Shown here piece by piece: positions 1 to 64,000 of a DNA stretch of 64,000 nucleotides (position 1 is the first letter of the stretch; every line of letters starts with the position of its first letter). Where the stretch lies: contig CP050293.1 of NCBI GenBank assembly GCA_014189435.1, positions 5,027,001 through 5,091,000 of the forward strand, given 5' to 3'. Made by a program: the position numbers and the translations under genes. This DNA comes from Mesorhizobium loti (GTDB taxonomy: Bacteria > Pseudomonadota > Alphaproteobacteria > Rhizobiales > Rhizobiaceae). The notes below the pieces were generated by a model. The model was given only the letters and a program-made list of their open reading frames with translations. It did not search any database and was not told where the DNA came from.

Positions 1-369
1 AAAAGAGAACGTGCGTCCGATCCGCGCGATCTGGTCGAACCACGCCTTGAGGGCCGCTGGCATGTTGTAGTTGTACATCGGCGCCCCAAGCACAATCACA
101 TCGGCTTTCTCGACTTCGTCGATGAGTTCGTCGGAACAGGCGAGCGTCGCATTCATGGCGTCGGTGCGCGCCTCGGGCCTGGTGAAAGCGGCCGCGATCC
201 AGTCTTGGGTCATGAACGGTGGCGGATTGGTGCCGACGTCGCGGTAGATTACGTCATCCTGACCGCGTTCGCCGAGCCAGGTATCCACAAATAGTCTACC
301 GAGCCGGCGGGAGTGCGAACGTGCAACGCGGGCGCTTGAGTCAATGTGCAGTATCGTACGCTTTTCCAT
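1..369 (-). CDS. FMN-dependent NADH-azoreductase (AzoR family), 3' end outside window
   Basis: The first 123 codons of a flavodoxin-like quinone/azo reductase are present, starting MEKRTILHIDSSAR; the gene runs off the left edge. The IDSSAR start, the DAMNATLACSDELIDEVEKADVIV stretch (each part recognisable) and the APMYNYNMPAALKAW motif that binds FMN are typical of AzoR, which reduces quinones and azo compounds with NADH in the cytosol. The ATG at 369 was chosen because it gives the standard AzoR N-terminus. The gene points away from the decayed lolC fragment on its right, with about 190 bp between them in which I see no gene. The family call is confident; the true substrate is unknown. Confidence 0.85.
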   Translation of the reverse strand, partial: MEKRTILHIDSSARVARSHSRRLGRLFVDTWLGERGQDDVIYRDVGTNPPPFMTQDWIAAAFTRPEARTDAMNATLACSDELIDEVEKADVIVLGAPMYNYNMPAALKAWFDQIARIGRTFSF

Positions 370-561
370 CGGCCACCTCTGTACGCTGAAGATGGCCGGG
401 GTTACCGTGGCGTTCGCTCAAGCGCAAAATCGAAGTGCTCAAGCGCCTATGAATTGTCCTCAACTGTGTGGAGAACGACAGGTTCGTGAAATCTTGGTAA
501 CAGAATTCCATAGGGCCACCAAGTTCTGGCATTCGCCCCAGCAGAACTGTCTTCGTCCCCA

Positions 562-1832
562 TCATTCGTACCTCAGTGCATCGACGGGATCGAGCCTGGC
601 TGCGCGCCAGGCCGGAAAGAGCGTCGCGAGGAAAGAGAGGACCAGCGCCATCAGGACGACCGATACGGTTTCCGCGATGTCCATGCGCGCAGGCAACTGG
701 TTCAGGAAATAAAGCTCGGGATTGAACAGCGTCGTCCCCGACAGCCACGAGAAGAACTGGCGGATCAGTTCGACATTCATGCACACGATGACGCCGAGCA
801 CGACGCCCGCGATCGTGCCGACGCCGCCGATCGCTGCCCCGGTCATGAAGAAGATGCGCATGACCGCGCCGCTCGTCGCGCCCATCGTGCGCAGGATCGC
901 GATGTCTGTGCCCTTGTCCTTGACCAGCATGAACAGTCCCGAAAGGATGTTGAGCGCGGCGACCAGCACGATCAGCGTCAGGATCATGAACATGACGTTG
1001 CGCTGGACCTGAAGCGCGGAGAAGAAGGTCTGGTTGCGCTCGCGCCAGTCGGTCATGTAGATTTGACGTTCCGCAGCCGTCTCGATCGGCTGTCGCAGCA
1101 TTTCCACCTTGTCCGGATTGTCGACATAGACCTCGATGGTCTGTGCCCGGTCCTCTTGATTGAAATAGAGCTGCGCCTCGGCGAGCGGCATGTAAACGAT
1201 CGAGGAATCGTATTCCGACATTCCGACCTCGAAGACCGCGACGATCGGATAGCCCTTCATGCGCGGCGTCGTGCCCATCGGCGTAACGTCCCCGTCGGGA
1301 GAGATCAAGGTGAGGGTGTCTCCGAGAACAAGCCCGAGATTCTCGGCCATGCGCCGCCCGATGGCCACGCCCTCACTATCATCGAAATTCTGGATGGTGC
1401 CATGACGTATGTTCTTCTCGACGACATCCAGCCGCAACAGATCCTCGCCGCGTATACCGCGCCCCAGCGCGCCGGAACCGCTCCCCACCTTGCCCCGCGC
1501 GAGCACCTGTCCTTCGATCAGCGGGATCGCGTACTTCACGCCGGCAATGCCGTTGAAGCGCGCGGCGATCTCCTCATAGTCGTCGAAACCGCTCTCGATC
1601 GGCTGCACGATCAGATGGCCGTTGATGCCGAGGATGCGGTCGAGGAGTTCGGCGCGAAAGCCGTTCATTACCGCCATGACGATGATCAGTGTAGCCACAC
1701 CCAGCATGATGCCGATGAACGAGATGACCGAGATCGCGGTTTCCTTGCGCTTGGAGCGCAGATAGCGCCACGCGACCATGCGCTCGAAGGCCGAAACGGC
1801 CGCGCGCCCTTTTTCGAGTCGGCTTCGCTCAT
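562..1832 (-). pseudogene. lolC: lolC/lolE-type lipoprotein-release permease with a 5' frameshift
   Basis: A 405-residue frame (ATG 1779) encodes a LolC/E-family permease of the LolCDE complex, which releases lipoproteins from the inner membrane. It has an N-terminal membrane segment (IGIMLGVATLIIVMAVMNGF), a large periplasmic domain and three C-terminal membrane segments, ending DPVDALRYE. Evidence of decay: the expected start is the ATG at 1832, which overlaps the proS stop as ATGA, but it is out of frame by one base; an extra T in the run at 1794-1796 would restore the usual SAFERMVAWRYLRS start. From memory of the family, three residues also seem missing near ISVISFIG (usually ISVIAGFSFIG). 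The partner ATPase lolD, normally next, is absent. Likely a degraded extra copy, though the shorter frame could be translated. Confidence 0.7.
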
Positions 1833-2165
1833 GCGGCGGCTCCCAAGGCGCCGATCACATTGTCGAGTGGCACGGTGCGACGCTCGCCTGTCTTGCGATT
1901 ATTCATCTTGACTTCGTTGGCGCCGAGGCTGCGCGGGCCGGCGATCACCTGCCACGGCAGCCCGATCAGGTCCGCCGGAGCGAACCTTCCACCGACGCGG
2001 CTGTCCGTGTTGTCGTAAAAAAACATCGCGTCCGCTGAAGCTCGGCGTAGATCCTGTCGCTGGCCGCATCGCAATCGGAGTCGCCCGATTTCATTTGATC
2101 AGCGATCGAACGGCGCGATCGGTTCGGGCCAAATGATGCCGTTCTTGTGGTGGCCCGCCTCCATA
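1829..2165 (-). pseudogene. proS: 3' remnant of prolyl-tRNA synthetase gene
   Basis: Pieces of the C-terminal part of ProS occur in order but in different frames: GIIWPEPIAPFD, then MKSGDSDCDAASDRIYAEL, then FFYDNTDSRVGGRFAPADLIGLPWQ with the terminal NRKTGER part. The last piece is the anticodon-binding domain. At least two frameshifts separate the pieces, and everything upstream of about 2165 is missing, so no functional synthetase can be made. The stop (1829-1831) overlaps the original lolC start as ATGA, the proS-lolC arrangement known from Rhizobiales. The essential intact proS must lie elsewhere. Confidence 0.8.
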
Positions 2166-2234
2166 TTGCCACTAGCTTCTGGCAATCGCCCCGAACCTGT
2201 ACCGCAATTGCGGATGGCAGCGCCGAACCGTCGA

Positions 2235-3299
2235 TCATGGTGTGATTTCCTTCGCATAATCAGATATCCAATCCGGTGGTTCCTGCTCCTTGCTTCCGTC
2301 GATCTTGACGCCCCGCTCACGAGCCCAGCGATAACCCCACATGGGTCCGAATTTGGTAGAATACCGAGGTTGGCGCTCATAAGCTGGATCAGATTGCGCC
2401 TCACCCAAGGTTACAAAGCGATACCGTTGCTCACGAAAAATCTGAAGAATTCGCTCCATTGTCGCTGCGTTCAACCGATTCAGATGCAAGAGCATGATTG
2501 CCGGCGGCTCGTAGCCTAGTACATCGCGGTTCAAGTTCGCATAGTGTTCGATCTGGAGCCGGCTGTAATCGAGATAGGCGTCCTCGATACGCTCACGCAT
2601 CCTCCAATCCTCGCGCTCCAGCGCGCGCTCGTATGCCTCGTCGAACAGATAGTCCGAGCTATCAATCGTCGTTGCAGCCAGCTCGTATCCACTCTCTGCA
2701 AGGACGCGCTCGAATGCCTCCCGTTTTTGATCGCTGTCACCCACATGATTGTAGGGAAAGCGAAAGAAACGTATTGGTCTTCCGACAGAGTCCGCCAAAG
2801 GTAGGATTGTGGCTTCACCATCTCGAATCTCTTTCCGCATCTGCGCAACGTCAAGCTCGTTGCTGTCTGCGTGACTGAAACTGTGATTTCCGAGTTCGAA
2901 TCCACGCGAAGCCCACATCTTCAGGAGTTCAACCCCCTCTTTACCCAAAGAGCGAACTCGATTCTCGACCACGAAACCAATCGCCGGAATTCTGCTTTTA
3001 TCCAGCGCGCCTACGATCGCTCGGTTGGCGGTAATCGCATTTTCGACGCCGTTTCTCGTCCCCGGCTCTGAGGCATGAACGAACGGGAGATCATCAAAGG
3101 TAATTGCTACACGCCGATCGACTTTCTCCAAAGCTGGCCTCGCCTTGTCGTCATTCGGTTGCGCAACTACGCGCGGCGCGATCAATCCTGATGTCAGTAG
3201 CAGCAATCCCCCAATGCGGATCAGCAGATGCACGCCAGTCCGCAATCCCGTGGTTCTGCGAGTTGCATAAGGGTGATCTGGAAAGGCGGACATCATCAT
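2235..3299 (-). CDS. exported polysaccharide deacetylase (NodB-homology domain)
   Basis: The protein contains the carbohydrate esterase 4 motifs: AITFDDLP with the catalytic and metal Asp pair, GNHSFSHA with the metal-binding His pair, and RFFRFPYN. These enzymes remove N- or O-acetyl groups from glycans such as chitin, peptidoglycan or exopolysaccharide. I chose the start at 3299 because it gives a short basic N-region followed by a hydrophobic signal segment (LLIRIGGLLLLTSGLIAP); the frame stays open upstream to 3482, but that part looks non-coding. No strong ribosome binding site is visible. The C-terminal region after the deacetylase core (TLGEAQSDPAYERQ onward) is an extension often seen in this subgroup. 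It lies between two gene remnants, so it may be cargo of the island. Confidence 0.8.
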   Translation of the reverse strand: MMMSAFPDHPYATRRTTGLRTGVHLLIRIGGLLLLTSGLIAPRVVAQPNDDKARPALEKVDRRVAITFDDLPFVHASEPGTRNGVENAITANRAIVGALDKSRIPAIGFVVENRVRSLGKEGVELLKMWASRGFELGNHSFSHADSNELDVAQMRKEIRDGEATILPLADSVGRPIRFFRFPYNHVGDSDQKREAFERVLAESGYELAATTIDSSDYLFDEAYERALEREDWRMRERIEDAYLDYSRLQIEHYANLNRDVLGYEPPAIMLLHLNRLNAATMERILQIFREQRYRFVTLGEAQSDPAYERQPRYSTKFGPMWGYRWARERGVKIDGSKEQEPPDWISDYAKEITP

Positions 3300-3417
3300 T
3301 GAAAAAGGCTGGCAGGCAAGCATTACGTGAACATTGCGGCGGGGTTTGAGTGCACCATGTAATGGAAGCTCCAGTCCCCTGCCGGAGCGGTACCGGCAAC
3401 AGCAGCGAAGCCCATTG

Positions 3418-3696
3418 TCAAGGTTCCCCGCGTGCCACGATGTGTGGACGAAAATCCCTGCCTCTCGCCGCATGCCACTCAACGGTGATAATTCGGATGC
3501 CTGCGGCTCTTAGCGCCCGTTCAAGGTCTGTCGCTCGAAAAACACTGGCGTGAGGCGCTTTTCCGAAAAGCCTCATTGCCGGAAGCAGAACCAACCCGAT
3601 CAGCGGGCTCATGTCTTCGACACACGGGGCCGCCGGCTTGGGCGGGATCCGAAGCAGTTCAGAAAAGTCGTCCTTGCGCGGCGTTCTGGCCAGCAT
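3418..3696 (-). pseudogene. C-terminal remnant of a class I SAM methyltransferase
   Basis: The frame encodes 92 residues, of which about the last 65 (PCVEDMSPLIGLVLLPAMRLFGKAP and the following ATDLERALRAAGI, then RPHIVARGEP) match the end of small SAM-dependent methyltransferases, where they form the last helices and the final strand. The SAM-binding N-terminal two thirds (the GxGxG loop) is absent, so the protein cannot be active. The first residues overlap the neighbouring 88-residue gene in another frame and are probably not native. Confidence 0.55.
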
Positions 3697-3925
3697 CTGC
3701 AGTTCTCCTTCTGGCGGAGAGGCTTGGGGCCAACGCGTTGGCGGTCAGGCGCAGGATCACTTCAGCAAGCTTCTTCCGGTCGCGACTGCTTCGCTCGTCT
3801 ATCGTGCCAGTGTCGAGCATCAGATCGATGAGCGCATGGTCGACGGGTACATCGACGATGATCTCGCCTTTGGGCTGCCGATCGCGCCAGCGTTCCCACC
3901 GTATCGTCCCCGGCGACTTAGCCAT
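3659..3925 (-). CDS. small hypothetical protein, 88 residues
   Basis: The frame begins MAKSPGTIRWERWRDRQPKG and contains a well-formed acidic stretch (IIVDVPVDHALIDLMLDTGTIDERSS in sequence) followed by a helix-like DRKKLAEVILRLTANALAP and a basic tail. The amino-acid balance and GC-rich third positions look coding, and the composition resembles small rhizobial proteins of unknown function. GGGAG lies about 10 bases before the ATG at 3925. No domain, signal peptide or membrane segment is visible. The 3' end overlaps the methyltransferase remnant. Whether it is expressed is unknown. Confidence 0.55.
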   Translation of the reverse strand: MAKSPGTIRWERWRDRQPKGEIIVDVPVDHALIDLMLDTGTIDERSSRDRKKLAEVILRLTANALAPSLSARRRTADAGQNAAQGRLF

Positions 3926-4309
3926 TCCGCCGCTCCCAGGCACGGGGGGCATCCGAAAAGCTACCGGCAGAAAGCCTCGGACCGCGTGGCTGCTTCCTTC
4001 GCAATGGATTGGTTTTTGGGAAGGGGGGTTGTCGCTAAAATCGCTCTCAATGCCATGCGCAGAAAGAGATACAGCCGCTTTTTTACCGTGCGGAAACCTG
4101 CAGAAATTACACGAAAAACTCGATTTCTTGCGGTTTAGCTCAACTCTGATGCCCAGCGGTTTCCGGCCGGCATGGCTCGGGATTTTGAACCCGGACCCCT
4201 GACGGCAAGTAGCTACCTTCGCCCTAATCAGCTCGATCGGAGCAGGAACCAAAGCCCTGCAGCGATGTTTAGGTGGCGAAGGGCATCTTAATTTCTCGGA
4301 GAACTTATA
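3926..4309. other. intergenic stretch without a recognisable gene
   Basis: Open frames here have no recognisable domains or coding look. One feature is a short palindrome around 4178-4193 (CGGG, eight bases, CCCG), which on the minus strand superficially resembles a tRNA T-arm, but no acceptor or anticodon arm can be built around it. Confidence 0.5.
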
Positions 4310-4612
4310 ATGAAAACCACCCTGATTCTGGGCGCGCTGGCCCTTTGCCTGGCCGCCCCTGCCGTGGCTTCGGCGGACTCGATCGTCATCACGACCAACA
4401 AGCAGCACCGTCACCATAATAACCGGGTGGCCGTCATCAACGAGGACGGGCAGCGCCTCCATCACCGCAAGCATGGCACGGAAGCTTTTTACGACAACGG
4501 AAAGCGTAATTGGCACCGGAAGCACCGCTCCGACACTATTGTCATCAGGCGCTCCGATGATCGCCCCATGCATCGCCATCGCCACGTCGTCATCCAGAAC
4601 AGCGACTACTGA
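4310..4612 (+). CDS. small histidine-rich exported protein
   Basis: The 100-residue protein has a clear Sec signal peptide (MKTTLILGALALCLAAPAVA, cleavage likely after ASA) and a mature part very rich in His, Arg, Lys and Asp, with clusters such as KQHRHHNN, RLHHRKH and MHRHRHVV. It contains about 17 histidines, suggesting metal binding (Zn, Cu or Ni) or a periplasmic buffering role, but no family is recognised. GGAG in TTCTCGGAGAACTTATA precedes the ATG. A GC-rich hairpin follows at 4625-4652. Confidence 0.8.
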   Translation: MKTTLILGALALCLAAPAVASADSIVITTNKQHRHHNNRVAVINEDGQRLHHRKHGTEAFYDNGKRNWHRKHRSDTIVIRRSDDRPMHRHRHVVIQNSDY

Positions 4613-4624
4613 TCTCCGATCCCG

Positions 4625-4652
4625 GACCCGGCTCTGAGGACGGAGCCGGGTC
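4625..4652 (+). terminator. GC-rich hairpin after the His-rich gene
   Basis: Perfect 10-bp arms GACCCGGCTC and GAGCCGGGTC enclose an 8-base loop, 13 bases after the stop of the upstream gene. There is no T-run, so it may be a weak terminator or an RNA 3'-end stabiliser. Confidence 0.5.
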
Positions 4653-4675
4653 GATCGGCTGAAGGATTCGGCACC

Positions 4676-4859
4676 ATGACCCCCTACTTTTCAGTTCAAC
4701 CCCGAGATTGCTCGAAGCGGTCCTATCTACCGCGCGGCCAGGCTCGCACTGTTGCAGCACGAGTTGTTGCTGAGCTTCAACGAAACCGACAGTGCGGCCG
4801 AACGGGTCGAGCGAGCAGTTGCAAAGCTGGCTGAAGTGAACGCAACCGCGCCACACTAA
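4676..4859 (+). pseudogene. about 60-residue hypothetical protein with a +1 base near the start
   Basis: From the ATG at 4676 the first codons read MTPYF, then the frame is lost. One base over, the sequence reads FQFNPEIARSGPIYRAARL and continues to AVAKLAEVNATAPH before TAA, a convincing helical small protein. Removing one T from the run at 4688-4691 joins the two as MTPYFQFNPEIARS. It therefore looks like an intact 60-residue gene apart from one T, by real mutation or read error. AAGGA (4662-4666) stands about 9 bases before the ATG. The next frame starts three bases after its stop, as in an operon. Confidence 0.5.
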
Positions 4860-4862
4860 CCA

Positions 4863-5147
4863 ATGGTCAAATATCTCAAATCCGTGCTGAGAGAGATTCT
4901 GCCGGCTTGGCTCAGCCGAAAGGCGGTCGACGTTGACGAGCGTCCAGTTGAGCAACCTCCCATACGCGACTTGATAGGCGCGGCGCCGCCTAGGCGATAT
5001 CGTGGTCCGGTCAGGTCGGAGGCTAACGACAATAGGCCTCATGCGGCATTTCCGCCCCGCCAACTGCCTCAATCGGGTGAGGCTCAAGCGTCATCATCTC
5101 GCCGGCGTCTGACACACCATCCTGGTCGAGATCCTGCCAGACCCTGA
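4863..5147 (+). CDS. small hypothetical protein, probably 3' replaced
   Basis: The frame starts three bases after the preceding 60-residue gene and reads MVKYLKSVLREILPAWLSRK, then an acidic and Arg/Pro-rich region ending around RSEANDNRPHA, a type of tail common in small rhizobial proteins. From about 5045 onward the DNA is instead coherent on the other strand as an RTX-like protein fragment, so the last 30 or so residues are probably fortuitous. I read this as the front of a small gene joined to inverted foreign DNA. Function unknown; low certainty. Confidence 0.35.
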   Translation: MVKYLKSVLREILPAWLSRKAVDVDERPVEQPPIRDLIGAAPPRRYRGPVRSEANDNRPHAAFPPRQLPQSGEAQASSSRRRLTHHPGRDPARP

Positions 5148-5493
5148 GCGTGCTGAACACCGCATCGGACGCATCGATCTTGCCGTCGCCATTGGTATCG
5201 AAGGTTTCCAGAACGGCAAAGCCGTCCTGCGTGGACGAGCCGAAGAGCTCGGAGACGCCGTCGACGACGCCGTTTCTATTGGCATCGACAACCAGGATAC
5301 CGTCATCCGCCGAGACCCAGCCGGTCCGCTCGGCGAAGCCGTCGCCGTCATAGTCGAAATGGACAGTGGAGCCGGCGAGCGGCGAAAGTTCCACGCCGTC
5401 GCCGTCGAGATCGAGAACGAGGTCGTGGAAGATGTTGAAGAGTGAAGCGCTCTCAGTGCGTTTGCAAAAGCGCGCCTCTGTTGCTGTCTCCAT
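5023..5493 (-). pseudogene. fragment of a large RTX/EF-hand-like calcium-binding protein
   Basis: About 115 residues match the Asp/Gly-rich module found near the C-terminus of very large secreted proteins of rhizobia: LVLDLDGDGVELSP, VHFDYDGDGFAERTGWV, DDGILVVDANRNGVVDG, SELFGSSTQDGF, FDTNGDGKIDASDAVF, DLDQDGVSDAGE. The DxDxDG loops are EF-hand-like calcium sites. Whole proteins of this kind run to many hundreds of residues, so both ends are missing here; the last residues (GGAEMPHEAYCR) are not family-like and mark the break. It faces opposite to the small genes on either side. Confidence 0.65.
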
Positions 5494-5593
5494 GTCGCAC
5501 CATGTTGCAAACCACTACCGTTGATTTCCAAGGGTTTCCTGCGACTATCGGCAGGTCCGTGCGACATGAACGCGACATGGGAAGGGAAGGTTT

Positions 5594-5875
5594 ATGACGA
5601 GCAAGCGACCACCGATCGGAATGAACTCAACGAAGCTGTCGCCGCTGGCTAATGAGCTTGAGGCGATCATTCGTGACCTCGTCAACATGGTCGAGGAAGC
5701 ACAAAAGCCGAAAGCGCTCGCGATGGCCGACAGGGCATTGGTCATCTTGGCCGATGAAATGGATGCCACACGCGTGAACAAGAACAGGCGCAATGGCGGG
5801 AACCTGTCCCAAGAATTCAAAAATATCATGCAATCGGTTGCTGATAGGAACCCTGCACTCTCGGGAAAGTCCTGA
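5594..5875 (+). CDS. small hypothetical protein, 93 residues
   Basis: A good purine-rich ribosome site (GGAAGGGAAGG) precedes the ATG. The protein (MTSKRPPIGMNSTKLSPLAN at the start) is predicted mostly helical, with ELEAIIRDLVNMVEEAQKPKALAMADRALVILADEMDA forming a likely amphipathic helix pair in its middle, then a basic linker and a short tail. No signal peptide or known domain. Codon use looks genuine. Function unknown. Confidence 0.6.
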   Translation: MTSKRPPIGMNSTKLSPLANELEAIIRDLVNMVEEAQKPKALAMADRALVILADEMDATRVNKNRRNGGNLSQEFKNIMQSVADRNPALSGKS

Positions 5876-5975
5876 TCGACGCCCGCCACCTCTCGGCAGC
5901 GGGTCGCGGCCGGGGCTGCCTGTGCAACAAAGGCCGTCGTTCCGCGTTGAGGCTGGTCTCAGCGGAGCTTCGACA

Positions 5976-6269
5976 ATGGACCCGGCAACCGCAGCAGTAT
6001 TGCTTTTACTCTCTTGCAGCCCAGGCGAGGCTGCCGTTTGCAAGCCCATTGAGGCCGCGCCGACCACATATGCGTCGCTAGACGTGTGTCGGGCAGCTCT
6101 GAAAGACAGGCTCGCAGGTGCGCCAAACGGGGAAGTCGTCGGACGATGCCATCCTGTCGACGAGACTGTCACCGGTTCACTACCCGCCGGGTACACCACC
6201 GTGGTTGTCACGCGGGGCGTTGGGAACAAAGCCATCAGCAATAGCTACATCGTTCAACACAAAGAATAG
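5976..6269 (+). CDS. small exported Cys-containing protein, 97 residues
   Basis: I start at the ATG at 5976 because AGCGGAG lies just upstream and the resulting N-terminus (MDPATAAVLLLLSCSPGEAA) has a hydrophobic core. The mature part has Cys pairs (VCKPIEA, DVCRAAL, GRCHP) suited to disulphides, and ends in a beta-rich TTVVVTRGVG segment. It resembles small secreted rhizobial proteins of unknown role that I recognise only by type. The frame is open further upstream to 5793 but overlaps the preceding gene there. Confidence 0.6.
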   Translation: MDPATAAVLLLLSCSPGEAAVCKPIEAAPTTYASLDVCRAALKDRLAGAPNGEVVGRCHPVDETVTGSLPAGYTTVVVTRGVGNKAISNSYIVQHKE

Positions 6270-6321
6270 AAGAGCCCGCCACCGTGAGGCAGCGGGCCAA
6301 TCCTGCAAGTTTGCAGCTTTT

Positions 6322-6951
6322 TCAGTCGGCGGTGTCGGGCTGCTCGCGCGCGTCGATGGCTTCGCGCTCGTCGTCGCCTTCCCGATCGTCTCGCGGCTCG
6401 TCCGTAGTGCACCCGCGCCCATGACCGGTCCAGCCGAGATCAGGCTCGCCGTCTGGCGTGTTCCAAGTGCCAGTCTCGACAATGCGGGCCTTTCGCTGGT
6501 CGATATGCTCCGTCCAGCCGAGTTCGTCTTCGTCATCAGCCCTTGACCCGAAGCCGGCGCCATCCCCTTCGAGGTCGGTTTCCATCCCGCCTGTCGTCGG
6601 GTTGTAGATGGCAGTGCCACACAGGGAAGGCTCCAGCGGGTCGCTGCACTCGGCCGGGTCGCTGTCTTCGTCGTCAGCTTTGTCGAGCTCGCAGTCGTCG
6701 TTTATGCCGCCTGCCTCTGGGCCTCGCATAGTCCAGCCAAGATAGGGCTCGCCATCGCTATCGGGTTCGTCGTCGGCGCCGTCCTCGAGGTCGACATCTG
6801 GCGACATCGCATCGAGCATATTGATCAGCCGCTCGATCGAGTCCGCGATGGCCTTCCGGTTGGTCAGCGGGACAAGCAAGGTTTCGGGATCGGCGGCCAG
6901 CGATGCCGCGACATAGGCTTCGCCCTTTTTGGTGAGATCGAGGTCGCTTAT
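6322..6951 (-). CDS. acidic repeat protein with LGWT motifs; start codon ATA or TTG
   Basis: The protein is extremely acidic (long Asp/Glu runs) and carries three spaced copies of a motif of the form EP-Y/D-LGWT (EPYLGWT, EDELGWTE, EPDLGWTG), a pattern I associate with uncharacterised Mesorhizobium proteins. The family-like N-terminus is ISDLDLTKKGEAYVAASLAA, but its first codon is ATA at 6951. With one G-to-A change reversed this would be ATGAGC overlapping the upstream stop as ATGA, preceded by GGGAGGCGGGG. So the start codon appears to have been lost; a TTG at 6879 is the nearest usual alternative. Likely cytoplasmic; function unknown. Confidence 0.6.
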   Translation of the reverse strand: MSDLDLTKKGEAYVAASLAADPETLLVPLTNRKAIADSIERLINMLDAMSPDVDLEDGADDEPDSDGEPYLGWTMRGPEAGGINDDCELDKADDEDSDPAECSDPLEPSLCGTAIYNPTTGGMETDLEGDGAGFGSRADDEDELGWTEHIDQRKARIVETGTWNTPDGEPDLGWTGHGRGCTTDEPRDDREGDDEREAIDAREQPDTAD

Positions 6952-7079
6952 TGCCCCGCCTCCCGCTTCACATGGTCAAGAGCGCGGCTGCCGGCCTCGT
7001 GGAGCACGTTGGAGGCGCGGAGGAGCTGGTGCGCCAGGCAAGAGGCGCCCAAGGCGCGTGCGGAGGCCCGCTGCGGCAA
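6948..7079 (-). CDS. short hypothetical upstream gene or 3' remnant
   Basis: A 43-residue frame reads LPQRASARALGASCLAHQLL and then RASNVLHEAGSRALDHVKREAGQ, with stop TAA overlapping the expected start of the acidic protein gene. The helical, balanced composition and the coupled stop suggest real coding sequence. No ATG is present; a TTG at 7079 is the first possible start after an in-frame TAG, so the true 5' end may be missing. Function unknown. Confidence 0.35.
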   Translation of the reverse strand: MPQRASARALGASCLAHQLLRASNVLHEAGSRALDHVKREAGQ

Positions 7080-7716
7080 GCAGCATTGCTATGGTGATGT
7101 AGGTCATTGGTCTCGCGGTTCGAACCGGCTGTTCAAAGCCGGCGGACAGTTTCTGTCCATCTTCCATCATCGGCGGACGGCGCCGAAGCCGGGGGTTGAA
7201 CACTGGCCGCGAGACCAGTCAGAACGCCTTCAGGCTTGCGCCCTGGACATTGACGATCTGCCCCCGGCCGCTATAACGTGGCCGAAGTTCAGTCGCCCGC
7301 TAAGGCGGCTCTATGCGCGCCCCAGCAGCCCGCCAAGGCCACTGAACGCGCCTCAGCAGATCCTACGACGCCAATCGTGGTGTTCTGTGTATCGCGGTCA
7401 GGGTGTTCAAACCCGCGATCAAAATCCGCTTATTCGCCGACTTCGTCAAGCCGCTCCCTTCCGGGGAGCACGCTTGCGTTGGGGCTCAACTGGCGCGATG
7501 CTGGCCGTCGGGGAATGGGAGGGGTTCGCTGGAACGGGGCGGAACTCAAGCAGCACGCGATCTCTGATTTTTCCAACGACATTTAGGTCAAATGCTACCA
7601 GACCAATTCGCAGTGACATGGTCACCCTCTACATAGCCGCCGTTGGCGCCTTAGCAGCTAATTTGTCAAAGAAAAGCCCGGCTACCTTTCGGCGATCATT
7701 GGCTCGACCTGGCCGG
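7080..7716. other. 637-bp stretch without a recognisable gene
   Basis: Frames on both strands are open for long stretches because of high GC, but none has a recognisable domain, a ribosome site with a plausible start, or natural-looking composition. I see no tRNA, repeat array or insertion sequence in it. Confidence 0.5.
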
Positions 7717-8022
7717 CTACCTTGCCACGAAGAGATCGCTCGCAATGCATTTATGGACCGGGCAATAATCTGTGTCGGTCGTCGGCACGCCTGCGCCAGT
7801 AGCCACCTCGCCAGGACGGCATTGCTTCTGCCCGCTGACATAGAGGTCGTGGCGCGTCAGGCTGAGGTTGAATATGGAGCGGTAGCGAATGACGGTGGTG
7901 CCGTCCTGCTTCAGTAGTGCCTGAACTTCGGCGCAACTCAGGCCGGCGATATCCCTGCGCTCTTGCGCTTGAGCCTGCACCACGAGCAAGAGTAACGGAA
8001 TTGCAATCGCGATCGGTTTCAT
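7717..8022 (-). CDS. small exported hypothetical protein, 101 residues
   Basis: It starts with a signal peptide (MKPIAIAIPLLLLVVQAQAQ, cleavage after AQA). The mature protein has four Cys (LSCAEV, KQCRPG, DYCPVHKC) and a beta-rich middle (TTVIRYRSIFNLSLTRHDLYV). The pattern CAEVQALLKQDG followed by I-R-Y-R-S is one I recognise from a family of small secreted rhizobial proteins without assigned function. It probably acts in the periplasm. Confidence 0.75.
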   Translation of the reverse strand: MKPIAIAIPLLLLVVQAQAQERRDIAGLSCAEVQALLKQDGTTVIRYRSIFNLSLTRHDLYVSGQKQCRPGEVATGAGVPTTDTDYCPVHKCIASDLFVAR

Positions 8023-8510
8023 GGCGCCCCACCAGCGTTTTTCGCCCGACCGATGGTGTAGACTTGACCAACCGATATGAAAAGCCCTCTGCCTTTGGCC
8101 TCGCCAAAGGACGACATGCGGTCGGTGTCGTCGATGGTCGAGAAAATCCTGACCATGTACCTGCGCGACAAGGCTACCAGAAACTCACTTCCGCGATCAC
8201 ACCATGGCCAGGGATCGCCTTCGGTATAATCGCGTTCGGTATATTAGCATCTGCTTGCGGCGGACCTGATTGTCCGCTTGGCCGGCGCCGCACAGCTCAA
8301 CAGCTCCCACCCCTGGCGCCGGCCATTTATCCGTGCCTGGGAACTTCCCGGCGCCAGTGACGTTGACCTGTATGGCTCTTGTTACCGGGTTTGCGTCTGC
8401 AGTGGTCGTTCTGTTTGTCGTGCTCCTGTTCACCCATGCAGCCCGAGACCTTCAAAGCTCGCCCAGGTACCATAGTTTATGTCGCCGATTGCAGCGGCAT
8501 CGAGAGCCGT
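8023..8510. other. 488-bp stretch with only weak open frames
   Basis: The best candidate is a plus-strand frame at 8077-8229 (50 residues, start MKSPLPLASPKDDMRSVSS) without an identifiable ribosome site; its DDMRSVSSMVEKILTMYLRDKA part could be a helix. Another plus frame around 8371-8524 contains one membrane-like segment (ALVTGFASAVVVLFVVLLF). Neither is supported well enough to call. Confidence 0.4.
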
Positions 8511-8675
8511 CTAGCGCCTCTTAGGCTTCGGCGTCATCTCCTCGACCCGCACCTTGTCGCCGATCTCCTTTGCCATGGCCAGCGCCTTAGTCTTGTCCTT
8601 CGTGGTCAGCATCGTACGCCAATGCGGCTTCTCGAAAACCGAGACGATGTAGGTTGTGGCCGGCTTGTCGGTCAT
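8511..8675 (-). CDS. small hypothetical protein, 54 residues
   Basis: The frame reads MTDKPATTYIVSVFEKPHWR, then TMLTTKDKTKALAMAKEIGDK and VRVEEMTPKPKRR. It has a strand-helix-strand look, balanced charge and good codon use, and no signal peptide. It is followed in transcription by no obvious terminator; a hairpin upstream at 8694-8727 ends the preceding gene. Function unknown. Confidence 0.55.
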   Translation of the reverse strand: MTDKPATTYIVSVFEKPHWRTMLTTKDKTKALAMAKEIGDKVRVEEMTPKPKRR

Positions 8676-8693
8676 CTAATCCCCTGACGATTG

Positions 8694-8727
8694 AAAAGCC
8701 CGCGCTCTCGGCCAGAGGTGCGCGGGC
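8694..8727 (-). terminator. rho-independent terminator for the 8925-9161 gene
   Basis: Perfect 8-bp arms GCCCGCGC and GCGCGGGC (8698-8705, 8720-8727) with a 14-base loop, followed on the minus strand by TTTT (from AAAA at 8694-8697). Confidence 0.65.
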
Positions 8728-8924
8728 GGATCGGAGGCCCGATCTTCGGCAGGAGGGCACCACCTGCCGCATGCATCAATCTTCAGAGATGGCTAATGTT
8801 CCGTCAAGGCGATCATGCCGGCAATCCCGCTGCCCCATTCACGGCAGCAGCGGGCGCCCCTAGGGATCGCGGGACTTGCCGAGGCGTTGGAACCTCTGCC
8901 GCCATGAAAACTATCAGGGCGCCC

Positions 8925-9161
8925 TTATGTTCCAGCCCGCGCCGGCCCTGTCAGGTTCCACCTGATGAATGATGCATCCCTGCCGGTGATTTCTTTGATC
9001 GATTTCAGCAGCACCTTATGCACTGCCTGGAGCGATCGATAATGCTCGCAGCTTGGGGATAGCAGCGGCTGGACGATGCTCTTGTGAAGCCGCTCCGCCT
9101 CGATCATGAAGCGGTCGATTTCTGCCTGCGAAAGCTGTTTGGCGGTTTTGGTCCTAGCCAT
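8925..9161 (-). CDS. small hypothetical protein, 78 residues
   Basis: I start at the ATG at 9161 (MARTKTAKQLSQAEIDRFMI); GGAG lies about 9 bases upstream. The protein is helical, with SQAEIDRFMIEAERLHKSIV and a second helix HYRSLQAVHKVLLKSIKEIT, separated by PLLSPSCE. No known domain, but the layout suggests a compact two-helix protein of rhizobial type. A clean terminator lies downstream at 8694-8727, so it is probably a single-gene unit. Confidence 0.6.
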   Translation of the reverse strand: MARTKTAKQLSQAEIDRFMIEAERLHKSIVQPLLSPSCEHYRSLQAVHKVLLKSIKEITGRDASFIRWNLTGPARAGT

Positions 9162-9324
9162 AGTGACGAACTCCGTTTGAGGGGATCGCCGCAACGGGAG
9201 GATTATATTCCTGACTTTCACTCGACTGCCACCAGCTACAGGTTGCGGAGCGGATTTACTCATTCTTGAGCACATTAGCGCATCTTAATGAGCGGACATG
9301 ACAAGTAGCTCGTACATGGCTAAG

Positions 9325-9356
9325 GCCCCGGCGATTCACCCTGCGCCGGGGCTTTT
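9325..9356 (+). terminator. orphan rho-independent terminator
   Basis: Arms GCCCCGGCG and CGCCGGGGC enclose a 10-base loop and are followed on the plus strand by CTTTTG. No plus-strand gene lies upstream within 160 bp, so it may end an unannotated short RNA or be a remnant. On the minus strand it follows the DUF768 gene but lacks a T-run. Confidence 0.6.
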
Positions 9357-9376
9357 GTGTGCTTCGGTAGGGGTGG

Positions 9377-9598
9377 TTATTCGGGCAAGCCTGGATCGTA
9401 ATGCACAATCGCGTCGAGGATCGTGCGATAGAGGCTCTCCACCTCCTCGTCGATCTCACTGCGTTTGATCCCCAGCGCCTTTGCATCGGCGATCAGCTTG
9501 TGCGTGAGTTCGTCAACCGAGATGACATCAGCCTTCGTTGTCTCGGGGACGTTGTTGGCCAGCCATCGGTCCAGGAAGTTAATTCCGCGCTCGCTCAT
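9377..9598 (-). CDS. DUF768 family protein
   Basis: The 73-residue protein begins MSERGINFLDRWLANNVPET and continues TKADVISVDELTHKLIADAK, then a helix ending in AIVHYDPGLPE. The pattern R-G-xNFLD-x-W, NVPET, ADVISVxELTHKLxADAK, AIVHxDxG is, from memory, that of DUF768, a family found almost only in Mesorhizobium and relatives and often in many copies. Its function is unknown. Length is as expected for the family. Confidence 0.8.
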   Translation of the reverse strand: MSERGINFLDRWLANNVPETTKADVISVDELTHKLIADAKALGIKRSEIDEEVESLYRTILDAIVHYDPGLPE

Positions 9599-9763
9599 TC
9601 GTGACTAAGCTCAAGCCGCAGCTTATGTTCCATCGGAATCGTGATGCGCGACCAGGGAAATGATGCGGCTAGCTCGGCTGGTTGTCGCCTGTCGAGTTGG
9701 TGAATTTGCGTACCATTCGCAAAATCGAGGGAACATTTTAGCCAAGCTGAATGTTCGTGGTCT

Positions 9764-10059
9764 ATGGACAGCCGAAACCTACTCTCAGCCGATCAATCAA
9801 AAGCAGCACGCGCCCTACTGAACTGGTCGCGAGTTCGCCTTGCCTCAAAGGCCAACCTTAGCGAAATGACGATAGTGTTCTCGAGAAAGGCATTCGGAAA
9901 CCGCGTCCCCACAACATCGCGGCGATCCGCCAAGCGTTTGTGGACGCCGGAATTGTCTTCACGTTTGAAGGCGTGAAGCTCGAGGAGCAGGTTTTGATTA
10001 CGAGCAGCGGTTTTGAGAAGCTGACAAAATGCCCCTTTGATCCGGCTTTGATGACCTAG
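9764..10059 (+). pseudogene. XRE-type helix-turn-helix regulator with a frameshift
   Basis: The first part (LLSADQSKAARALLNWSRVR, then LASKANLSEMTI) is the first half of a cro/C1-type HTH; a shift near 9875 moves the rest into another frame, which reads VLEKGIRKPRPHNIAAIRQAF and then VDAGIVFTFEGVKLEEQVLI before TAG. Together they make the common rhizobial short XRE repressor of about 90 residues. In the first frame translation continues into unrelated sequence. Unlike the other frameshifts in the window, no homopolymer run is present at the break, so this one is probably real decay. Confidence 0.65.
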
Positions 10060-10430
10060 CATTGTCCATCTGTGCAACTGTTTGTCGATTAGCCGCGCCC
10101 GCTTTTGAGGCAATCGCGATTGTCTCTCGATAATTTCCGCACTTGGGCTTTGGCATCAGTCGACAATAGGTCCGAAATTCGGCGCAAAGCCGTCGCTCAG
10201 CACCTAGACTAAGCAGCGTGCCGCCGATAGCAAAAGAATGCCTCTTCAATAGTGGGTCTTGCGACGTAGCGGTCTCCCGCTACTAACCCCGGCCGGGCCG
10301 AGAGACTTTCCCATCTGCACGCCGCAGCCGCCGTTAAAGCCCGAGCCGAACGCCGGCCCTTCACTGCACCAGGAACGTCCGCCTACGAATAGGGGATGCT
10401 ACATTCCTGGCCCTGCAGAAGGGCGAAGCC
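10060..10430. other. 371-bp stretch without a recognisable gene
   Basis: No frame here has a convincing start, domain or composition, and I see no RNA gene or repeat. The right half is GC-rich and leads into the GTG-started small gene at 10431. Confidence 0.45.
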
Positions 10431-10643
10431 GTGAAGCGATGCTCGCCCACGCCTCGACCAGTCACAGCACAGCGGATTGAGCGAGCGCTCGACCGCGTCG
10501 CCGAGATCATCGTTGCGCGAGGTGACCATGGTGAGGCATGGCTCCCGCTATACGACCATTTGGAACGCGCCCTGCAGGATCATGGAGCGAAGGAGGAACG
10601 CCTCGCCGCAGTGCGCCAGCGTGTCATACGATCCCAGGATTGA
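10431..10643 (+). CDS. small hypothetical protein, 70 residues
   Basis: The frame reads (GTG start) KRCSPTPRPVTAQRIERALD, then RVAEIIVARGDHGEAWLPLYDHLERAL in two parts and ends EERLAAVRQRVIRSQD. It is one long helical pair rich in Arg and Glu. The TAQRIERALDRVAEIIV pattern is one I recall in small rhizobial proteins of unknown role. The GTG start is uncertain. Its last 20 bases overlap the end of the convergent integrase gene. Confidence 0.5.
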   Translation: MKRCSPTPRPVTAQRIERALDRVAEIIVARGDHGEAWLPLYDHLERALQDHGAKEERLAAVRQRVIRSQD

Positions 10644-11985
10644 ACGGCAACACGATCTTCATAAGTTCCTCTTGCCACATCTTCATGTCGCCGCCCTCGC
10701 CGTATTTCGGGCGGTCGATCGTGTGGCCCATCAGCATGCGCCGAAGCTCCTCGTCCAGCCTACCGTTCTTCATGCGGTCTTCGAATGAATGGCGCAGCGA
10801 ATAGACGGTGTGATTGTCCGTCGGAAACAAATTGTAGCTCTTGAAGTGCTTGTTCAGCAGGGCTGACAGCGACGCCTCGCGATCCTTGTACCGTGGGAAG
10901 CCCTTAGGATGCTTTTTGAACACCTCAAGCGCCACGCCGACCAGCGGCACTTTGCGCACCGACGAGGCGGTCTTGATCTCTCGTGGATCGTCGGGATCGT
11001 CGCGCGGCTCGACCGAAATGTGCGGCACCTCATGGTCAACATGGATGACACCGGCGTGCAGGTTCGCGAGTTCGCTCGGCCGGGCGCCTGTCTCAGCGAA
11101 GGCAAGCACGATTCCTCGTGCCTCATCATTGAGTGCCGAAAGCGCGCCAGGCGCAAAGATCCTGTCGCGAATCCAGTCGGTTGGGAACGGCGGCCGACTG
11201 CGTTTCGACTTGTCGGTGAATGACAGATCTGCGAACGGGTTCTTCTGTTCGGGGAAACCGAGATGGCGAAAGTAGTCGGCGTAGAGGGTTCGAAGGTTGC
11301 CCATGTTTCGGTTGCCTGTCGACGCTGAACGGTCCGGTCGCCCTTTGTCGGGCGCAACACGGTCCAGCCAATATCTATGCACGGCTCGCGCGTCATCGCG
11401 CGTGATCTCGCTCATTGGCTTGTCGGCGACCAGGCCGATGAAGACATCGACGCTCATTTCGCGCTTTGCCTTCCAGCGCTTCTTCTGGTCAGGACTTTTT
11501 GTGCGGATTTCGTCGCGGGCAATCTCGTTGAAATATAGCTCCAGCGCTTCCGATATCTTGTCGTCAGGGCGGGCGACCGCGCCGCCGACCGCGTCGACAG
11601 ATGGTGATTTGGCAGGCTCGCCTATCGTGCTCTCTACCCGCTGCAGGATGGTATCGAGGGGCTCGGCGACCAGGATCTCGGCGAGCGGTCTATAGACGAA
11701 TCCCAGAGACTCGGCGCGCTTGATGGCCTGGCGATATCGGGTACGCGCCGCCTGTGGATTTTCACCCAACATCAACGACGCCCACAAAGCATTGTCAGCA
11801 GCCTCGTTGAGATCTCTGGCGGTGCGCGCCTTTATGCGGTCGGTGGTGTCGAGGGCGCGGCGCACGAACACGCCACGCTCGTCGACATCCCTGACCTCTC
11901 TGGGCACCCGCCGGTAGTAATGGAAATGATCGCCCCTCAGTTGCAGGAAGCGGTCAGGATCATATGCTTCGCGTCGTCTTCCCAC
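10624..11985 (-). CDS. tyrosine recombinase / phage-type integrase
   Basis: The 453-residue protein has an N-terminal region like that of DUF6538-type integrases (FLQLRGDHFHYYRRVPREVR), a core-binding domain around residues 130-240, and a C-terminal catalytic domain. Visible catalytic residues are Arg302 in ETGARPSEL, the H-x-x-R region in YSLRHSFEDRM, the His in LMGHTIDRP and the nucleophile Tyr428 in PKYGEGG. It starts about 130 bp from the 3' end of tRNA-His and is transcribed away from it, the usual arrangement for an element integrated into a tRNA 3' end. The full catalytic set suggests activity, even though the surrounding element looks decayed. Confidence 0.9.
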   Translation of the reverse strand: MGRRREAYDPDRFLQLRGDHFHYYRRVPREVRDVDERGVFVRRALDTTDRIKARTARDLNEAADNALWASLMLGENPQAARTRYRQAIKRAESLGFVYRPLAEILVAEPLDTILQRVESTIGEPAKSPSVDAVGGAVARPDDKISEALELYFNEIARDEIRTKSPDQKKRWKAKREMSVDVFIGLVADKPMSEITRDDARAVHRYWLDRVAPDKGRPDRSASTGNRNMGNLRTLYADYFRHLGFPEQKNPFADLSFTDKSKRSRPPFPTDWIRDRIFAPGALSALNDEARGIVLAFAETGARPSELANLHAGVIHVDHEVPHISVEPRDDPDDPREIKTASSVRKVPLVGVALEVFKKHPKGFPRYKDREASLSALLNKHFKSYNLFPTDNHTVYSLRHSFEDRMKNGRLDEELRRMLMGHTIDRPKYGEGGDMKMWQEELMKIVLPFNPGIV

Positions 11986-12008
11986 GCCCCTAGAAACCCC
12001 ATTTGTAT

Positions 12009-12032
12009 CACAATAGGTAACACAATAGGTAA
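12009..12032 (+). repeat. two tandem copies of a 12-bp repeat next to the integrase
   Basis: CACAATAGGTAA occurs twice back to back and is followed by a partial third copy (CACAAAA). It sits between the integrase start and the tRNA-His 3' end. Such short direct repeats are typical of integrase arm-binding or excisionase sites; this role is inferred. Confidence 0.6.
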
Positions 12033-12117
12033 CACAAAATCAAGAATGGCCGCAAGACCGGCTACCGGAAACGGTAAATTCTACAACAAATTCAATTACT
12101 TATCGGGAAACCCAATG

Positions 12118-12194
12118 GTACCGTTGGCTGGGATCGAACCAGCGACCTCCGGATCCACAATCCGGCGCTCTAACCATCTGAGCTACAACGGCAC
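12118..12194 (-). tRNA. tRNA-His (anticodon GUG)
   Basis: On the minus strand the sequence folds as a cloverleaf: acceptor GTGCCGTT pairs with AACGGTAC including the extra 5' G of tRNA-His; D-arm AGCTCAGATGGTTAGAGC; anticodon stem-loop CCGGA TTGTGGA TCCGG with anticodon GTG; T-arm GCTGG TTCGATC CCAGC. The CCA end is only partly encoded. Its 3' end faces the integrase and is the probable attachment site. Confidence 0.95.
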
Positions 12195-12372
12195 GTTTGC
12201 CTGAGCGGGATCGAAACAGAAACTCGTCCCGACCGCTCTGTCGTTCGGCGATGCGTCCTTACGGGCTTATGGATTCTAATTCAAGGCTTTTGGAAAGCAA
12301 AGGTCACTTCCCCACACCGGCGCGGCATTTGCCTGGCAAAAAGAGGGCACAAGGCAAGAGCAGGACCCAGAC

Positions 12373-12492
12373 AAAGAAAAAGGCCGGCGGGAGGAGGTGC
12401 CGGCCTTTTCCTGTTACGAGCCAGCGGGAGGAGGTGCTGGCTGGTCACCCCGGAGAGCAGAGGGAGGAGGTTCCACCCGCCGGGTATTCCTT
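12373..12492 (-). ncRNA. alpha-r14/NfeR1-like trans-acting small RNA
   Basis: Read on the minus strand, this stretch has three copies of CCTCCTCCC (anti-Shine-Dalgarno), the second and third in loops of stem-loops with arms CCAGC/GCTGG and GGCCGGC/GCCGGCC. The last stem is followed by TTTTTCTTTG and is a clear rho-independent terminator. This matches what is known of the alpha-r14 family (NfeR1 of Sinorhizobium), about 120-nt RNAs that pair with ribosome binding sites through repeated anti-SD motifs. The 5' end near 12492 is estimated from family length. It lies just downstream of the phasin gene on the same strand, so processing from phasin mRNA is also possible. Confidence 0.75.
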
Positions 12493-12568
12493 GATGACTA
12501 CCATCATACGCCCGATCGTTTTTAAGAAAATGCGACCTTTTGTTGCATCTTCAGATCATGCGTAGATG

Positions 12569-13027
12569 TTAGGCAACCTTGATTTCCTTCATCGCCTTCT
12601 CGAAGGCGGTCTTGATCGGCTTGGAGACGTCTTCGGCGGCCTTGGAGGCAACGGCCTGGAAGTCCTTGGCCTGCTCGACGGTCGTTTCGACGCGCTTGCG
12701 CAGGAAGGCGGTCTGCAGCTCGACGACTTCCGACAGCGACTTGGCGCCGATCAGCGCTTCGAGATGGGAGAAGCCGGCCTCGGCATTGGCGCGCAAAGCG
12801 GAAATGGTCTTGAGCGACAGGTCGCTGGAAACGGTCTTGGCGGTCTCGAAGGTCGACTCCAGAGCCTTCCGGGTCTCCTCGGCGCCGGTCTTCAGCTTGG
12901 CATAGGCTTCCTTCGACTGCTCGACGCCCTTTTCGGCGAAAGCGCGCATCTGGTCGGTGGCCTTGGAAGCATCAAAGCTCGGGAATTCAACGTTTTCGAT
13001 CGTGTCGGCAGTCTTGGTCCTGGACAT
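12569..13027 (-). CDS. phaP: phasin family protein
   Basis: The 152-residue, almost wholly helical protein contains the phasin core: an amphipathic helix MRAFAEKGVEQSKEAYAKLK, a Thr/Ala-rich coiled segment, ALRANAEAGFSHLEALIGAK and the LQTAFLRKRVETTVEQAKD region. Phasins coat polyhydroxybutyrate granules and control their number and size. AAGGATGG precedes the ATG. Two TGC-N3-GCA sites lie about 80-110 bp upstream, fitting control by PhaR. The alpha-r14-like RNA follows at 12373-12492. Confidence 0.9.
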   Translation of the reverse strand: MSRTKTADTIENVEFPSFDASKATDQMRAFAEKGVEQSKEAYAKLKTGAEETRKALESTFETAKTVSSDLSLKTISALRANAEAGFSHLEALIGAKSLSEVVELQTAFLRKRVETTVEQAKDFQAVASKAAEDVSKPIKTAFEKAMKEIKVA

Positions 13028-13107
13028 ATTCCATCCTTTTCAGCGGCAGCGGCTTTGACAGAAAGCCGTCTCGTTCATGTATGATGGCAATATAAAGGCA
13101 AATTTTG

Positions 13108-13135
13108 TGCATTGCAATATCTTTGTTGCAGTGCA
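13108..13135. promoter_or_regulatory. probable PhaR operator upstream of phasin
   Basis: Two sites of the form TGC-N3-GCA (TGCATTGCA at 13108-13116 and TGCAGTGCA at 13127-13135) are spaced 19 bp apart, about two helical turns. PhaR of Paracoccus is known to bind CTGC-N3-GCAG-like sequences before phaP. Binding here is inferred. Confidence 0.6.
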
Positions 13136-13276
13136 CCATAAATTTCTTTTGGGCCGTTAACCAAGAGCCCAGATTCCAGCCTTTGCACGTTCTGGCTTGT
13201 GGACCTTCGCGCCTCCGGCTTTTATTAACAAAGCGTTAACTGCAAATTCGCCGCTCCGTGAGGGTTCGCCAAGCGC

Positions 13277-17245
<3,969 letters not shown>

Positions 17246-17285
17246 GCCAGCCCTCTCCACGGCTCGGTCCGGTAGCGACAAAGAA

Positions 17286-17307
17286 AAGGCGCCCAAAAGG
17301 GCGCCTT
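17286..17307 (+). terminator. hairpin after pdhS
   Basis: Arms AAGGCGCCC and GGGCGCCTT with an AAAA loop, 40 bases after the pdhS stop. Only two T follow, so termination strength is uncertain. Confidence 0.5.
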
Positions 17308-17519
17308 AAGAGATGGGATTGCTGTCACAACGGGGGCTTGAGCGAATTCGGATCCTCCGGGGGCTGAGGAACGGGATTTCTCCCTCAAGTTACATGCGAC
17401 TATCGACGCCGGACCTTAACAACTCCTTACCGGCACGGCGGAAAATTTACGAATGTGTACCACTCATGAAATCTAGGTAAATTCTACTGACATATTTGGT
17501 TAACCATGCCTGCGCCCGG

Positions 17520-19490
17520 CTATTCAGCTAATTGCGGCAGGTTCTTGAACAGCTCCAGCGCGTCTGGATTGGCGAGCGCCTCCTTGTTCTTGATGGCGCG
17601 GCCGTGCACGACGTCGCGCACCGCGAGTTCCGTGATCTTGCCCGACTTGGTGCGCGGGATGTCTGACACGGCGACGATCCTGGCCGGCACGTGACGCGGG
17701 CTCGCGCCGCTGCGGATTTTGGCGCGAATGCGTTTTTCGAGTTCCTCGTCGAGTTGCACGCCGGCGGCCAGCCGCACGAACAGCACGACGCGCACGTCAT
17801 TGTCGAAGTCCTGGCCGATGCACAGCGCTTCCAGAATCTCCGGCATCTGTTCCACCTGGTTGTAGATCTCCGCCGTGCCGATGCGCACACCGCCCGGGTT
17901 GAGCGTGGCGTCGGAGCGGCCATGGATGATCAGGCCGCCATGCACGGTCCATTCGGCGAAATCGCCGTGGCACCAGACATTGTCGAAACGCTCGAAATAG
18001 GCCGCCTGGTACTTCTTGCCCTCGGGATCGTTCCAGAAGCCGATTGGCATCGCCGGAAAGGCCTTGGTGCAGACCAGTTCGCCCTTCTCCTGTCGGATCG
18101 GCCTGCCCTCGTCGTCCCAGACATCGACCGCGAGGCCGAGGCCGGGTCCCTGGATCTCGCCGGTCCAGACCGGCTGCGTCGGCACGCCGAGCACGAAGCA
18201 GGAGACGATGTCGGTGCCGCCGGAGACCGACGCCAGGTGCACGTCCTTCTTGATCCCGTCATAGACGAAGCAGAAATCCTCCGGCGACAGCGGCGAGCCT
18301 GTGGAGGCAATAGCCCGCACGGTGGACAGATCATGCGTGCGGATCGGCTTGAGACCAGCCTTGCGCACCGAATCGATGAACTTGGCCGAGGTGCCGAAGA
18401 AGGTCATCTTCTCAGCATCGGCGAAATCGAACAGCACATTGCCGTCGGGGTAGAAGGGCGAGCCGTCATAGAGCAGCAGCGTCGCACCCGAAGCGAGACC
18501 CGATACCAGCCAGTTCCACATCATCCAGCCGCAAGTGGTGAAGTAGAAGAAGCGGTCGCCGTCGAGCAACCCGGCATGCAGCCGATGTTCCTTGACATGC
18601 TGGAGCAGCGTGCCGCCGGCCGAGTGGACGATGCATTTGGGAATGCCGGTCGTGCCTGACGAAAACAGGATGTAGAGCGGATGCGAAAACGGCAGTGGCT
18701 CGAAGGCAACGGGCTTGCCGGCGAAGGGCGACAACGCCTCTTCCAGCGCCACCGCCTTGTCTATGGTAGCAGCGACATCGCTCGATGTGCCGAGATAGTC
18801 GACGACCAGGATCTTGCGGACAGTGCCGAGCTTGGCCGCGACCGCGGCAATCTTGTCGGCGACCTCGATCGCCTTGCCGTTGTACCAATAGCCATCCGGC
18901 GCGATGAAAATGACGGGCTCGATCTGGCCGAAGCGGTCGAGCACGCCCTGCTCGCCGAAATCGGGAGAGCAGGACGACCAGACGGCGCCGATCGAGGCGG
19001 CGGCCAGCATGGCGGCGACGGTCTCCGGCATGTTGGGCATCATGGCGGCAATGCGGTCGCCCTTCTTCACCTTGAGCGACAGGAAAAGCTGCTGCAGCCG
19101 CGAGGTCAGCGCGTGCAACTCGTTCCAAGACAGCCGGCGCTCGACTTTGTCCTCGCCGCGAAACACGATTGCCTCACCGGCGCCGGTCTTCTTCAGCAGA
19201 TTCTCGGCGAAGTTCAGCGTGGCATCGGGGAAGAAGGAGGCACCGGGCATCCTGTCGCCATCGACGAGCGCGGGCTCGCCCCCATCGGTGCCCTTGTCGC
19301 CGACGATGCCGCAGAAATCCCAGACCAGGCTCCAGAACCCTTCACGGTCCTCGACCGACCAGCCGTGAAGCTGCGAATACGAAGAAAACGTTGCGCCGGC
19401 TTTCAAAGAGGCTGCCTTGGTGAAAGCGGTCAACGGCGCGGCGTCAATCTGGTCTTGTGTCGGGGTCCAGAGCGGTACTTCGGCAGCCAT
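17520..19490 (-). CDS. aacS: acetoacetyl-CoA synthetase
   Basis: The 656-residue adenylate-forming enzyme (start [14 protein letters not shown] at 19490, preceded by GGAGGAA) ligates acetoacetate to CoA at the cost of ATP. The AMP-binding signature [20 protein letters not shown], the WSSCSPDFG motif typical of AacS, the [20 protein letters not shown] region and the catalytic Lys in RTKSGK near the end are all visible. Length fits AacS (about 650). In rhizobia the enzyme (AcsA2) recovers acetoacetate from polyhydroxybutyrate breakdown, linking it to the phasin at 12.6-13.0 kb. It is transcribed convergently with pdhS and divergently from the AsmA gene. Confidence 0.95.
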
Positions 19491-19622
19491 GATCGTTCCT
19501 CCACGGTCGCCATCGCTTATGCATATCGCAACGCAGCAGAGCAAGATTTTGTTCGGTCAATGCGACCAGATGTGCGCAAATGCCATCGCCGGGCCATAAT
19601 GACTTGAAATGCCTCAGCCCTA

Positions 19623-19656
19623 AGTCGTAGTGACGACTGGGGCCGTAGTGACGGCC
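19623..19656. repeat. two consecutive hairpins sharing the loop TAGTGA
   Basis: AGTCG-TAGTGA-CGACT (19623-19638) is followed two bases later by GGCCG-TAGTGA-CGGCC (19641-19656). Identical loops with different compensating stems suggest a selected structure between the divergent aacS and AsmA genes; role unknown. Confidence 0.5.
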
Positions 19657-19708
19657 CGGGTTACACCCGTCGGGCGATTTTTGTCGGAATGGAAGCATAC
19701 GGGGCGAT

Positions 19709-21562
19709 ATGCCATCATCTTTGATCCGGCGCGGAGTATGGACGATCGGCGCTGCCGGTATCGTCATCGCGCTGGTGGTTGCCGCCCTGCCGCTGATCGC
19801 CTCCACCCGTATCGTGCGCGACCGCATCGCCTGGGAAATGAGTGCGTGGAGCGGCTTTCGGGTCGCCATCGAAGGTTCGCCGCGCATCGAGGTCTGGCCG
19901 ACATTCCGCGCCATCCTGACCGATGTGACGCTCTCACAATGGACCGACACCGAGGCGCCGCCGGTCGTCGAAGCAGAGCGGGTCGAGGTCGACCTTTCCG
20001 CCATGGCGGCCCTGCGCGGCGACGTGGTGTTTTCGACGGCACGGCTGGTGCGGCCGACGATCCGGGTTCAGCGCACGCCAACCGGCCTCTTCCTGCCCGC
20101 CGTCCCGACCGGCGGGCGCATCACGCGCTCTATCGACACGGCGCGCGGCGTGGTCAATGCCGACCCCGCCAAGCCGGATCTCGACAAGCTGCCGACCGAC
20201 ACATTCGGCACGGTCGAGTTCCGCGACGGCCGCATGGTGGCCTCCATCGCCGGCAAGGACGTCGAGATCCTGAGCAGTTTGACCGGCCAGGCGAATTGGG
20301 CGGCGATGAACAGCAATGCGACGCTGTCGGCAACAGGGATCTGGCGCGGCGAAAGCGTTGCGCTGGACGTCGCCTCGCCGAAACCGCTTGTGCTGTTTGC
20401 CGGCGGTACGGCGCCGCTCACGCTATCCTTCAAGGCGGCACCCGCCACCTTCTCGTTCGATGGCACGGCCAGCATGTCCGAGAATACATATTTCGACGGC
20501 CAGGCGAAATTCTCGGCACCCTCGCTACGGCGTGTCCTGGAATGGTCGCAGGCCGGCATTGCGCCGGGCGCTGCGATCGGCTCGGTCAGCATTTCGAGCA
20601 AGATCACGGCAACGGGCGGGCGCGTCAAATTCGACAACACGGCCATTGCCCTGGACAACAATCCGGGAATGGGTGCGCTGGACCTCTCGCTTGGCGAAGC
20701 GCAACCGGTGATCTCCGGCACGCTCGCCTTCGACACGCTCGACCTCAGATCGTTCCTCTCCGCCTTCACGCCGCTGGCGCCGACCGGAGGGGCGGGGCCC
20801 GGCGAAATCGACACAAGTTTCGCCGACAAGATCAACCTCGATCTGAGGTTGTCGGCAGCGCACGCCACGGCGGGGCCTATCCAGCTCGCCGATGTCGCCG
20901 CCACCGCCCAGGTCAAGGATGGTCTTTCCGTCTTCGACATCTCCGACGCCTCGGCCTTCGGCGGCAACATCCAGACCAGCCTTCGCTTCGACCGCAAGCC
21001 GGAAGGCTCGCAGGTCGAGATCCGGCTGCTGGCGTCCGACATCGACGGCGGTGCCTTTGGCACGGCGGCAGGCATGACCCGGCTGGTGCCGGTGGGCACT
21101 GGCACCGTCTCGGTGATCCTCAAGGGACCAGGCAGAACCTGGGACTCCATCTTCGACAATGCCGACGGCTCGGTTTCGGCGACCTTCGGGCCAGGTGCAT
21201 TGAGCAAACTCAACCTGCCGGCCTTCCTCAAGCATACCGAACAAGGCGGCTTCTTCGCGCTTGACGACGTCTCCGACGGAACGCTGCCGATCGACGGCGC
21301 CGAGATCAAGGCCACCATTTCGAAGGGCGTGGCACGGATCGACAAGGCCGAAGCCAATTCGGCGAAGTACAAGATTTGGCTGTCGGGCATCGCCTCCTAC
21401 GCCGGACGAGGACTGGCATTGTCCGGCGGTGTCATCCAGGCGGACCAGGCGGCAACGCAGACCAATGGTCAGCAAGGCCCCAACCAGTCGTCGTTCTTTG
21501 TCGGCGGGACATGGAGCACGCCGTTCATTTCCCCGATCAGCCGCGGCGTTTCGGGGGAATAA
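19709..21562 (+). CDS. AsmA family protein
   Basis: The 617-residue protein has one N-terminal membrane anchor (GVWTIGAAGIVIALVVAALPLI) followed by the AsmA start pattern (LIASTRIVRDRIAWEMSAWSG, then SGFRVAIEGSPRIEVWPTFRA in part) and a large periplasmic beta-rich region; the C-terminal part has the ASDIDGGAFGTAAG repeat-like strand segment and a VSVILKGPGR block seen in AsmA. AsmA-like proteins form grooved bridges between membranes and are tied to lipid transport and outer-membrane assembly. It stands alone between aacS and the pot operon. The family is clear; the specific cargo is not. Confidence 0.85.
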   Translation: MPSSLIRRGVWTIGAAGIVIALVVAALPLIASTRIVRDRIAWEMSAWSGFRVAIEGSPRIEVWPTFRAILTDVTLSQWTDTEAPPVVEAERVEVDLSAMAALRGDVVFSTARLVRPTIRVQRTPTGLFLPAVPTGGRITRSIDTARGVVNADPAKPDLDKLPTDTFGTVEFRDGRMVASIAGKDVEILSSLTGQANWAAMNSNATLSATGIWRGESVALDVASPKPLVLFAGGTAPLTLSFKAAPATFSFDGTASMSENTYFDGQAKFSAPSLRRVLEWSQAGIAPGAAIGSVSISSKITATGGRVKFDNTAIALDNNPGMGALDLSLGEAQPVISGTLAFDTLDLRSFLSAFTPLAPTGGAGPGEIDTSFADKINLDLRLSAAHATAGPIQLADVAATAQVKDGLSVFDISDASAFGGNIQTSLRFDRKPEGSQVEIRLLASDIDGGAFGTAAGMTRLVPVGTGTVSVILKGPGRTWDSIFDNADGSVSATFGPGALSKLNLPAFLKHTEQGGFFALDDVSDGTLPIDGAEIKATISKGVARIDKAEANSAKYKIWLSGIASYAGRGLALSGGVIQADQAATQTNGQQGPNQSSFFVGGTWSTPFISPISRGVSGE

Positions 21563-21582
21563 GCAGCCGCGCCTTCCATCTT

Positions 21583-22401
21583 TCAGCCGCGCTGCGCGGC
21601 CCGCTCGTCGAGTTGGCGCTGCACCTCACGCCGCTTGTTGGCAAGCGAGGCGATGACGACGCCAATTGCCACAACGGCGATCAGGATGGTGCAGGCGGCG
21701 TTGATCTCCGGCGTCACGCCGAGGCGAACCTGGCTGTAGATCTTCATCGGCAGCGTCGTGGCGCCCGGCCCGGAGGTGAAGCTGGCGATGACCAGATCGT
21801 CGAGCGACAGAGTGAAGGCCAGCATCCAGCCGGAGACGATGGCCGGCATGATCACCGGCAGCGTGATCTGGAAGAAGGTCTTCACCGGCGTTGCGCCCAG
21901 ATCCATCGCTGCTTCCTCAAGCGAGCGGTCAAAGGTGATGAGGCGCGACTGTACGACGACAGCGACGAAGCACATGGTCAGTGTGATGTGGGCGAGCGTC
22001 ACGGTGAGGAAGCCGCGGTCGAGGCCGACAGCGACGAAGAGCAGCAGCAGCGACAGGCCGGTGATGACTTCCGGCATGACCAGCGGCGCAAAGACCATGC
22101 CTGAAAACAGCACCCTGCCCTTGAAGCGCGTGTAGCGGGTCAAGGTGAGTGCAGCCAGAGTGCCCAGCACCGTCGCAACGGTGGCCGAAATCAGGCCAAC
22201 ACGCGCCGTAACCCAGGTCGCGTCCATGAGGCCCTGGTTGTGGAACAGCGAGACGTACCATTTGGTCGAGAAACCGCCCCAGACGGTGACCAGTTTCGAC
22301 TCGTTGAAGGAGAAGACGATGAGCAGCACGATCGGCAAATAGAGAAAGGCAAAGCCAAGCACGATCGAGGTGATGTTGAAGCGGCTCCAGGTGGCGTTCA
22401 T
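21583..22401 (-). CDS. potI: polyamine ABC transporter permease, PotI type
   Basis: The 272-residue inner-membrane protein has six predicted membrane segments and the EAA loop (RSLEEAAMDLGATPVKTFFQITLPVIMPAI in two parts) that docks the ATPase. Length and order match PotI/PotC, the second permease of spermidine/putrescine importers. It is the last gene of the potF-G-H-I unit; PotH ends four bases upstream of its start, suggesting translational coupling. Confidence 0.9.
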   Translation of the reverse strand: MNATWSRFNITSIVLGFAFLYLPIVLLIVFSFNESKLVTVWGGFSTKWYVSLFHNQGLMDATWVTARVGLISATVATVLGTLAALTLTRYTRFKGRVLFSGMVFAPLVMPEVITGLSLLLLFVAVGLDRGFLTVTLAHITLTMCFVAVVVQSRLITFDRSLEEAAMDLGATPVKTFFQITLPVIMPAIVSGWMLAFTLSLDDLVIASFTSGPGATTLPMKIYSQVRLGVTPEINAACTILIAVVAIGVVIASLANKRREVQRQLDERAAQRG

Positions 22402-22405
22402 GAGG

Positions 22406-23380
22406 TCACCTGTCCATTTCTTGAGCGCGCGCCTGAGCCCGCTGGAAGAGCATGATCGGCACGATCAGCAGCAACAGCAGGATGACGGCCACGGCCGACG
22501 ATACCGGCCAGTCGCGATTGGCGAAGAACTCGTTCCACAACGTCTTGCCGATCATCAGCGTCTGCGATCCACCGAGCAGGTCGGGAATGACGAACTCGCC
22601 GACCGCGGGGATGAACACCAGCAGGCAACCGGCGATGACGCCGGGCAGCGACAGCGGGAAAGTGATCTTCCAAAACGCGCTGGTCGGCGGGCAGCCGAGA
22701 TCCTTGGCTGCCTCGATCAGCGAATAATCCATCTTCTCAAGCGCGGAATAGAGCGGCAGCACCATGAACGGCAGGTAGGAATAGACGATACCGATGAAGA
22801 TCGCCGTATAGGTGTTGAGGATGATCAGCGGCTGGTGGATGACGCCGGTGGCGAGCAGCAGCTGATTGAGCAGCCCCTCGGGCTTGAGAATGCCGATCCA
22901 GGCGTAGACGCGGATCAGGAACGAGGTCCAGAACGGCAGGATCACCAGCATCAGCAAGGTCGGGCGGATCGTCGCCGGTGCGCGCGCCATGCCGTAGGCG
23001 ATCGGATAGCCGACGAGCAATGTCAGGATCGTCGAGATCGCGGCGATGATGACGCTGGTCACATAGGCGTTGAAGTAGAGCGCGTCCTGCGTCAGCCAGG
23101 CGTAGTTGTCGAGGCTGAGTTGTTTCAGCTGGGTAAGGAACCCGGAAATGCCGCCGCCGAAATCGAGTGCCGGCGTATAGGGCGGAATGGCGATCGCCGT
23201 CTGCGACAGCGAGATCTTGAAGACGATGACGAACGGAATGAGGAAGAAGAACAGCAGCCAAACATAGGGGATGATGATGACCAGGCGGCCAAAGAAGGCG
23301 GCGCCCAGCCTGGCGAGGGCGGATTTGCCGGCATTGGTTGCCGGAGAGGCTGATGCGGTGGTGACGGCGGCGCTCGACAT
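22406..23380 (-). CDS. potH: polyamine ABC transporter permease, PotH type
   Basis: The 324-residue permease has a cytoplasmic N-terminal part rich in Ala/Ser, six membrane segments and the EAA loop (DYSLIEAAKDLGCPPTSAFWK). It matches PotH/PotB in length and order and pairs with PotI to form the channel. It starts 9 bases downstream of the potG stop, so the three inner-membrane and ATPase genes form one tight operon. Confidence 0.9.
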   Translation of the reverse strand: MSSAAVTTASASPATNAGKSALARLGAAFFGRLVIIIPYVWLLFFFLIPFVIVFKISLSQTAIAIPPYTPALDFGGGISGFLTQLKQLSLDNYAWLTQDALYFNAYVTSVIIAAISTILTLLVGYPIAYGMARAPATIRPTLLMLVILPFWTSFLIRVYAWIGILKPEGLLNQLLLATGVIHQPLIILNTYTAIFIGIVYSYLPFMVLPLYSALEKMDYSLIEAAKDLGCPPTSAFWKITFPLSLPGVIAGCLLVFIPAVGEFVIPDLLGGSQTLMIGKTLWNEFFANRDWPVSSAVAVILLLLLIVPIMLFQRAQARAQEMDR

Positions 23381-23389
23381 GGTCGCCCC

Positions 23390-24529
23390 CTACCGCGTCA
23401 GCACGACGCCGGCGTCGGGCCGGAAGGAAACCCAGGCGCGGTCGTTCCAGCTCAACGGATCCTCGGTGATGCGGGCCGCGTTCATGGTGCTCGCGCGCAC
23501 CACCTGGCCGTCGTCCAGCCTGACGTGATAGACGGTCATGTCGCCGAGATAGGCGATGTCGTAGACCTCGCCCTCTATCGCGTTGACCGCCTCGGCCGGC
23601 TTCTTCGACGACACCTTGATCTTTTCCGGCCTGATGGCGAAGGTGACGGCCGTTCCGGCGCCGGCGGTGCCGGCATTGTCGGTGCGGATGGTGATGCCAT
23701 TGCCGGCATCGATGCTGGCGCTGCCGGCCTCGCCACGCGCGATCTTGCCTTCGAACATGTTCACATTGCCGACGAAGCCGGCGACGAAGCGCGACCCTGG
23801 CGCCTCATAGACTTCGGCCGGCGTTGCCACCTGCATCACCTCGCCCTTGTCGATGATGGCGATGCGATCGGCCATCGTCATCGCCTCTTCCTGGTCGTGG
23901 GTGACGACGACGAAGGTCAGGCCGAGGTTCTGCTGCAGGTCCATCAATTCGAACTGCGTTTCCTCGCGCAGTTTCTTGTCCAAAGCGCCAAGCGGCTCGT
24001 CGAGCAGCAGCACCTTCGGCCGCTTGGCGACCGAGCGGGCGAGTGCGACGCGCTGGCGCTGGCCGCCGGACAGCTGATGCGGCTTGCGCTTGGCGAACTG
24101 CTCGAGCTTGACCAGCTTCAGCATCTCGGCAACGCGCGACGCGATCTCGGGCTTCGGCATGCCGTCCTGCTTGAGGCCGAAGGCGATGTTGTTCTCGACC
24201 GTCATGTGCGGGAACAGCGCATAGGACTGGAACATCATGTTGACCGGCCGCCGGTAGGGCGGGATGCCGCGCAGATCCTGGCCGTCGAGCAGGATGCGGC
24301 CGGCCGTCGGCTCCTCGAAGCCCGCGAGCATCCTGAGCAGCGTCGATTTTCCGCAACCGGAGGCGCCGAGCAGAGCGAAGAACTCGCGCTCGAAGATGGT
24401 CAGCGACAGGTTGTTGACGGCTGTGAAGTCACCGAACTTCTTAGTGACGTTGTCGAACTGGATATAAGGCTTGGCATTCGGGTCGTTCCACGGCGCAAAA
24501 TCCCTGCGGATGCTGCCAAGCGATTTCAT
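23390..24529 (-). CDS. potG: polyamine ABC transporter ATP-binding protein, PotG/PotA type
   Basis: The 379-residue ATPase has Walker A GASGCGKST (residues 55-63), the signature LSGGQRQR near 153, Walker B VLLLDEP (173-179), the H-loop VVTHDQEEAMT and a C-terminal TOBE domain. The start MKSLGSIRRDFAPWNDPNAK matches PotG proteins, which carry a short N-terminal extension. It energises uptake of putrescine or spermidine. A strong hairpin separates it from the upstream binding-protein gene. Confidence 0.9.
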   Translation of the reverse strand: MKSLGSIRRDFAPWNDPNAKPYIQFDNVTKKFGDFTAVNNLSLTIFEREFFALLGASGCGKSTLLRMLAGFEEPTAGRILLDGQDLRGIPPYRRPVNMMFQSYALFPHMTVENNIAFGLKQDGMPKPEIASRVAEMLKLVKLEQFAKRKPHQLSGGQRQRVALARSVAKRPKVLLLDEPLGALDKKLREETQFELMDLQQNLGLTFVVVTHDQEEAMTMADRIAIIDKGEVMQVATPAEVYEAPGSRFVAGFVGNVNMFEGKIARGEAGSASIDAGNGITIRTDNAGTAGAGTAVTFAIRPEKIKVSSKKPAEAVNAIEGEVYDIAYLGDMTVYHVRLDDGQVVRASTMNAARITEDPLSWNDRAWVSFRPDAGVVLTR

Positions 24530-24571
24530 GTCCCACTCCGTCCTGATTCTTGCTTCTTGCCCCAGAAAAGA

Positions 24572-24602
24572 ATGGTCCCGGGCAGGTGGCTGCCGGGACC
24601 AT
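24572..24602 (-). terminator. intercistronic hairpin between potF and potG
   Basis: Arms ATGGTCCCGG and CCGGGACCAT, with further pairing GCAG/CTGC inside, lie 11 bases after the potF stop. No T-run follows in the direction of transcription. Such hairpins after a binding-protein gene often protect its mRNA or partly stop transcription so that the binding protein is made in excess. Confidence 0.6.
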
Positions 24603-24613
24603 GTCGGATTTGC

Positions 24614-25711
24614 TTACTGGCCAGTAACGATCTTGGTCCAGGTGCGCGTGATGACGCGCTGGGTCTTGGGATCGTATGGCGAGACGGTGTAGAGCTTCTT
24701 TATCGTCTCGGCATCGGGATAAACCGAAAGATCATCCAACAGTGCCTTGTCGACGAATTGCTGCGAAGCCTTGTTGCCGTTTGCGTAGAGCACGTAGTTC
24801 GACGACTTGGCGATAACTTCCGGCTTCATCATGTAATTGATGAACTCGAGCGCTTCCGCAACATGCGGCGCGTCCGCAGGGATCGCCATCTGGTCGAACC
24901 ACATCTGAGCGCCCTCCTTCGGCACGGAATAGCCGATCTCGACGCCTTGCTTGGCCTCGACCGCACGGTTGCGGGCCTGGAACACGTCACCCGACCAGCC
25001 GACCGCCAGGCAGATATCGCCGTTGGCGAGCGCGTTAATGTATTCGGAGGAGTGGAACTTTCGGATGTAAGGCCGGACCTTGAGCAACGTCTCCTCGGCC
25101 TTGGCGATATCGTCTGGCGACGTGCTGTTCGGGTCGAGGTTGAGATATTTCAAGGCCGCCGGAATGATGTCGGCCGGCGAGTCCAGCACATAGACGCCGC
25201 AGTCCTTCAACTTGGCCAGGCTGTCGGGATTGAAGAAGACATCCCAGCTGTCGATCTTGTCGGTGCCGAGTGCCGCCTGCACCTTCTTGATGTTGTAGCC
25301 GATGCCAACCGTGCCCCACATGTAATTGACCGAGTATTCGTTGCCGGGGTCATACTTGGCGGTTCGCTCCGAAACCGTATCCCACATGTTGGAAATGTTC
25401 GGCAGCTTCGACTTGTCGAGCTTCTGGAACACCCCGGCCTGGATCTGGCGCGCGAGGAAATTGCCGCTGGGCACGACGACGTCATAGCCGCTGCCGCCGG
25501 CAAGCAGCTTGGTTTCAAGGATTTCGTTGGAATCGAAGGTGTCGTAGACGACCTTGATGCCGGTTTCCTTGGTGAAATCGTCGATGATCGAACTGTCGAT
25601 ATAGTCCGACCAGTTGAAGACGTTGACGACACGGTCTTCGGCGTGACCGCCGACGGTGAAAAGCGTCAGAAATACCGAGGTTGCCGAAAGCCAGAGCGCT
25701 TTGCGGATCAT
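24614..25711 (-). CDS. potF: polyamine ABC transporter substrate-binding protein, PotF type
   Basis: The 365-residue protein has a signal peptide (LWLSATSVFLTLFTVGGHA) and the PotD/PotF start VVNVFNWSDYIDSSIIDDFTK, in which the Trp-Ser-Asp-Tyr residues line the polyamine pocket. The GYDVVVPSGNFLARQ and VNYMWGTVGIGYN segments are typical of PotF (putrescine-specific) and relatives. It acts in the periplasm and delivers polyamine to PotHI. It is the first gene of the operon; the puuA and puuB genes near 32-35 kb would break the substrate down. Confidence 0.92.
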   Translation of the reverse strand: MIRKALWLSATSVFLTLFTVGGHAEDRVVNVFNWSDYIDSSIIDDFTKETGIKVVYDTFDSNEILETKLLAGGSGYDVVVPSGNFLARQIQAGVFQKLDKSKLPNISNMWDTVSERTAKYDPGNEYSVNYMWGTVGIGYNIKKVQAALGTDKIDSWDVFFNPDSLAKLKDCGVYVLDSPADIIPAALKYLNLDPNSTSPDDIAKAEETLLKVRPYIRKFHSSEYINALANGDICLAVGWSGDVFQARNRAVEAKQGVEIGYSVPKEGAQMWFDQMAIPADAPHVAEALEFINYMMKPEVIAKSSNYVLYANGNKASQQFVDKALLDDLSVYPDAETIKKLYTVSPYDPKTQRVITRTWTKIVTGQ

Positions 25712-26061
25712 GCTATTCTCCTTTGGTGAGTGTTCCTTCGCCGGCTCGTCGTGGTGTCAGCGCGACCGTGCTTTTGTTTCAGACTATTGAGCTTTCCAAG
25801 GGGCGACAAGCGCGAACTGCCGACACCATGCGGGCGGTCCGATGAGCGGCGAGAGATGGCTCTGTGCCCCTGCGGCGGCCTGGGAGGCATGCCGCTATCG
25901 TCAGAGGCTTTCGCCGTGGCGCGGGCAAAGATACGACGATGTGGTCCGGTCTCGATCTGACCGGGGGGGAGACTTGGCAAGATACGCCTGTCTTGTTGTT
26001 GCCGTATTCCCAGCCTGCCCGCGCGGCTACGAAGTTGTCAATGGCAAAGCTGCGCGCCGCC
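25712..26061. other. 350-bp region upstream of potF
   Basis: This holds the pot promoter and the 3' side of the downstream-facing DMT gene. I see no convincing small gene, riboswitch fold or clear operator. Confidence 0.45.
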
Positions 26062-27015
26062 TCAATTAGGCGACGGCACTCCGGTAACCCCAGCGCGCTC
26101 GGGCCGTGTCTGGCGCTTGAATTCGAGCCCGATATGGACGAGCAGCGCCGTGACCACCACCGCGCCACCGATGATGGTGCGCGCCGACGGCACCTCGGAA
26201 TGGATCAGCCAGACCCATATAGGGCCGAGGATCGGCTCGAACGTGCCGAGCAGTGCGGCGATGGCCGCCGGAATCAGCCGTGCGCCGGTGGCGAAGAACG
26301 CGAGGCCAATGCCGAGATTGACCACGCCGAAAGCAAAGAGAAAGCCCATGTCACTGGCCGATACAGTGAATGTCGATGCCTGCGAGGCGGCAAAGCCGGC
26401 CGCAAGCATGGTGCCGAGGCAGGTCGCCGGCGTCATGCGTACGCTGGAAAACCGCCGGGTGATGACGGTGGCGATCGAGAACATGACCGCGATCAACAGC
26501 GCCAGCCCGTCGCCTATGGGCGAGACGGCGCCATTGAGCGATTCCGACACCATGATGGCGACGCCGGCGATGACGGCGGCAATCGCCACCCAGGTCGTGA
26601 TACCAACCTTTTCGCGGAACAACGCCCAGGCAAACAGCGCCGCCAGCAACGGCACGCCGGCCTGCATCAACAGGATGTTGGCGACGGTGGTGTAGCCAAG
26701 CGCCACGACGAACGCGGTCGATGCGGTGGCGAAGCAGATCCCGACGCCAAGGCCGGGCAGACCCATGTCACGGAACATTTTCAGCATGCCGCGCCAGCCG
26801 TCGCGCCAGACCATGAAGCAGATCAGGAAGGCGGCTGCCCAGATGGAGCGCCAGAAAATAACCGTCCAGCTGTCGCCGGTGGTGATGAAGCGGGCGATGG
26901 TGCCGCCGAAACTCCACATCAGCGCCGACAGGAACACCAAAAGCATGCCGACGCGTTCCTCGCGCGGCGAGACGGCTGGCGATGCGACGATCGGCGATGA
27001 TGCGGTGTCGGTCAT
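26062..27015 (-). CDS. EamA/DMT-family transporter
   Basis: From the ATG at 27015 (MTDTASSPIVASPAVSPREE) the protein has 317 residues and ten predicted membrane segments in two EamA repeats: the first starts LLVFLSALMWSFGGTIARF, the second includes GDGLALLIAVMFSIATVITRRF and ends LGTFEPILGPIWVWLI, the typical EamA signature. Such drug/metabolite transporters mostly export amino acids or metabolites. The frame is open further upstream to 27270, but that part overlaps the regulator's 3' end and looks non-coding. Substrate unknown. Confidence 0.85.
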   Translation of the reverse strand: MTDTASSPIVASPAVSPREERVGMLLVFLSALMWSFGGTIARFITTGDSWTVIFWRSIWAAAFLICFMVWRDGWRGMLKMFRDMGLPGLGVGICFATASTAFVVALGYTTVANILLMQAGVPLLAALFAWALFREKVGITTWVAIAAVIAGVAIMVSESLNGAVSPIGDGLALLIAVMFSIATVITRRFSSVRMTPATCLGTMLAAGFAASQASTFTVSASDMGFLFAFGVVNLGIGLAFFATGARLIPAAIAALLGTFEPILGPIWVWLIHSEVPSARTIIGGAVVVTALLVHIGLEFKRQTRPERAGVTGVPSPN

Positions 27016-27167
27016 GGGCGCGACTGTCGGGCTTTTGTGGACGGGACGATGCGCAAGGGACGACAAAAAGATACCCTGTTCGCGTAACGCAAAGCCGAAC
27101 CCCAGGGGTGAGCCAGCGACCGGCGACAATTGTGGCACCTTGCCTTGTGTGGCACCTTGCCTCGGCG

Positions 27168-28616
27168 TCACTGGAAATCGAAGGCGCTCAAGCCCGTCAC
27201 CATCTCGTCGAGGCCGAGCGGACGCGTCACCGGCGGTTCGGCGCGCGCCAGGCAGCCGACGCGTTCGCAAAGCCGGCAGGCAGGCCCGACCGGCGTCGCC
27301 GCGACAGTGCCGGCCCCGGCCTTTGCAGCGGCAACCGCGCCAGGCAGTGCCGCGCCGTAAATGATCTCGTCACGAAAGCCGATGTCGCAACCGAGCAGCA
27401 GCGCGGTGCGGCGCGGGCGTTCCGAGAACGCGCCTTGCGGCCCTTCCAGCGTGCGGGCGATGCACAGGAACTCGGCGCCGTCGGGCATTTCCACCGCCTC
27501 GACGAAGACCTGGCCGGGCTGGGTGAAGGCAACATGGACAGGCAGTTTGGGACAGCCGCCGCCGAAGCGGCTTTGCGGAAAGCCCTGGCTGCCGGCCTTG
27601 CGGAAGCGGTTGCCGGCATTGTCGACCTCCAGCATGAAGAACGGCACGCCTGAGGCACCCTGCCGCTGCAGCATGGTCAGCCGGTTCGCCGCCTGTTCGA
27701 AGGAGACACCGAAGCGCGAGCGCAGGACATCGATGTCGTAGCGGGCACGCACGGCAGCCGCGTGAAAAGCCTGATAGGGCATCATCAACGCATGCGCCGC
27801 ATAGCGGCCAAGTTCGAAGCGGGCCAGGCGGCGTGCCTCGTCGGTGGCCAGTTTGAGCGCCTGGATCTCGCCGGCGACCGCGACTGTCATGCGGATCAGA
27901 CAGGCCTCCATCGCGACTTCGCGCAACTGGTCGAACGGCGACAGGCGTTCGGACAGGAACAGGCGCTGCGAGTGGCGATCGTAACGGCGGCGCCAGTTCG
28001 GCATGGTGGCGACCGGCAGCACCTTGACCACGATGCCGTATTCGCGTTTCAGCCAGGCCTTCAGCGCGCCGAACAGATCGTCGCCGGGATCGAGCACCGA
28101 GGTGAACGCCGCGGCCTCCTCTTCGAGGGCTGCGAAATGGTTCGGCCGGCGCTCGAAAATCTCGTGCACCTCGTCGATCGGCAGGCGGGCGCCGGAAAGT
28201 GCCGTTGCGCGACCTTCGCGCGCCAAAAGCTCGTTGAGATCGGACAGGCGCTCGGCCTGCTCGCGATAGGCGCGGAACAGCTTTATCACCGCCGCGGACG
28301 CGTTGGGCGCTGCCTCGGCAAGCTCGATCAGTTCCTGATCGCCCGGCAATTCGCCGACCAGCAGGGGATCGGTGAACACCTCCTTCAAGGCAGCGACGGA
28401 TCCCCTTGCCTCGCCTTGCAGTTCGTGAGGATCGACCTTGTAGACGGACGCCAGCTTGAGGATCAGTTGCACCGTCAGAGGCCGCTGATTGCGCTCGATC
28501 AGGTTGAGATAGGATGGCGAAATACCGAGGCCCTCGGCCATCGCTGTCTGGGTCAGGCCCTTGGCGTTGCGGATACGGCGGATGCGCGGCCCGGCGAATA
28601 TTTTCTGGTCAGCCAT
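27168..28616 (-). CDS. short-chain acyl-CoA-sensing XRE regulator (ScfR/RamB/MccR type)
   Basis: The 482-residue protein has an N-terminal XRE helix-turn-helix (RIRRIRNAKGLTQTAMAEGL then GISPSYLNLIERNQRPL), a central IrrE/ImmA-like domain without an HExxH motif, and a C-terminal DUF2083-type domain with a Cys pair region (PACRLCERVGCLARA). This architecture is that of RamB/PrpC2-type regulators that control the glyoxylate shunt or propionate use by sensing acyl-CoA. It is divergent from isocitrate lyase, and four AATTTACA-like sites lie between them, which fits direct control of both genes. Start chosen at 28616 (MADQKIFAGPR). Confidence 0.85.
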   Translation of the reverse strand: MADQKIFAGPRIRRIRNAKGLTQTAMAEGLGISPSYLNLIERNQRPLTVQLILKLASVYKVDPHELQGEARGSVAALKEVFTDPLLVGELPGDQELIELAEAAPNASAAVIKLFRAYREQAERLSDLNELLAREGRATALSGARLPIDEVHEIFERRPNHFAALEEEAAAFTSVLDPGDDLFGALKAWLKREYGIVVKVLPVATMPNWRRRYDRHSQRLFLSERLSPFDQLREVAMEACLIRMTVAVAGEIQALKLATDEARRLARFELGRYAAHALMMPYQAFHAAAVRARYDIDVLRSRFGVSFEQAANRLTMLQRQGASGVPFFMLEVDNAGNRFRKAGSQGFPQSRFGGGCPKLPVHVAFTQPGQVFVEAVEMPDGAEFLCIARTLEGPQGAFSERPRRTALLLGCDIGFRDEIIYGAALPGAVAAAKAGAGTVAATPVGPACRLCERVGCLARAEPPVTRPLGLDEMVTGLSAFDFQ

Positions 28617-28633
28617 CGACTGTCCTTGACAGG

Positions 28634-28786
28634 AATTTACACAGATTTGGTGGCAACCTCGCTGTGCTGCCATTTACAATCATGACAAATTTACAGCGCG
28701 CGCCTGTCAAAGGCAACACAGGTTTTCCCTTATATCTCGCCGATTCTGTTGAATTTTCTGGCCCATTTCGCGCCGCAATGTAAATT
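28634..28786. promoter_or_regulatory. four AATTTACA-type boxes between the regulator and aceA
   Basis: AATTTACA occurs at 28634-28641 and 28688-28695, ATTTACA at 28672-28678, and the reverse complement TGTAAATT at 28779-28786. They crowd the 236-bp divergent promoter region and are the best candidates for operators of the adjacent XRE regulator. Confidence 0.55.
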
Positions 28787-28852
28787 CAGTCATATTCCGG
28801 TGCACAGATAATTGATGCCCGGACACCGCGCAGCAATCCTTCGGAGTGACCA

Positions 28853-30142
28853 ATGACTGATTTTTACAACCTCGTCCCATCGGCGCCGGAAGGTCGCTTC
28901 GACGGCATCGAACGGCCCTATTCCGCGGCGGATGTGAAGCGGCTGCGCGGTTCGGTGCAGATCCGCCAGAGCCTCGCCGAAATGGGCGCCAACCGGTTGT
29001 GGAAGCTCATCCACGAGGAGGATTTCGTCAACGCGCTCGGCGCCATGTCCGGCAACCAGGCAATGCAGCAGGTGCGCGCCGGGCTGAAGGCGATCTATCT
29101 GTCGGGCTGGCAGGTTGCCGCCGACGCCAACACGGCTGGCGCGATGTATCCGGACCAGTCGCTCTACCCGGCCAATGCGGCGCCGGAACTGGTCAAGCGC
29201 ATCAACCGCACGCTGCAGCGCGCCGACCAGATCGAAACGTCCGAAGGCAACGGGCTTTCGGTCGAGACTTGGTTCGCGCCGATCGTCGCCGACGCGGAAG
29301 CCGGCTTCGGCGGACCGCTCAACGCCTTCGAAATCATGAAGGCCTTCATCGAGGCGGGCGCCGCCGGCGTCCACTATGAGGATCAGTTGGCGTCGGAAAA
29401 GAAGTGCGGCCATCTCGGCGGCAAGGTGCTGATCCCGACCGCGGCGCATATCCGCAACCTCAACGCCGCGCGCCTGGCGGCGGACGTGATGGGCACGCCG
29501 ACCCTGGTCGTCGCGCGCACCGATGCGGAAGCCGCCAAGCTGCTCACCTCCGACATCGACGAACGCGACCAGCCTTTCGTCGACTACGGCGCCGGGCGCA
29601 CGGTGGAGGGCTTCTACAACGTCAGGAACGGCATCGAGCCCTGCATCGCCCGCGCTATCGCCTATGCGCCTTACGCGGATCTGATCTGGTGCGAGACCTC
29701 GAAGCCCGACCTGGCGCAGGCCAGGAAATTTGCCGAGGGCGTGCGCAGGCACCACCCCGACAAGCTGCTCGCCTACAATTGCTCGCCATCGTTCAACTGG
29801 AAGAAGAACCTCGACGACGCGACGATCGCCAGGTTCCAGAGAGAGCTCGGCGCCATGGGTTACAAGTTCCAGTTCATCACGCTCGCCGGCTTCCACCAGC
29901 TCAACTATGGCATGTTCGAACTGGCGCGCGGCTACAAGGCACGGCAGATGGCGGCCTATTCCGAGTTGCAGGAAGCCGAGTTCGCTGCCGAGGCCAATGG
30001 CTACACCGCGACCAAGCACCAGCGCGAGGTCGGCACCGGCTATTTCGACGCCGTCTCGATGGCGATCACCGGCGGCCAGTCCTCGACCACCGCCATGCAT
30101 GAATCGACCGAGCACGCACAGTTCAAACCGGCCGCGGAATAG
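28853..30142 (+). CDS. aceA: isocitrate lyase
   Basis: The 429-residue enzyme splits isocitrate into succinate and glyoxylate, the first step of the glyoxylate shunt. The catalytic loop KKCGH (Lys183-Lys184-Cys185-Gly186-His187), the substrate-binding NCSPSFNW and the metal-binding region around [13 protein letters not shown] are all present. Length fits bacterial AceA. GGAGTGACC precedes the ATG. A conserved small gene follows within 60 bp. No malate synthase gene is in the window. Regulation by the divergent RamB-like protein is likely. Confidence 0.96.
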
Positions 30143-30201
30143 CGGATCACAGAAATACAGAGGAAACGCCCAACAGGGCTTGGAACACAAGGAGAAGACC
30201 A

Positions 30202-30444
30202 ATGGCATCGATAAGCCGTGTCAAGGAACGCGCTGAGGAACAGTCCACGACGATGAGCGTCGACCAGCAAGCGACGATCCGCATGTTGGCCAACGACCTG
30301 CACCGCCTCAACCAGTCGGTGATGAAGGCGGTCGAGGCGGGCGTCTCGGTCGAGCTCGTGCGCTCGGCACGACATCACGGCGGTGACGGCAACTGGGGCG
30401 ATCTGCTGATCCCGGTGATCGTCACGCAGCAGAGCCACGGCTGA
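30202..30444 (+). CDS. small conserved protein downstream of aceA, 80 residues
   Basis: The protein starts MASISRVKERAEEQSTTMSV and has a helical middle (IRMLANDLHRLNQSVMKAVEAGVSVELVR in two parts), ending HGGDGNWGDLLIPVIVTQQSHG. I recall proteins of this pattern directly after aceA in other Rhizobiales, but no function is known to me. AAGGAGAAG precedes the ATG. It shares the aceA transcript (59 bp gap) and is followed by a strong hairpin at 30469. Confidence 0.75.
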   Translation: MASISRVKERAEEQSTTMSVDQQATIRMLANDLHRLNQSVMKAVEAGVSVELVRSARHHGGDGNWGDLLIPVIVTQQSHG

Positions 30445-30468
30445 TCGAAATCATTGCAACCGACCTAT

Positions 30469-30493
30469 CACCTGCGCAGCCTCTGCGCAGGTG
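30469..30493 (+). terminator. terminator of the aceA operon
   Basis: Perfect 11-bp arms CACCTGCGCAG and CTGCGCAGGTG with a CCT loop, followed by AATTTTCTTTT on the plus strand. Confidence 0.8.
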
Positions 30494-30675
30494 AATTTTC
30501 TTTTCATGAAATTCACGTGTGGACAGTTGAGTACAGTAGCGTTGCTTGAAATTCACTGCTCCCGGAGATGATTTCGGGTCCTTTTATTTCAACTTGACAT
30601 GGGTAGCGATCTCACGCCAATTGCGCCTGAGATTCAACTCTGCATTGAAATAGGGACGAGCTTCTTGGCCGACTT

Positions 30676-31128
30676 GTGTGCCCAGTGAATCGCGAAGGCG
30701 AGACTCCAAGACATCCGAATCTGGTGACCCGCGACACAAGCACCGAGACGATCCGTGATCCGTCGCAGGTGCTTGTCGTCGGCAGATCGCCGATCAATCG
30801 CGTGGTGATTTCAAAGATCGTCGAGCGATCCGGGCTCAAGCCGATTTCGGAATCTCCCGACACGGCGGCAAGGATCTTGCGGTCCCTCATTCCCGGTGCG
30901 GTTGTCCTTGACGGCGGCGCCGACAACAAGGACTGCGACAACCTGATGTCCAGCATCGCCGCGTTGCGGCGGGTCTCGGGCAAATCGCAGCCACCGGTAA
31001 TCCTGCTTTCAACCAAGAATGGCACGACGGAAAGCCTGGGCCTGTCCGACATCATCGACGTGGTGGTCGCCAAGCCGATCACGCCCGAACGGCTGCAACC
31101 GGTGATCGATCGCCTGATCGGCCGCTAG
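30676..31128 (+). CDS. stand-alone degenerate receiver-domain protein
   Basis: The 150-residue frame (GTG start, uncertain) has one receiver-like domain from residue 31. The phosphoryl-site Asp79 (AVVLDGG), the Ser/Thr at LLST (112-113) and Lys133 (VAKPI) are kept, but the acidic pair after strand 1, needed for Mg binding, is replaced by Gly36-Arg37 (LVVGRSPINR). So it may be phosphorylated poorly or act as a protein-binding pseudo-receiver. There is no output domain. It stands alone, with a rhizobial intergenic repeat directly after the stop. Confidence 0.7.
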   Translation: MCPVNREGETPRHPNLVTRDTSTETIRDPSQVLVVGRSPINRVVISKIVERSGLKPISESPDTAARILRSLIPGAVVLDGGADNKDCDNLMSSIAALRRVSGKSQPPVILLSTKNGTTESLGLSDIIDVVVAKPITPERLQPVIDRLIGR

Positions 31129-31181
31129 AGCGACTGCAGGAAAACTGTGTAACGGTTTTTCCGTCCGGAATTGCGCAAAAA
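31128..31181. repeat. rhizobial intergenic palindromic repeat
   Basis: The sequence begins GAGCGACTGCAGGAAAAC and contains ACGGTTTTTCCGTCCGGAATT, in two overlapping parts. I recognise this GGAAAA...TTTTCC-type element as very common between genes of Mesorhizobium and relatives. It overlaps the stop of the upstream gene. Confidence 0.5.
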
Positions 31182-31198
31182 TAGGTAAGTTCCGGCGA

Positions 31199-31915
31199 TC
31201 AGCCCGGATTGATGATGCTTTCAACCAGTCCCGGCAGTTGTCCGAGATCGGATATCTGGTGGAACCGCGGTTCGGCAGCCGGCGCTTCGACATGCTCCAG
31301 CACCCAGGTCAGTTCATGCGGCACATGGACACCCCAACCGCCGGCCTCGATGGCCGGCACCACGTCCGACTTCAGCGAGTTGCCGACCATCATGCTTTTC
31401 GCAGGACCATCGCCGTGGCGGTTGAAGAGCCTGCTATAGGTGGCGGCATTCTTGTCGCTGACGATCTCGACCGCATCGAACAGATCGCCCAGGCCTGACC
31501 CAGCCAGCTTGCGCTCCTGGTCAAAGAGGTCGCCCTTGGTGATCAGCACAAGGCGGAATGCGCCGGCAAGCTTTTCGACAGTTTCGCGCGCGTGCGGCAA
31601 GGCCTCGATCGGATGGCTCAGCATCTCGCGGCCGGCATCGAGAATCTCCGATATGACCGAAGCCGGTACGCGGCCTTGCGTGACCTCGATCGCCGTTTCG
31701 ATCATCGACAGGGTAAATCCTTTGATGCCGAAGCCATAGACGGCGAGGTTGCGCCTTTCGGCCTCCAGCAATCGTGCCGAGATGTGCTCCGCTTCGCCAT
31801 GATCGGCGAGCATGGCGGCAAAGCGCTTCTCCGTCAGGCGGAAGAACTGCTCGTTCTGCCACAGCGTGTCGTCGGCATCGAAGCCGATCGTCGTCAGTTT
31901 GCCGTTGTGCCGCAT
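31199..31915 (-). CDS. HAD-superfamily hydrolase
   Basis: The 238-residue protein has HAD motif I as GFDADDTLW (nucleophile Asp13, Asp15), motif II VLITKGD, the Lys of motif III in the NSLKSD region and motif IV-like MVGNSLKSDVVPAIEAGG. A helical cap follows motif I, as in the YjjG/phosphoglycolate phosphatase group. It likely removes phosphate from a small metabolite; the substrate cannot be told. It is divergent from puuA. Confidence 0.85.
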   Translation of the reverse strand: MRHNGKLTTIGFDADDTLWQNEQFFRLTEKRFAAMLADHGEAEHISARLLEAERRNLAVYGFGIKGFTLSMIETAIEVTQGRVPASVISEILDAGREMLSHPIEALPHARETVEKLAGAFRLVLITKGDLFDQERKLAGSGLGDLFDAVEIVSDKNAATYSRLFNRHGDGPAKSMMVGNSLKSDVVPAIEAGGWGVHVPHELTWVLEHVEAPAAEPRFHQISDLGQLPGLVESIINPG

Positions 31916-32060
31916 TGGACGTCTCGATTGGCATTGGGAATGGGGAAACTAAGCCGATTGGCGTGATTTTCAACCGCGTCAGCCAATGCCCGGCGCCGCT
32001 CCCCTTCCCTTCCATAGGAGGGCACGGCTATACTCCACAATCCGCAACCCAATCTGGTGA

Positions 32061-33497
32061 ATGATGCCGCCTGCAAAAAAGGAAGTCCGTCCGTCGAGCC
32101 GCGGAGGACGTGCCCGCACGCCTGCCTTCGTGAAAAACCAACGGGGCGTCAAGAACTGGAAGGAAGTCAGCGCCTGGCTGGAGTGGCGCGGCATCGAGGA
32201 CATCGAGTGCATCACGCCCGATCAGGCCGGCGTCGCGCGTGGCAAGATGATGCCATCGAAGAAATTCACCTCCAACACCTCGCTGGCACTGCCATCGGCT
32301 GTCTTCATGACGACGATTTCCGGCGGCTACCCCGAGGATGGCAACGGCTTCCATTACCCGGAAGACGACGGCGACCTCAAGCTGATGCCGGACCTGTCGA
32401 CGCTGACAGTGGTGCCCTGGGAAGAAGACCCGACGGCCGCGGTCATCTGCGACCTTGTCCACCAGGATGGCCGCTCGGTCGAGTTCACACCGCGCAACGT
32501 GCTGAAGCGTGTGGTGGCTGCTTATGACAGACTCGGCCTGAAGCCGGTGGTGGCGCCCGAGATCGAGTTCTACCTGGTGCGCAAGAATCCCGACCCGGAC
32601 TATCCGCTGACCCCGCCAGTCGGCCGTTCGGGGCGCGCGATCGGCGGCGGCGCCGGCTATTCGATCGCCGGCGTCAACGAATTCGACGAACTGATCGATG
32701 ACATCTACCATTTCTCCGAAAGCCAGGGCCTGGAGATCGATACACTGATCCACGAGGAAGGCGCCGGCCAGCTGGAGATCAATCTGCGCCACGGCGACCC
32801 GATCGAACTGGCCGACCAGGTGTTCATGTTCAAGCGCACCATTCGCGAGGCGGCGCTGAAGCACGAGATCTACGCCACCTTCATGGCCAAGCCGATCCAG
32901 GGGCAGCCCGGCTCCGCCATGCATATCCATCAGTCGATCATCGACAAGAAGACTGGACAAAACATCTTTTCAGCCGCCGACGGCTCGGAAACCGACGATT
33001 TTTTCCACTTCATCGGCGGCATGCAGAAGCATGTGCCGAACGCGCTGGTGATGTTCGCGCCCTATGTCAATTCCTACCGCCGGCTGACGCAGGCGGCGTC
33101 GGCGCCGGTCAACAACAAATGGGGCTATGACAACCGCACCACGGCGTTTCGTGTGCCACGCTCGGATCCGGCGGCACGGCGCGTCGAAAACCGCATCCCG
33201 TCCTCCGATGCCAACCCCTATCTGGCGCTGGCGGCATCGCTTGCCTGCGGGCTGATCGGCATCACCAACAAGATCAAGGCCGAGCCTCCGGTGCTGACCA
33301 CGGCCAACGCCGACGAGATCGACCTGCCGCGTGGCCTGCTCGAAGCCGTCGACCTGTTCGAGGGCGACGAGGAACTCTGCGCGCATCTGGGTAAGTCCTT
33401 CGCCGCGACCTATGCGGCGATCAAACGGGCGGAATTCGAGACCTTCATGGAAGTGATCAGCCCGTGGGAGCGGGAGTATTTGTTGCTGAATGTGTAA
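32061..33497 (+). CDS. puuA: glutamine-synthetase-family gamma-glutamylputrescine synthetase
   Basis: The 478-residue enzyme belongs to the GS type I fold: the metal-binding EIEFYLV and EEGAGQLEINL segments, GSAMHIHQS, and the ATP/glutamate region NRTTAFRVPRSDPAARRVENR with PSSDANPYLALAA are visible. The variations (IHQS, ENRIPSSDANPY) point to PuuA-like enzymes that ligate glutamate to putrescine rather than ammonia. The next metabolic gene, puuB, normally adjacent, is 470 bp away, separated by a small repeat-bounded cassette. The first 30 residues are basic and variable. A second in-frame ATG at 32064 is equally possible. Confidence 0.88.
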   Translation: MMPPAKKEVRPSSRGGRARTPAFVKNQRGVKNWKEVSAWLEWRGIEDIECITPDQAGVARGKMMPSKKFTSNTSLALPSAVFMTTISGGYPEDGNGFHYPEDDGDLKLMPDLSTLTVVPWEEDPTAAVICDLVHQDGRSVEFTPRNVLKRVVAAYDRLGLKPVVAPEIEFYLVRKNPDPDYPLTPPVGRSGRAIGGGAGYSIAGVNEFDELIDDIYHFSESQGLEIDTLIHEEGAGQLEINLRHGDPIELADQVFMFKRTIREAALKHEIYATFMAKPIQGQPGSAMHIHQSIIDKKTGQNIFSAADGSETDDFFHFIGGMQKHVPNALVMFAPYVNSYRRLTQAASAPVNNKWGYDNRTTAFRVPRSDPAARRVENRIPSSDANPYLALAASLACGLIGITNKIKAEPPVLTTANADEIDLPRGLLEAVDLFEGDEELCAHLGKSFAATYAAIKRAEFETFMEVISPWEREYLLLNV

Positions 33498-33500
33498 GGC

Positions 33501-33522
33501 AGTAGGGGAGTAGGGGAGTAGG
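33501..33522 (+). repeat. left 8-bp repeat array (AGTAGGGG)
   Basis: Two full AGTAGGGG units and a partial AGTAGG lie between the puuA stop and the four-helix-bundle gene. It is the reverse complement of the outer units of the array at 33904-33960. Confidence 0.85.
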
Positions 33523-33527
33523 AACGA

Positions 33528-33897
33528 ATGGCCGAAAAAAACAGGCTCCTACAAGGACTTGCTGGTTTGGCAACAGGCGATGGACCTTGCAGTGGCTGTT
33601 TACGGCGCAACGAAATCCTGGCCAAAGGAAGAACTTTATGGACTGACCAGCCAAGTGCGACGCGCCGCAAGCTCGGTGCCGGCAAACATAGCGGAGGGGT
33701 ATGGCAGAGAAATTCGAGGCTCCTATTTGCAGTTTCTCCGTATAGCTCAAGGATCGCTGAAGGAACTGGAAACTCAGCTTCTAATTGCTGAACGCACCGG
33801 CATCGCGCCGAAAGCGACGATCGCCTCATTGTTGGCGAGTACTGAAAGTGTGGGAAAGCTTCTTCGACTTCTCATCCGTAAACTTGCCGCCGACTAG
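33528..33897 (+). CDS. four helix bundle protein (TIGR02436 / 23S rRNA IVP-like), apparent frameshift at start
   Basis: The main frame reads KDLLVWQQAMDLAVAVYGAT, then KEELYGLTSQVRRAASSVPA and NIAEGYGREIRGSYLQFLRI, the conserved core of this family (VWQ-A, LT-Q-RRAA-S-P-NIAEG-GR). The family includes proteins encoded in 23S rRNA intervening sequences and the Avd accessory protein of diversity-generating retroelements; the bundle forms pentamers that bind nucleic acid. The best start is ATG 33528 (MAEK), but the run of seven A at 33535-33541 puts it out of frame; with six A it reads MAEKTGSYKDLLVW. Otherwise translation must start at TTG 33559. GTAGGAACGA precedes the ATG, so the repeat array itself supplies the ribosome site. 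Confidence 0.8.
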
Positions 33898-33903
33898 CTT
33901 ACC

Positions 33904-33960
33904 TATTCCCCTATTCCCCTATTCCCCTATTCCCCTATTCCCCTACTCCCCTACTCCCCT
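33904..33960 (+). repeat. right 8-bp repeat array (TATTCCCC x5, TACTCCCC x2)
   Basis: Seven CCCC runs spaced exactly 8 bp apart follow the four-helix-bundle gene. The minus strand is therefore (GGGGAATA)n/(GGGGAGTA)n, able in principle to form G-quadruplexes. The outermost two units match the left array in inverted orientation. Confidence 0.9.
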
Positions 33961-33969
33961 GTGAGCATC

Positions 33970-35256
33970 ATGCCCTACCAATCCCCGATCTCTCCCGGCC
34001 GTTCCTGGTATGAGGACACGGCCGGCGTACGGCCGGAATACCCGGCGCTGGATGGCGACCGCACGTGCGATGTCGTCATCATTGGCGGCGGCTTTACCGG
34101 TCTGTCGGCGGCAGCGCATCTGGCCAAGGCGGGCGCCAATGTCGTTTTGATCGAGGCGTATCGCTTTGGTGATGGCGCCTCCGGGCGCAATGGCGGCCAA
34201 CTTGGCACCGGCCAGCGTGCCTGGGTCGAGGACCTGGAAGCCGAGTATGGCTTCACCCGCGCCAAGGCGCTGTTCGATCTCGCCGAGGAGGCGAAGACGC
34301 ACCTCCTCGAATTCACTGCCGCCAACCAGATCGATATCGACTATATGCCGGGCCAGCTCTCGGTGGCGCACAAGCCGCGCTACGTCGACGACTACAAGGC
34401 GCATGCCGAAACCATGGCGAGCCGTTTTTCCTACCCGCATATCTCGTTCATGGATGCCAGGGAGACGGCGGAGCGGCTGGGCTCGACCGCCTATTTCGGC
34501 GGGACGCGCGACACCGGCACTGGCCACATCCACCCGATGAAGCTGGTGATCGGCACGGCGCGGGTGGCAGCGCTGGCCGGCGCCCAGCTGTTCGAGGGAA
34601 CCCCGTCGACCGGCATCGTTTCCAGTGGCGGCAAGGTCAAGGTTTCGACACCGAAAGGCACGGTGACGGCGCAGAAATGCCTGATCGCGGTCAATGCCTA
34701 TGGCGGCACGCTCGAGCCGGTGAGTGCGGCGCACATCATGCCGATCGGTTCGTTCATCGGCGCAACCGTTCCTCTGGGGGCGGACTCAGACGTGCTGCCG
34801 GGCGGCGAAGCGGTCGACGATTCCCGCTTCGTCGTGCGCTATTTCCGCAGATCGAAGGACGGGCGGCTGCTGTTTGGCGGACGCGAGGTTTATGGCGTCA
34901 ACGATCCGAAGGATATCCACATCCACATCCGCCGCCAGATCGCCGAACTCTATCCGGCGCTCAGGGATGTCGAGATCACGCATGGCTGGGGCGGCTATGT
35001 CGGCATCACGGTGCCGAGAAAACCGTTCGTGCGCGAAGTGATGCCCAATGTGATCTCGGCCGGCGGCTATTCCGGCCACGGCGTCATGCTGTCGAACTTC
35101 TTCGGCAAGCTCTATGCCGAAACCGTTGCCGGCAACCGCGACCGGCTGAAGCTGATCGAGGATTTGAAAATCCCGCCGTTCCCCGGCGGCCGGCGCTTCC
35201 GCACGCCGCTGCTGTTCCTGGCGCTCAACTGGTTTGCGCTGCGGGACAGGATTTAG
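33970..35256 (+). CDS. puuB: FAD-dependent gamma-glutamylputrescine oxidoreductase
   Basis: The 428-residue enzyme is a DAO-type flavoprotein: VVIIGGGFTGLSAAAHLAKAG is the FAD-binding GxGxxG fold, followed by E (VLIEA) and GASGRNGGQ, the usual PuuB motif; HGWGGYVGITVPRKP and GGYSGHGVMLSNFFGKL near the end complete the FAD site. It oxidises gamma-glutamylputrescine in the Puu pathway, after puuA. I prefer ATG 33970 (MPYQSPISPGRSWYED); GTG 33961 is possible. No Shine-Dalgarno is seen because the repeat array ends just upstream, so the cassette may have altered its translation. Confidence 0.9.
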   Translation: MPYQSPISPGRSWYEDTAGVRPEYPALDGDRTCDVVIIGGGFTGLSAAAHLAKAGANVVLIEAYRFGDGASGRNGGQLGTGQRAWVEDLEAEYGFTRAKALFDLAEEAKTHLLEFTAANQIDIDYMPGQLSVAHKPRYVDDYKAHAETMASRFSYPHISFMDARETAERLGSTAYFGGTRDTGTGHIHPMKLVIGTARVAALAGAQLFEGTPSTGIVSSGGKVKVSTPKGTVTAQKCLIAVNAYGGTLEPVSAAHIMPIGSFIGATVPLGADSDVLPGGEAVDDSRFVVRYFRRSKDGRLLFGGREVYGVNDPKDIHIHIRRQIAELYPALRDVEITHGWGGYVGITVPRKPFVREVMPNVISAGGYSGHGVMLSNFFGKLYAETVAGNRDRLKLIEDLKIPPFPGGRRFRTPLLFLALNWFALRDRI

Positions 35257-35631
35257 AGCCTGTTCCGTCTCCATGGAATCAGGACTGGTTCCATCTGTCG
35301 GCTGAAGTCTGATCTCTCGTTTGGCATGGCGAAAGCCTGATGCCACTTTTATGATCCTGCCTCAGGCTGGACAGGATCGCTCTGAATTCCTGTAATATTG
35401 CTGTAATATTTGTTGCCGTAGCGGCACATTGCAGAATCTCCGGCAAAGGTGCAGAATCGCGGGGAAGGCGTAGTGATGCCACAATCAGCGGCAAGAGATG
35501 CCGATTGTGGGCGACTGACGGGGAATTCTGCGGGCTTGCCCGCTTTGGTTTCTTGGGACCGATGCAGATCTGGCGCCAGGTTCTTGGCATTCGATCGAAA
35601 GAACATCGGCCCGCTTATGGAGGTGGCGAGA

Positions 35632-36495
35632 GTGAGAGAGCCCTTCAGTTTCGGTACGCCGGAACGTCGGCGCTTTGCTATGCAGTTCGGATACGACATG
35701 CGCCCGTCGTTCTGGCAGGAAGTCCGTTCGAACTCGCATCTGGTGATCGCTGCGATCGGCACCGCCGCACTGCTTGGCGTCGCCGCGGTGGCGTTGTGGC
35801 TGGCATTGCCGGCCAATGACAGGCAGGCGGCAGCAAGCCCCGAGCAAACCATTCCGACCATTCCAGTGAAAACGACGAAAATCGCCCCGGTGGGGGCCGC
35901 AGTCGCGGCGGCGACCGTGCCGCAGGCGCGCAAGTCCGACGCGGTTTCACCGAGCGTGGCCGCCGCGCAAGCCAACGTACAGGCGCTCGCAGCCAATGAT
36001 CCTCGTTGGACCGGTTCGCAGTCGAAGGCCGCATCCGCTTCCGACGCGCCTGCTCCCAGCCAGGCGGCGAACCAGGCTGAACAGGCGCCGGACAAGCCGG
36101 TGGCGGCGTTCGCACAGCCGGCAGCCGATACAGATGCCAGCACTGAACTTGCCAAGGTTGCCGCGCCCACCGCAGCGGCGGGCAGCCATCCCGATGGCGC
36201 ACAAACCGCCGCCATCCCCGCAGTGCAGCCGCAAGTGCCGGAGCAGCAGCCCGCGGCGGCGGAAGGTGACGGCAGCCAGGCCAAGGCGAAGCCCAGGAAG
36301 GTCGCAGCCGCCGGAACGGGGCGTATCCTGAGGGCCGTGACCATGCGGAGCGGTCCGAAGAAAAATGCCGCCGCCATCGGCACGGTGCCGGCCAGAACCT
36401 CGGTGCAGGTGATGAGCTGCAAGCAATGGTGCCAGATCACCTATAACGGCAAGACCGGCTGGATCTACAAGAGCTACATCAAGACCGGCGCCTGA
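35632..36495 (+). CDS. membrane-anchored SH3-domain protein
   Basis: The best start is GTG 35632, because GGAGG lies eight bases before it; the frame stays open upstream to 35449 but without a good site. The protein (287 residues) has a basic N-terminal part, one membrane segment (LVIAAIGTAALLGVAAVALWLAL), a long Ala/Pro/Gln-rich linker and a C-terminal bacterial SH3 domain (LRAVTMRSGPKKNAAAIGTV, ending WCQITYNGKTGWIYKSYI). Such proteins usually bind peptidoglycan or periplasmic partners. The gene stands alone. Function beyond the cell envelope is not known. Confidence 0.8.
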   Translation: MREPFSFGTPERRRFAMQFGYDMRPSFWQEVRSNSHLVIAAIGTAALLGVAAVALWLALPANDRQAAASPEQTIPTIPVKTTKIAPVGAAVAAATVPQARKSDAVSPSVAAAQANVQALAANDPRWTGSQSKAASASDAPAPSQAANQAEQAPDKPVAAFAQPAADTDASTELAKVAAPTAAAGSHPDGAQTAAIPAVQPQVPEQQPAAAEGDGSQAKAKPRKVAAAGTGRILRAVTMRSGPKKNAAAIGTVPARTSVQVMSCKQWCQITYNGKTGWIYKSYIKTGA

Positions 36496-36551
36496 CAGCC
36501 ACCGCAACCTGTCGTCGAAACGCTGGCTGCGCGAGCGCGCCTGCTGTTTTA

Positions 36552-36595
36552 GCGCATGTCGTTGCCCAAAACCGCTGCGCACTTTTGGGCGACAT
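36552..36595. repeat. rhizobial intergenic palindromic repeat
   Basis: GCGCATGTCGTTGCCCAAAA and the inverted TTTTGGGCGACAT surround CCGCTGCGCAC. I recognise this CCCAAAACCGC...TTTTGGGCGACAT element as abundant between genes in Mesorhizobium. Confidence 0.65.
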
Positions 36596-36606
36596 AGACC
36601 AGGCTT

Positions 36607-37353
36607 TCATATACAGCGGCCGCCATCGACCTCCAGCGCCACACCGGTGATGAAGGCGGCTTCGTCCGAGGCCAGCCAGAGCGCTGCGTTGGCGATGTCG
36701 AGCGGCGTCGAAAGCCGCCCGAGCGGGATCGATGCCCGGAACTTCTCGCGGATTTCGGGCGTATCGGCGCCCATGAATTTCTCCAGCATGCCAGTCTCGC
36801 CAGCAACAGGGCAGAGGCAGTTGACGCGGATGTTCTTCGGCGCCAGTTCCACCGCCATCGACTTGGTGGCGGTGATCGCCCAGCCTTTCGAGGCATTGTA
36901 CCAGGTGAGACCCGGTCGCGGCCGCAGACCTGCGGTGGAGGCCGTGGTCAGGATGACGCCGCCGCCCTGCCGCTCCATGATCGGCACCACGGCGCGTGCT
37001 GCGTGATAGATCGCCTTCATGTTGACTGCGGTGATCAGGTCGAAGGTTTCCTCGTCGACATTGAGCATGTCGCCGTTGCGATGGGTGTAACCGGCATTGT
37101 TGACCATGATGTCGATGCGTCCGAAGGCGCTTTTGGCCGCATAGACCATCTCGTCGAATTCGGAGCGCAGCGAAACATCCGTCTGGGTCCAGATCGCCGC
37201 TTCACCGATTTCGCCGGCGACGCGCTCCGCGCCCTTGGCATTGAGATCGGCGACAACGACCCTGGCGCCCTCCTGCGCAAAGCGCCTGGCGATGCCCTCG
37301 CCAAAGCCCGACGCGGCACCGGTGATGACGGCAACCTTGTTTTCCAGACGCAT
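36607..37353 (-). CDS. SDR-family oxidoreductase
   Basis: The 248-residue enzyme (start MRLENKVAVITGAASGFGEG at 37353) has the Rossmann motif TGAASGFG, NNAG, the catalytic Ser (TTASTAG) and YNASK, and the C-terminal EVDGGRCI typical of classical short-chain dehydrogenases. The GEGIARRF start and the PVAGETGMLEKFMG loop resemble glucose/3-oxoacyl-type SDRs, but the substrate cannot be inferred. It is divergent from zwf, with 315 bp between. Confidence 0.85.
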   Translation of the reverse strand: MRLENKVAVITGAASGFGEGIARRFAQEGARVVVADLNAKGAERVAGEIGEAAIWTQTDVSLRSEFDEMVYAAKSAFGRIDIMVNNAGYTHRNGDMLNVDEETFDLITAVNMKAIYHAARAVVPIMERQGGGVILTTASTAGLRPRPGLTWYNASKGWAITATKSMAVELAPKNIRVNCLCPVAGETGMLEKFMGADTPEIREKFRASIPLGRLSTPLDIANAALWLASDEAAFITGVALEVDGGRCI

Positions 37354-37668
37354 GCTTTTCCCGCTCATGATTGGTGACGGTCAACCGGCGCGCCAATGGC
37401 GCTCATCCGCGCAAAGCCACGGCTTCTGACCGGATTGGTCGAAAGATGTGCGGCCATCGCCGATTTCTCCTTTGGCTTTCGCCTCGATCCCGCTCTATGC
37501 TGCAACTGCGAAGGCTTCCGGAGCCGCGCCTGTCGACAAGCCTCCAGCTCATCGGACTGTCAAGGGGCAGGCGCATACACCCAGATGTGACACCATGGCA
37601 CTGGAAAATTTAAATCGATTAGATTATATCAGCCGCGTCACAGCGACCGGCGTCAAAGCGGACAGACC
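37354..37668. other. divergent promoter region between the SDR gene and zwf
   Basis: No gene is evident. An AT-rich stretch (GGAAAATTTAAATCGATTAG, 37606-37625) about 50 bp before zwf may hold its promoter. I see no HexR-type palindrome. Confidence 0.4.
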
Positions 37669-39138
37669 ATGACCAGCCAGATCATCCCCGTCGACCCTTT
37701 CGACTTCATCATTTTCGGCGGCACCGGCGATCTGTCGGAGCGCAAGCTTCTGCCGTCGCTCTACTACCGCCAGCGCGACCATCAATTCTCCGAGCCGACG
37801 CGCATCATCGGCACGTCACGCTCGAAGATGAGCGATGAGGAATTCCAGGCCTTCGCCAAGCAGGCGATCTCCGAGCACGTCAAACCGGCCGATATCGACG
37901 CAAAGGAACTGAAGACCTTCCTGGCGCGCCTCTCTTATGTCTCGGCCGACGCGACAAGCGGGGCCGGATTCGACAAATTGAAGAAGGCGATCGGCGACAG
38001 CGACCGCATCCGCGCCTTCTACCTGGCGGTGGCGCCGGCGCTGTTCGGCGATATCTCGCACAAGCTGAAAGAGCACAATCTGATCACGCCGAACTCGCGC
38101 ATCGTGCTGGAGAAGCCGATCGGCCGCGACCTTGCCTCGGCGCGAGCACTCAACGACCTGGTCGGGGACGATTTCCACGAAAGCCAGATCTTCCGCATCG
38201 ACCACTATCTCGGCAAGGAGACGGTGCAGAACCTGATGGCGCTGCGCTTTGCCAACGCACTCTACGAGCCGCTGTGGAACTCCGCCCATATCGACCATGT
38301 GCAGATCACCGTGGCCGAGACCGTGGGGCTGGAAGACCGCGTCACCTATTACGACAAGGCCGGCGCGCTGCGCGACATGGTGCAGAACCATATACTGCAG
38401 CTCTTGTGCCTCGTCGCCATGGAAGCGCCGTCGTCGATGGACGCCGACGCGGTGCGCGACGAGAAGCTGAAGGTGCTGCGGGCGCTGAAGCGCATCAACG
38501 GCAACGAGGCGCCGAAGCACACCGTGCGCGGCCAGTACCGCGCAGGCGCCTCGGCCAGCGGAGCTGTAAAGGGCTATGTCGAGGAGCTTGCCCACGACAG
38601 CAACACCGAGACCTTCGTCGCCATCAAGGCCGAGATCGGCACCTGGCGCTGGGCGGGCGTTCCGTTCTACCTCAGGACCGGCAAGCGGCTGGCGACCCGG
38701 GTTTCGGAAATCGTCATCGAATTCAAGCCGATCCCGCATTCGATCTTCGGCGACAGCGCCGGACCGATCTTCGCCAACCAGCTGGTCATCCGGCTGCAGC
38801 CCGACGAAGGCGTCAAGCAGTTCATCATGATCAAGGACCCAGGCCCGGGCGGCATGCGGCTGCGCCAGATCTCGCTCGACATGAGCTTCGCGCAGTCCTT
38901 CGACGGCCGCGCGCCAGATGCCTATGAGCGGCTGATCATGGATGTCATCCGTGGCAACCAGACCCTGTTCATGCGCCGCGACGAAGTCGAGGCGGCGTGG
39001 AAATGGATCGACCCGATCCAGAACGCCTGGGAAAGCGCCAGACAGGAAGCGCAGGGCTATACGGCAGGCACCTGGGGCCCCTCGGCCTCGATAGCGCTGA
39101 TCGAACGCGACGGGCGGACATGGCACGAGAGCAATTGA
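37669..39138 (+). CDS. zwf: glucose-6-phosphate 1-dehydrogenase
   Basis: The 489-residue enzyme oxidises glucose 6-phosphate to 6-phosphogluconolactone with NADP. The cofactor motif IFGGTGDLSERKLLPSLY at the N-terminus and the active-site RIDHYLGKE (Arg176 to Glu184, catalytic His179 neighbourhood) are intact; length is standard. It is the first gene of zwf-pgl-edd; its last 19 bases overlap the start of pgl. Together these genes form the upper Entner-Doudoroff pathway, the main route of sugar use in rhizobia. Confidence 0.97.
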   Translation: MTSQIIPVDPFDFIIFGGTGDLSERKLLPSLYYRQRDHQFSEPTRIIGTSRSKMSDEEFQAFAKQAISEHVKPADIDAKELKTFLARLSYVSADATSGAGFDKLKKAIGDSDRIRAFYLAVAPALFGDISHKLKEHNLITPNSRIVLEKPIGRDLASARALNDLVGDDFHESQIFRIDHYLGKETVQNLMALRFANALYEPLWNSAHIDHVQITVAETVGLEDRVTYYDKAGALRDMVQNHILQLLCLVAMEAPSSMDADAVRDEKLKVLRALKRINGNEAPKHTVRGQYRAGASASGAVKGYVEELAHDSNTETFVAIKAEIGTWRWAGVPFYLRTGKRLATRVSEIVIEFKPIPHSIFGDSAGPIFANQLVIRLQPDEGVKQFIMIKDPGPGGMRLRQISLDMSFAQSFDGRAPDAYERLIMDVIRGNQTLFMRRDEVEAAWKWIDPIQNAWESARQEAQGYTAGTWGPSASIALIERDGRTWHESN

Positions 39139-39836
39139 ACGGCGCCGCCTATGACTGGAACGGCTTCGCCGGGCGCCAGGAACTGGCGGCGGCCCTTGCC
39201 GGTCATGTCGCTGGCCGCCTGACCAAGGCAATCGCCGAGCGCGGCACAGGGCTGCTCGCCGTCTCCGGTGGCACCACGCCGGCAAAATTCTTCGCCGCCC
39301 TTTCGGCGATCCCCATCGCCTGGGACAAGGTGATCGTGACGCTGGTCGACGAGCGTTTCGTGCCAGCCTCCTCGCCGCGTTCCAACGCCGGCCTGGTGGC
39401 CGCCAATCTCTTGCAGAACGCGGCCAAGGCGGCGCGCTTCGTGCCGCTCTATCACGAAGCCACCAGCATCGAGGATGCGGCTTCCTCCGACAATGCGGCG
39501 CTGCAGTCACTGCCGTGGCCGCTCGATGTCGTCGTGCTCGGCATGGGGCCGGACGGCCACACCGCTTCTTTCTTTCCCGATGCCGATGACCTGGCAAGAT
39601 TGCTCGACCCGTCCTCCGACAGGATCGTGCTGCCGGTTCATGCGGCAAGCGCTGGCGAGCCGCGGCTGACCCTGTCGCTGGCGCGCATCGTCGATGCCGG
39701 CTTCATCGCGCTGCACATCGAAGGCGAGGACAAGCGCACCGCCTTCGACAGCGCGGTGGCACCTGGACCGCGAAAGCCAATCCGCGCTGTGCTCGACGCC
39801 GCACACAAGCCCGTAGAGGTTTTCTGGGCTCCCTGA
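39120..39836 (+). CDS. pgl: 6-phosphogluconolactonase
   Basis: The 238-residue protein hydrolyses 6-phosphogluconolactone. The NagB/DevB fold motifs are present: AVSGGTTPAKFFAAL, VTLVDERFVP, VVLGMGPDGHTASFFPDAD and the C-terminal AAHKPVEVFWAP. The ATG at 39120 overlaps the end of zwf in another frame and gives the standard N-terminal length; the frame stays open upstream only inside zwf. It lies between zwf and edd. Confidence 0.95.
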   Translation: MAREQLNGAAYDWNGFAGRQELAAALAGHVAGRLTKAIAERGTGLLAVSGGTTPAKFFAALSAIPIAWDKVIVTLVDERFVPASSPRSNAGLVAANLLQNAAKAARFVPLYHEATSIEDAASSDNAALQSLPWPLDVVVLGMGPDGHTASFFPDADDLARLLDPSSDRIVLPVHAASAGEPRLTLSLARIVDAGFIALHIEGEDKRTAFDSAVAPGPRKPIRAVLDAAHKPVEVFWAP

Positions 39837-39907
39837 TTTGAACGTGCTGAGGGTCCCGGCGGACAGCCGGATCGTGTTGCGGGACCTCGCCTGAAAGGAC
39901 CGACGCC

Positions 39908-41731
39908 ATGACCGCCAGACGCGACATCGAAGCCATCACCGAGCGCATCCGCCAGCGTTCAAAGCCGGGCCGCGAGCGTTATCTCGGCCGCATCGCCGAG
40001 GCATCGAACCGCACAGCCAACCGGGCCGTGCTGTCGTGCGGCAACCTCGCCCATGGCTTTGCGGTGTGCAGCCCCTCGGAAAAGCTGGCGCTGGGTGCGG
40101 ACAAGGTGCCGAACCTCGGCATCATCACCTCCTACAACGACATGCTGTCGGCGCATCAGCCGTTCGAGACCTTTCCGGCGCTGATCAAGGACGCGGCACG
40201 CGAAGCTGGCGGCATAGCCCAGGTGGCCGGCGGCGTGCCGGCAATGTGCGACGGCGTCACGCAAGGCCAGCCCGGCATGGAGCTGTCGCTGTTTTCGCGC
40301 GACGTCATCGCCATGGCCGCCGCGATCGGCCTGTCGCACAACATGTTCGACGCTGCCGTCTATCTCGGCGTCTGCGACAAGATCGTGCCCGGGCTGGTCA
40401 TCGCCGCCCTCACCTTCGGCCATCTGCCGGCGGTGTTCATTCCGGCCGGGCCGATGACGACCGGCCTGCCCAATGACGAAAAAGCCAAGGTCCGCCAGCT
40501 CTATGCCGAGGGCAAGGCAGGTCGCGCCGAACTGCTGGAGGCCGAGTCCAAGTCCTACCATGGACCGGGCACCTGCACCTTCTACGGCACGGCGAATTCC
40601 AACCAGATGCTGATGGAGATCATGGGTCTGCACACGCCGGGCGCTTCCTTCGTCAATCCCGGCACACCGCTGCGCGAAGCGCTGACCCGCGAGGCGACCA
40701 AGCGGGCGCTGGCGATCACCGCGCTCGGCAATGCCTACACGCCTGTCGGCCGGATGATCGACGAGCGCTCGATCGTCAACGGCGTCGTCGGCCTGCACGC
40801 CACCGGCGGTTCGACCAATCACACCATCCACCTGATCGCCATGGCGGCGGCGGCCGGCATCGCCATCACCTGGCAGGATATTTCCGACCTTTCGGAAGCG
40901 GTGCCGCTGCTGGCGCGGGTCTATCCGAACGGTCTCGCCGACGTGAACCATTTCCACGCCGCCGGCGGGCTCGGCTTCCTGATCCGCGAGCTGCTCGACG
41001 AAGGCATCCTGCATGAAGATGTGCAGACGGTCTGGGGCGAAGGCCTGCGGCCCTATGCGGTCGAAGCAAAGCTTGGCGCCGACGGCAGCGTCGTGCGCGA
41101 AGCCTCGCCGCGGACGAGCGGCGACGAGAAGGTGCTGGCGCCTTTCAACAAGGCATTCCAGGCGACAGGCGGCCTAAAAGTGCTGTCGGGCAATCTCGGC
41201 CACGCCGTCATCAAGACTTCCGCCGTGAAGCCGGAGCGGCGCATCATCGAGGCGCCGGCCAAGGTCTTCGACAGCCAGCAAGGGCTGAATGAAGCGTTCA
41301 AGGCCGGCACGCTGACCGGGGATTTCATCGCCGTCATCCGCTTCCAGGGACCGAAGGCCAATGGCATGCCGGAACTGCACAAGCTGACCACCGTGCTCGG
41401 CATCCTGCAGGATCGCGGCCAGCGCGTGGCGCTGGTCACCGACGGGCGCATGTCGGGTGCTTCCGGCAAAGTGCCGGCAGCGATCCACGTGACGCCGGAA
41501 GCGGTCGAGGACGGACCTATCGCCAGGATCCATGAGGGCGACATCATCCGGCTGGACGCCGATGCAGGCACGCTGGAAGTGTTTGTGCCGGCCCCGGAAT
41601 TCGCACTGCGCCGTACGGCGGAAGCCGATCTCATCGGCAATGAATTCGGTTTTGGCCGCGAGCTGTTCGCCGGCTTCCGGCAATTGGTCGGCCGCGCCGA
41701 TCATGGCGCCAGCGCCTTCGGCACGGCTTGA
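39908..41731 (+). CDS. edd: phosphogluconate dehydratase
   Basis: The 607-residue enzyme converts 6-phosphogluconate to KDPG. Iron-sulphur cluster Cys residues of the IlvD/Edd family are visible in the [20 protein letters not shown] and [20 protein letters not shown] segments; the [18 protein letters not shown] signature is near the end. GGACC and a 71-bp gap follow pgl. It ends the zwf-pgl-edd unit at a strong terminator (41754-41784). KDPG aldolase is not in the window. Confidence 0.97.
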
Positions 41732-41753
41732 CGCAATCTCCATCCTGTCCATG

Positions 41754-41784
41754 AAAAAAGGGCGGCTCGTGGCCGCCCTTTTTT
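41754..41784 (+). terminator. bidirectional terminator between edd and the VWA gene
   Basis: GGGCGGC and GCCGCCC arms with a 5-base loop, flanked by six A on the left and six T on the right, so it can serve both convergent genes. Confidence 0.85.
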
Positions 41785-41803
41785 GCTGCCGGTCAAACGG
41801 CAG

Positions 41804-43456
41804 TCACGGCGTAACGGTGATCTCACTCCGTTCGCCGGCCTTGACCGTCACCGGCATTTCCTTGTCATGGCCTGCATCGGACATATGCCGGACAACCACA
41901 TAGTCGCCGGCCGGAACGGTCTGCTGCCAGCTGTCGCCATAGCTCAGGCCAAGCGCCTTGCGCTTGCCCTCTATGTCCTTTTTCGGTGATAGGATCTCGA
42001 TCGAATAGGCGCCGGGGGCCGACATGGCCAGAACACCGGCATCGAGCGGCACCTTGATGTCCATGGTATCGCCAACCTTGACGCTGAACGGCTGCTCGAC
42101 AACCGCAAGATCAAGCGTGGTGACCGCGACATAGTCGTCCGGTGGCAGCCAGAACTTGCTGTCCGGCCCGTAGGAATGCTCGACACTGTCATGCGTGCCG
42201 TCGATTTTCTTCTTCGCCTTGACGATCTCGAAACCGAGGCCGGAATTGTCGACCTTGTCACCGCCGGCGATATAGAAGGCGTTGAGCACGACATGGCCAA
42301 CGCCGACGATGACGTCCTTCTCGATCTTCTGCCCGGCGACGAGCTGGATGGTTTCGGTGACGCTGCCGGTGCCGATCTGGACCGTGACCTTCTGTTCGCC
42401 CGCCGGCACGATGACCTTGGTGTCGCCATAGTGGGTGGTGCTGCCGCCCGGATAAGCGAAATTGAGGCTGGCCGCGTCGCTGATGTCGGCGCCCTGGCTT
42501 GGCCGCGGATGAATGAGGATGGTGCCTGCATTCAAGGTGAAGAGCGGCTTGTAGACCTGGCCGGCCTCGATCTTGAATTTCTGCTCCACCTTGGCCTCGT
42601 CATCGCGCGCCACGACCACATAGTCGCCCGGCTCGAGATTGCCGTTGTAGGTGCCATATTCGGTGGTGACGGAATCGCCACGCGAGCCGTCGGCGTTCGC
42701 CTTGTAGATCTCCCAGGCATTGCCGTCGGTGATCGGCTCGCCACCTTCGGCCATCACCACCGTCGGCTGGAAATTGAATTCCGGTTTGGCTGGCGCAGGC
42801 GCCGGGGCGGGTGCGGGTGCCGGTTCAGGAGCTGGCGCCGCCACGGTCTCGACAAGCGCCTCTTGCAACGCCTTCTCGTCGGAGGCCTGGATGTATTTGC
42901 CGCCGGTGTTGTCGGCGAGGCAGGCAATCTGCTTGCCCTCATCGGCGGTAAGGCCGAAGCCGACGACATCGGCGGTGAAGTCGACGCCGGATGCCTCAAG
43001 CTCCTTGCCAAGCGCGCAAGGGTCGCCGCCGCATGTTTCGAGCCCGTCGGTGATAAGCACGACGGTCGCCTTGTCCTCTGTGTATTTCAACGCTTCGGCC
43101 GCCTGCTTGACGGCCGCCGTCAGCGGCGTCTTGCCGAGGAATTTCAGGCTGTCGGCGGCGGCCGAAATGGCGCTGGCCGAACCCGCCTGTGGCGGCACGA
43201 TCAACTGGATGTCGTCGCAGCTGCCCTTTTCGCGATGGCCATAGGCCATGAAGCCGATCTCATCGTCGGCGGGGACCGATTGAAGCACTGACCTCAGCGA
43301 TTCACGGGCGATTTCGAGCTTGGGCTTGCCGTCGATCTGCGCCCACATCGAGCCCGAGGCATCGAGAATGATGATGACCTTGTTTGCGGCAAAGCCGAAT
43401 GTCGTCATCGACAAAAGGAGGATCGCCGCAGCGACGCTCCGTGCAAATCCCGCCAT
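41804..43456 (-). CDS. exported VWA-domain protein
   Basis: From ATG 43456 (MAGFARSVAAAILLLSMTTF, a signal peptide) the protein has 550 residues. A von Willebrand A domain follows at once with a complete MIDAS start DASGSMW (Asp32, Ser34, Ser36), the FLGKTPLTAA Thr and VVLITDG Asp. After a Pro/Ala linker (residues about 230-250) come repeated beta-sandwich-like segments ending in DYVVVRHMSDAGHDKEM. The layout suggests a periplasmic metal-dependent adhesion or scaffold protein. No partner genes such as MoxR lie nearby. Specific role unknown. Confidence 0.85.
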   Translation of the reverse strand: MAGFARSVAAAILLLSMTTFGFAANKVIIILDASGSMWAQIDGKPKLEIARESLRSVLQSVPADDEIGFMAYGHREKGSCDDIQLIVPPQAGSASAISAAADSLKFLGKTPLTAAVKQAAEALKYTEDKATVVLITDGLETCGGDPCALGKELEASGVDFTADVVGFGLTADEGKQIACLADNTGGKYIQASDEKALQEALVETVAAPAPEPAPAPAPAPAPAKPEFNFQPTVVMAEGGEPITDGNAWEIYKANADGSRGDSVTTEYGTYNGNLEPGDYVVVARDDEAKVEQKFKIEAGQVYKPLFTLNAGTILIHPRPSQGADISDAASLNFAYPGGSTTHYGDTKVIVPAGEQKVTVQIGTGSVTETIQLVAGQKIEKDVIVGVGHVVLNAFYIAGGDKVDNSGLGFEIVKAKKKIDGTHDSVEHSYGPDSKFWLPPDDYVAVTTLDLAVVEQPFSVKVGDTMDIKVPLDAGVLAMSAPGAYSIEILSPKKDIEGKRKALGLSYGDSWQQTVPAGDYVVVRHMSDAGHDKEMPVTVKAGERSEITVTP

Positions 43457-43582
43457 CGATATCTCCTCAAATCCGCCCCTGATCCGGGCGGGAAAGCTAT
43501 TTGACACGGCGTCAGGACACAAGTCCGGGCACGGCTGTGAGGGAGCCGAATGCCAAACTTTTCGGCGGAAGCAAAAATCCGC

Positions 43583-44545
43583 TCAGTAGGTCGTGCGGCG
43601 CTCTTCCGAGGGCGGCCTGCCGAATTGCAGCCGGTAGCTCTGAGCGAAGTAGGAATGCGAGGTGAAGCCGGTCGCGATCGCCACATCGAGGATCGGCATG
43701 TTGGTCTGGCGCAGCAATTCGCGCGCCCGCTCCAGCCGCAACCGCATGTAATAACGGCCGGGCGTGACGCTGAGATGGCGCAGGAACAGGCGCTCGACCT
43801 GGCGCACCGACAGGCCGGCGGATTTGGCCAGTTGCACGGCCGACAGCGGCTCGTCGAGATGGTCGGCCATCAGTTCGACGATGCGCCTGAGCTTCTCCGA
43901 CTTGCCGGTCAGGTCGCGTTCCGGCCCGACACGCTGGCGGTCTCCCGCCGAGCGGATGCGTTCGTGCTGGAACTGGTTGGCGACGCCATTGGCGAGGTTC
44001 GAGCCGAAATCGCCGCGCACGATCTCCAGCATCAGGTCGATCGAGGTGGTGCCGCCGGCACAGGTGTAACGCTTGCGATCGATCTCGAAGACGTTGCCCG
44101 TGCAATTGATGTCGGGGAAGCGCTCGACGAAGCCGGCGCGGTTTTCCCAATGGATGGTGCAGCGATAGCCCTCGAGCTGGCCGGCCTCGGCCAGCAGGTA
44201 GGAGCCGACCGACAAGGCACCGAGCGCATTGCCACGCCTGCCCCAGCTGCGCAGTGCTGCCAGCACCTTGCTCTTGCCTGGAAATTCCGTCGTCAGCCCG
44301 ACCGAGACGAAGAGGATATCGACCGGCGGCAGGTCGGCAACGGCGTAGTCGATCTTGAGCGGCAGGCCATTGGAGGCCATCACCGGATCGCCGTCGGCCG
44401 ACACCGTGGTCCAGCCATAGAAGTCGCGGCCGAGCAACCGGTTTGCCGACCGGAACGTGTCTATCGCTGCGGCCAGCGAGAACATGGAGAACTTGTCGAC
44501 CAGCAGGAAAGCGAACTGCCGGCCGCCTTGAACGGGGTCCGTCAT
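43583..44545 (-). CDS. GlxA-family AraC-type regulator (DJ-1/PfpI plus HTH)
   Basis: The 320-residue protein (start MTDPVQGGRQFAFLLVDKFS) has an N-terminal DJ-1/PfpI-like domain (LLVDKFSMFSLAAAIDTFRS through the LGALSVGSYLLAEAG elbow, where the usual Cys is Val/Ser, so it senses rather than hydrolyses) and a C-terminal double AraC helix-turn-helix (LSVRQVERLFLRHLSVTPGR and ATGFTSHSYFAQSYRLQFGR). Relatives regulate glycine betaine, carnitine or arginine use. It precedes folD on the same strand but is probably separate. Ligand unknown. Confidence 0.88.
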   Translation of the reverse strand: MTDPVQGGRQFAFLLVDKFSMFSLAAAIDTFRSANRLLGRDFYGWTTVSADGDPVMASNGLPLKIDYAVADLPPVDILFVSVGLTTEFPGKSKVLAALRSWGRRGNALGALSVGSYLLAEAGQLEGYRCTIHWENRAGFVERFPDINCTGNVFEIDRKRYTCAGGTTSIDLMLEIVRGDFGSNLANGVANQFQHERIRSAGDRQRVGPERDLTGKSEKLRRIVELMADHLDEPLSAVQLAKSAGLSVRQVERLFLRHLSVTPGRYYMRLRLERARELLRQTNMPILDVAIATGFTSHSYFAQSYRLQFGRPPSEERRTTY

Positions 44546-44601
44546 GACCGGCCGTTCTGAGGGAACACTGGGGTTCGGCAAAGCTGCGGCTTTCTGGCGG
44601 G

Positions 44602-45501
44602 TCAGAAGGACGGCCGTTTCAATCCGGCCGCAAGGTAGGCGGAGGCTAACGTATTGGCCATCAGCATGGCAATGGTCATCGGGCCGACACCGCCGGGCAC
44701 CGGCGTGATGGCCCCGGCGGCCTTGGCCGCTTCGGCATAGGCGACATCGCCGACGAGGCGGGATTTGCCCTCGCCCTTCTCCGGCGCCGGAATGCGGTTG
44801 ATGCCGACATCGATGACGGTGGCGCCAGGCTTCACCCAATCGCCCCTTATCATCTCCGGCCGGCCGACCGCCGCGACGAGAATGTCGGCGGTGCGGGCCA
44901 GTGCCGGCAGATCCCTGGTGCGGCTGTGGGCGATGGTGACGGTACAGTTGGCGGCAAGCAGGAGGTTGGCCATCGGCTTGCCGACGATGTTGGAGCGGCC
45001 GACGACGACGGCATTGAGGCCGGACAGGTCCTTGCCGCGTACCCGCTCGATCAAAAGCATCGAGCCGGCGGGCGTGCAAGGCACGAAGGCTGTCTCGAGT
45101 TCGCCGGTGCCGAGCTTGCCTACATTGATGAAATGGAAGCCGTCGACATCCTTTTCCGGCGCGATGGTCTGGATGATCTTGCCGGCGTCGATATGGGCCG
45201 GCAGCGGAAGCTGCACCAGGATGCCGTTGATGGCCGGATCGGCGTTGAGGTCGCCGATGATCTTCAGCAATGCCTGTTCGGAGGTTTCGGCCGGCAGCGT
45301 GTGCTGGACGGAATGAAAGCCGCATTCCTTGGCAGTGCGCGATTTGGAAGCGACATAGACCTGGCTGGCCGGATCCTCGCCGACGATGACCACGGCAAGA
45401 CCGGGCTTGGCGTTGCCTTTGGCAACCAGCTCGGCCGTCAGGGTCTTGACCGTCCGCACCACGTCTTCGGCAACGCTCTTGCCATCAATCACTTCGGCCA
45501 T
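44602..45501 (-). CDS. folD: methylenetetrahydrofolate dehydrogenase/cyclohydrolase
   Basis: The 299-residue bifunctional enzyme interconverts methylene-, methenyl- and formyl-tetrahydrofolate. Tyr49 and catalytic Lys53 lie in [29 protein letters not shown], the PCTPAGSM loop, the NADP-binding [16 protein letters not shown] and the terminal [18 protein letters not shown] are intact. Length is typical. GAGGGTGG precedes the ATG. It supplies one-carbon units and is probably transcribed alone. Confidence 0.97.
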
Positions 45502-45527
45502 GGACCACCCTCAACACCAAAATGCCC

Positions 45528-45559
45528 AAGCGCGTCGCTTCTGGAAGCGACGCGCTTTT
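45528..45559. terminator. perfect 14-bp inverted repeat between folD and the wzz gene
   Basis: AAGCGCGTCGCTTC and GAAGCGACGCGCTT with only TG between them; TTTT follows on the plus strand. It most likely ends transcripts coming from the wzz gene on the minus strand or insulates the two genes. Confidence 0.6.
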
Positions 45560-45681
45560 CGATCTTTCACAGCGTGGCATTTTCACGAAAATTCCAACAC
45601 GCAATCCCGCCAAAGCGCCTTCCTATGCCGTTTACGCGAAACCGGCATGTTTTTGTACGGCACCGCGAAGAATTTTGTGGC

Positions 45682-48300
45682 TCAGAAATACCTGCGGCGC
45701 GCGCGGCTCTCGGTGAGTTCGCGGACCGCTTCGCGGAATTCGCGCAGGCTGGCGCGGATTTCCTCGATTGGCGTCTGCTGCTCGACGTCCTGCGGCGGCT
45801 CCACCGATCGCTGAGGCGCCTGCTGCGGCGGGATGGGCGGCTGCGGATAAGACTCGGAAGCAGGCTGAGGCGGATAGGGCTGCTGTCCGGCATTGGGGGC
45901 CGGAATGGGCTGCGGATAGGGATGGCCAGACTGCTGCGTGTAGCCCAATGGCTGCGCGTAGGGATAGAGTTGCGGGCCCGAATATGGTCGCTGCGGCACA
46001 ATGTGAGGCGGCAATGGCGGCTGCGCCATCTGCTGCACATATGGGGCCTGGACGCCCGGCTGGAAAAGCGGCGGCGGGTAGGCTGCCACAACTTGCTGCC
46101 GGGGCGCAAAGGCCGGCGCCGACTGGGGAAAAGCGGGGTACGCCGGATCCTGCGTTGGCTTCCCGTTTTCAGCAGAGACCCATTCGGTATCGAAGTGCTC
46201 GTCCGGGGACGGCTTGCGGGATACGGACTTGTGCAGCCTCGACAGCAGCGCACTGATCCGGCCGGGACCTTCTTCCGGCGCGATCTCGGCCTGCCGGACA
46301 GGCGGTGGTGCAACCGGCGATGGCGGCGCAGGTGGTGCCGCCGGCGGTAGAGGCGCAGGCGGTGGTGCCGACGCTTGCGGCGCTGGTGGCTGCGGCGCAG
46401 GCGGGGACGCTGCTCGATATGCCTTATCCTCGTAGGGCGTCCGGCGTTCGTCCATGTTGCGGTCGCGGCGCGATCGCGAATTGGCGGTGTCGCGCAGGCT
46501 CTCATAGGCGCCCCGCATGGCGCCGAGGCCAATGCCGGAGGCAAAGCCCAGCAACAGGCCGGCAAGCGCCACCACGACCCGCGACGGCCCGTTCGGCTCG
46601 AGCGGGGCGAAGGCCTTCGAGATCACATTGATGTTGGCGGTGTTGATGTCCTTCTGCTCGCCGGTCTCCTTGGCACGCAGCAGGTATTGTTCGTAGACGG
46701 ACCGCTTGGCGGTAGCCTCGCGCTCCAGTTCGCGCATCGACACCAGATCGCCGTTGACGTCGCCGCTGCGGACCTTCAGCTGCGCCAGACGAGAAGCGAG
46801 ATCCTGTTCGAGCTGGACGGCGCGCTTGAGGTCGACCTGCAGCGAGGAGCCGATGCGGCGCAACTCCGCGGCAATGCGGTCGCGCGCGCCGGCAATCTGG
46901 GCATTGAGCGCCTGGAGTTCTGGGTGACGCGGGCCGAACCGGATGGCGGCGCGGTCAGCCTCCTGCCTGAGCGACGCATATTGCGAACGCAGATCGCTCA
47001 TCGTGTTGGAGTTGATCTCCTCCGGCAAGGTGCCGGTGAGAACCGAGTTGACGTCGACCGAACGCGCCGAAGCCGCCCGGGCATTCAGCTCCAGTGTGCG
47101 GGCGCGCGCAACCGACAGCTGCTCGTTGAGCTTCAGCATCTCATCGTCGCTGATGAGGTGGCCCTGCGCGTCGACAAGGTCGTGCGAGGCCCTGAAATCC
47201 TCGACCTTGCGCTCGGCCGCCTCGACGCCCTTGCGCAACTCGTCCAGCCTTGCCGTCAGTTCGTCGGTGGCGCGGCCGGCGGTGTCCGACTGGATCTGGC
47301 CGAAGGTCTGCAGGAAGACGTCCGTCATCGTGTTGGCGATCAGAGCCGACTTCTCGCCATTTTGCGTGGTGGCGCTGACGGTGATGACGAAGGTCTTGCC
47401 GCCGCGCTCGACCGAGAGGCTCTCGGCCAGATTGCCGACAGCCAGCGCACGGCGGCGGGTGTCGTCGACACCCCCCGGCCCGTCATTGCGAGACAGGATG
47501 GAGCGGATGAGCGACATGACGCTGAGGCCGCCGCTGCCTTGCCCATTGAATTCCGGGTCGTTGACGAGATTGAGCTTGTCGACGACTTTGTTGAGAACAG
47601 TGCCTGACGTCAGCACCCGGACCTGGTTTTCGACGATGGCCAGCGTGGCGTCCGAAGCGACGACCGACTGGGTGAGGTCGCGATCGGTCAGCTTCAGGTC
47701 GCGCGGGTCGACGATCAGTTCGGTGGTGGCCTCATATTTCTTCGGCGTCGAGAGCGCGATGGCAATGCCAAGCGCGGCACCCAGTATCGTCGTCGTCACG
47801 ATCAGCAGCTTCGACTTGCCGACACCACGGACGACCTGCATCGGATCGATCAGCGGCTTCCATTGCTGGCTGTCGGCGCCGTCGTTGTGCGATGCCGACG
47901 CCTCGCCTGAATGGTAACGTTCGGAGGGGCGATAGGTACCGGCAGCAACAGACTGTGTCCGCGACGTGGTTTGCGTGCTGCCTGATGATGCCGATCCGGT
48001 TGCCGAAAAACCGTCGGCGGATGGACCGCGTTCGGACGGCATCTGCGCTGACAAAGCGGGTTCATAGCCAGCCTGATACCCGTCTGTTGCGACAGGATCC
48101 GACAGCTTCGGGTTCGTCCGCGTTTCGCGCCGTGAACGGGCAAGGCGATGGCGCGTGGCGGCATCCTCGCGCCATGACGGGTCTGCCCGGTCCCCGATCG
48201 AGACCAGGGACGCGTCGGGGTCGTCGCCGCGCACAGCCTGGCCAAGCGCCAGCAACGAGCGCTCGCGCTTCCAGTCTTCGCGGTTTTCCCTGTCGACCAT
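45682..48300 (-). CDS. Wzz/ExoP-type polysaccharide co-polymerase without kinase domain
   Basis: The 872-residue inner-membrane protein has a long cytoplasmic Ser/Gln-rich N-terminal part, a first membrane segment (LLIVTTTILGAALGIAIAL, about residue 165), the Wzz domain (YEATTELIVDPRDLKLTDRD), a long periplasmic coiled-coil with a GNVR-like part, and a second membrane segment (VVVALAGLLLGFASGIGLGA). It then has a Pro/Ala/Gln-rich cytoplasmic tail. Related ExoP proteins end in a tyrosine-autokinase with Walker motifs; none is present here, so chain-length control would need a separate kinase or none. It opens the polysaccharide cluster and is divergent from the wzx gene. Confidence 0.88.
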   Translation of the reverse strand: MVDRENREDWKRERSLLALGQAVRGDDPDASLVSIGDRADPSWREDAATRHRLARSRRETRTNPKLSDPVATDGYQAGYEPALSAQMPSERGPSADGFSATGSASSGSTQTTSRTQSVAAGTYRPSERYHSGEASASHNDGADSQQWKPLIDPMQVVRGVGKSKLLIVTTTILGAALGIAIALSTPKKYEATTELIVDPRDLKLTDRDLTQSVVASDATLAIVENQVRVLTSGTVLNKVVDKLNLVNDPEFNGQGSGGLSVMSLIRSILSRNDGPGGVDDTRRRALAVGNLAESLSVERGGKTFVITVSATTQNGEKSALIANTMTDVFLQTFGQIQSDTAGRATDELTARLDELRKGVEAAERKVEDFRASHDLVDAQGHLISDDEMLKLNEQLSVARARTLELNARAASARSVDVNSVLTGTLPEEINSNTMSDLRSQYASLRQEADRAAIRFGPRHPELQALNAQIAGARDRIAAELRRIGSSLQVDLKRAVQLEQDLASRLAQLKVRSGDVNGDLVSMRELEREATAKRSVYEQYLLRAKETGEQKDINTANINVISKAFAPLEPNGPSRVVVALAGLLLGFASGIGLGAMRGAYESLRDTANSRSRRDRNMDERRTPYEDKAYRAASPPAPQPPAPQASAPPPAPLPPAAPPAPPSPVAPPPVRQAEIAPEEGPGRISALLSRLHKSVSRKPSPDEHFDTEWVSAENGKPTQDPAYPAFPQSAPAFAPRQQVVAAYPPPLFQPGVQAPYVQQMAQPPLPPHIVPQRPYSGPQLYPYAQPLGYTQQSGHPYPQPIPAPNAGQQPYPPQPASESYPQPPIPPQQAPQRSVEPPQDVEQQTPIEEIRASLREFREAVRELTESRARRRYF

Positions 48301-48491
48301 CGTCTGGAACTTTACCCTTGGCGACCTGCGAACGGCGATTGGCCATTCGTTAAGCCACGCTAAACAGGCATGGAAAACAAAAGGTTAATTTTCCCGCGCC
48401 GAAGCTGCGGTTTCCCTCTTCGGTTGCATCTATTTTCGACACAACCTTAAGCCTCAGAACGGCACGTTAAGTTTTCCGGCCTAGGCTCTCC

Positions 48492-49797
48492 ATGAGAGAC
48501 ATGACGCAGGCCAGTGACATACCGCAAAGGCGGCCCCTCGCCCGGATCGGCAGCTTTTTGGCCGAACGACGGGGGCTGCTTCGCGACTATTTCTCGGCGA
48601 TCAGCGGCGCCGGTGGGCGACTGGTGTTTTCACTCGCCTATTTCATCGCCCTGGCCAACACGCTGTCTATCTCCGAATTCGGCATGTTCGCCACCGCATC
48701 GGCGGCCGGCGTCATGCTGTCGCGCATCCTCGCCTTCGGTTTCATCTCGGCACTCTACCGCACCGCCACCATCCGCCCCAATCTGATCGGCACCTTCACC
48801 GCCGGCTTCCTGCTGCTCGGCGTGCTGTCGCTGCCGCTGCTGGCGGCGGCCTCGTTCGGCGTCTATCTGATTTTTCTTCGCCGACACCGTGCCGCTGTCG
48901 GTGTTTGCCGCAATCGTCTTTGCCGAAGCGCTGCTGTGGCGGCCGGTGGAGGTGGCGCTGATCGTCAACAACGGTCTGGGCAAGTTCGGCCGCGCCGCCT
49001 TGCTGGCCATCCTGGCGACGGCGCTGCGGGCGCTTGGCGCGGTGCTGTTCATGTTCTGGGCGCAACACAGCGTCTGGATATGGTCGTGGTTCTATATCGG
49101 CGCCAACGCCGCCTCGCTGCTGATTGCGTTCGGCTTCTTCTATCCACGCCAGCGTCTGCGGCTGCGCATCGAGCTTTATCTCAGGCGATTGGCCGATTCC
49201 ATCTATGTCGCCGGCGCCGAAGTGCTGTTCTATCTGCAGATGGAGTTCGACAAGCTGCTGGTCCTGGCGATCGGCGGCCCGCATCTGGCCGGTATCTACG
49301 CCATCATCATGCGGCTGGTCGACCTGACCGCCATTCCTATCCGCACCTTCTCGATGATGCTGGTGCAGCGCATGATGCGCGCGCCGGAATTGCTGTCACG
49401 GCTGGCGGTCAAGAGCGGCATCGAAGGCGGCGTGTTCGCGGTGTCGACGCTGGCGCTGCTGACGCTTGGCATCGTGCTGCACTTCTTCCCCAATGCGCTC
49501 GGCAAGAATGTCGCCGAGGCCGCCCCGCTGGTCGTGCTGGCGATCTGCGTGCCGGGACTGCGCAATCTGGTCGAATACCAGGCCGAGCTTTTGTTCGCAC
49601 GCGGCCAGACATTGGTGCGGGCGCTCAATCTCGGCCTGCTCGCCGGGCTGAAGGCGCTGTTGCTGACCTATGTGCTGACGACCATCCTCGACACGCCGAA
49701 CCTGGTGCTGTCGCTCAACGTCGTCTTCCTGCTTTTGTATCTCGCCTCGACGCTGCTCACCTATTCGGCGATGCGCAAGCCGGCCAAACCCGTCTAA
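48492..49797 (+). pseudogene. Wzx-type polysaccharide flippase, single-base frameshift
   Basis: Two frames together encode a membrane protein of about 434 residues with 12 or so membrane segments, as in the MATE-like Wzx flippases that move lipid-linked repeat units across the inner membrane. The first runs from MRDMTQASDIPQRRPLARIG to GVYLIF; the second, one base over, from FADTVPLSVFAAIVFAEALL to the end TYSAMRKPAKPV. Removing one T from the five-T run at 48871-48875 joins them without loss (YLIFFADTVPLS). So the gene is intact apart from one base, either a read error or a real null mutation that would stop export of the polysaccharide. Its neighbours make a complete Wzx/Wzy-type set. Confidence 0.8.
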
Positions 49798-49812
49798 GAC
49801 TTCCTTGTTTGA

Positions 49813-49857
49813 GCATGATCTTTTCCGAAAACCGGTTCCCACTTTTCGGGATCATGC
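49813..49857. repeat. rhizobial intergenic palindrome overlapping a stop codon
   Basis: GCATGATCTTTTCCGAAAAC and its partial inverse CACTTTTCGGGATCATGC. I recognise this as one of the most common intergenic elements of Mesorhizobium. Its right end contains the TGA stop of the DUF6492-like gene (49852-49854). Confidence 0.75.
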
Positions 49858-50781
49858 TTCATTCAACCCAATCAGACGGCGGATGCGGCCGATATCGGTG
49901 CCGATGAAGGATTGCATGCCGATCGCCACCTGCTCCGGCGCCATGGCGGCAACGAAGTGGCGGAACTCGTCGTCCGACAGCGCTTCGCCGGTCCAGTGGA
50001 CACGGCAGAACTCCTCCGAGCCGTGGAAGTGGCCGGCGCCCTCCAGCAGATCGTCGACATAGCGGCCGTAGATCATGCATTCGGAGAATTTGCGCGCCGA
50101 GCCGACGACCTCGACCCAGTTTCGGCCATGGACCTTCTCGATCTGGCCGCACATGGCCAGCACGGTGTCGCGCCGCCAGGCGATCAGTGTCGAGATATAG
50201 TCGTGGATCGATGTCCGGGACGGGTCGATACCGAGTGCCGACCCGGCGTTGCGCGACCAGATGCGATGCTCTTCATGACCTTCGTTCGCCAGCACACCGT
50301 CGCGACGGAACAGCCGCGCCTTGCCGTCATGCCAGAAAGCGCCGCAGTCGAAAGGTTTTAGGAAGGCGACGTCGGAATCGCAGAAGATCAGCACGTCTTC
50401 GGATGCGTGCGCTGATATCGCGATGCGGCGCAGCTGCTGCACATGCCAGCCGCGCAGCGGCTGGGTCTTCAGGCTGAGCCAGACGCGCCGGCGAAACAGG
50501 CTGAGCGGATCGTCGAAGACGTGTAGCCAGCGCGGCAGCAATTCCCTTTCATCGACGACGCTGCGGCGGCCGGTCTCCAATTGGCGAAACAGCCTGACAT
50601 CGCGATGTTCGACCAGGATGTAGTGGTGCGCCGCGCCGGAAACGTGGCGATCAAGCGTCTCGCACAGCAGACGGCAGCGCTCGAAATCGGGCGCGTAGCT
50701 TGCTGTCACGATTGCCGCCGTCGGTGTCCGCCGAAGCGGGCTCGGTTCGACAGCGGCGCCTGGAACGAACCTGCTGTTCAC
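49852..50781 (-). CDS. DUF6492-like putative glycosyltransferase-type protein
   Basis: I start at GTG 50781, which overlaps the stop of the upstream gene as GTGA. The 309-residue protein begins its fold at AAIVTASYAPDFERCRLLCE, with ILVEHRD, a DVLIFCDSDVAFLKPFD segment containing a DxD-like motif, and HDYISTLIAWRRDTVLAMCG further on. This matches DUF6492 as I recall it, a family found in polysaccharide clusters and likely to have a GT-A-like fold. No membrane segment. The role is probably sugar transfer in the cytosol. It is the last gene of a three-gene unit of coupled genes. Confidence 0.75.
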   Translation of the reverse strand: MNSRFVPGAAVEPSPLRRTPTAAIVTASYAPDFERCRLLCETLDRHVSGAAHHYILVEHRDVRLFRQLETGRRSVVDERELLPRWLHVFDDPLSLFRRRVWLSLKTQPLRGWHVQQLRRIAISAHASEDVLIFCDSDVAFLKPFDCGAFWHDGKARLFRRDGVLANEGHEEHRIWSRNAGSALGIDPSRTSIHDYISTLIAWRRDTVLAMCGQIEKVHGRNWVEVVGSARKFSECMIYGRYVDDLLEGAGHFHGSEEFCRVHWTGEALSDDEFRHFVAAMAPEQVAIGMQSFIGTDIGRIRRLIGLNEA

Positions 50782-51572
50782 TGGCTGTCCCTCGCCGTTT
50801 CGGGTGTTCGCGAGAATTTCTGCCTGACGACGCGCAGCAGGAACAGGGGATTGCCGACCACATAGCGGCGCCAAAGGCGACCCGGTTCGACAGCCAACCG
50901 AAACAGCCATTCGAGCCGCAGCCGGCGCATCCACAAGGGTGCCCGTGGCACCGAGCCGCTCAGGAAGTCGAGCAACGCGCCGACGGCGATCGGCAGCGTG
51001 CAGTGGCGCGCGTCGATATGGCGTGCGATCCACAATTCCTGGCGTGGCACGCCCATGGCGACCAGAAGCACGTCCGGCCGCAGCGCGGCGATCCTGTCGA
51101 CGATTTCCGATTCCTGCGAAGCAGGGAAATAGCCGTCATGGATGACCACGAAGCGGTGCTGCACGGCCAGTGCCGCCAGCTTGACCGACGCCGCCTCGGC
51201 GTTGACGCGCGTCGCACCGAGCAGCCCGACGGTCAGCGGCGTCGTCGAGGCCTGCAGGAAGGCGGGGACGAAATCGGTGCCGTTGAGATTGTCCGGAAAC
51301 GGCGCGCCGTAGAGAAGTTTCGCTGCCAGATCGACACCAATGCCGTCGGGCAGGATGAGGAAATCATCGAGCGCCTCGGCGAAGACCGGATCGGTATGGG
51401 CGATGTTGGCGTTGTGGGCGTTGAGGAAACTGACCTTGGTGAAGCGCCGCTCGGCGATCAGGCGGTTCAGCAGGACGATGGCATCGTTCCAGCGGATCGC
51501 AACCACCGGGATGCCAAGGATCGTCTTCAACGTGTCGAGCCCGGACGCTGCCCGGGCGTTATGCATGTTCAT
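50778..51572 (-). CDS. WecG/TagA/CpsF-family glycosyltransferase
   Basis: From ATG 51572 (MNMHNARAASGLDTLKTILG) the protein has 264 residues, within the family's usual length. Family motifs are VSFLNAHNANIAHTDPVFAE, ILPDGIGVDLAAKLLYG, NLNGTDFVPAFLQ, and VAMGVPRQELWIARH; the last is the GT26 signature. These enzymes add a sugar, often N-acetylmannosamine(uronic acid) or similar, to a lipid-linked acceptor at the membrane face. Its ATG overlaps the upstream glycosyltransferase stop (ATGA) and its own stop overlaps the next gene, so the three are translationally coupled. Confidence 0.9.
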   Translation of the reverse strand: MNMHNARAASGLDTLKTILGIPVVAIRWNDAIVLLNRLIAERRFTKVSFLNAHNANIAHTDPVFAEALDDFLILPDGIGVDLAAKLLYGAPFPDNLNGTDFVPAFLQASTTPLTVGLLGATRVNAEAASVKLAALAVQHRFVVIHDGYFPASQESEIVDRIAALRPDVLLVAMGVPRQELWIARHIDARHCTLPIAVGALLDFLSGSVPRAPLWMRRLRLEWLFRLAVEPGRLWRRYVVGNPLFLLRVVRQKFSRTPETARDSQ

Positions 51573-52741
51573 GCAAACGCCTCCTGCCTGACAGGTCCGA
51601 GCTTTTCGAGGCCGAGCCGGATGGCGACGTCGAGCGCCTTGACCTGCGAACGCCGGAATGCGCTGCCGTCGACGTCGCGGATGTCGGCCGCCGCGGCTTC
51701 GAGAGCCCTGGCGAAGGCTGCGGGATCGTCGGTGACGACGCAATTGGCCGGGCGATGGTCGATGCCGCGCAGCGAACGGCTGGTGGCGACCGAAGGCAGG
51801 CCGAGCTCGAAGGTTTCGATGGTCTTCAACTGGACGCCGCTGCCGGCGGTGCTGATCAACGGGATGACGGCGGCACTGCGCACAAAGGCCTGCGCATCGG
51901 GCACGCGGCCGACAAATTCGACACCGGGATGCTTCGAAATGACGCCGGAAGGCATGCTGCCGGCAACGCGGATGCGGAAACCGGATCGTAGATGCGGTAC
52001 GACCTTGCCGAGAAACCAGTCGAGGCCGATGCGGTTCGGCTGCCAGGTCCAGGTGCCGATCAGTGCTGCATCGCAGTCGATGTGGCGCTGGCCTTTCGGA
52101 GTTGGCGCATCAGCGCCGACTACCAGTGGCAGCACCGCCGAGCGATCGTGCGAGGCGACACCGAGTGCCGCGCGGTCTTCTTCGGCCAGGGTGAAGACGA
52201 AGCGCGCCCGGCGACAGAGACGCTCTTCCAAGGTCTTGAGCAACCTCGCCTCGCGGCGGAATAATAAGCGCTGAAACAGGCCGCCGGCGGCAGCGGCGTT
52301 CTCCCGCGCCGAAAGATGCTCGACATTGTGGGCAACGAAGATCGACGGCCGCTCAGTGAACAGCTTTTCGAAGGCGCCTGCGAACTGCACGGAATTCAGC
52401 ACGTAGCCGTCAAACGGTCCAGCACGCTCGACAGCGGCAAGTACATCGCCGTCGGACACCGCACGCAACTTGACCGACGCAAAGGTGAGGCCCGAAAGCA
52501 GCGCCTTGCCGACCCAGGCCAGCTTTTGCCGAGTGGAGGCATTGTCCGTGCGCACGTCGATAGCACCCAGCACCACGGTGTTTTCGGGATCGGCCGCGGG
52601 TTTCCCCGGCCAGGTGAAGCCAATGACGGTTACGCGCGCGCCAGCGCGCCGCAAGGCGGCGATGATCGCGGCGTTGGCGATCTCGTAGCCCGAGGCGAGA
52701 GCGCCGTCGGGCACGATCGATGTGGCGAACAGCAGATGCAT
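51569..52741 (-). CDS. GT4-type glycosyltransferase
   Basis: I start at ATG 52741 (MHLLFATSIVPDGALASGYE); the frame is open upstream to 53194 but there overlaps another gene. The 390-residue protein has a GT-B fold: Rossmann start LLFATSIVPDGALASGYEIA, FVAHNVEHLSARENAAA, ALIGTWTWQPNRIGLDWFLG (start of the second domain), VEFVGRVPDAQAFVRSAAV and the IETFELGLPSVAT donor-binding Glu region. It resembles group 1 enzymes of exopolysaccharide synthesis. First of the three-gene coupled unit. Sugar specificity unknown. Confidence 0.88.
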   Translation of the reverse strand: MHLLFATSIVPDGALASGYEIANAAIIAALRRAGARVTVIGFTWPGKPAADPENTVVLGAIDVRTDNASTRQKLAWVGKALLSGLTFASVKLRAVSDGDVLAAVERAGPFDGYVLNSVQFAGAFEKLFTERPSIFVAHNVEHLSARENAAAAGGLFQRLLFRREARLLKTLEERLCRRARFVFTLAEEDRAALGVASHDRSAVLPLVVGADAPTPKGQRHIDCDAALIGTWTWQPNRIGLDWFLGKVVPHLRSGFRIRVAGSMPSGVISKHPGVEFVGRVPDAQAFVRSAAVIPLISTAGSGVQLKTIETFELGLPSVATSRSLRGIDHRPANCVVTDDPAAFARALEAAAADIRDVDGSAFRRSQVKALDVAIRLGLEKLGPVRQEAFA

Positions 52742-52913
52742 CTCACCTATCCTGTGGTGTAGCCGGTAGCAAAGTGCGGTGAACCCTTGATTAAGCCAGC
52801 ACATTCGGCGACCGAAAGCCGCTGCCTGGCGGGCTTCTCCGCGCAAGGTGATTAACGAAACCTTATCAACCGTGGTGCTACCAGAGCCCAACTCACCATG
52901 TGGCTGGACACGG

Positions 52914-53912
52914 ATGATCCCTTTGCCATCGGACGGTTCGGTATCGATCGCTGGACGCTCGGCGCGGCTTGACGTCGAGGCCATCGAAGCGATCGTCACC
53001 TTGCCGACCTTCAAGCGGCCTGAACAGGTGCTGGAAACGCTGGCGTCGCTGCGCGCGCAGCAAACCGGCAGGCGCTTTGCCGTCATCGTCATGGAAAACG
53101 AAGCCGAGGCGCGGGCCGGCGCCAAGGCGGCACTGCCGCTGTTCGAGCGCGGCGAGATGCCTGGCCTGGTCATCGTCGCGCATGAGCGCGGCAATTGCAG
53201 CGCCTACAATGCCGGCTGGCAGACGGCGATCCTGCAATTCCCCAACTTCAGGCACCTGCTGGTCATCGACGATGACGAGATCGCCGATCCGCAATGGCTG
53301 GAACGGATGTGCACGGCGGCCGAGACGCTCGGCGCCGACATCGTCGGCGGCCCGCAAGTTCCCGTGTTTGCCGACCCAGCCCATGCCAGATGGGCCGAGC
53401 ATCCCGTGTTCGCACCACCTTACCGGGAAACCGGACGCGTGCCGGCGCTCTATTCGTCCGGCAATCTTCTGGTCGGGCGCAACGTGCTGATCGCCATGGG
53501 TCCGCCCTTTCTCGATCTGAAATTCAACTTCATGGGCGGCGGCGATTCCGACTTTCTCAGCCGGTCGGCGCAGAAGGGCTTTGTGCTGGGTTGGTGCGCC
53601 GAGGCCAAGGTGCAAGAAACCGTTCCGGCGCGGCGTGTCGAGGCCGACTGGATTCGTGCCCGCAGCTTGCGCAACGGTGTGATCTCGACACTGGTCGAAA
53701 AGAAGAAGCGCGCCGGCATGCCACTGGCCGGTGCCAAGGTTTTGCTGAAGAGCCTGGCGCTGCTTGCCGCCTCGCCGTTTCGCGGCCTGATCCGGCTGGC
53801 GCGGACCGGATCGCCGGCTATCGCCATCTACCCCGTCCACGTGGCGCTGGGCCGCGTGCTGGCCGAATTCGGATATGCCAATGAGCAATACCGCCAGCCT
53901 GAGAAAAACTGA
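52914..53912 (+). CDS. GT2-family glycosyltransferase
   Basis: I prefer ATG 52914 (MIPLPSDGSVSIAGRSARLD), giving 332 residues; 52848 is a longer option. The GT-A core is evident: IVTLPTFKRPEQVLETLASL, NCSAYNAGWQTAI, the metal-binding DDDE in LLVIDDDEIADPQWLERM, and the FNFMGGGDSDFLSRSAQKGF acceptor region with the ED-like motif. Near the end AGAKVLLKSLALLAASPFRG suggests membrane attachment. It transfers a sugar onto a growing lipid-linked unit. The next gene, wzy, overlaps its 3' end by 32 bases. Confidence 0.85.
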   Translation: MIPLPSDGSVSIAGRSARLDVEAIEAIVTLPTFKRPEQVLETLASLRAQQTGRRFAVIVMENEAEARAGAKAALPLFERGEMPGLVIVAHERGNCSAYNAGWQTAILQFPNFRHLLVIDDDEIADPQWLERMCTAAETLGADIVGGPQVPVFADPAHARWAEHPVFAPPYRETGRVPALYSSGNLLVGRNVLIAMGPPFLDLKFNFMGGGDSDFLSRSAQKGFVLGWCAEAKVQETVPARRVEADWIRARSLRNGVISTLVEKKKRAGMPLAGAKVLLKSLALLAASPFRGLIRLARTGSPAIAIYPVHVALGRVLAEFGYANEQYRQPEKN

Positions 53913-55227
53913 GCGCGCACCGCTCAGCGCCGCGTTCACGCGCGAAGGCGTGGCGACTGCCATTGCCGCGCTGCTGTTCACCGTCATCCTGGTGTCCTTC
54001 CGGCCATTCCAGCCAGGCGGCGCCGAACTCACCGGTCAAGGCGGCGACATCGTCAACCAGCTTGGCTTCAGTTCGCTTGGAGCCATATCGATCTTCTCGC
54101 TGATGGCCTTTGCCGATCCGCGCGTGGTGCGCTCGCTGCTCAGCCCGTCCTGGATGCTGATGCTGGGCTTCTTTTTCCTGTCGGTGATCCTGGCGACCGA
54201 TCCGCCTTCGGCCATGCGCGCCGCCTCTTTCACCCTGATCGGCATTTTGACGATGGCGACGATCCTGGTGCTGCCGCGCGACGCCGAGGCCTTCTCGAAG
54301 GTCATCATCTTCACCGCCGTCGTGGTCATGGGCCTTTCCTATCTCGGCCTCATCGCCTTTCCGCACGAAGCGATGCACACCGCCGACTCGCAGGAGCCCG
54401 AACATGCCGGCCTATGGCGCGGCGTGTTCACCCATAAGAACATCGCCGGCCCGATCATGGCCTGCCTCAGCTTCGCAGGTCTGTATCTCTACCGGCGCGG
54501 GCAGCGGTACTGGGGCGCCGGGATCTTCGTCGCAGCGATGATCTTCATGCTGCACACAGGCTCCAAGACAACAGCCGGCTTGGTGCCGTTCTCGATCCTG
54601 ATCGTGATGTTCCCGAGCCTGATAGGCATGCGGCTCGGCACGCCGATCCTGTTTGCGCTGGCGATCATCGCCACGGCGGTCGGCACGCTGGGCATCGTCT
54701 TCCTGCCGCCGGTAAAACATCTGGCGGCGATCTATTTCCCCGACATGACCTATACCGGCCGCACGACGCTGTGGGAGTTCGCCGGCAGCATGTTGGCGAA
54801 GAAGCCATGGACCGGCTACGGCTATGAAAGCTTCTGGGGCACGCCGCTGCTGCTCAACCAGGACCAGCCCTTCGACCGGCCCTGGGACATCAGAACCATC
54901 GTGCACGGCCATGACGGCTATCTCGACATCGCCGTGCTGATGGGTATTCCGGCACTGTGCGTGGCGGTCTACACCTTCCTCATCGCGCCGCTGCGCGACT
55001 ACATGCGCATCCCGCTGCGCAGGGAAAACATCTTTCTCGGCGACTTCTTCATGATGGTGGTGCTGTTCACGGCGCTGAACGCTTTCCTCGAAAGCTTCTT
55101 CTTCCATCGCGGCGACCCGGTCTGGCTGTTCTTCGTGCTCGGTGTGCTTGGCCTCAGGCAAGTCTCGCTGCGGTCGATGGCGGTGCGTGATCCCGATCGC
55201 GGTGAGCGATCTTCCCGTTCCTCCTGA
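53881..55227 (+). CDS. O-antigen ligase/Wzy-type polymerase (ExoQ-like)
   Basis: The protein of about 448 residues has 10-12 membrane segments and the Wzy_C/O-antigen ligase pattern: GLWRGVFTHKNIAGPIMACL, the large periplasmic loop with TGRTTLWEFAGSMLAKKPWTG then GYGYESFW, and HDGYLDIAVLMGIPALC, which carries the His used by the family. It resembles ExoQ, which polymerises succinoglycan repeat units at the periplasmic face. I start at ATG 53881 (MSNTASLRKTERAP), overlapping the glycosyltransferase; ATG 53875 is also possible. With the Wzz and Wzx genes it forms a Wzx/Wzy route. Confidence 0.88.
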   Translation: MSNTASLRKTERAPLSAAFTREGVATAIAALLFTVILVSFRPFQPGGAELTGQGGDIVNQLGFSSLGAISIFSLMAFADPRVVRSLLSPSWMLMLGFFFLSVILATDPPSAMRAASFTLIGILTMATILVLPRDAEAFSKVIIFTAVVVMGLSYLGLIAFPHEAMHTADSQEPEHAGLWRGVFTHKNIAGPIMACLSFAGLYLYRRGQRYWGAGIFVAAMIFMLHTGSKTTAGLVPFSILIVMFPSLIGMRLGTPILFALAIIATAVGTLGIVFLPPVKHLAAIYFPDMTYTGRTTLWEFAGSMLAKKPWTGYGYESFWGTPLLLNQDQPFDRPWDIRTIVHGHDGYLDIAVLMGIPALCVAVYTFLIAPLRDYMRIPLRRENIFLGDFFMMVVLFTALNAFLESFFFHRGDPVWLFFVLGVLGLRQVSLRSMAVRDPDRGERSSRSS

Positions 55228-55288
55228 CGGGGGCTTCCCCAGGCAAGCGCCAGCGTTTATGTGAAGGCCTTCCTTCGGAGGGCTTTCG

Positions 55289-56104
55289 ATGACGATCAGG
55301 CTTGTTCTCGCCGGCTGCGGCAATATGGGTTACGCCATGCTCTCGGGCTGGCTGAAGTCCGGCAAGCTTGCGCCGTCGGCGGTTTTCGTGGTCGAGCCCA
55401 ATGCCGATCTGCGCAATCGCGCCGCGGCGTTGGGCTGCGGCACATCAGCCGATGCCGGCGATATTCCAGCCGATGCCGTGCCCGATCTCGTCGTCATCGC
55501 GGTGAAGCCGCAGGTGATCCGCGACGTCACCGCCGCCTACAAGCGCTTCGCCGATGGCCGCACCACTTTCGTCAGTATCGCCGCCGGCACGCCTGCCGCC
55601 ACCTTCGAGGAAATCTTGGGCAGCCGCGCGCCGATCGTGCGCTGCATGCCCAACACGCCGGCAGCGATCGGCAAGGGCATGATGGTGGTGTTTTCCAACA
55701 GGCTGGTTTCCGACGACACCAAGCGTTTCGCCGCCGACCTGCTGTCGGCGAGCGGCGAAGTGGCCACCATCGACGACGAGGGCCTGATGGATGCAGTGAC
55801 CGCCGTGTCGGGGTCAGGGCCGGCCTATATCTTCCATTTCATCGAGGCGCTGACCGTGGCCGCCGAGAGGGCCGGGCTGCCGACGGCAACCGCCAAGCTG
55901 CTCGCCATGCAGACCGTCTACGGCGCTGCCTCGCTCGCCGCCGAAAGCGGCGAGGAGCCGGGCTTGCTGCGCCAACAGGTGACCAGCCCCAAGGGGACGA
56001 CGGCAGCGGCGCTAGATGTGCTGATGGGCGAGGATCGGCTGACCAATCTGCTGACGCAGGCGGTGGAGGCGGCGCGGCTGCGGTCAGTCGAGCTGGGGAA
56101 GTAA
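55289..56104 (+). CDS. proC: pyrroline-5-carboxylate reductase
   Basis: The 271-residue enzyme reduces pyrroline-5-carboxylate to proline. The NADPH motif LVLAGCGNMGYAMLSGWL, VVIAVKPQVI, MPNTPAAIGKGM and the C-terminal signature AVSGSGPAYIFHFIEALTVA with the QQVTSPKGTTAAAL loop are complete. Length is normal. GGAGGGC precedes the ATG. It appears to be a single gene after the polysaccharide cluster, followed by a large palindromic repeat. Confidence 0.96.
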   Translation: MTIRLVLAGCGNMGYAMLSGWLKSGKLAPSAVFVVEPNADLRNRAAALGCGTSADAGDIPADAVPDLVVIAVKPQVIRDVTAAYKRFADGRTTFVSIAAGTPAATFEEILGSRAPIVRCMPNTPAAIGKGMMVVFSNRLVSDDTKRFAADLLSASGEVATIDDEGLMDAVTAVSGSGPAYIFHFIEALTVAAERAGLPTATAKLLAMQTVYGAASLAAESGEEPGLLRQQVTSPKGTTAAALDVLMGEDRLTNLLTQAVEAARLRSVELGK

Positions 56105-56170
56105 GGCCGTCTGATCGGTTTAACCTCTTCGCGGGGCCTATGCGCCGCAAAAAGGCTTTGGATGTCGCGC

Positions 56171-56343
56171 TGCCCCTCATCGCCCTGCCGGGCACTTCTC
56201 CCCGTATAGGGACGGGGAGAAGGACTCTCTCGTCGATGGTTTCGCCAATCGCCAGCGTTGCAGAATGGGCTCTGAGGTTGCGGCCAGCCCCCTTCTCCCC
56301 GTCACTATACGGGGAGAAGGTGCCGGCAGGCGGATGAGGGGCG
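56171..56343. repeat. 173-bp element with imperfect 52-bp inverted ends
   Basis: Both ends carry the same block in opposite orientation: CCCCTCATC, CTGCCGG and an internal palindrome CTTCTCCCCGT...ACGGGGAGAAG. About 66 bp separate the blocks. I recognise the CTTCTCCCCGT/ACGGGGAGAAG element as a frequent Mesorhizobium intergenic repeat. It lies between proC and the convergent dehydrogenase gene. Confidence 0.8.
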
Positions 56344-56369
56344 GCACCAACGTCGATAAGCTGGTGGTC

Positions 56370-57683
56370 TCAACCCCCGTAAAGCATCTCGTCCTGCAGC
56401 CGCCGCAAGGCGAACAGCCTCGTCGTTTGGTCGGGCGCCGCATTGTCGGCGGTCAGCAACTCGCCTTTCCTGACCGGTTTCAGCACTTTGCCGCCCTCGA
56501 GCAGGCCGACCGGCACGGCGCGCTGGGCACGGGCTTCGCCGACGGTCATGGTCCAGGAACGGTAGCAGGTCTCGCCGATCGCATCGAAGGTCTCGCCGGC
56601 GGCAAGGTCGCGCTTGGCGACGGCGCACACCTCGGCCACCGGCCTCGGCAACGGCACCATGTCGGGCTTGCCGAACAGCACGATGCGGGCGGCGGTCAGC
56701 GGCACTTCCAGCGACGTCAGATGATACGGACGAAACAGGCTGTAGTAAGGGCCGTGGCCGATATGCAGATCGTCCATGCGCTCGATGATGCGCGGATGCG
56801 TCGCCTCGACGATGACGAAGACGCCGGGCGCGACGCCCTTGCCGATCGTGTAGTCGACGACGCCTTTCTTCGTGAGCAGTCCGCCATCCTCGCGCGGGAT
56901 GAGCACCTTGGCGAGGTCGTCGCGGTCGGCCTTGGGGCCGTGCATGCCGGGCACATCGGGCACCAGCCCGGTGGCGTTGGCGATGGCGCACATCTCGACC
57001 ATGGTCTTGGAACCGTCGACGAACTCGACCAGCATGCGCGGGTTCATGTTGCGGCGGATCGCTTCCTCGCGATAGTCGTCCGGCACGGCATCGTGGTTGA
57101 GCGGGTTGTTCTTGCCCTTGCCGGCCGAGACGATAGTTAGGCCAAGCGCCGACGCAAACTCGATCAGTTCCATGCAGCTCGACGGCTCGTCGCCCGCACC
57201 CACCGAATAGACGACGCCAAGCCGGTCGGCCTGCTGTTTGAGATAGCAGCCAATAGTGACGTCGGCCTCGACGTTCATCATCACCAGATGCTTGCCGTGC
57301 TCCATCGCCGACAGGCAGAAATCGGCGGCGACACCAGGCTTGCCGGTGGCGTCGATGACGACGTCGATCAACGGATTGGTGACCAGCATCTCGTTGGAGG
57401 TGATGGCGATCTTGCCGTTCTCGATGGCGCCGGTGACTTTCGACGCGGTGTCGGCTTCGACCGCCATGGCTTCGTCGCCATAAGCGATGCGGATGGCATC
57501 GCGCGCGGTGTGCGGGCGCCGTGTCGAGACGGCGCAGACCGAAATGCCCGGCATCAGCATGCCCTGGGTGACCAGATCGGTGCCCATTTCGCCCGAACCG
57601 ATGACGCCGATGCGCACAGGGCGGCCCTCGGCGGCACGCCTGGCGAGATCGCGGGCAAGGCCGGTCAGGGCGACATTGGTCAT
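56370..57683 (-). CDS. NAD(P)-dependent homoserine-dehydrogenase-like oxidoreductase with SAF domain
   Basis: From ATG 57683 (MTNVALTGLARDLARRAAEG) the protein has 437 residues. The N-terminal Rossmann domain has IGVIGSGEMGTDL and a following Arg (STRRP) that favours NADP; DVVIDATGKPGVAADFCLSA resembles homoserine dehydrogenases. The C-terminal part (VCAVAKRDLAAGETFDAIGE) is a SAF domain as in sugar-acid enzymes and antifreeze-like proteins. This type is found with sugar or polyol loci, and here it is divergent from a galactitol-type PTS, so it may act on the imported substrate or its product. Reaction unknown. The open frame further upstream to 57977 lies in the promoter region. Confidence 0.8.
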   Translation of the reverse strand: MTNVALTGLARDLARRAAEGRPVRIGVIGSGEMGTDLVTQGMLMPGISVCAVSTRRPHTARDAIRIAYGDEAMAVEADTASKVTGAIENGKIAITSNEMLVTNPLIDVVIDATGKPGVAADFCLSAMEHGKHLVMMNVEADVTIGCYLKQQADRLGVVYSVGAGDEPSSCMELIEFASALGLTIVSAGKGKNNPLNHDAVPDDYREEAIRRNMNPRMLVEFVDGSKTMVEMCAIANATGLVPDVPGMHGPKADRDDLAKVLIPREDGGLLTKKGVVDYTIGKGVAPGVFVIVEATHPRIIERMDDLHIGHGPYYSLFRPYHLTSLEVPLTAARIVLFGKPDMVPLPRPVAEVCAVAKRDLAAGETFDAIGETCYRSWTMTVGEARAQRAVPVGLLEGGKVLKPVRKGELLTADNAAPDQTTRLFALRRLQDEMLYGG

Positions 57684-57741
57684 GCGGGAATGTCCACAGC
57701 TTCGTGATTTGTGGTCGGATAGCAGGGAACGGGCTCCCTTT

Positions 57742-57889
57742 GCCAACGAAACCGTTGGCGACCGGCATTTTCCAACGAAATTGCCCGAACAAGGGACATT
57801 CGTCCCCCGTGATTGGCACAAAGGGTGCCAATTGACATTGTCGTGAACAGCCCCAATAAAACATTCGTTCGCCAACAAAGGCAAATGTT
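57742..57889. promoter_or_regulatory. palindromes in the divergent SAF-dehydrogenase/PTS promoter region
   Basis: Two perfect palindromes, GCCAACG-AAAC-CGTTGGC (57742-57759) and ATTGGCAC-AAAGG-GTGCCAAT (57812-57832), and an AACATT...AATGTT pair (57860-57889) lie between the divergent genes. They share TTGGC half-sites and are likely operators for a regulator that is not encoded in the window. Confidence 0.55.
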
Positions 57890-58021
57890 CATCGACAGAT
57901 CGGAGAGCATGCGCCTCGCGGCGGACTGGGGAGTGTCTTTGCGCCAAGGTGGCGTCAAAGGCTGGATGGAGCAACATTGCGAGGCGTCGAGCGAAGGCTC
58001 GGGGGCTCCAGGGGAGGAATA

Positions 58022-59428
58022 ATGGATACTGTTCTCGCGGGCCTCAAAGGGGCCATCGACACGCTCGGCCCGACGATCCTGCTACCGATCGTGATTTTTA
58101 TCATCGCCGTGGTTCTGGGCGCCAAGGTCAGCAAGGCTTTTCGAGCCGCCGTCACCATCGGCGTCGCCTTCATCGGCATCAATCTCGTGCTTGGCCTCAT
58201 GTTCACGTCGATCGGAGACGTTGCCAAGGCCATCGTCACCAACACCGGCATCCATCGTGACATCATCGATGTCGGCTGGCCTTCGGCCGCGGCGATCGCC
58301 TTCGGCTCATCGGTCGGCCTGTGGGTGATTCCGGTCGGCATCCTCGTCAACATCGTGCTGTTGCTGACACGCATGACGCGCACGCTCAATGTCGACGTCT
58401 GGAATTTCTGGCACTTCGCCTTTGTCGGCTCGCTGGTCGTCGCCGCGACAGACAATCTGGCCTATGGCATCGCGGTCGCGGCACTTGTCGCAGCACTCTC
58501 GCTGCTCTTCGCCGACTGGTCGGCGCGCGCCGTGCAGCAATTCTACGGCGTGCCCGGCATTTCGGTGCCTCACCTCGCCTCGGCGCAGATCCTGCCGATC
58601 GCCATTGTGCTCAACTGGATTATGGACCGCATTCCCGGGATCAATCGCATCAACATCAACACCGATACTATCGAGCGCAGGTTCGGCGTGTTCGGCGAAC
58701 CTGTCGTGATGGGCCTCATCATCGGCCTCGTGCTCGGCGCGATCGCCTTCTACAATGCGGGTGATCTCAGCGTGGTGCTGGCAAAGGTTCTGGGCACCGG
58801 CATGACGCTGGCGGCGGTGATGCTGCTGCTGCCGCGCATGGTCAAGATCCTGATGGAGGGCCTGCTCCCGGTTTCCGACGCCGCACAGGCGTTCGTACGC
58901 AAGCGCACCGGCGACCGCGAGTTGCTTGTCGGCCTCGATTCGGCGATCCTGATCGGCCATCCGGCGGCGATCTCGTCGTCGCTAATCCTGGTGCCGATCG
59001 CGATCATCCTGTCCATCATCCTGCCGGGCAACCGCGTCATCCTGTTCGCCGACCTGGCGGTCATTCCCTTCATCGTCGCCATGACCGCGCCGCTGGTCAA
59101 AGGCAATGTGTTCCGCATGGTGGTGATCGGTACGGTGACGCTGGCCATCGGCTTCTACGTCGCCAACGCGCTGGCGCCGCTGTTCACAAGCGCTGCCGTC
59201 GCATCGGGCTTCAAGCTGCCGGCGGATGCGCTGCAGATCACCTCGGTGGTCGACGGCTTCCTGTGGGTGCCTTACGTGATCATCGAGGCGATCCAAGGAA
59301 TGGGGCTTGTCGGCATCATCGTGATCGCTGCGGTCATCGCGGCATTGTTTGTCCTCTACCGCCGCAATCCGCTCGGCTGGGAACGGGCCGCGGGTGCCGA
59401 GGACGAGCCGGCCGAAGAGACGGCCTGA
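58022..59428 (+). CDS. galactitol-type PTS permease component IIC
   Basis: From ATG 58022, preceded by AGGGGAGGAAT, the 468-residue protein has about ten membrane segments and matches GatC: DTLGPTILLPIVIFIIAVVL, FGSSVGLWVIPVGILVNIVL, VWNFWHFAFVGSL, and GHPAAISSSLILVPIAIIL, which holds substrate-site residues. It would import and, with IIA and IIB, phosphorylate a polyol or related sugar. The IIA and IIB genes follow at once. Sugar-transporting PTS permeases are unusual in rhizobia, whose PTS is normally the nitrogen-type regulatory chain only. Confidence 0.9.
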   Translation: MDTVLAGLKGAIDTLGPTILLPIVIFIIAVVLGAKVSKAFRAAVTIGVAFIGINLVLGLMFTSIGDVAKAIVTNTGIHRDIIDVGWPSAAAIAFGSSVGLWVIPVGILVNIVLLLTRMTRTLNVDVWNFWHFAFVGSLVVAATDNLAYGIAVAALVAALSLLFADWSARAVQQFYGVPGISVPHLASAQILPIAIVLNWIMDRIPGINRININTDTIERRFGVFGEPVVMGLIIGLVLGAIAFYNAGDLSVVLAKVLGTGMTLAAVMLLLPRMVKILMEGLLPVSDAAQAFVRKRTGDRELLVGLDSAILIGHPAAISSSLILVPIAIILSIILPGNRVILFADLAVIPFIVAMTAPLVKGNVFRMVVIGTVTLAIGFYVANALAPLFTSAAVASGFKLPADALQITSVVDGFLWVPYVIIEAIQGMGLVGIIVIAAVIAALFVLYRRNPLGWERAAGAEDEPAEETA

Positions 59429-59503
59429 ATCTGACAGCGCCAGGAACTTGAAAATAGTCGTGCGCCCTTCACGGGCGCACGATTTCATCGACGGAGCAAA
59501 GAA

Positions 59504-59965
59504 ATGCCTGACGGCCTCATGCAGCTTCTGGATCCCGAAGCGATCGTGCTCGGATCGGATGCATCGACCAATGAGGAGATCATCCGCATCCTGGCCGGCC
59601 GGCTGGAGAGGCTTGGCTATGTCAAAAGCTCCTACGCCGACGCGGTCGTGCGCCGTGAAATGAGCATCCCGACTGGATTGCCGCTGGAGCGCCCCGACAA
59701 TGTCGCGGTACCGCACACCGATCCGGAGCATGTGCTGAAGCCGGGCATCGCGATGGGCACACTGAAGCAACCTGTGATCTTCGCCAACATGGAAGACCCC
59801 GACGAGATGCTGCCGGTCGGCTTCGTCTTCCTGCTTGCCATCAATGACAAGGACAAGCAGATTGAGGCGCTGCAGGCCGTCATGGCCACCATCCAGAACC
59901 CGCAAGCCTTGGACGGCTTGAGGTCGGCCAGAACCCTCGAAGACGTGCGAGCCGTACTCGGCTGA
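59504..59965 (+). CDS. PTS component IIA (GatA/fructose-mannitol-like fold)
   Basis: The 153-residue protein has the IIA domain with phosphorylated His71 in NVAVPHTDPEHV, plus GIAMGTLKQPVIFANMEDPDE and FVFLLAINDKDKQIEALQAV typical of PTS EIIA type 2. It accepts phosphate from HPr and passes it to IIB. AGCAAAGAA precedes the ATG. It lies 75 bp after IIC and 17 bp before IIB. Confidence 0.9.
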   Translation: MPDGLMQLLDPEAIVLGSDASTNEEIIRILAGRLERLGYVKSSYADAVVRREMSIPTGLPLERPDNVAVPHTDPEHVLKPGIAMGTLKQPVIFANMEDPDEMLPVGFVFLLAINDKDKQIEALQAVMATIQNPQALDGLRSARTLEDVRAVLG

Positions 59966-59982
59966 AACAAGGAGAAGCAGAG

Positions 59983-60270
59983 ATGTCCAGACAGAAAACC
60001 ATTCTCTTTGCCTGCGGCACGGGCATCGCCACCTCGACCGCGGTCAACGTCGCCGTCACCGAGGAAATGAAGAAACGCGGCCTCACCTTCAATGCCCAGC
60101 AGGCAAAGGCCACAGAAGTGCCGGGACTGGCCGACAATGTCGACTTCATCGTCGCCACCACCCCGATCTCCGCTTCGGTGACCAAGCCGGTCATCAAGGG
60201 CCTCGCCTTCCTCACCGGCATCGGCAAGGACAAGATCCTCGACGAGATCGAGGCGCAGCTGCGCAAGTGA
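59983..60270 (+). CDS. PTS component IIB (GatB-like)
   Basis: The 95-residue protein has the GatB-type active loop FACGTGIATSTAV with phospho-Cys11, then VDFIVATTPISASV and the terminal IGKDKILDEIEAQLRK. It takes phosphate from IIA and gives it to the substrate as IIC carries it in. AAGGAGAAG precedes the ATG. It ends the operon 45 bp before the convergent multicopper oxidase gene. Confidence 0.9.
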   Translation: MSRQKTILFACGTGIATSTAVNVAVTEEMKKRGLTFNAQQAKATEVPGLADNVDFIVATTPISASVTKPVIKGLAFLTGIGKDKILDEIEAQLRK

Positions 60271-60315
60271 CGGTCACGGAGCGACACGGAGACTGACGCG
60301 ATCCCGGGAGCGGCT

Positions 60316-61710
60316 TCAGACCACCCTGACGTAGCTCGTCATTCCCGATTTCTGATGCTCGATGATGTGGCAGTGCAGCAGCCAGTCACCGGGATTGTCG
60401 GCGACGAAACCGAGCTGAACCTTCTCGTTGGGCTGGATGAGATAGGTGTCGGAAATGACAGGCTGCACCTGACGCGTCGAGGATGACAGCACCTTGAAGC
60501 TCATGCCGTGCAGATGCATCGGATGGGATTGCGGCGTCAGGTTCTCCATGTCGATGACATAGCTCCCGCCAAGCTTCAATTCGGCCAAGGGTGCTGTCGG
60601 ATCCGGCGTATCGCCGGGCCACGGCACCTTGTTGATGGCCCAGAAACTGTAGCCAAGCGAACCGCAGATACCGTCGCTCGGGACGTTTTCCGCCGTGGCG
60701 CTCAGAGCCAGGGAAATATGCTGGGCGCTGGCGAGATCCACTTCCGCCACCGGATTGACCTCCAGCGGAGCGACATCGCGAATGTCCCGTTTGAGGGATT
60801 TTCCTGTTGCGCGCAGGGTTGCCAGGATTTTTGGCTTGGTGCCCCTGACGTCCCTCAAGCTGACGATCGCGCCCTCGTCGTCGGGCATGCGGATGGCCAG
60901 CTCCATGCGCTGTCCCGGTCCAAGCAGCAAGGCATCGGGCGAAAAACGCTCAGGCACCGGATTGCCGTCGAGCGCCATGACAATCGCGTCCGCACCGTCG
61001 ACGCGAAAAGCGTAGATTCGGGTGACGTCGGTGATCGCGACACGCAGCCGCGCCAGCCCGCCGGCCGGCGCATCATATTGCGGCTGGTCGAGCCAATTGG
61101 CTGTGCGCACCGTGCCGTAAGTGCCGGTTCTTGCGGCATCGCGCGGCCGGAACTGGTCGATGAACTGGCCGTCGTCGCCGAGGCGCCAGTCGCGCAGATT
61201 GAGCACAATTTCGGCATCGAATTCCGGATCGCTGGGGTTTTCGACCACGACCACGCCCGTCAGGCCGTGGCCCATCTGCTCCAGCGTGTTGCAATGCGGA
61301 TGATACCAGAAGGTGCCGGCGTCGGGTGGCGTGAAGGCGTAATCGAAATGATCGCCGGTGTAGACGTAGGGCTGGACCAGAAACGGCACGCCATCCATCT
61401 TGTTTGGAACGCGAATGCCGTGCCAGTGGATCGTCGTCGGATCGTCGATGGCATTGACGAGACGCGCGGCAAAGGGCTCGCCTTTTTTCATTCTGAGCAC
61501 GGGCGGCATTCCAGCGTTGCCATAGGTCAGCACATCCCTGGTCTGGCCGACATCCATCAGCTTCGCCTGGATTTTTGCCGTCTGCAAAACCACAGGCTCA
61601 GCTGTGGCGGCGGCCCAGCCGCCAAGCCGACCCAGGGCCGTGAGCCCGACCCCGCCCGCGCCGGCAACCGCGGCTGTCTTCAAAAGCCTGCGGCGTGTGA
61701 CTACGGTCAT
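60316..61710 (-). CDS. Tat-exported multicopper oxidase
   Basis: The 464-residue protein (start MTVVTRRRLLKTAAVAGAGG at 61710) has a Tat signal with RRR before a hydrophobic stretch. All four copper motifs are present: HWHG, WYHPHCN, HPMHLHG and HCHIIEHQKSGM, the last with the type 1 Cys, His and Met. It is of the CueO/SufI-like three-cupredoxin kind and is likely to oxidise Cu(I), Fe(II) or phenolics in the periplasm. No copper-resistance partner is seen nearby. A TetR regulator gene lies upstream on the same strand, 220 bp away. Confidence 0.93.
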   Translation of the reverse strand: MTVVTRRRLLKTAAVAGAGGVGLTALGRLGGWAAATAEPVVLQTAKIQAKLMDVGQTRDVLTYGNAGMPPVLRMKKGEPFAARLVNAIDDPTTIHWHGIRVPNKMDGVPFLVQPYVYTGDHFDYAFTPPDAGTFWYHPHCNTLEQMGHGLTGVVVVENPSDPEFDAEIVLNLRDWRLGDDGQFIDQFRPRDAARTGTYGTVRTANWLDQPQYDAPAGGLARLRVAITDVTRIYAFRVDGADAIVMALDGNPVPERFSPDALLLGPGQRMELAIRMPDDEGAIVSLRDVRGTKPKILATLRATGKSLKRDIRDVAPLEVNPVAEVDLASAQHISLALSATAENVPSDGICGSLGYSFWAINKVPWPGDTPDPTAPLAELKLGGSYVIDMENLTPQSHPMHLHGMSFKVLSSSTRQVQPVISDTYLIQPNEKVQLGFVADNPGDWLLHCHIIEHQKSGMTSYVRVV

Positions 61711-61929
61711 TTGGCGCTCCAACTGCAAAGACGGCCGCTTGGGTTTATCGCAGCCTTGGATCGTAAGCGAGCAGCCTGTGCAAAACCGGTCTGCTGGCAG
61801 TTGAAGCTGTTTCTGGCGCGGCAGATCTCCTCAAGATACCAGCCGATGTAGACGGGCACCTTAAGCAAAAGGCGACGGGCGTGGACGGCAATCGACCGCA
61901 AGACGCATCGCCGACAGAGAGGAGCGTGA

Positions 61930-62562
61930 TTATTTCGACCGCGGCCCATAGGCGGCAAGGAACGCTTCAACCGAAGCATCGGCATGCCGCTCAAGATCAG
62001 CCTTCGAACGCGGGTTGCTTCCGGTGAACATGGCTTCGTTCATGGGGATCCAGAGAAGCATTCCGAAGAGATGGCTGGCCGCCAAACGGGGATCGCTGGT
62101 CTGCAACAGGCCTCGACTGGTGAGTTTTTGAAAGCATGATGCCACCGAGGCAAGCATGCGCTCAAAACCTTTTTCATACCAGCTGCGGCCAAGCTGCGGC
62201 ATTCGATCCGCGTTTGCGATAATCAGACGCCGCAGCCTCAGCAACTCGTCGTCCATCAGTGTCGTTGTCATGCGTCGGGCAAGCTGCTGCAGGCCGCCCT
62301 CCATGAATTGCGCCTCGGAAAGCAGCATCGTGACGGACTCGACGACGTCGTTGGTCTGGCTCGCGGTGGCCTCGACGACTTCGCCGAACAGCGTCTCCTT
62401 GTCCGTGAAATGCTTGTAGACGGTCTGCTTGGAAGCGCCCGCCTTGGTGGCGATCTCTTCCATGCTGGTTCCATCATAACCCTTGGCGATGAACGCGGCC
62501 GTGGCCGCTTCGATGATTTCACGATCCTTGCGAGCCGCCCTGGTCTCACCATTATTTTCCAT
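61930..62562 (-). CDS. TetR/AcrR-family regulator
   Basis: The 210-residue protein has the TetR helix-turn-helix (IIEAATAAFIAKGYDGTSME then IATKAGASKQTVYKHFTDKE) and a C-terminal ligand domain of the AefR-like type (LGRSWYEKGFERMLASVASC). It is divergent from the VOC gene; a perfect TACTAG-N5-CTAGTA palindrome lies between them 58 bp from its start, so it probably represses itself and the VOC gene, and perhaps the multicopper oxidase. Ligand unknown. Confidence 0.9.
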   Translation of the reverse strand: MENNGETRAARKDREIIEAATAAFIAKGYDGTSMEEIATKAGASKQTVYKHFTDKETLFGEVVEATASQTNDVVESVTMLLSEAQFMEGGLQQLARRMTTTLMDDELLRLRRLIIANADRMPQLGRSWYEKGFERMLASVASCFQKLTSRGLLQTSDPRLAASHLFGMLLWIPMNEAMFTGSNPRSKADLERHADASVEAFLAAYGPRSK

Positions 62563-62578
62563 AGCGCCCCTCGATCAG

Positions 62579-62636
62579 TACTAGACGGTACCGTTCCCGC
62601 GTGATAGCCATCGATACAGTACTAGACTGACTAGTA
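62579..62636. promoter_or_regulatory. TetR operator region
   Basis: A perfect palindrome TACTAG-ACTGA-CTAGTA (62620-62636) and a half-site TACTAG (62579-62584) within a repeated CAGTACTAGAC block lie between the divergent TetR and VOC genes. They are likely binding sites of the TetR protein. Confidence 0.65.
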
Positions 62637-62664
62637 CCCGTCAACGAAAGCAAGGCTTGAACCG

Positions 62665-63069
62665 ATGACCAAGATGATCTTCCTCAATCTGCCGGTACGC
62701 GATCTGCAGGCGGCGACCAAGTTCTATCTCGCGATCGGCGGCACGCTGAACCCGCAATTCTCGAACGACCAGGCCAGCTCGATCATGTTCTCCGACTCGA
62801 TTGGGGTCATGTTGCTGACGCACCAGCACTACGGCCAGTTCACAGCGCGCCCGATCGGCGATGCCAAGCGGGACAGCCAGATGCTGATCGCGCTCACCAC
62901 CGACAGCAAGGACGAGGTCAATGCCGTAATCGAGAAGGGCGTGGCGGCAGGCGGTCGCGCCGATCCCAACCCGGTGCAGGATCTCGGTTTCATGTTCAAC
63001 CGCCACATCGAAGATCCGGACGGCAACGTCTGGGAGCTGCTGTGGATGAACCCGTCCGCCATGCAATAG
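62665..63069 (+). CDS. VOC-family (glyoxalase/bleomycin-resistance-like) protein
   Basis: The 134-residue protein shows two beta-alpha-beta-beta-beta modules: MIFLNLPVRDLQAATKFYLA at the start and VQDLGFMFNRHIEDPDGNVW with ELLWMNP at the end. The IEDPDGNVWEL motif is the usual C-terminal metal-site strand. This subgroup (PhnB/lactoylglutathione-lyase-like) is of broad, mostly unknown function. Divergent from the TetR regulator and probably under its control. Confidence 0.88.
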   Translation: MTKMIFLNLPVRDLQAATKFYLAIGGTLNPQFSNDQASSIMFSDSIGVMLLTHQHYGQFTARPIGDAKRDSQMLIALTTDSKDEVNAVIEKGVAAGGRADPNPVQDLGFMFNRHIEDPDGNVWELLWMNPSAMQ

Positions 63070-63158
63070 CCCACCGGAATCGAAGCGGGCCAGGATGACA
63101 ATGGAGAAGCGATCGGCATTCGCCTGTCGCTTCACCATCAGGTGCGCGCCGGCATCAG

Positions 63159-64000
<842 letters not shown>

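Follow-up and report, generated by a model that had tools for sequence, protein, structure and literature searches.

A small gene lying between two co-directional metabolic genes, with short tandem repeats facing each other as inverted arrays on its two sides, raises the question of whether such a unit is a mobile element, a part of the operon that acts in RNA, or an ordinary operon gene among incidental repeats. The locus lies in a window of 64,000 nucleotides, the whole stretch of DNA analysed here (G000:C1:5027001-5091000 of an 8.33-Mb genome, G000). The reading favoured in the following, tentatively and at a probability of about 0.42, is that of a site-faithful, homing-like intervening cassette of an operon junction rather than a hopping transposon. 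The features of the locus are:

32061..33497, plus strand: upstream gene of the glutamine-synthetase family (puuA-like), an open reading frame with all NCBIfam matches below cut-off
33501..33522, plus strand: left array, AGTAGGGG x2.8, beginning 3 bp past the upstream stop codon (Tandem Repeats Finder)
33559..33897, plus strand: S23 / PF05635 / TIGR02436 four-helix-bundle gene with a TTG start (open reading frame, profile matches)
33902..33960, plus strand: right array, 7.4 copies of CCTATTCC, in inverted orientation to the left one (minus strand GGGGAATA/GGGGAGTA; Tandem Repeats Finder)
33961..35256, plus strand: downstream gene, FAD-dependent oxidoreductase (puuB-like), for which ATG 33970 fits relatives (open reading frame, NCBIfam)

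The layout given by the first-pass annotation, a TIGR02436 gene between inverted 8-bp arrays and two co-directional metabolic genes, was confirmed by Tandem Repeats Finder, by profile matches and by the inverted local score of the two flanks, which was 40; sliding controls in the 64-kb window reached at most 28 and exceeded 25 in 12 of 1554 cases. The inverted arrangement stood and the repeat units were corrected, the left one being GGGGAGTA and the right one mostly GGGGAATA. The S23 protein of the window matched TIGR02436 (E 3e-35, 120.6 bits, curated cut-off 24) and PF05635 (E 1e-35, 122.2 bits, curated cut-off 33.8). No second gene-like match was seen between the arrays among open reading frames or in NCBIfam and PF05635 profile searches, in agreement with the earlier statement that the cassette holds no transposase or reverse transcriptase gene. 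The names puuA and puuB are loose labels, as the flanking proteins did not reach the curated cut-off of any NCBIfam model shown (e.g. 219 against 650 for gamma-glutamylputrescine synthetase; for the oxidoreductase, the best 25 of 63 matches). In the window copy an ATG at 33528 is out of frame with the S23 domain, the frame of which opens at TTG 33559, and intact S23 copies are present in relatives of the locus. Thus, the window copy may be decaying, or its start may have been misread. A second TIGR02436 gene of the same genome, at G000:C1:6734434-6734763 (L032 3390-3764), lies between genes presumed from their sequence to be tolB- and pal-like, and is flanked by inverted arrays of a different octamer, about GAATTGAA.

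The structural model of one relative (L067; mean pLDDT 93.5) is a four-helix bundle with TM scores of 0.85-0.90 to 2gsc chains, and S23 was likened to 2gsc and 2rld by both sequence and structure. Compared with Avd (4dwl and 8ub7-type chains), the same model gave TM scores of 0.73-0.81, Foldseek E values of 0.02-0.1 and identities of 11-14%. The proposed ties to the 23S intervening-sequence proteins, by the PF05635/TIGR02436 match, and to Avd, by fold, are both supported. S23 proteins have a median net charge of +2 and would be expected to bind nucleic acid; a pentameric ring is described for an S23 relative in the portions of the papers available. No nuclease or transposase family match was obtained for S23 in NCBIfam and PF05635 profile searches, and PADLOC gave no defence-system match for two S23 proteins.

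The same layout was sought across the family. A TIGR02436 gene was found in 118 of the 146 genomes of the genus set, and genus loci comprised the 30 best-scoring, 60 chosen among the matches listed (many at puuA-puuB were left out) and 14 at puuA-puuB. S23 was present in 46 of 151 genomes of a family sample and in 50 of 299 of a phylum sample; 80 named loci, the best among 555 relatives of a rhizobial alignment, and L032 were added. The gene was recognised at 237 loci; 13 of them lacked usable 150-bp flanks, leaving 224, of which 206 were distinct (18 dropped), a set that leans to the Rhizobiales. Each upstream flank was scored against the downstream flank in reverse complement, with the 99th percentile of the controls as threshold; the controls were 291 windows shifted along the same contigs and did not include other small operon genes.

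The survey of other TIGR02436 loci that the first-pass annotation had suggested revealed inverted flank scores above this threshold at 186 of the 206 distinct loci, while 20 failed. The median inverted score was 43 at S23 loci, against 16 in the 291 control windows, 18 in 412 swapped pairs and 16 in the direct orientation; the 90th percentile of the swapped pairs was 39 because many loci share units. The test was passed by 59 of 72 S23 clusters formed at 75% identity. By named phylum, six in all, the pass rates were 44/49 for Pseudomonadota, 7/9 for Cyanobacteriota, 1/2 for Acidobacteriota and 1/1 each for Planctomycetota, Chloroflexota and Fibrobacterota, with 2/2 unassigned; phylum-sample loci of other classes passed in just 5 of 15 cases. 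S23 matches were obtained in 12 of 34 plasmid records, and these 12 loci, the majority from cyanobacteria and two pairs of them nearly identical, comprise 8 that passed and 2 with strong direct arrays. No S23 match was found on phages. Strong array pairs in direct rather than inverted orientation were observed at L351 (score 125), L355 (52) and L274 (74). Two S23 copies on two plasmids of Calothrix brevissima were considered as proof of hopping and rejected, because a block of about 3.5 kb is common to both.

Of the 206 loci, 155 had a clear tandem in each flank, with periods of 7,7 in 123, 8,8 in 28 and unequal periods in 4; the other 51 did not. The 8-bp period is that of the puuB and pal sites, the 7-bp period that of nuoD, mmsB and alphaE (site names presumed from motifs, e.g. 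FGPQHPAAHG). Units at nuoC-nuoD vary by species (GTGAGTA, GTGAATG, GGCAGTA, GCGAATA, GGCAATA and GGCAGTC, in some rotation), and the two arms agree within a locus, own pairs scoring 39 and pairs swapped within the site 19. The corresponding values were 49/39 at alphaE, 55/54 at mmsB, 47.5/45 at puuB and 51.5/47 at pal, the gain being small at the last three, where loci of the same site have units in common. One S23 clade at puuA-puuB has GGGGARTA and another mostly GGGCAGTA (by eye). Arm strength there was higher with S23 than without (medians 51 vs 41, p 0.04; 11 and 14 loci), a difference too slight to rely on. The earlier designation as a G4 repeat holds for the window octamer but not for most other S23 sites, where the commonest units (GGCAGTA, GCGAATA, GTGAATG and GTGAGTA) have no run of at least three G. 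G-quadruplex formation was therefore rejected as a shared principle.

S23 genes remain faithful to their sites. On a tree of 201 S23 proteins, with site labels on 166 rows (four set by eye), the five labels required 5 changes, compared with a shuffled mean of 83 and minimum of 75; repeat period required 3, compared with 25 (minimum 21). Median dN/dS was 0.06-0.09 at all five sites (4 pairs only at pal), indicating strong purifying selection. Orientation was called by a codon-position GC score for 178 of the 206 loci, with 28 uncalled; S23 runs in the same direction as its upstream neighbour in 176 of these 178 and as its downstream neighbour in 168. Site fidelity, low dN/dS and co-direction together indicate that the S23 genes at these sites are, as judged from sequence comparison, old, site-bound and functional rather than fresh transposon copies.

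For each query, junctions were read in its 30 closest matches. At nuoC-nuoD, 19 were clean and empty, 10 contained S23 and 1 contained an unrelated small ORF. At puuA-puuB, 14 contained S23, 13 an inverted pair without S23 (judged by eye; weak in two, with scores of 20 and 24), 1 was clean and 2 were at contig ends. Comparison of the junction in relatives, also proposed earlier, thus yielded S23-free sites. The small ORF at nuoC-nuoD (L331 in G114) has a signal-peptide-like start and is preceded by a short GGCAGTAG stretch.

Occupied junctions may also differ in the gene that they hold. S23 identity was bimodal in the 382 nuoD pairs whose downstream DNA was 88% identical or more (below 72% in 242, at least 80% in 124 and between in 16), and loci at 95-97% downstream identity may hold S23 genes about 65% alike with different arrays. 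S23 was less than 72% identical in 3 of 6 such pairs at puuB; no replacement was seen at mmsB and alphaE, with 0 of 36 and 0 of 89 pairs below 72%. In 66 loci, flank identity beside the cassette was, per 60-bp bin, 0.85-0.92 where S23 was alike (123 pairs) and 0.83-0.91 where it was unlike (235 pairs); since these values are nearly equal, replacement is tight. Such replacement could also stem from ordinary homologous recombination of old alleles. The two outcomes named beforehand as contrary to insertion, ordinary divergence of the same gene and repeats in all relatives and absence of the repeats from other TIGR02436 loci, were not what was found.

Arrays also occur by themselves. In G000, GGGGANTA arrays are present at two further places, both as inverted pairs with no gene seen inside. 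GGGGANTAGGGGANTAGGGG is present in 81 of the 146 genus genomes and its reversed control in none; octamer arrays were found in 9 of 28 S23-free genomes and 72 of 118 S23-bearing ones. A heptamer pattern occurs at many loci in both G000 and G009 (controls 0), and G009 has S23-less array pairs despite having no S23 match. Array pairs are thus scattered genome-wide even in a genome lacking S23, which indicates that arrays do not need S23. In G000, where 15 of the 17 loci found were read, GGCAGTA dominated in 12; in G009, GCGARTA did so in all 12.

At orthologous S23-less sites of two genus genomes the unit differed in 4 of 5 cases (L359/L377, L361/L371, L367/L381 and L368/L370); the site is kept and the unit rewritten. 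At a site beside a gene presumed to be LOG-like, read in 30 of 143 matching genomes, relatives 89-96% identical carried varying units (GGGGAATA, GGGGAGTA, GGGCAGTA or GGCAGTA) and a few were without arrays. Control of the unit of S23-less pairs by the S23 clade was considered and rejected at this site, where G021 (S23 with GGGGAGTA) and G022 (S23 with GGGCAGTA) both have GGGCAGTA. The mobility inferred by the first-pass annotation was not upheld in the sense of recent movement as a free element: S23 clades are site-faithful, the loops of S23-less pairs differ between loci and look unrelated (by eye), and at this LOG-like site the repeat unit does not track the resident S23.

Among known systems, the S23 cassette fits better as a protein-operon counterpart of the 23S rRNA intervening sequences than as a hopping transposon. 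Those of Leptospira and Coxiella likewise have an ORF of the S23 family between terminal inverted repeats and occur sporadically at fixed sites. Unlike them, the window cassette lies at a junction of two protein genes, not inside a 23S rRNA gene, and has tandem arrays on both sides; no rRNA was detected in 20 other S23 loci with Rfam at the gathering threshold. In the sections available, the Coxiella element is described with tandem heptamers, variable in number, before the ORF, and the results are said to suggest that S23p is not synthesised, its ORF decaying (PMC4990558), whereas S23 at the operon sites is under strong selection. 23S_rRNA_IVP has also been reported, in the part of the source available, in rRNA insertions over several sites, at some of which other families predominate (PMC11270868). 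The G-rich heptamers of Xanthomonas and Nostoc resemble the S23 arrays in being 7-bp tandems near stop or start codons, genome-wide and with a genome-typical unit, and those of Xanthomonas often form convergent (inverted) pairs, according to the available portion of PMC4692102. Unlike these repeats, many units at S23 sites have no G-runs, so that G4 is not general; a term search of that paper did not find 'four helix' or 'S23'. Literature linking S23 genes to inverted arrays was absent from the matches listed, most subscription journals lying outside the search.

S23 cassettes share a site-faithful phylogeny, patchy presence and clean empty sites with inteins and homing introns. They differ in that S23 has no nuclease family match; the behaviour resembles homing, and membership is not claimed. 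In diversity-generating retroelements, Avd stands next to a reverse transcriptase gene and to template and variable repeats. S23 shares the Avd fold, a likeness also remarked for PF05635 in the available part of another paper (PMC10053308), but no such reverse transcriptase gene was found in the window cassette or its two neighbours.

As a homing-like cassette, S23 would be expressed by read-through from the host operon and, as a five-membered ring like that of its solved relative, might bind single-stranded or hairpin forms of the arms. Such binding would help the cassette to copy into a matching empty junction of related DNA by means of host recombination and replication, and slippage and template switching between the inverted repeats would keep the arms alike at the DNA level. 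Alternatively, the arms might act in RNA, pairing in the polycistronic mRNA to fix a point between operon genes at which the transcript is processed or stabilised, much as RNase III processes 23S rRNA intervening sequences, with S23 bound to the stem. The RNA of the window does fold left arm to right arm (z -2.3, matched by 2 of 100 shuffles), S23 runs in the direction of the operon genes, and RNase III excision is reported for the Coxiella 23S element in the available text (PMC4990558). However, mismatches between the arms comprise 133 G-U wobbles and 141 A-C pairs (15 clusters for, 21 against, p 0.41), and selection on an RNA stem is thus unsupported; the likeness between arms looks, from these mismatch types, as though it arises at the DNA level, and sense-RNA pairing leaves no trace. 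An RNA role for the arms is therefore unlikely. The commonness of S23-less arrays, the low dN/dS and the attachment of S23 to its site would also suit an ordinary conserved operon gene with slippage-made repeats gathering in its spacers. An incidental link of this kind is improbable in view of the 186 of 206 loci compared with about 1% of controls (shifted windows, not other small operon genes), the six named phyla, the match of arms within a locus, the clean empty sites and the occurrence, at one junction, of different S23 genes with different units.

A RAYT/REPIN system consists of a Y1 transposase gene with REP palindromes. By analogy, S23 could mobilise array pairs, and the S23-less pairs would be its non-autonomous offspring; these are dispersed, inverted and of genome-typical unit, and the two S23-less octamer pairs of G000 have the unit of the window cassette. 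However, the cassette contains no Y1 transposase, S23 being the sole match there, and S23 has no transposase family match. G009 has array pairs without S23, the heptamer prevailing in G000 is the unit of neither S23 cassette in that genome, and loops look unrelated between loci. A shared order of variant units, examined as a sign of a common source of the arms, was not above shuffling (10 vs 8.4; 276 of 1000). A pairing of this type is less probable still, and the homing-like cassette remains the preferred reading.

Structures of PF05635 proteins have been solved since 2006-2007, with no known function. The rule seen at most loci examined, S23 with matching inverted arrays, in an operon, site-faithful and replaceable, turns the family into a testable element, and would link the intervening sequences of rRNA to the heptamer repeats of intergenic regions. 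The change of unit at orthologous sites within one genus calls for a homogenising mechanism, none being named in the literature searched. It is a more doubtful proposal that S23 marks bacteria-wide, transposase-free and nuclease-free homing-like elements of operon junctions, with short repeat arrays as ends and a unit set and rewritten per genome, of which 23S rRNA intervening sequences and 'cas-associated' S23 genes would be special cases.

23S_rRNA_IVP genes have been reported as function associated with cas loci in the available part of PMC3936711, where S23 lies, as in the window, inside an operon of other genes. Two plasmid loci are of this type, namely cas10-S23-cmr3 with inverted arrays in Picosynechococcus (L353) and cas6-S23-cas4 with direct arrays in Pseudanabaena (L351). 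Given these array flanks, insertion of an element would explain such genes equally well; 'cas-associated' S23 genes may be inserted cassettes, and gene-neighbourhood methods may misread S23 as a member of CRISPR or other operons. At G000:C1:2351900-2352200 (L375), a site occupied in relatives by an S23 cassette ahead of an alpha-E-like gene, only the right arm is kept, and this lone arm is likely a remnant of such a cassette.
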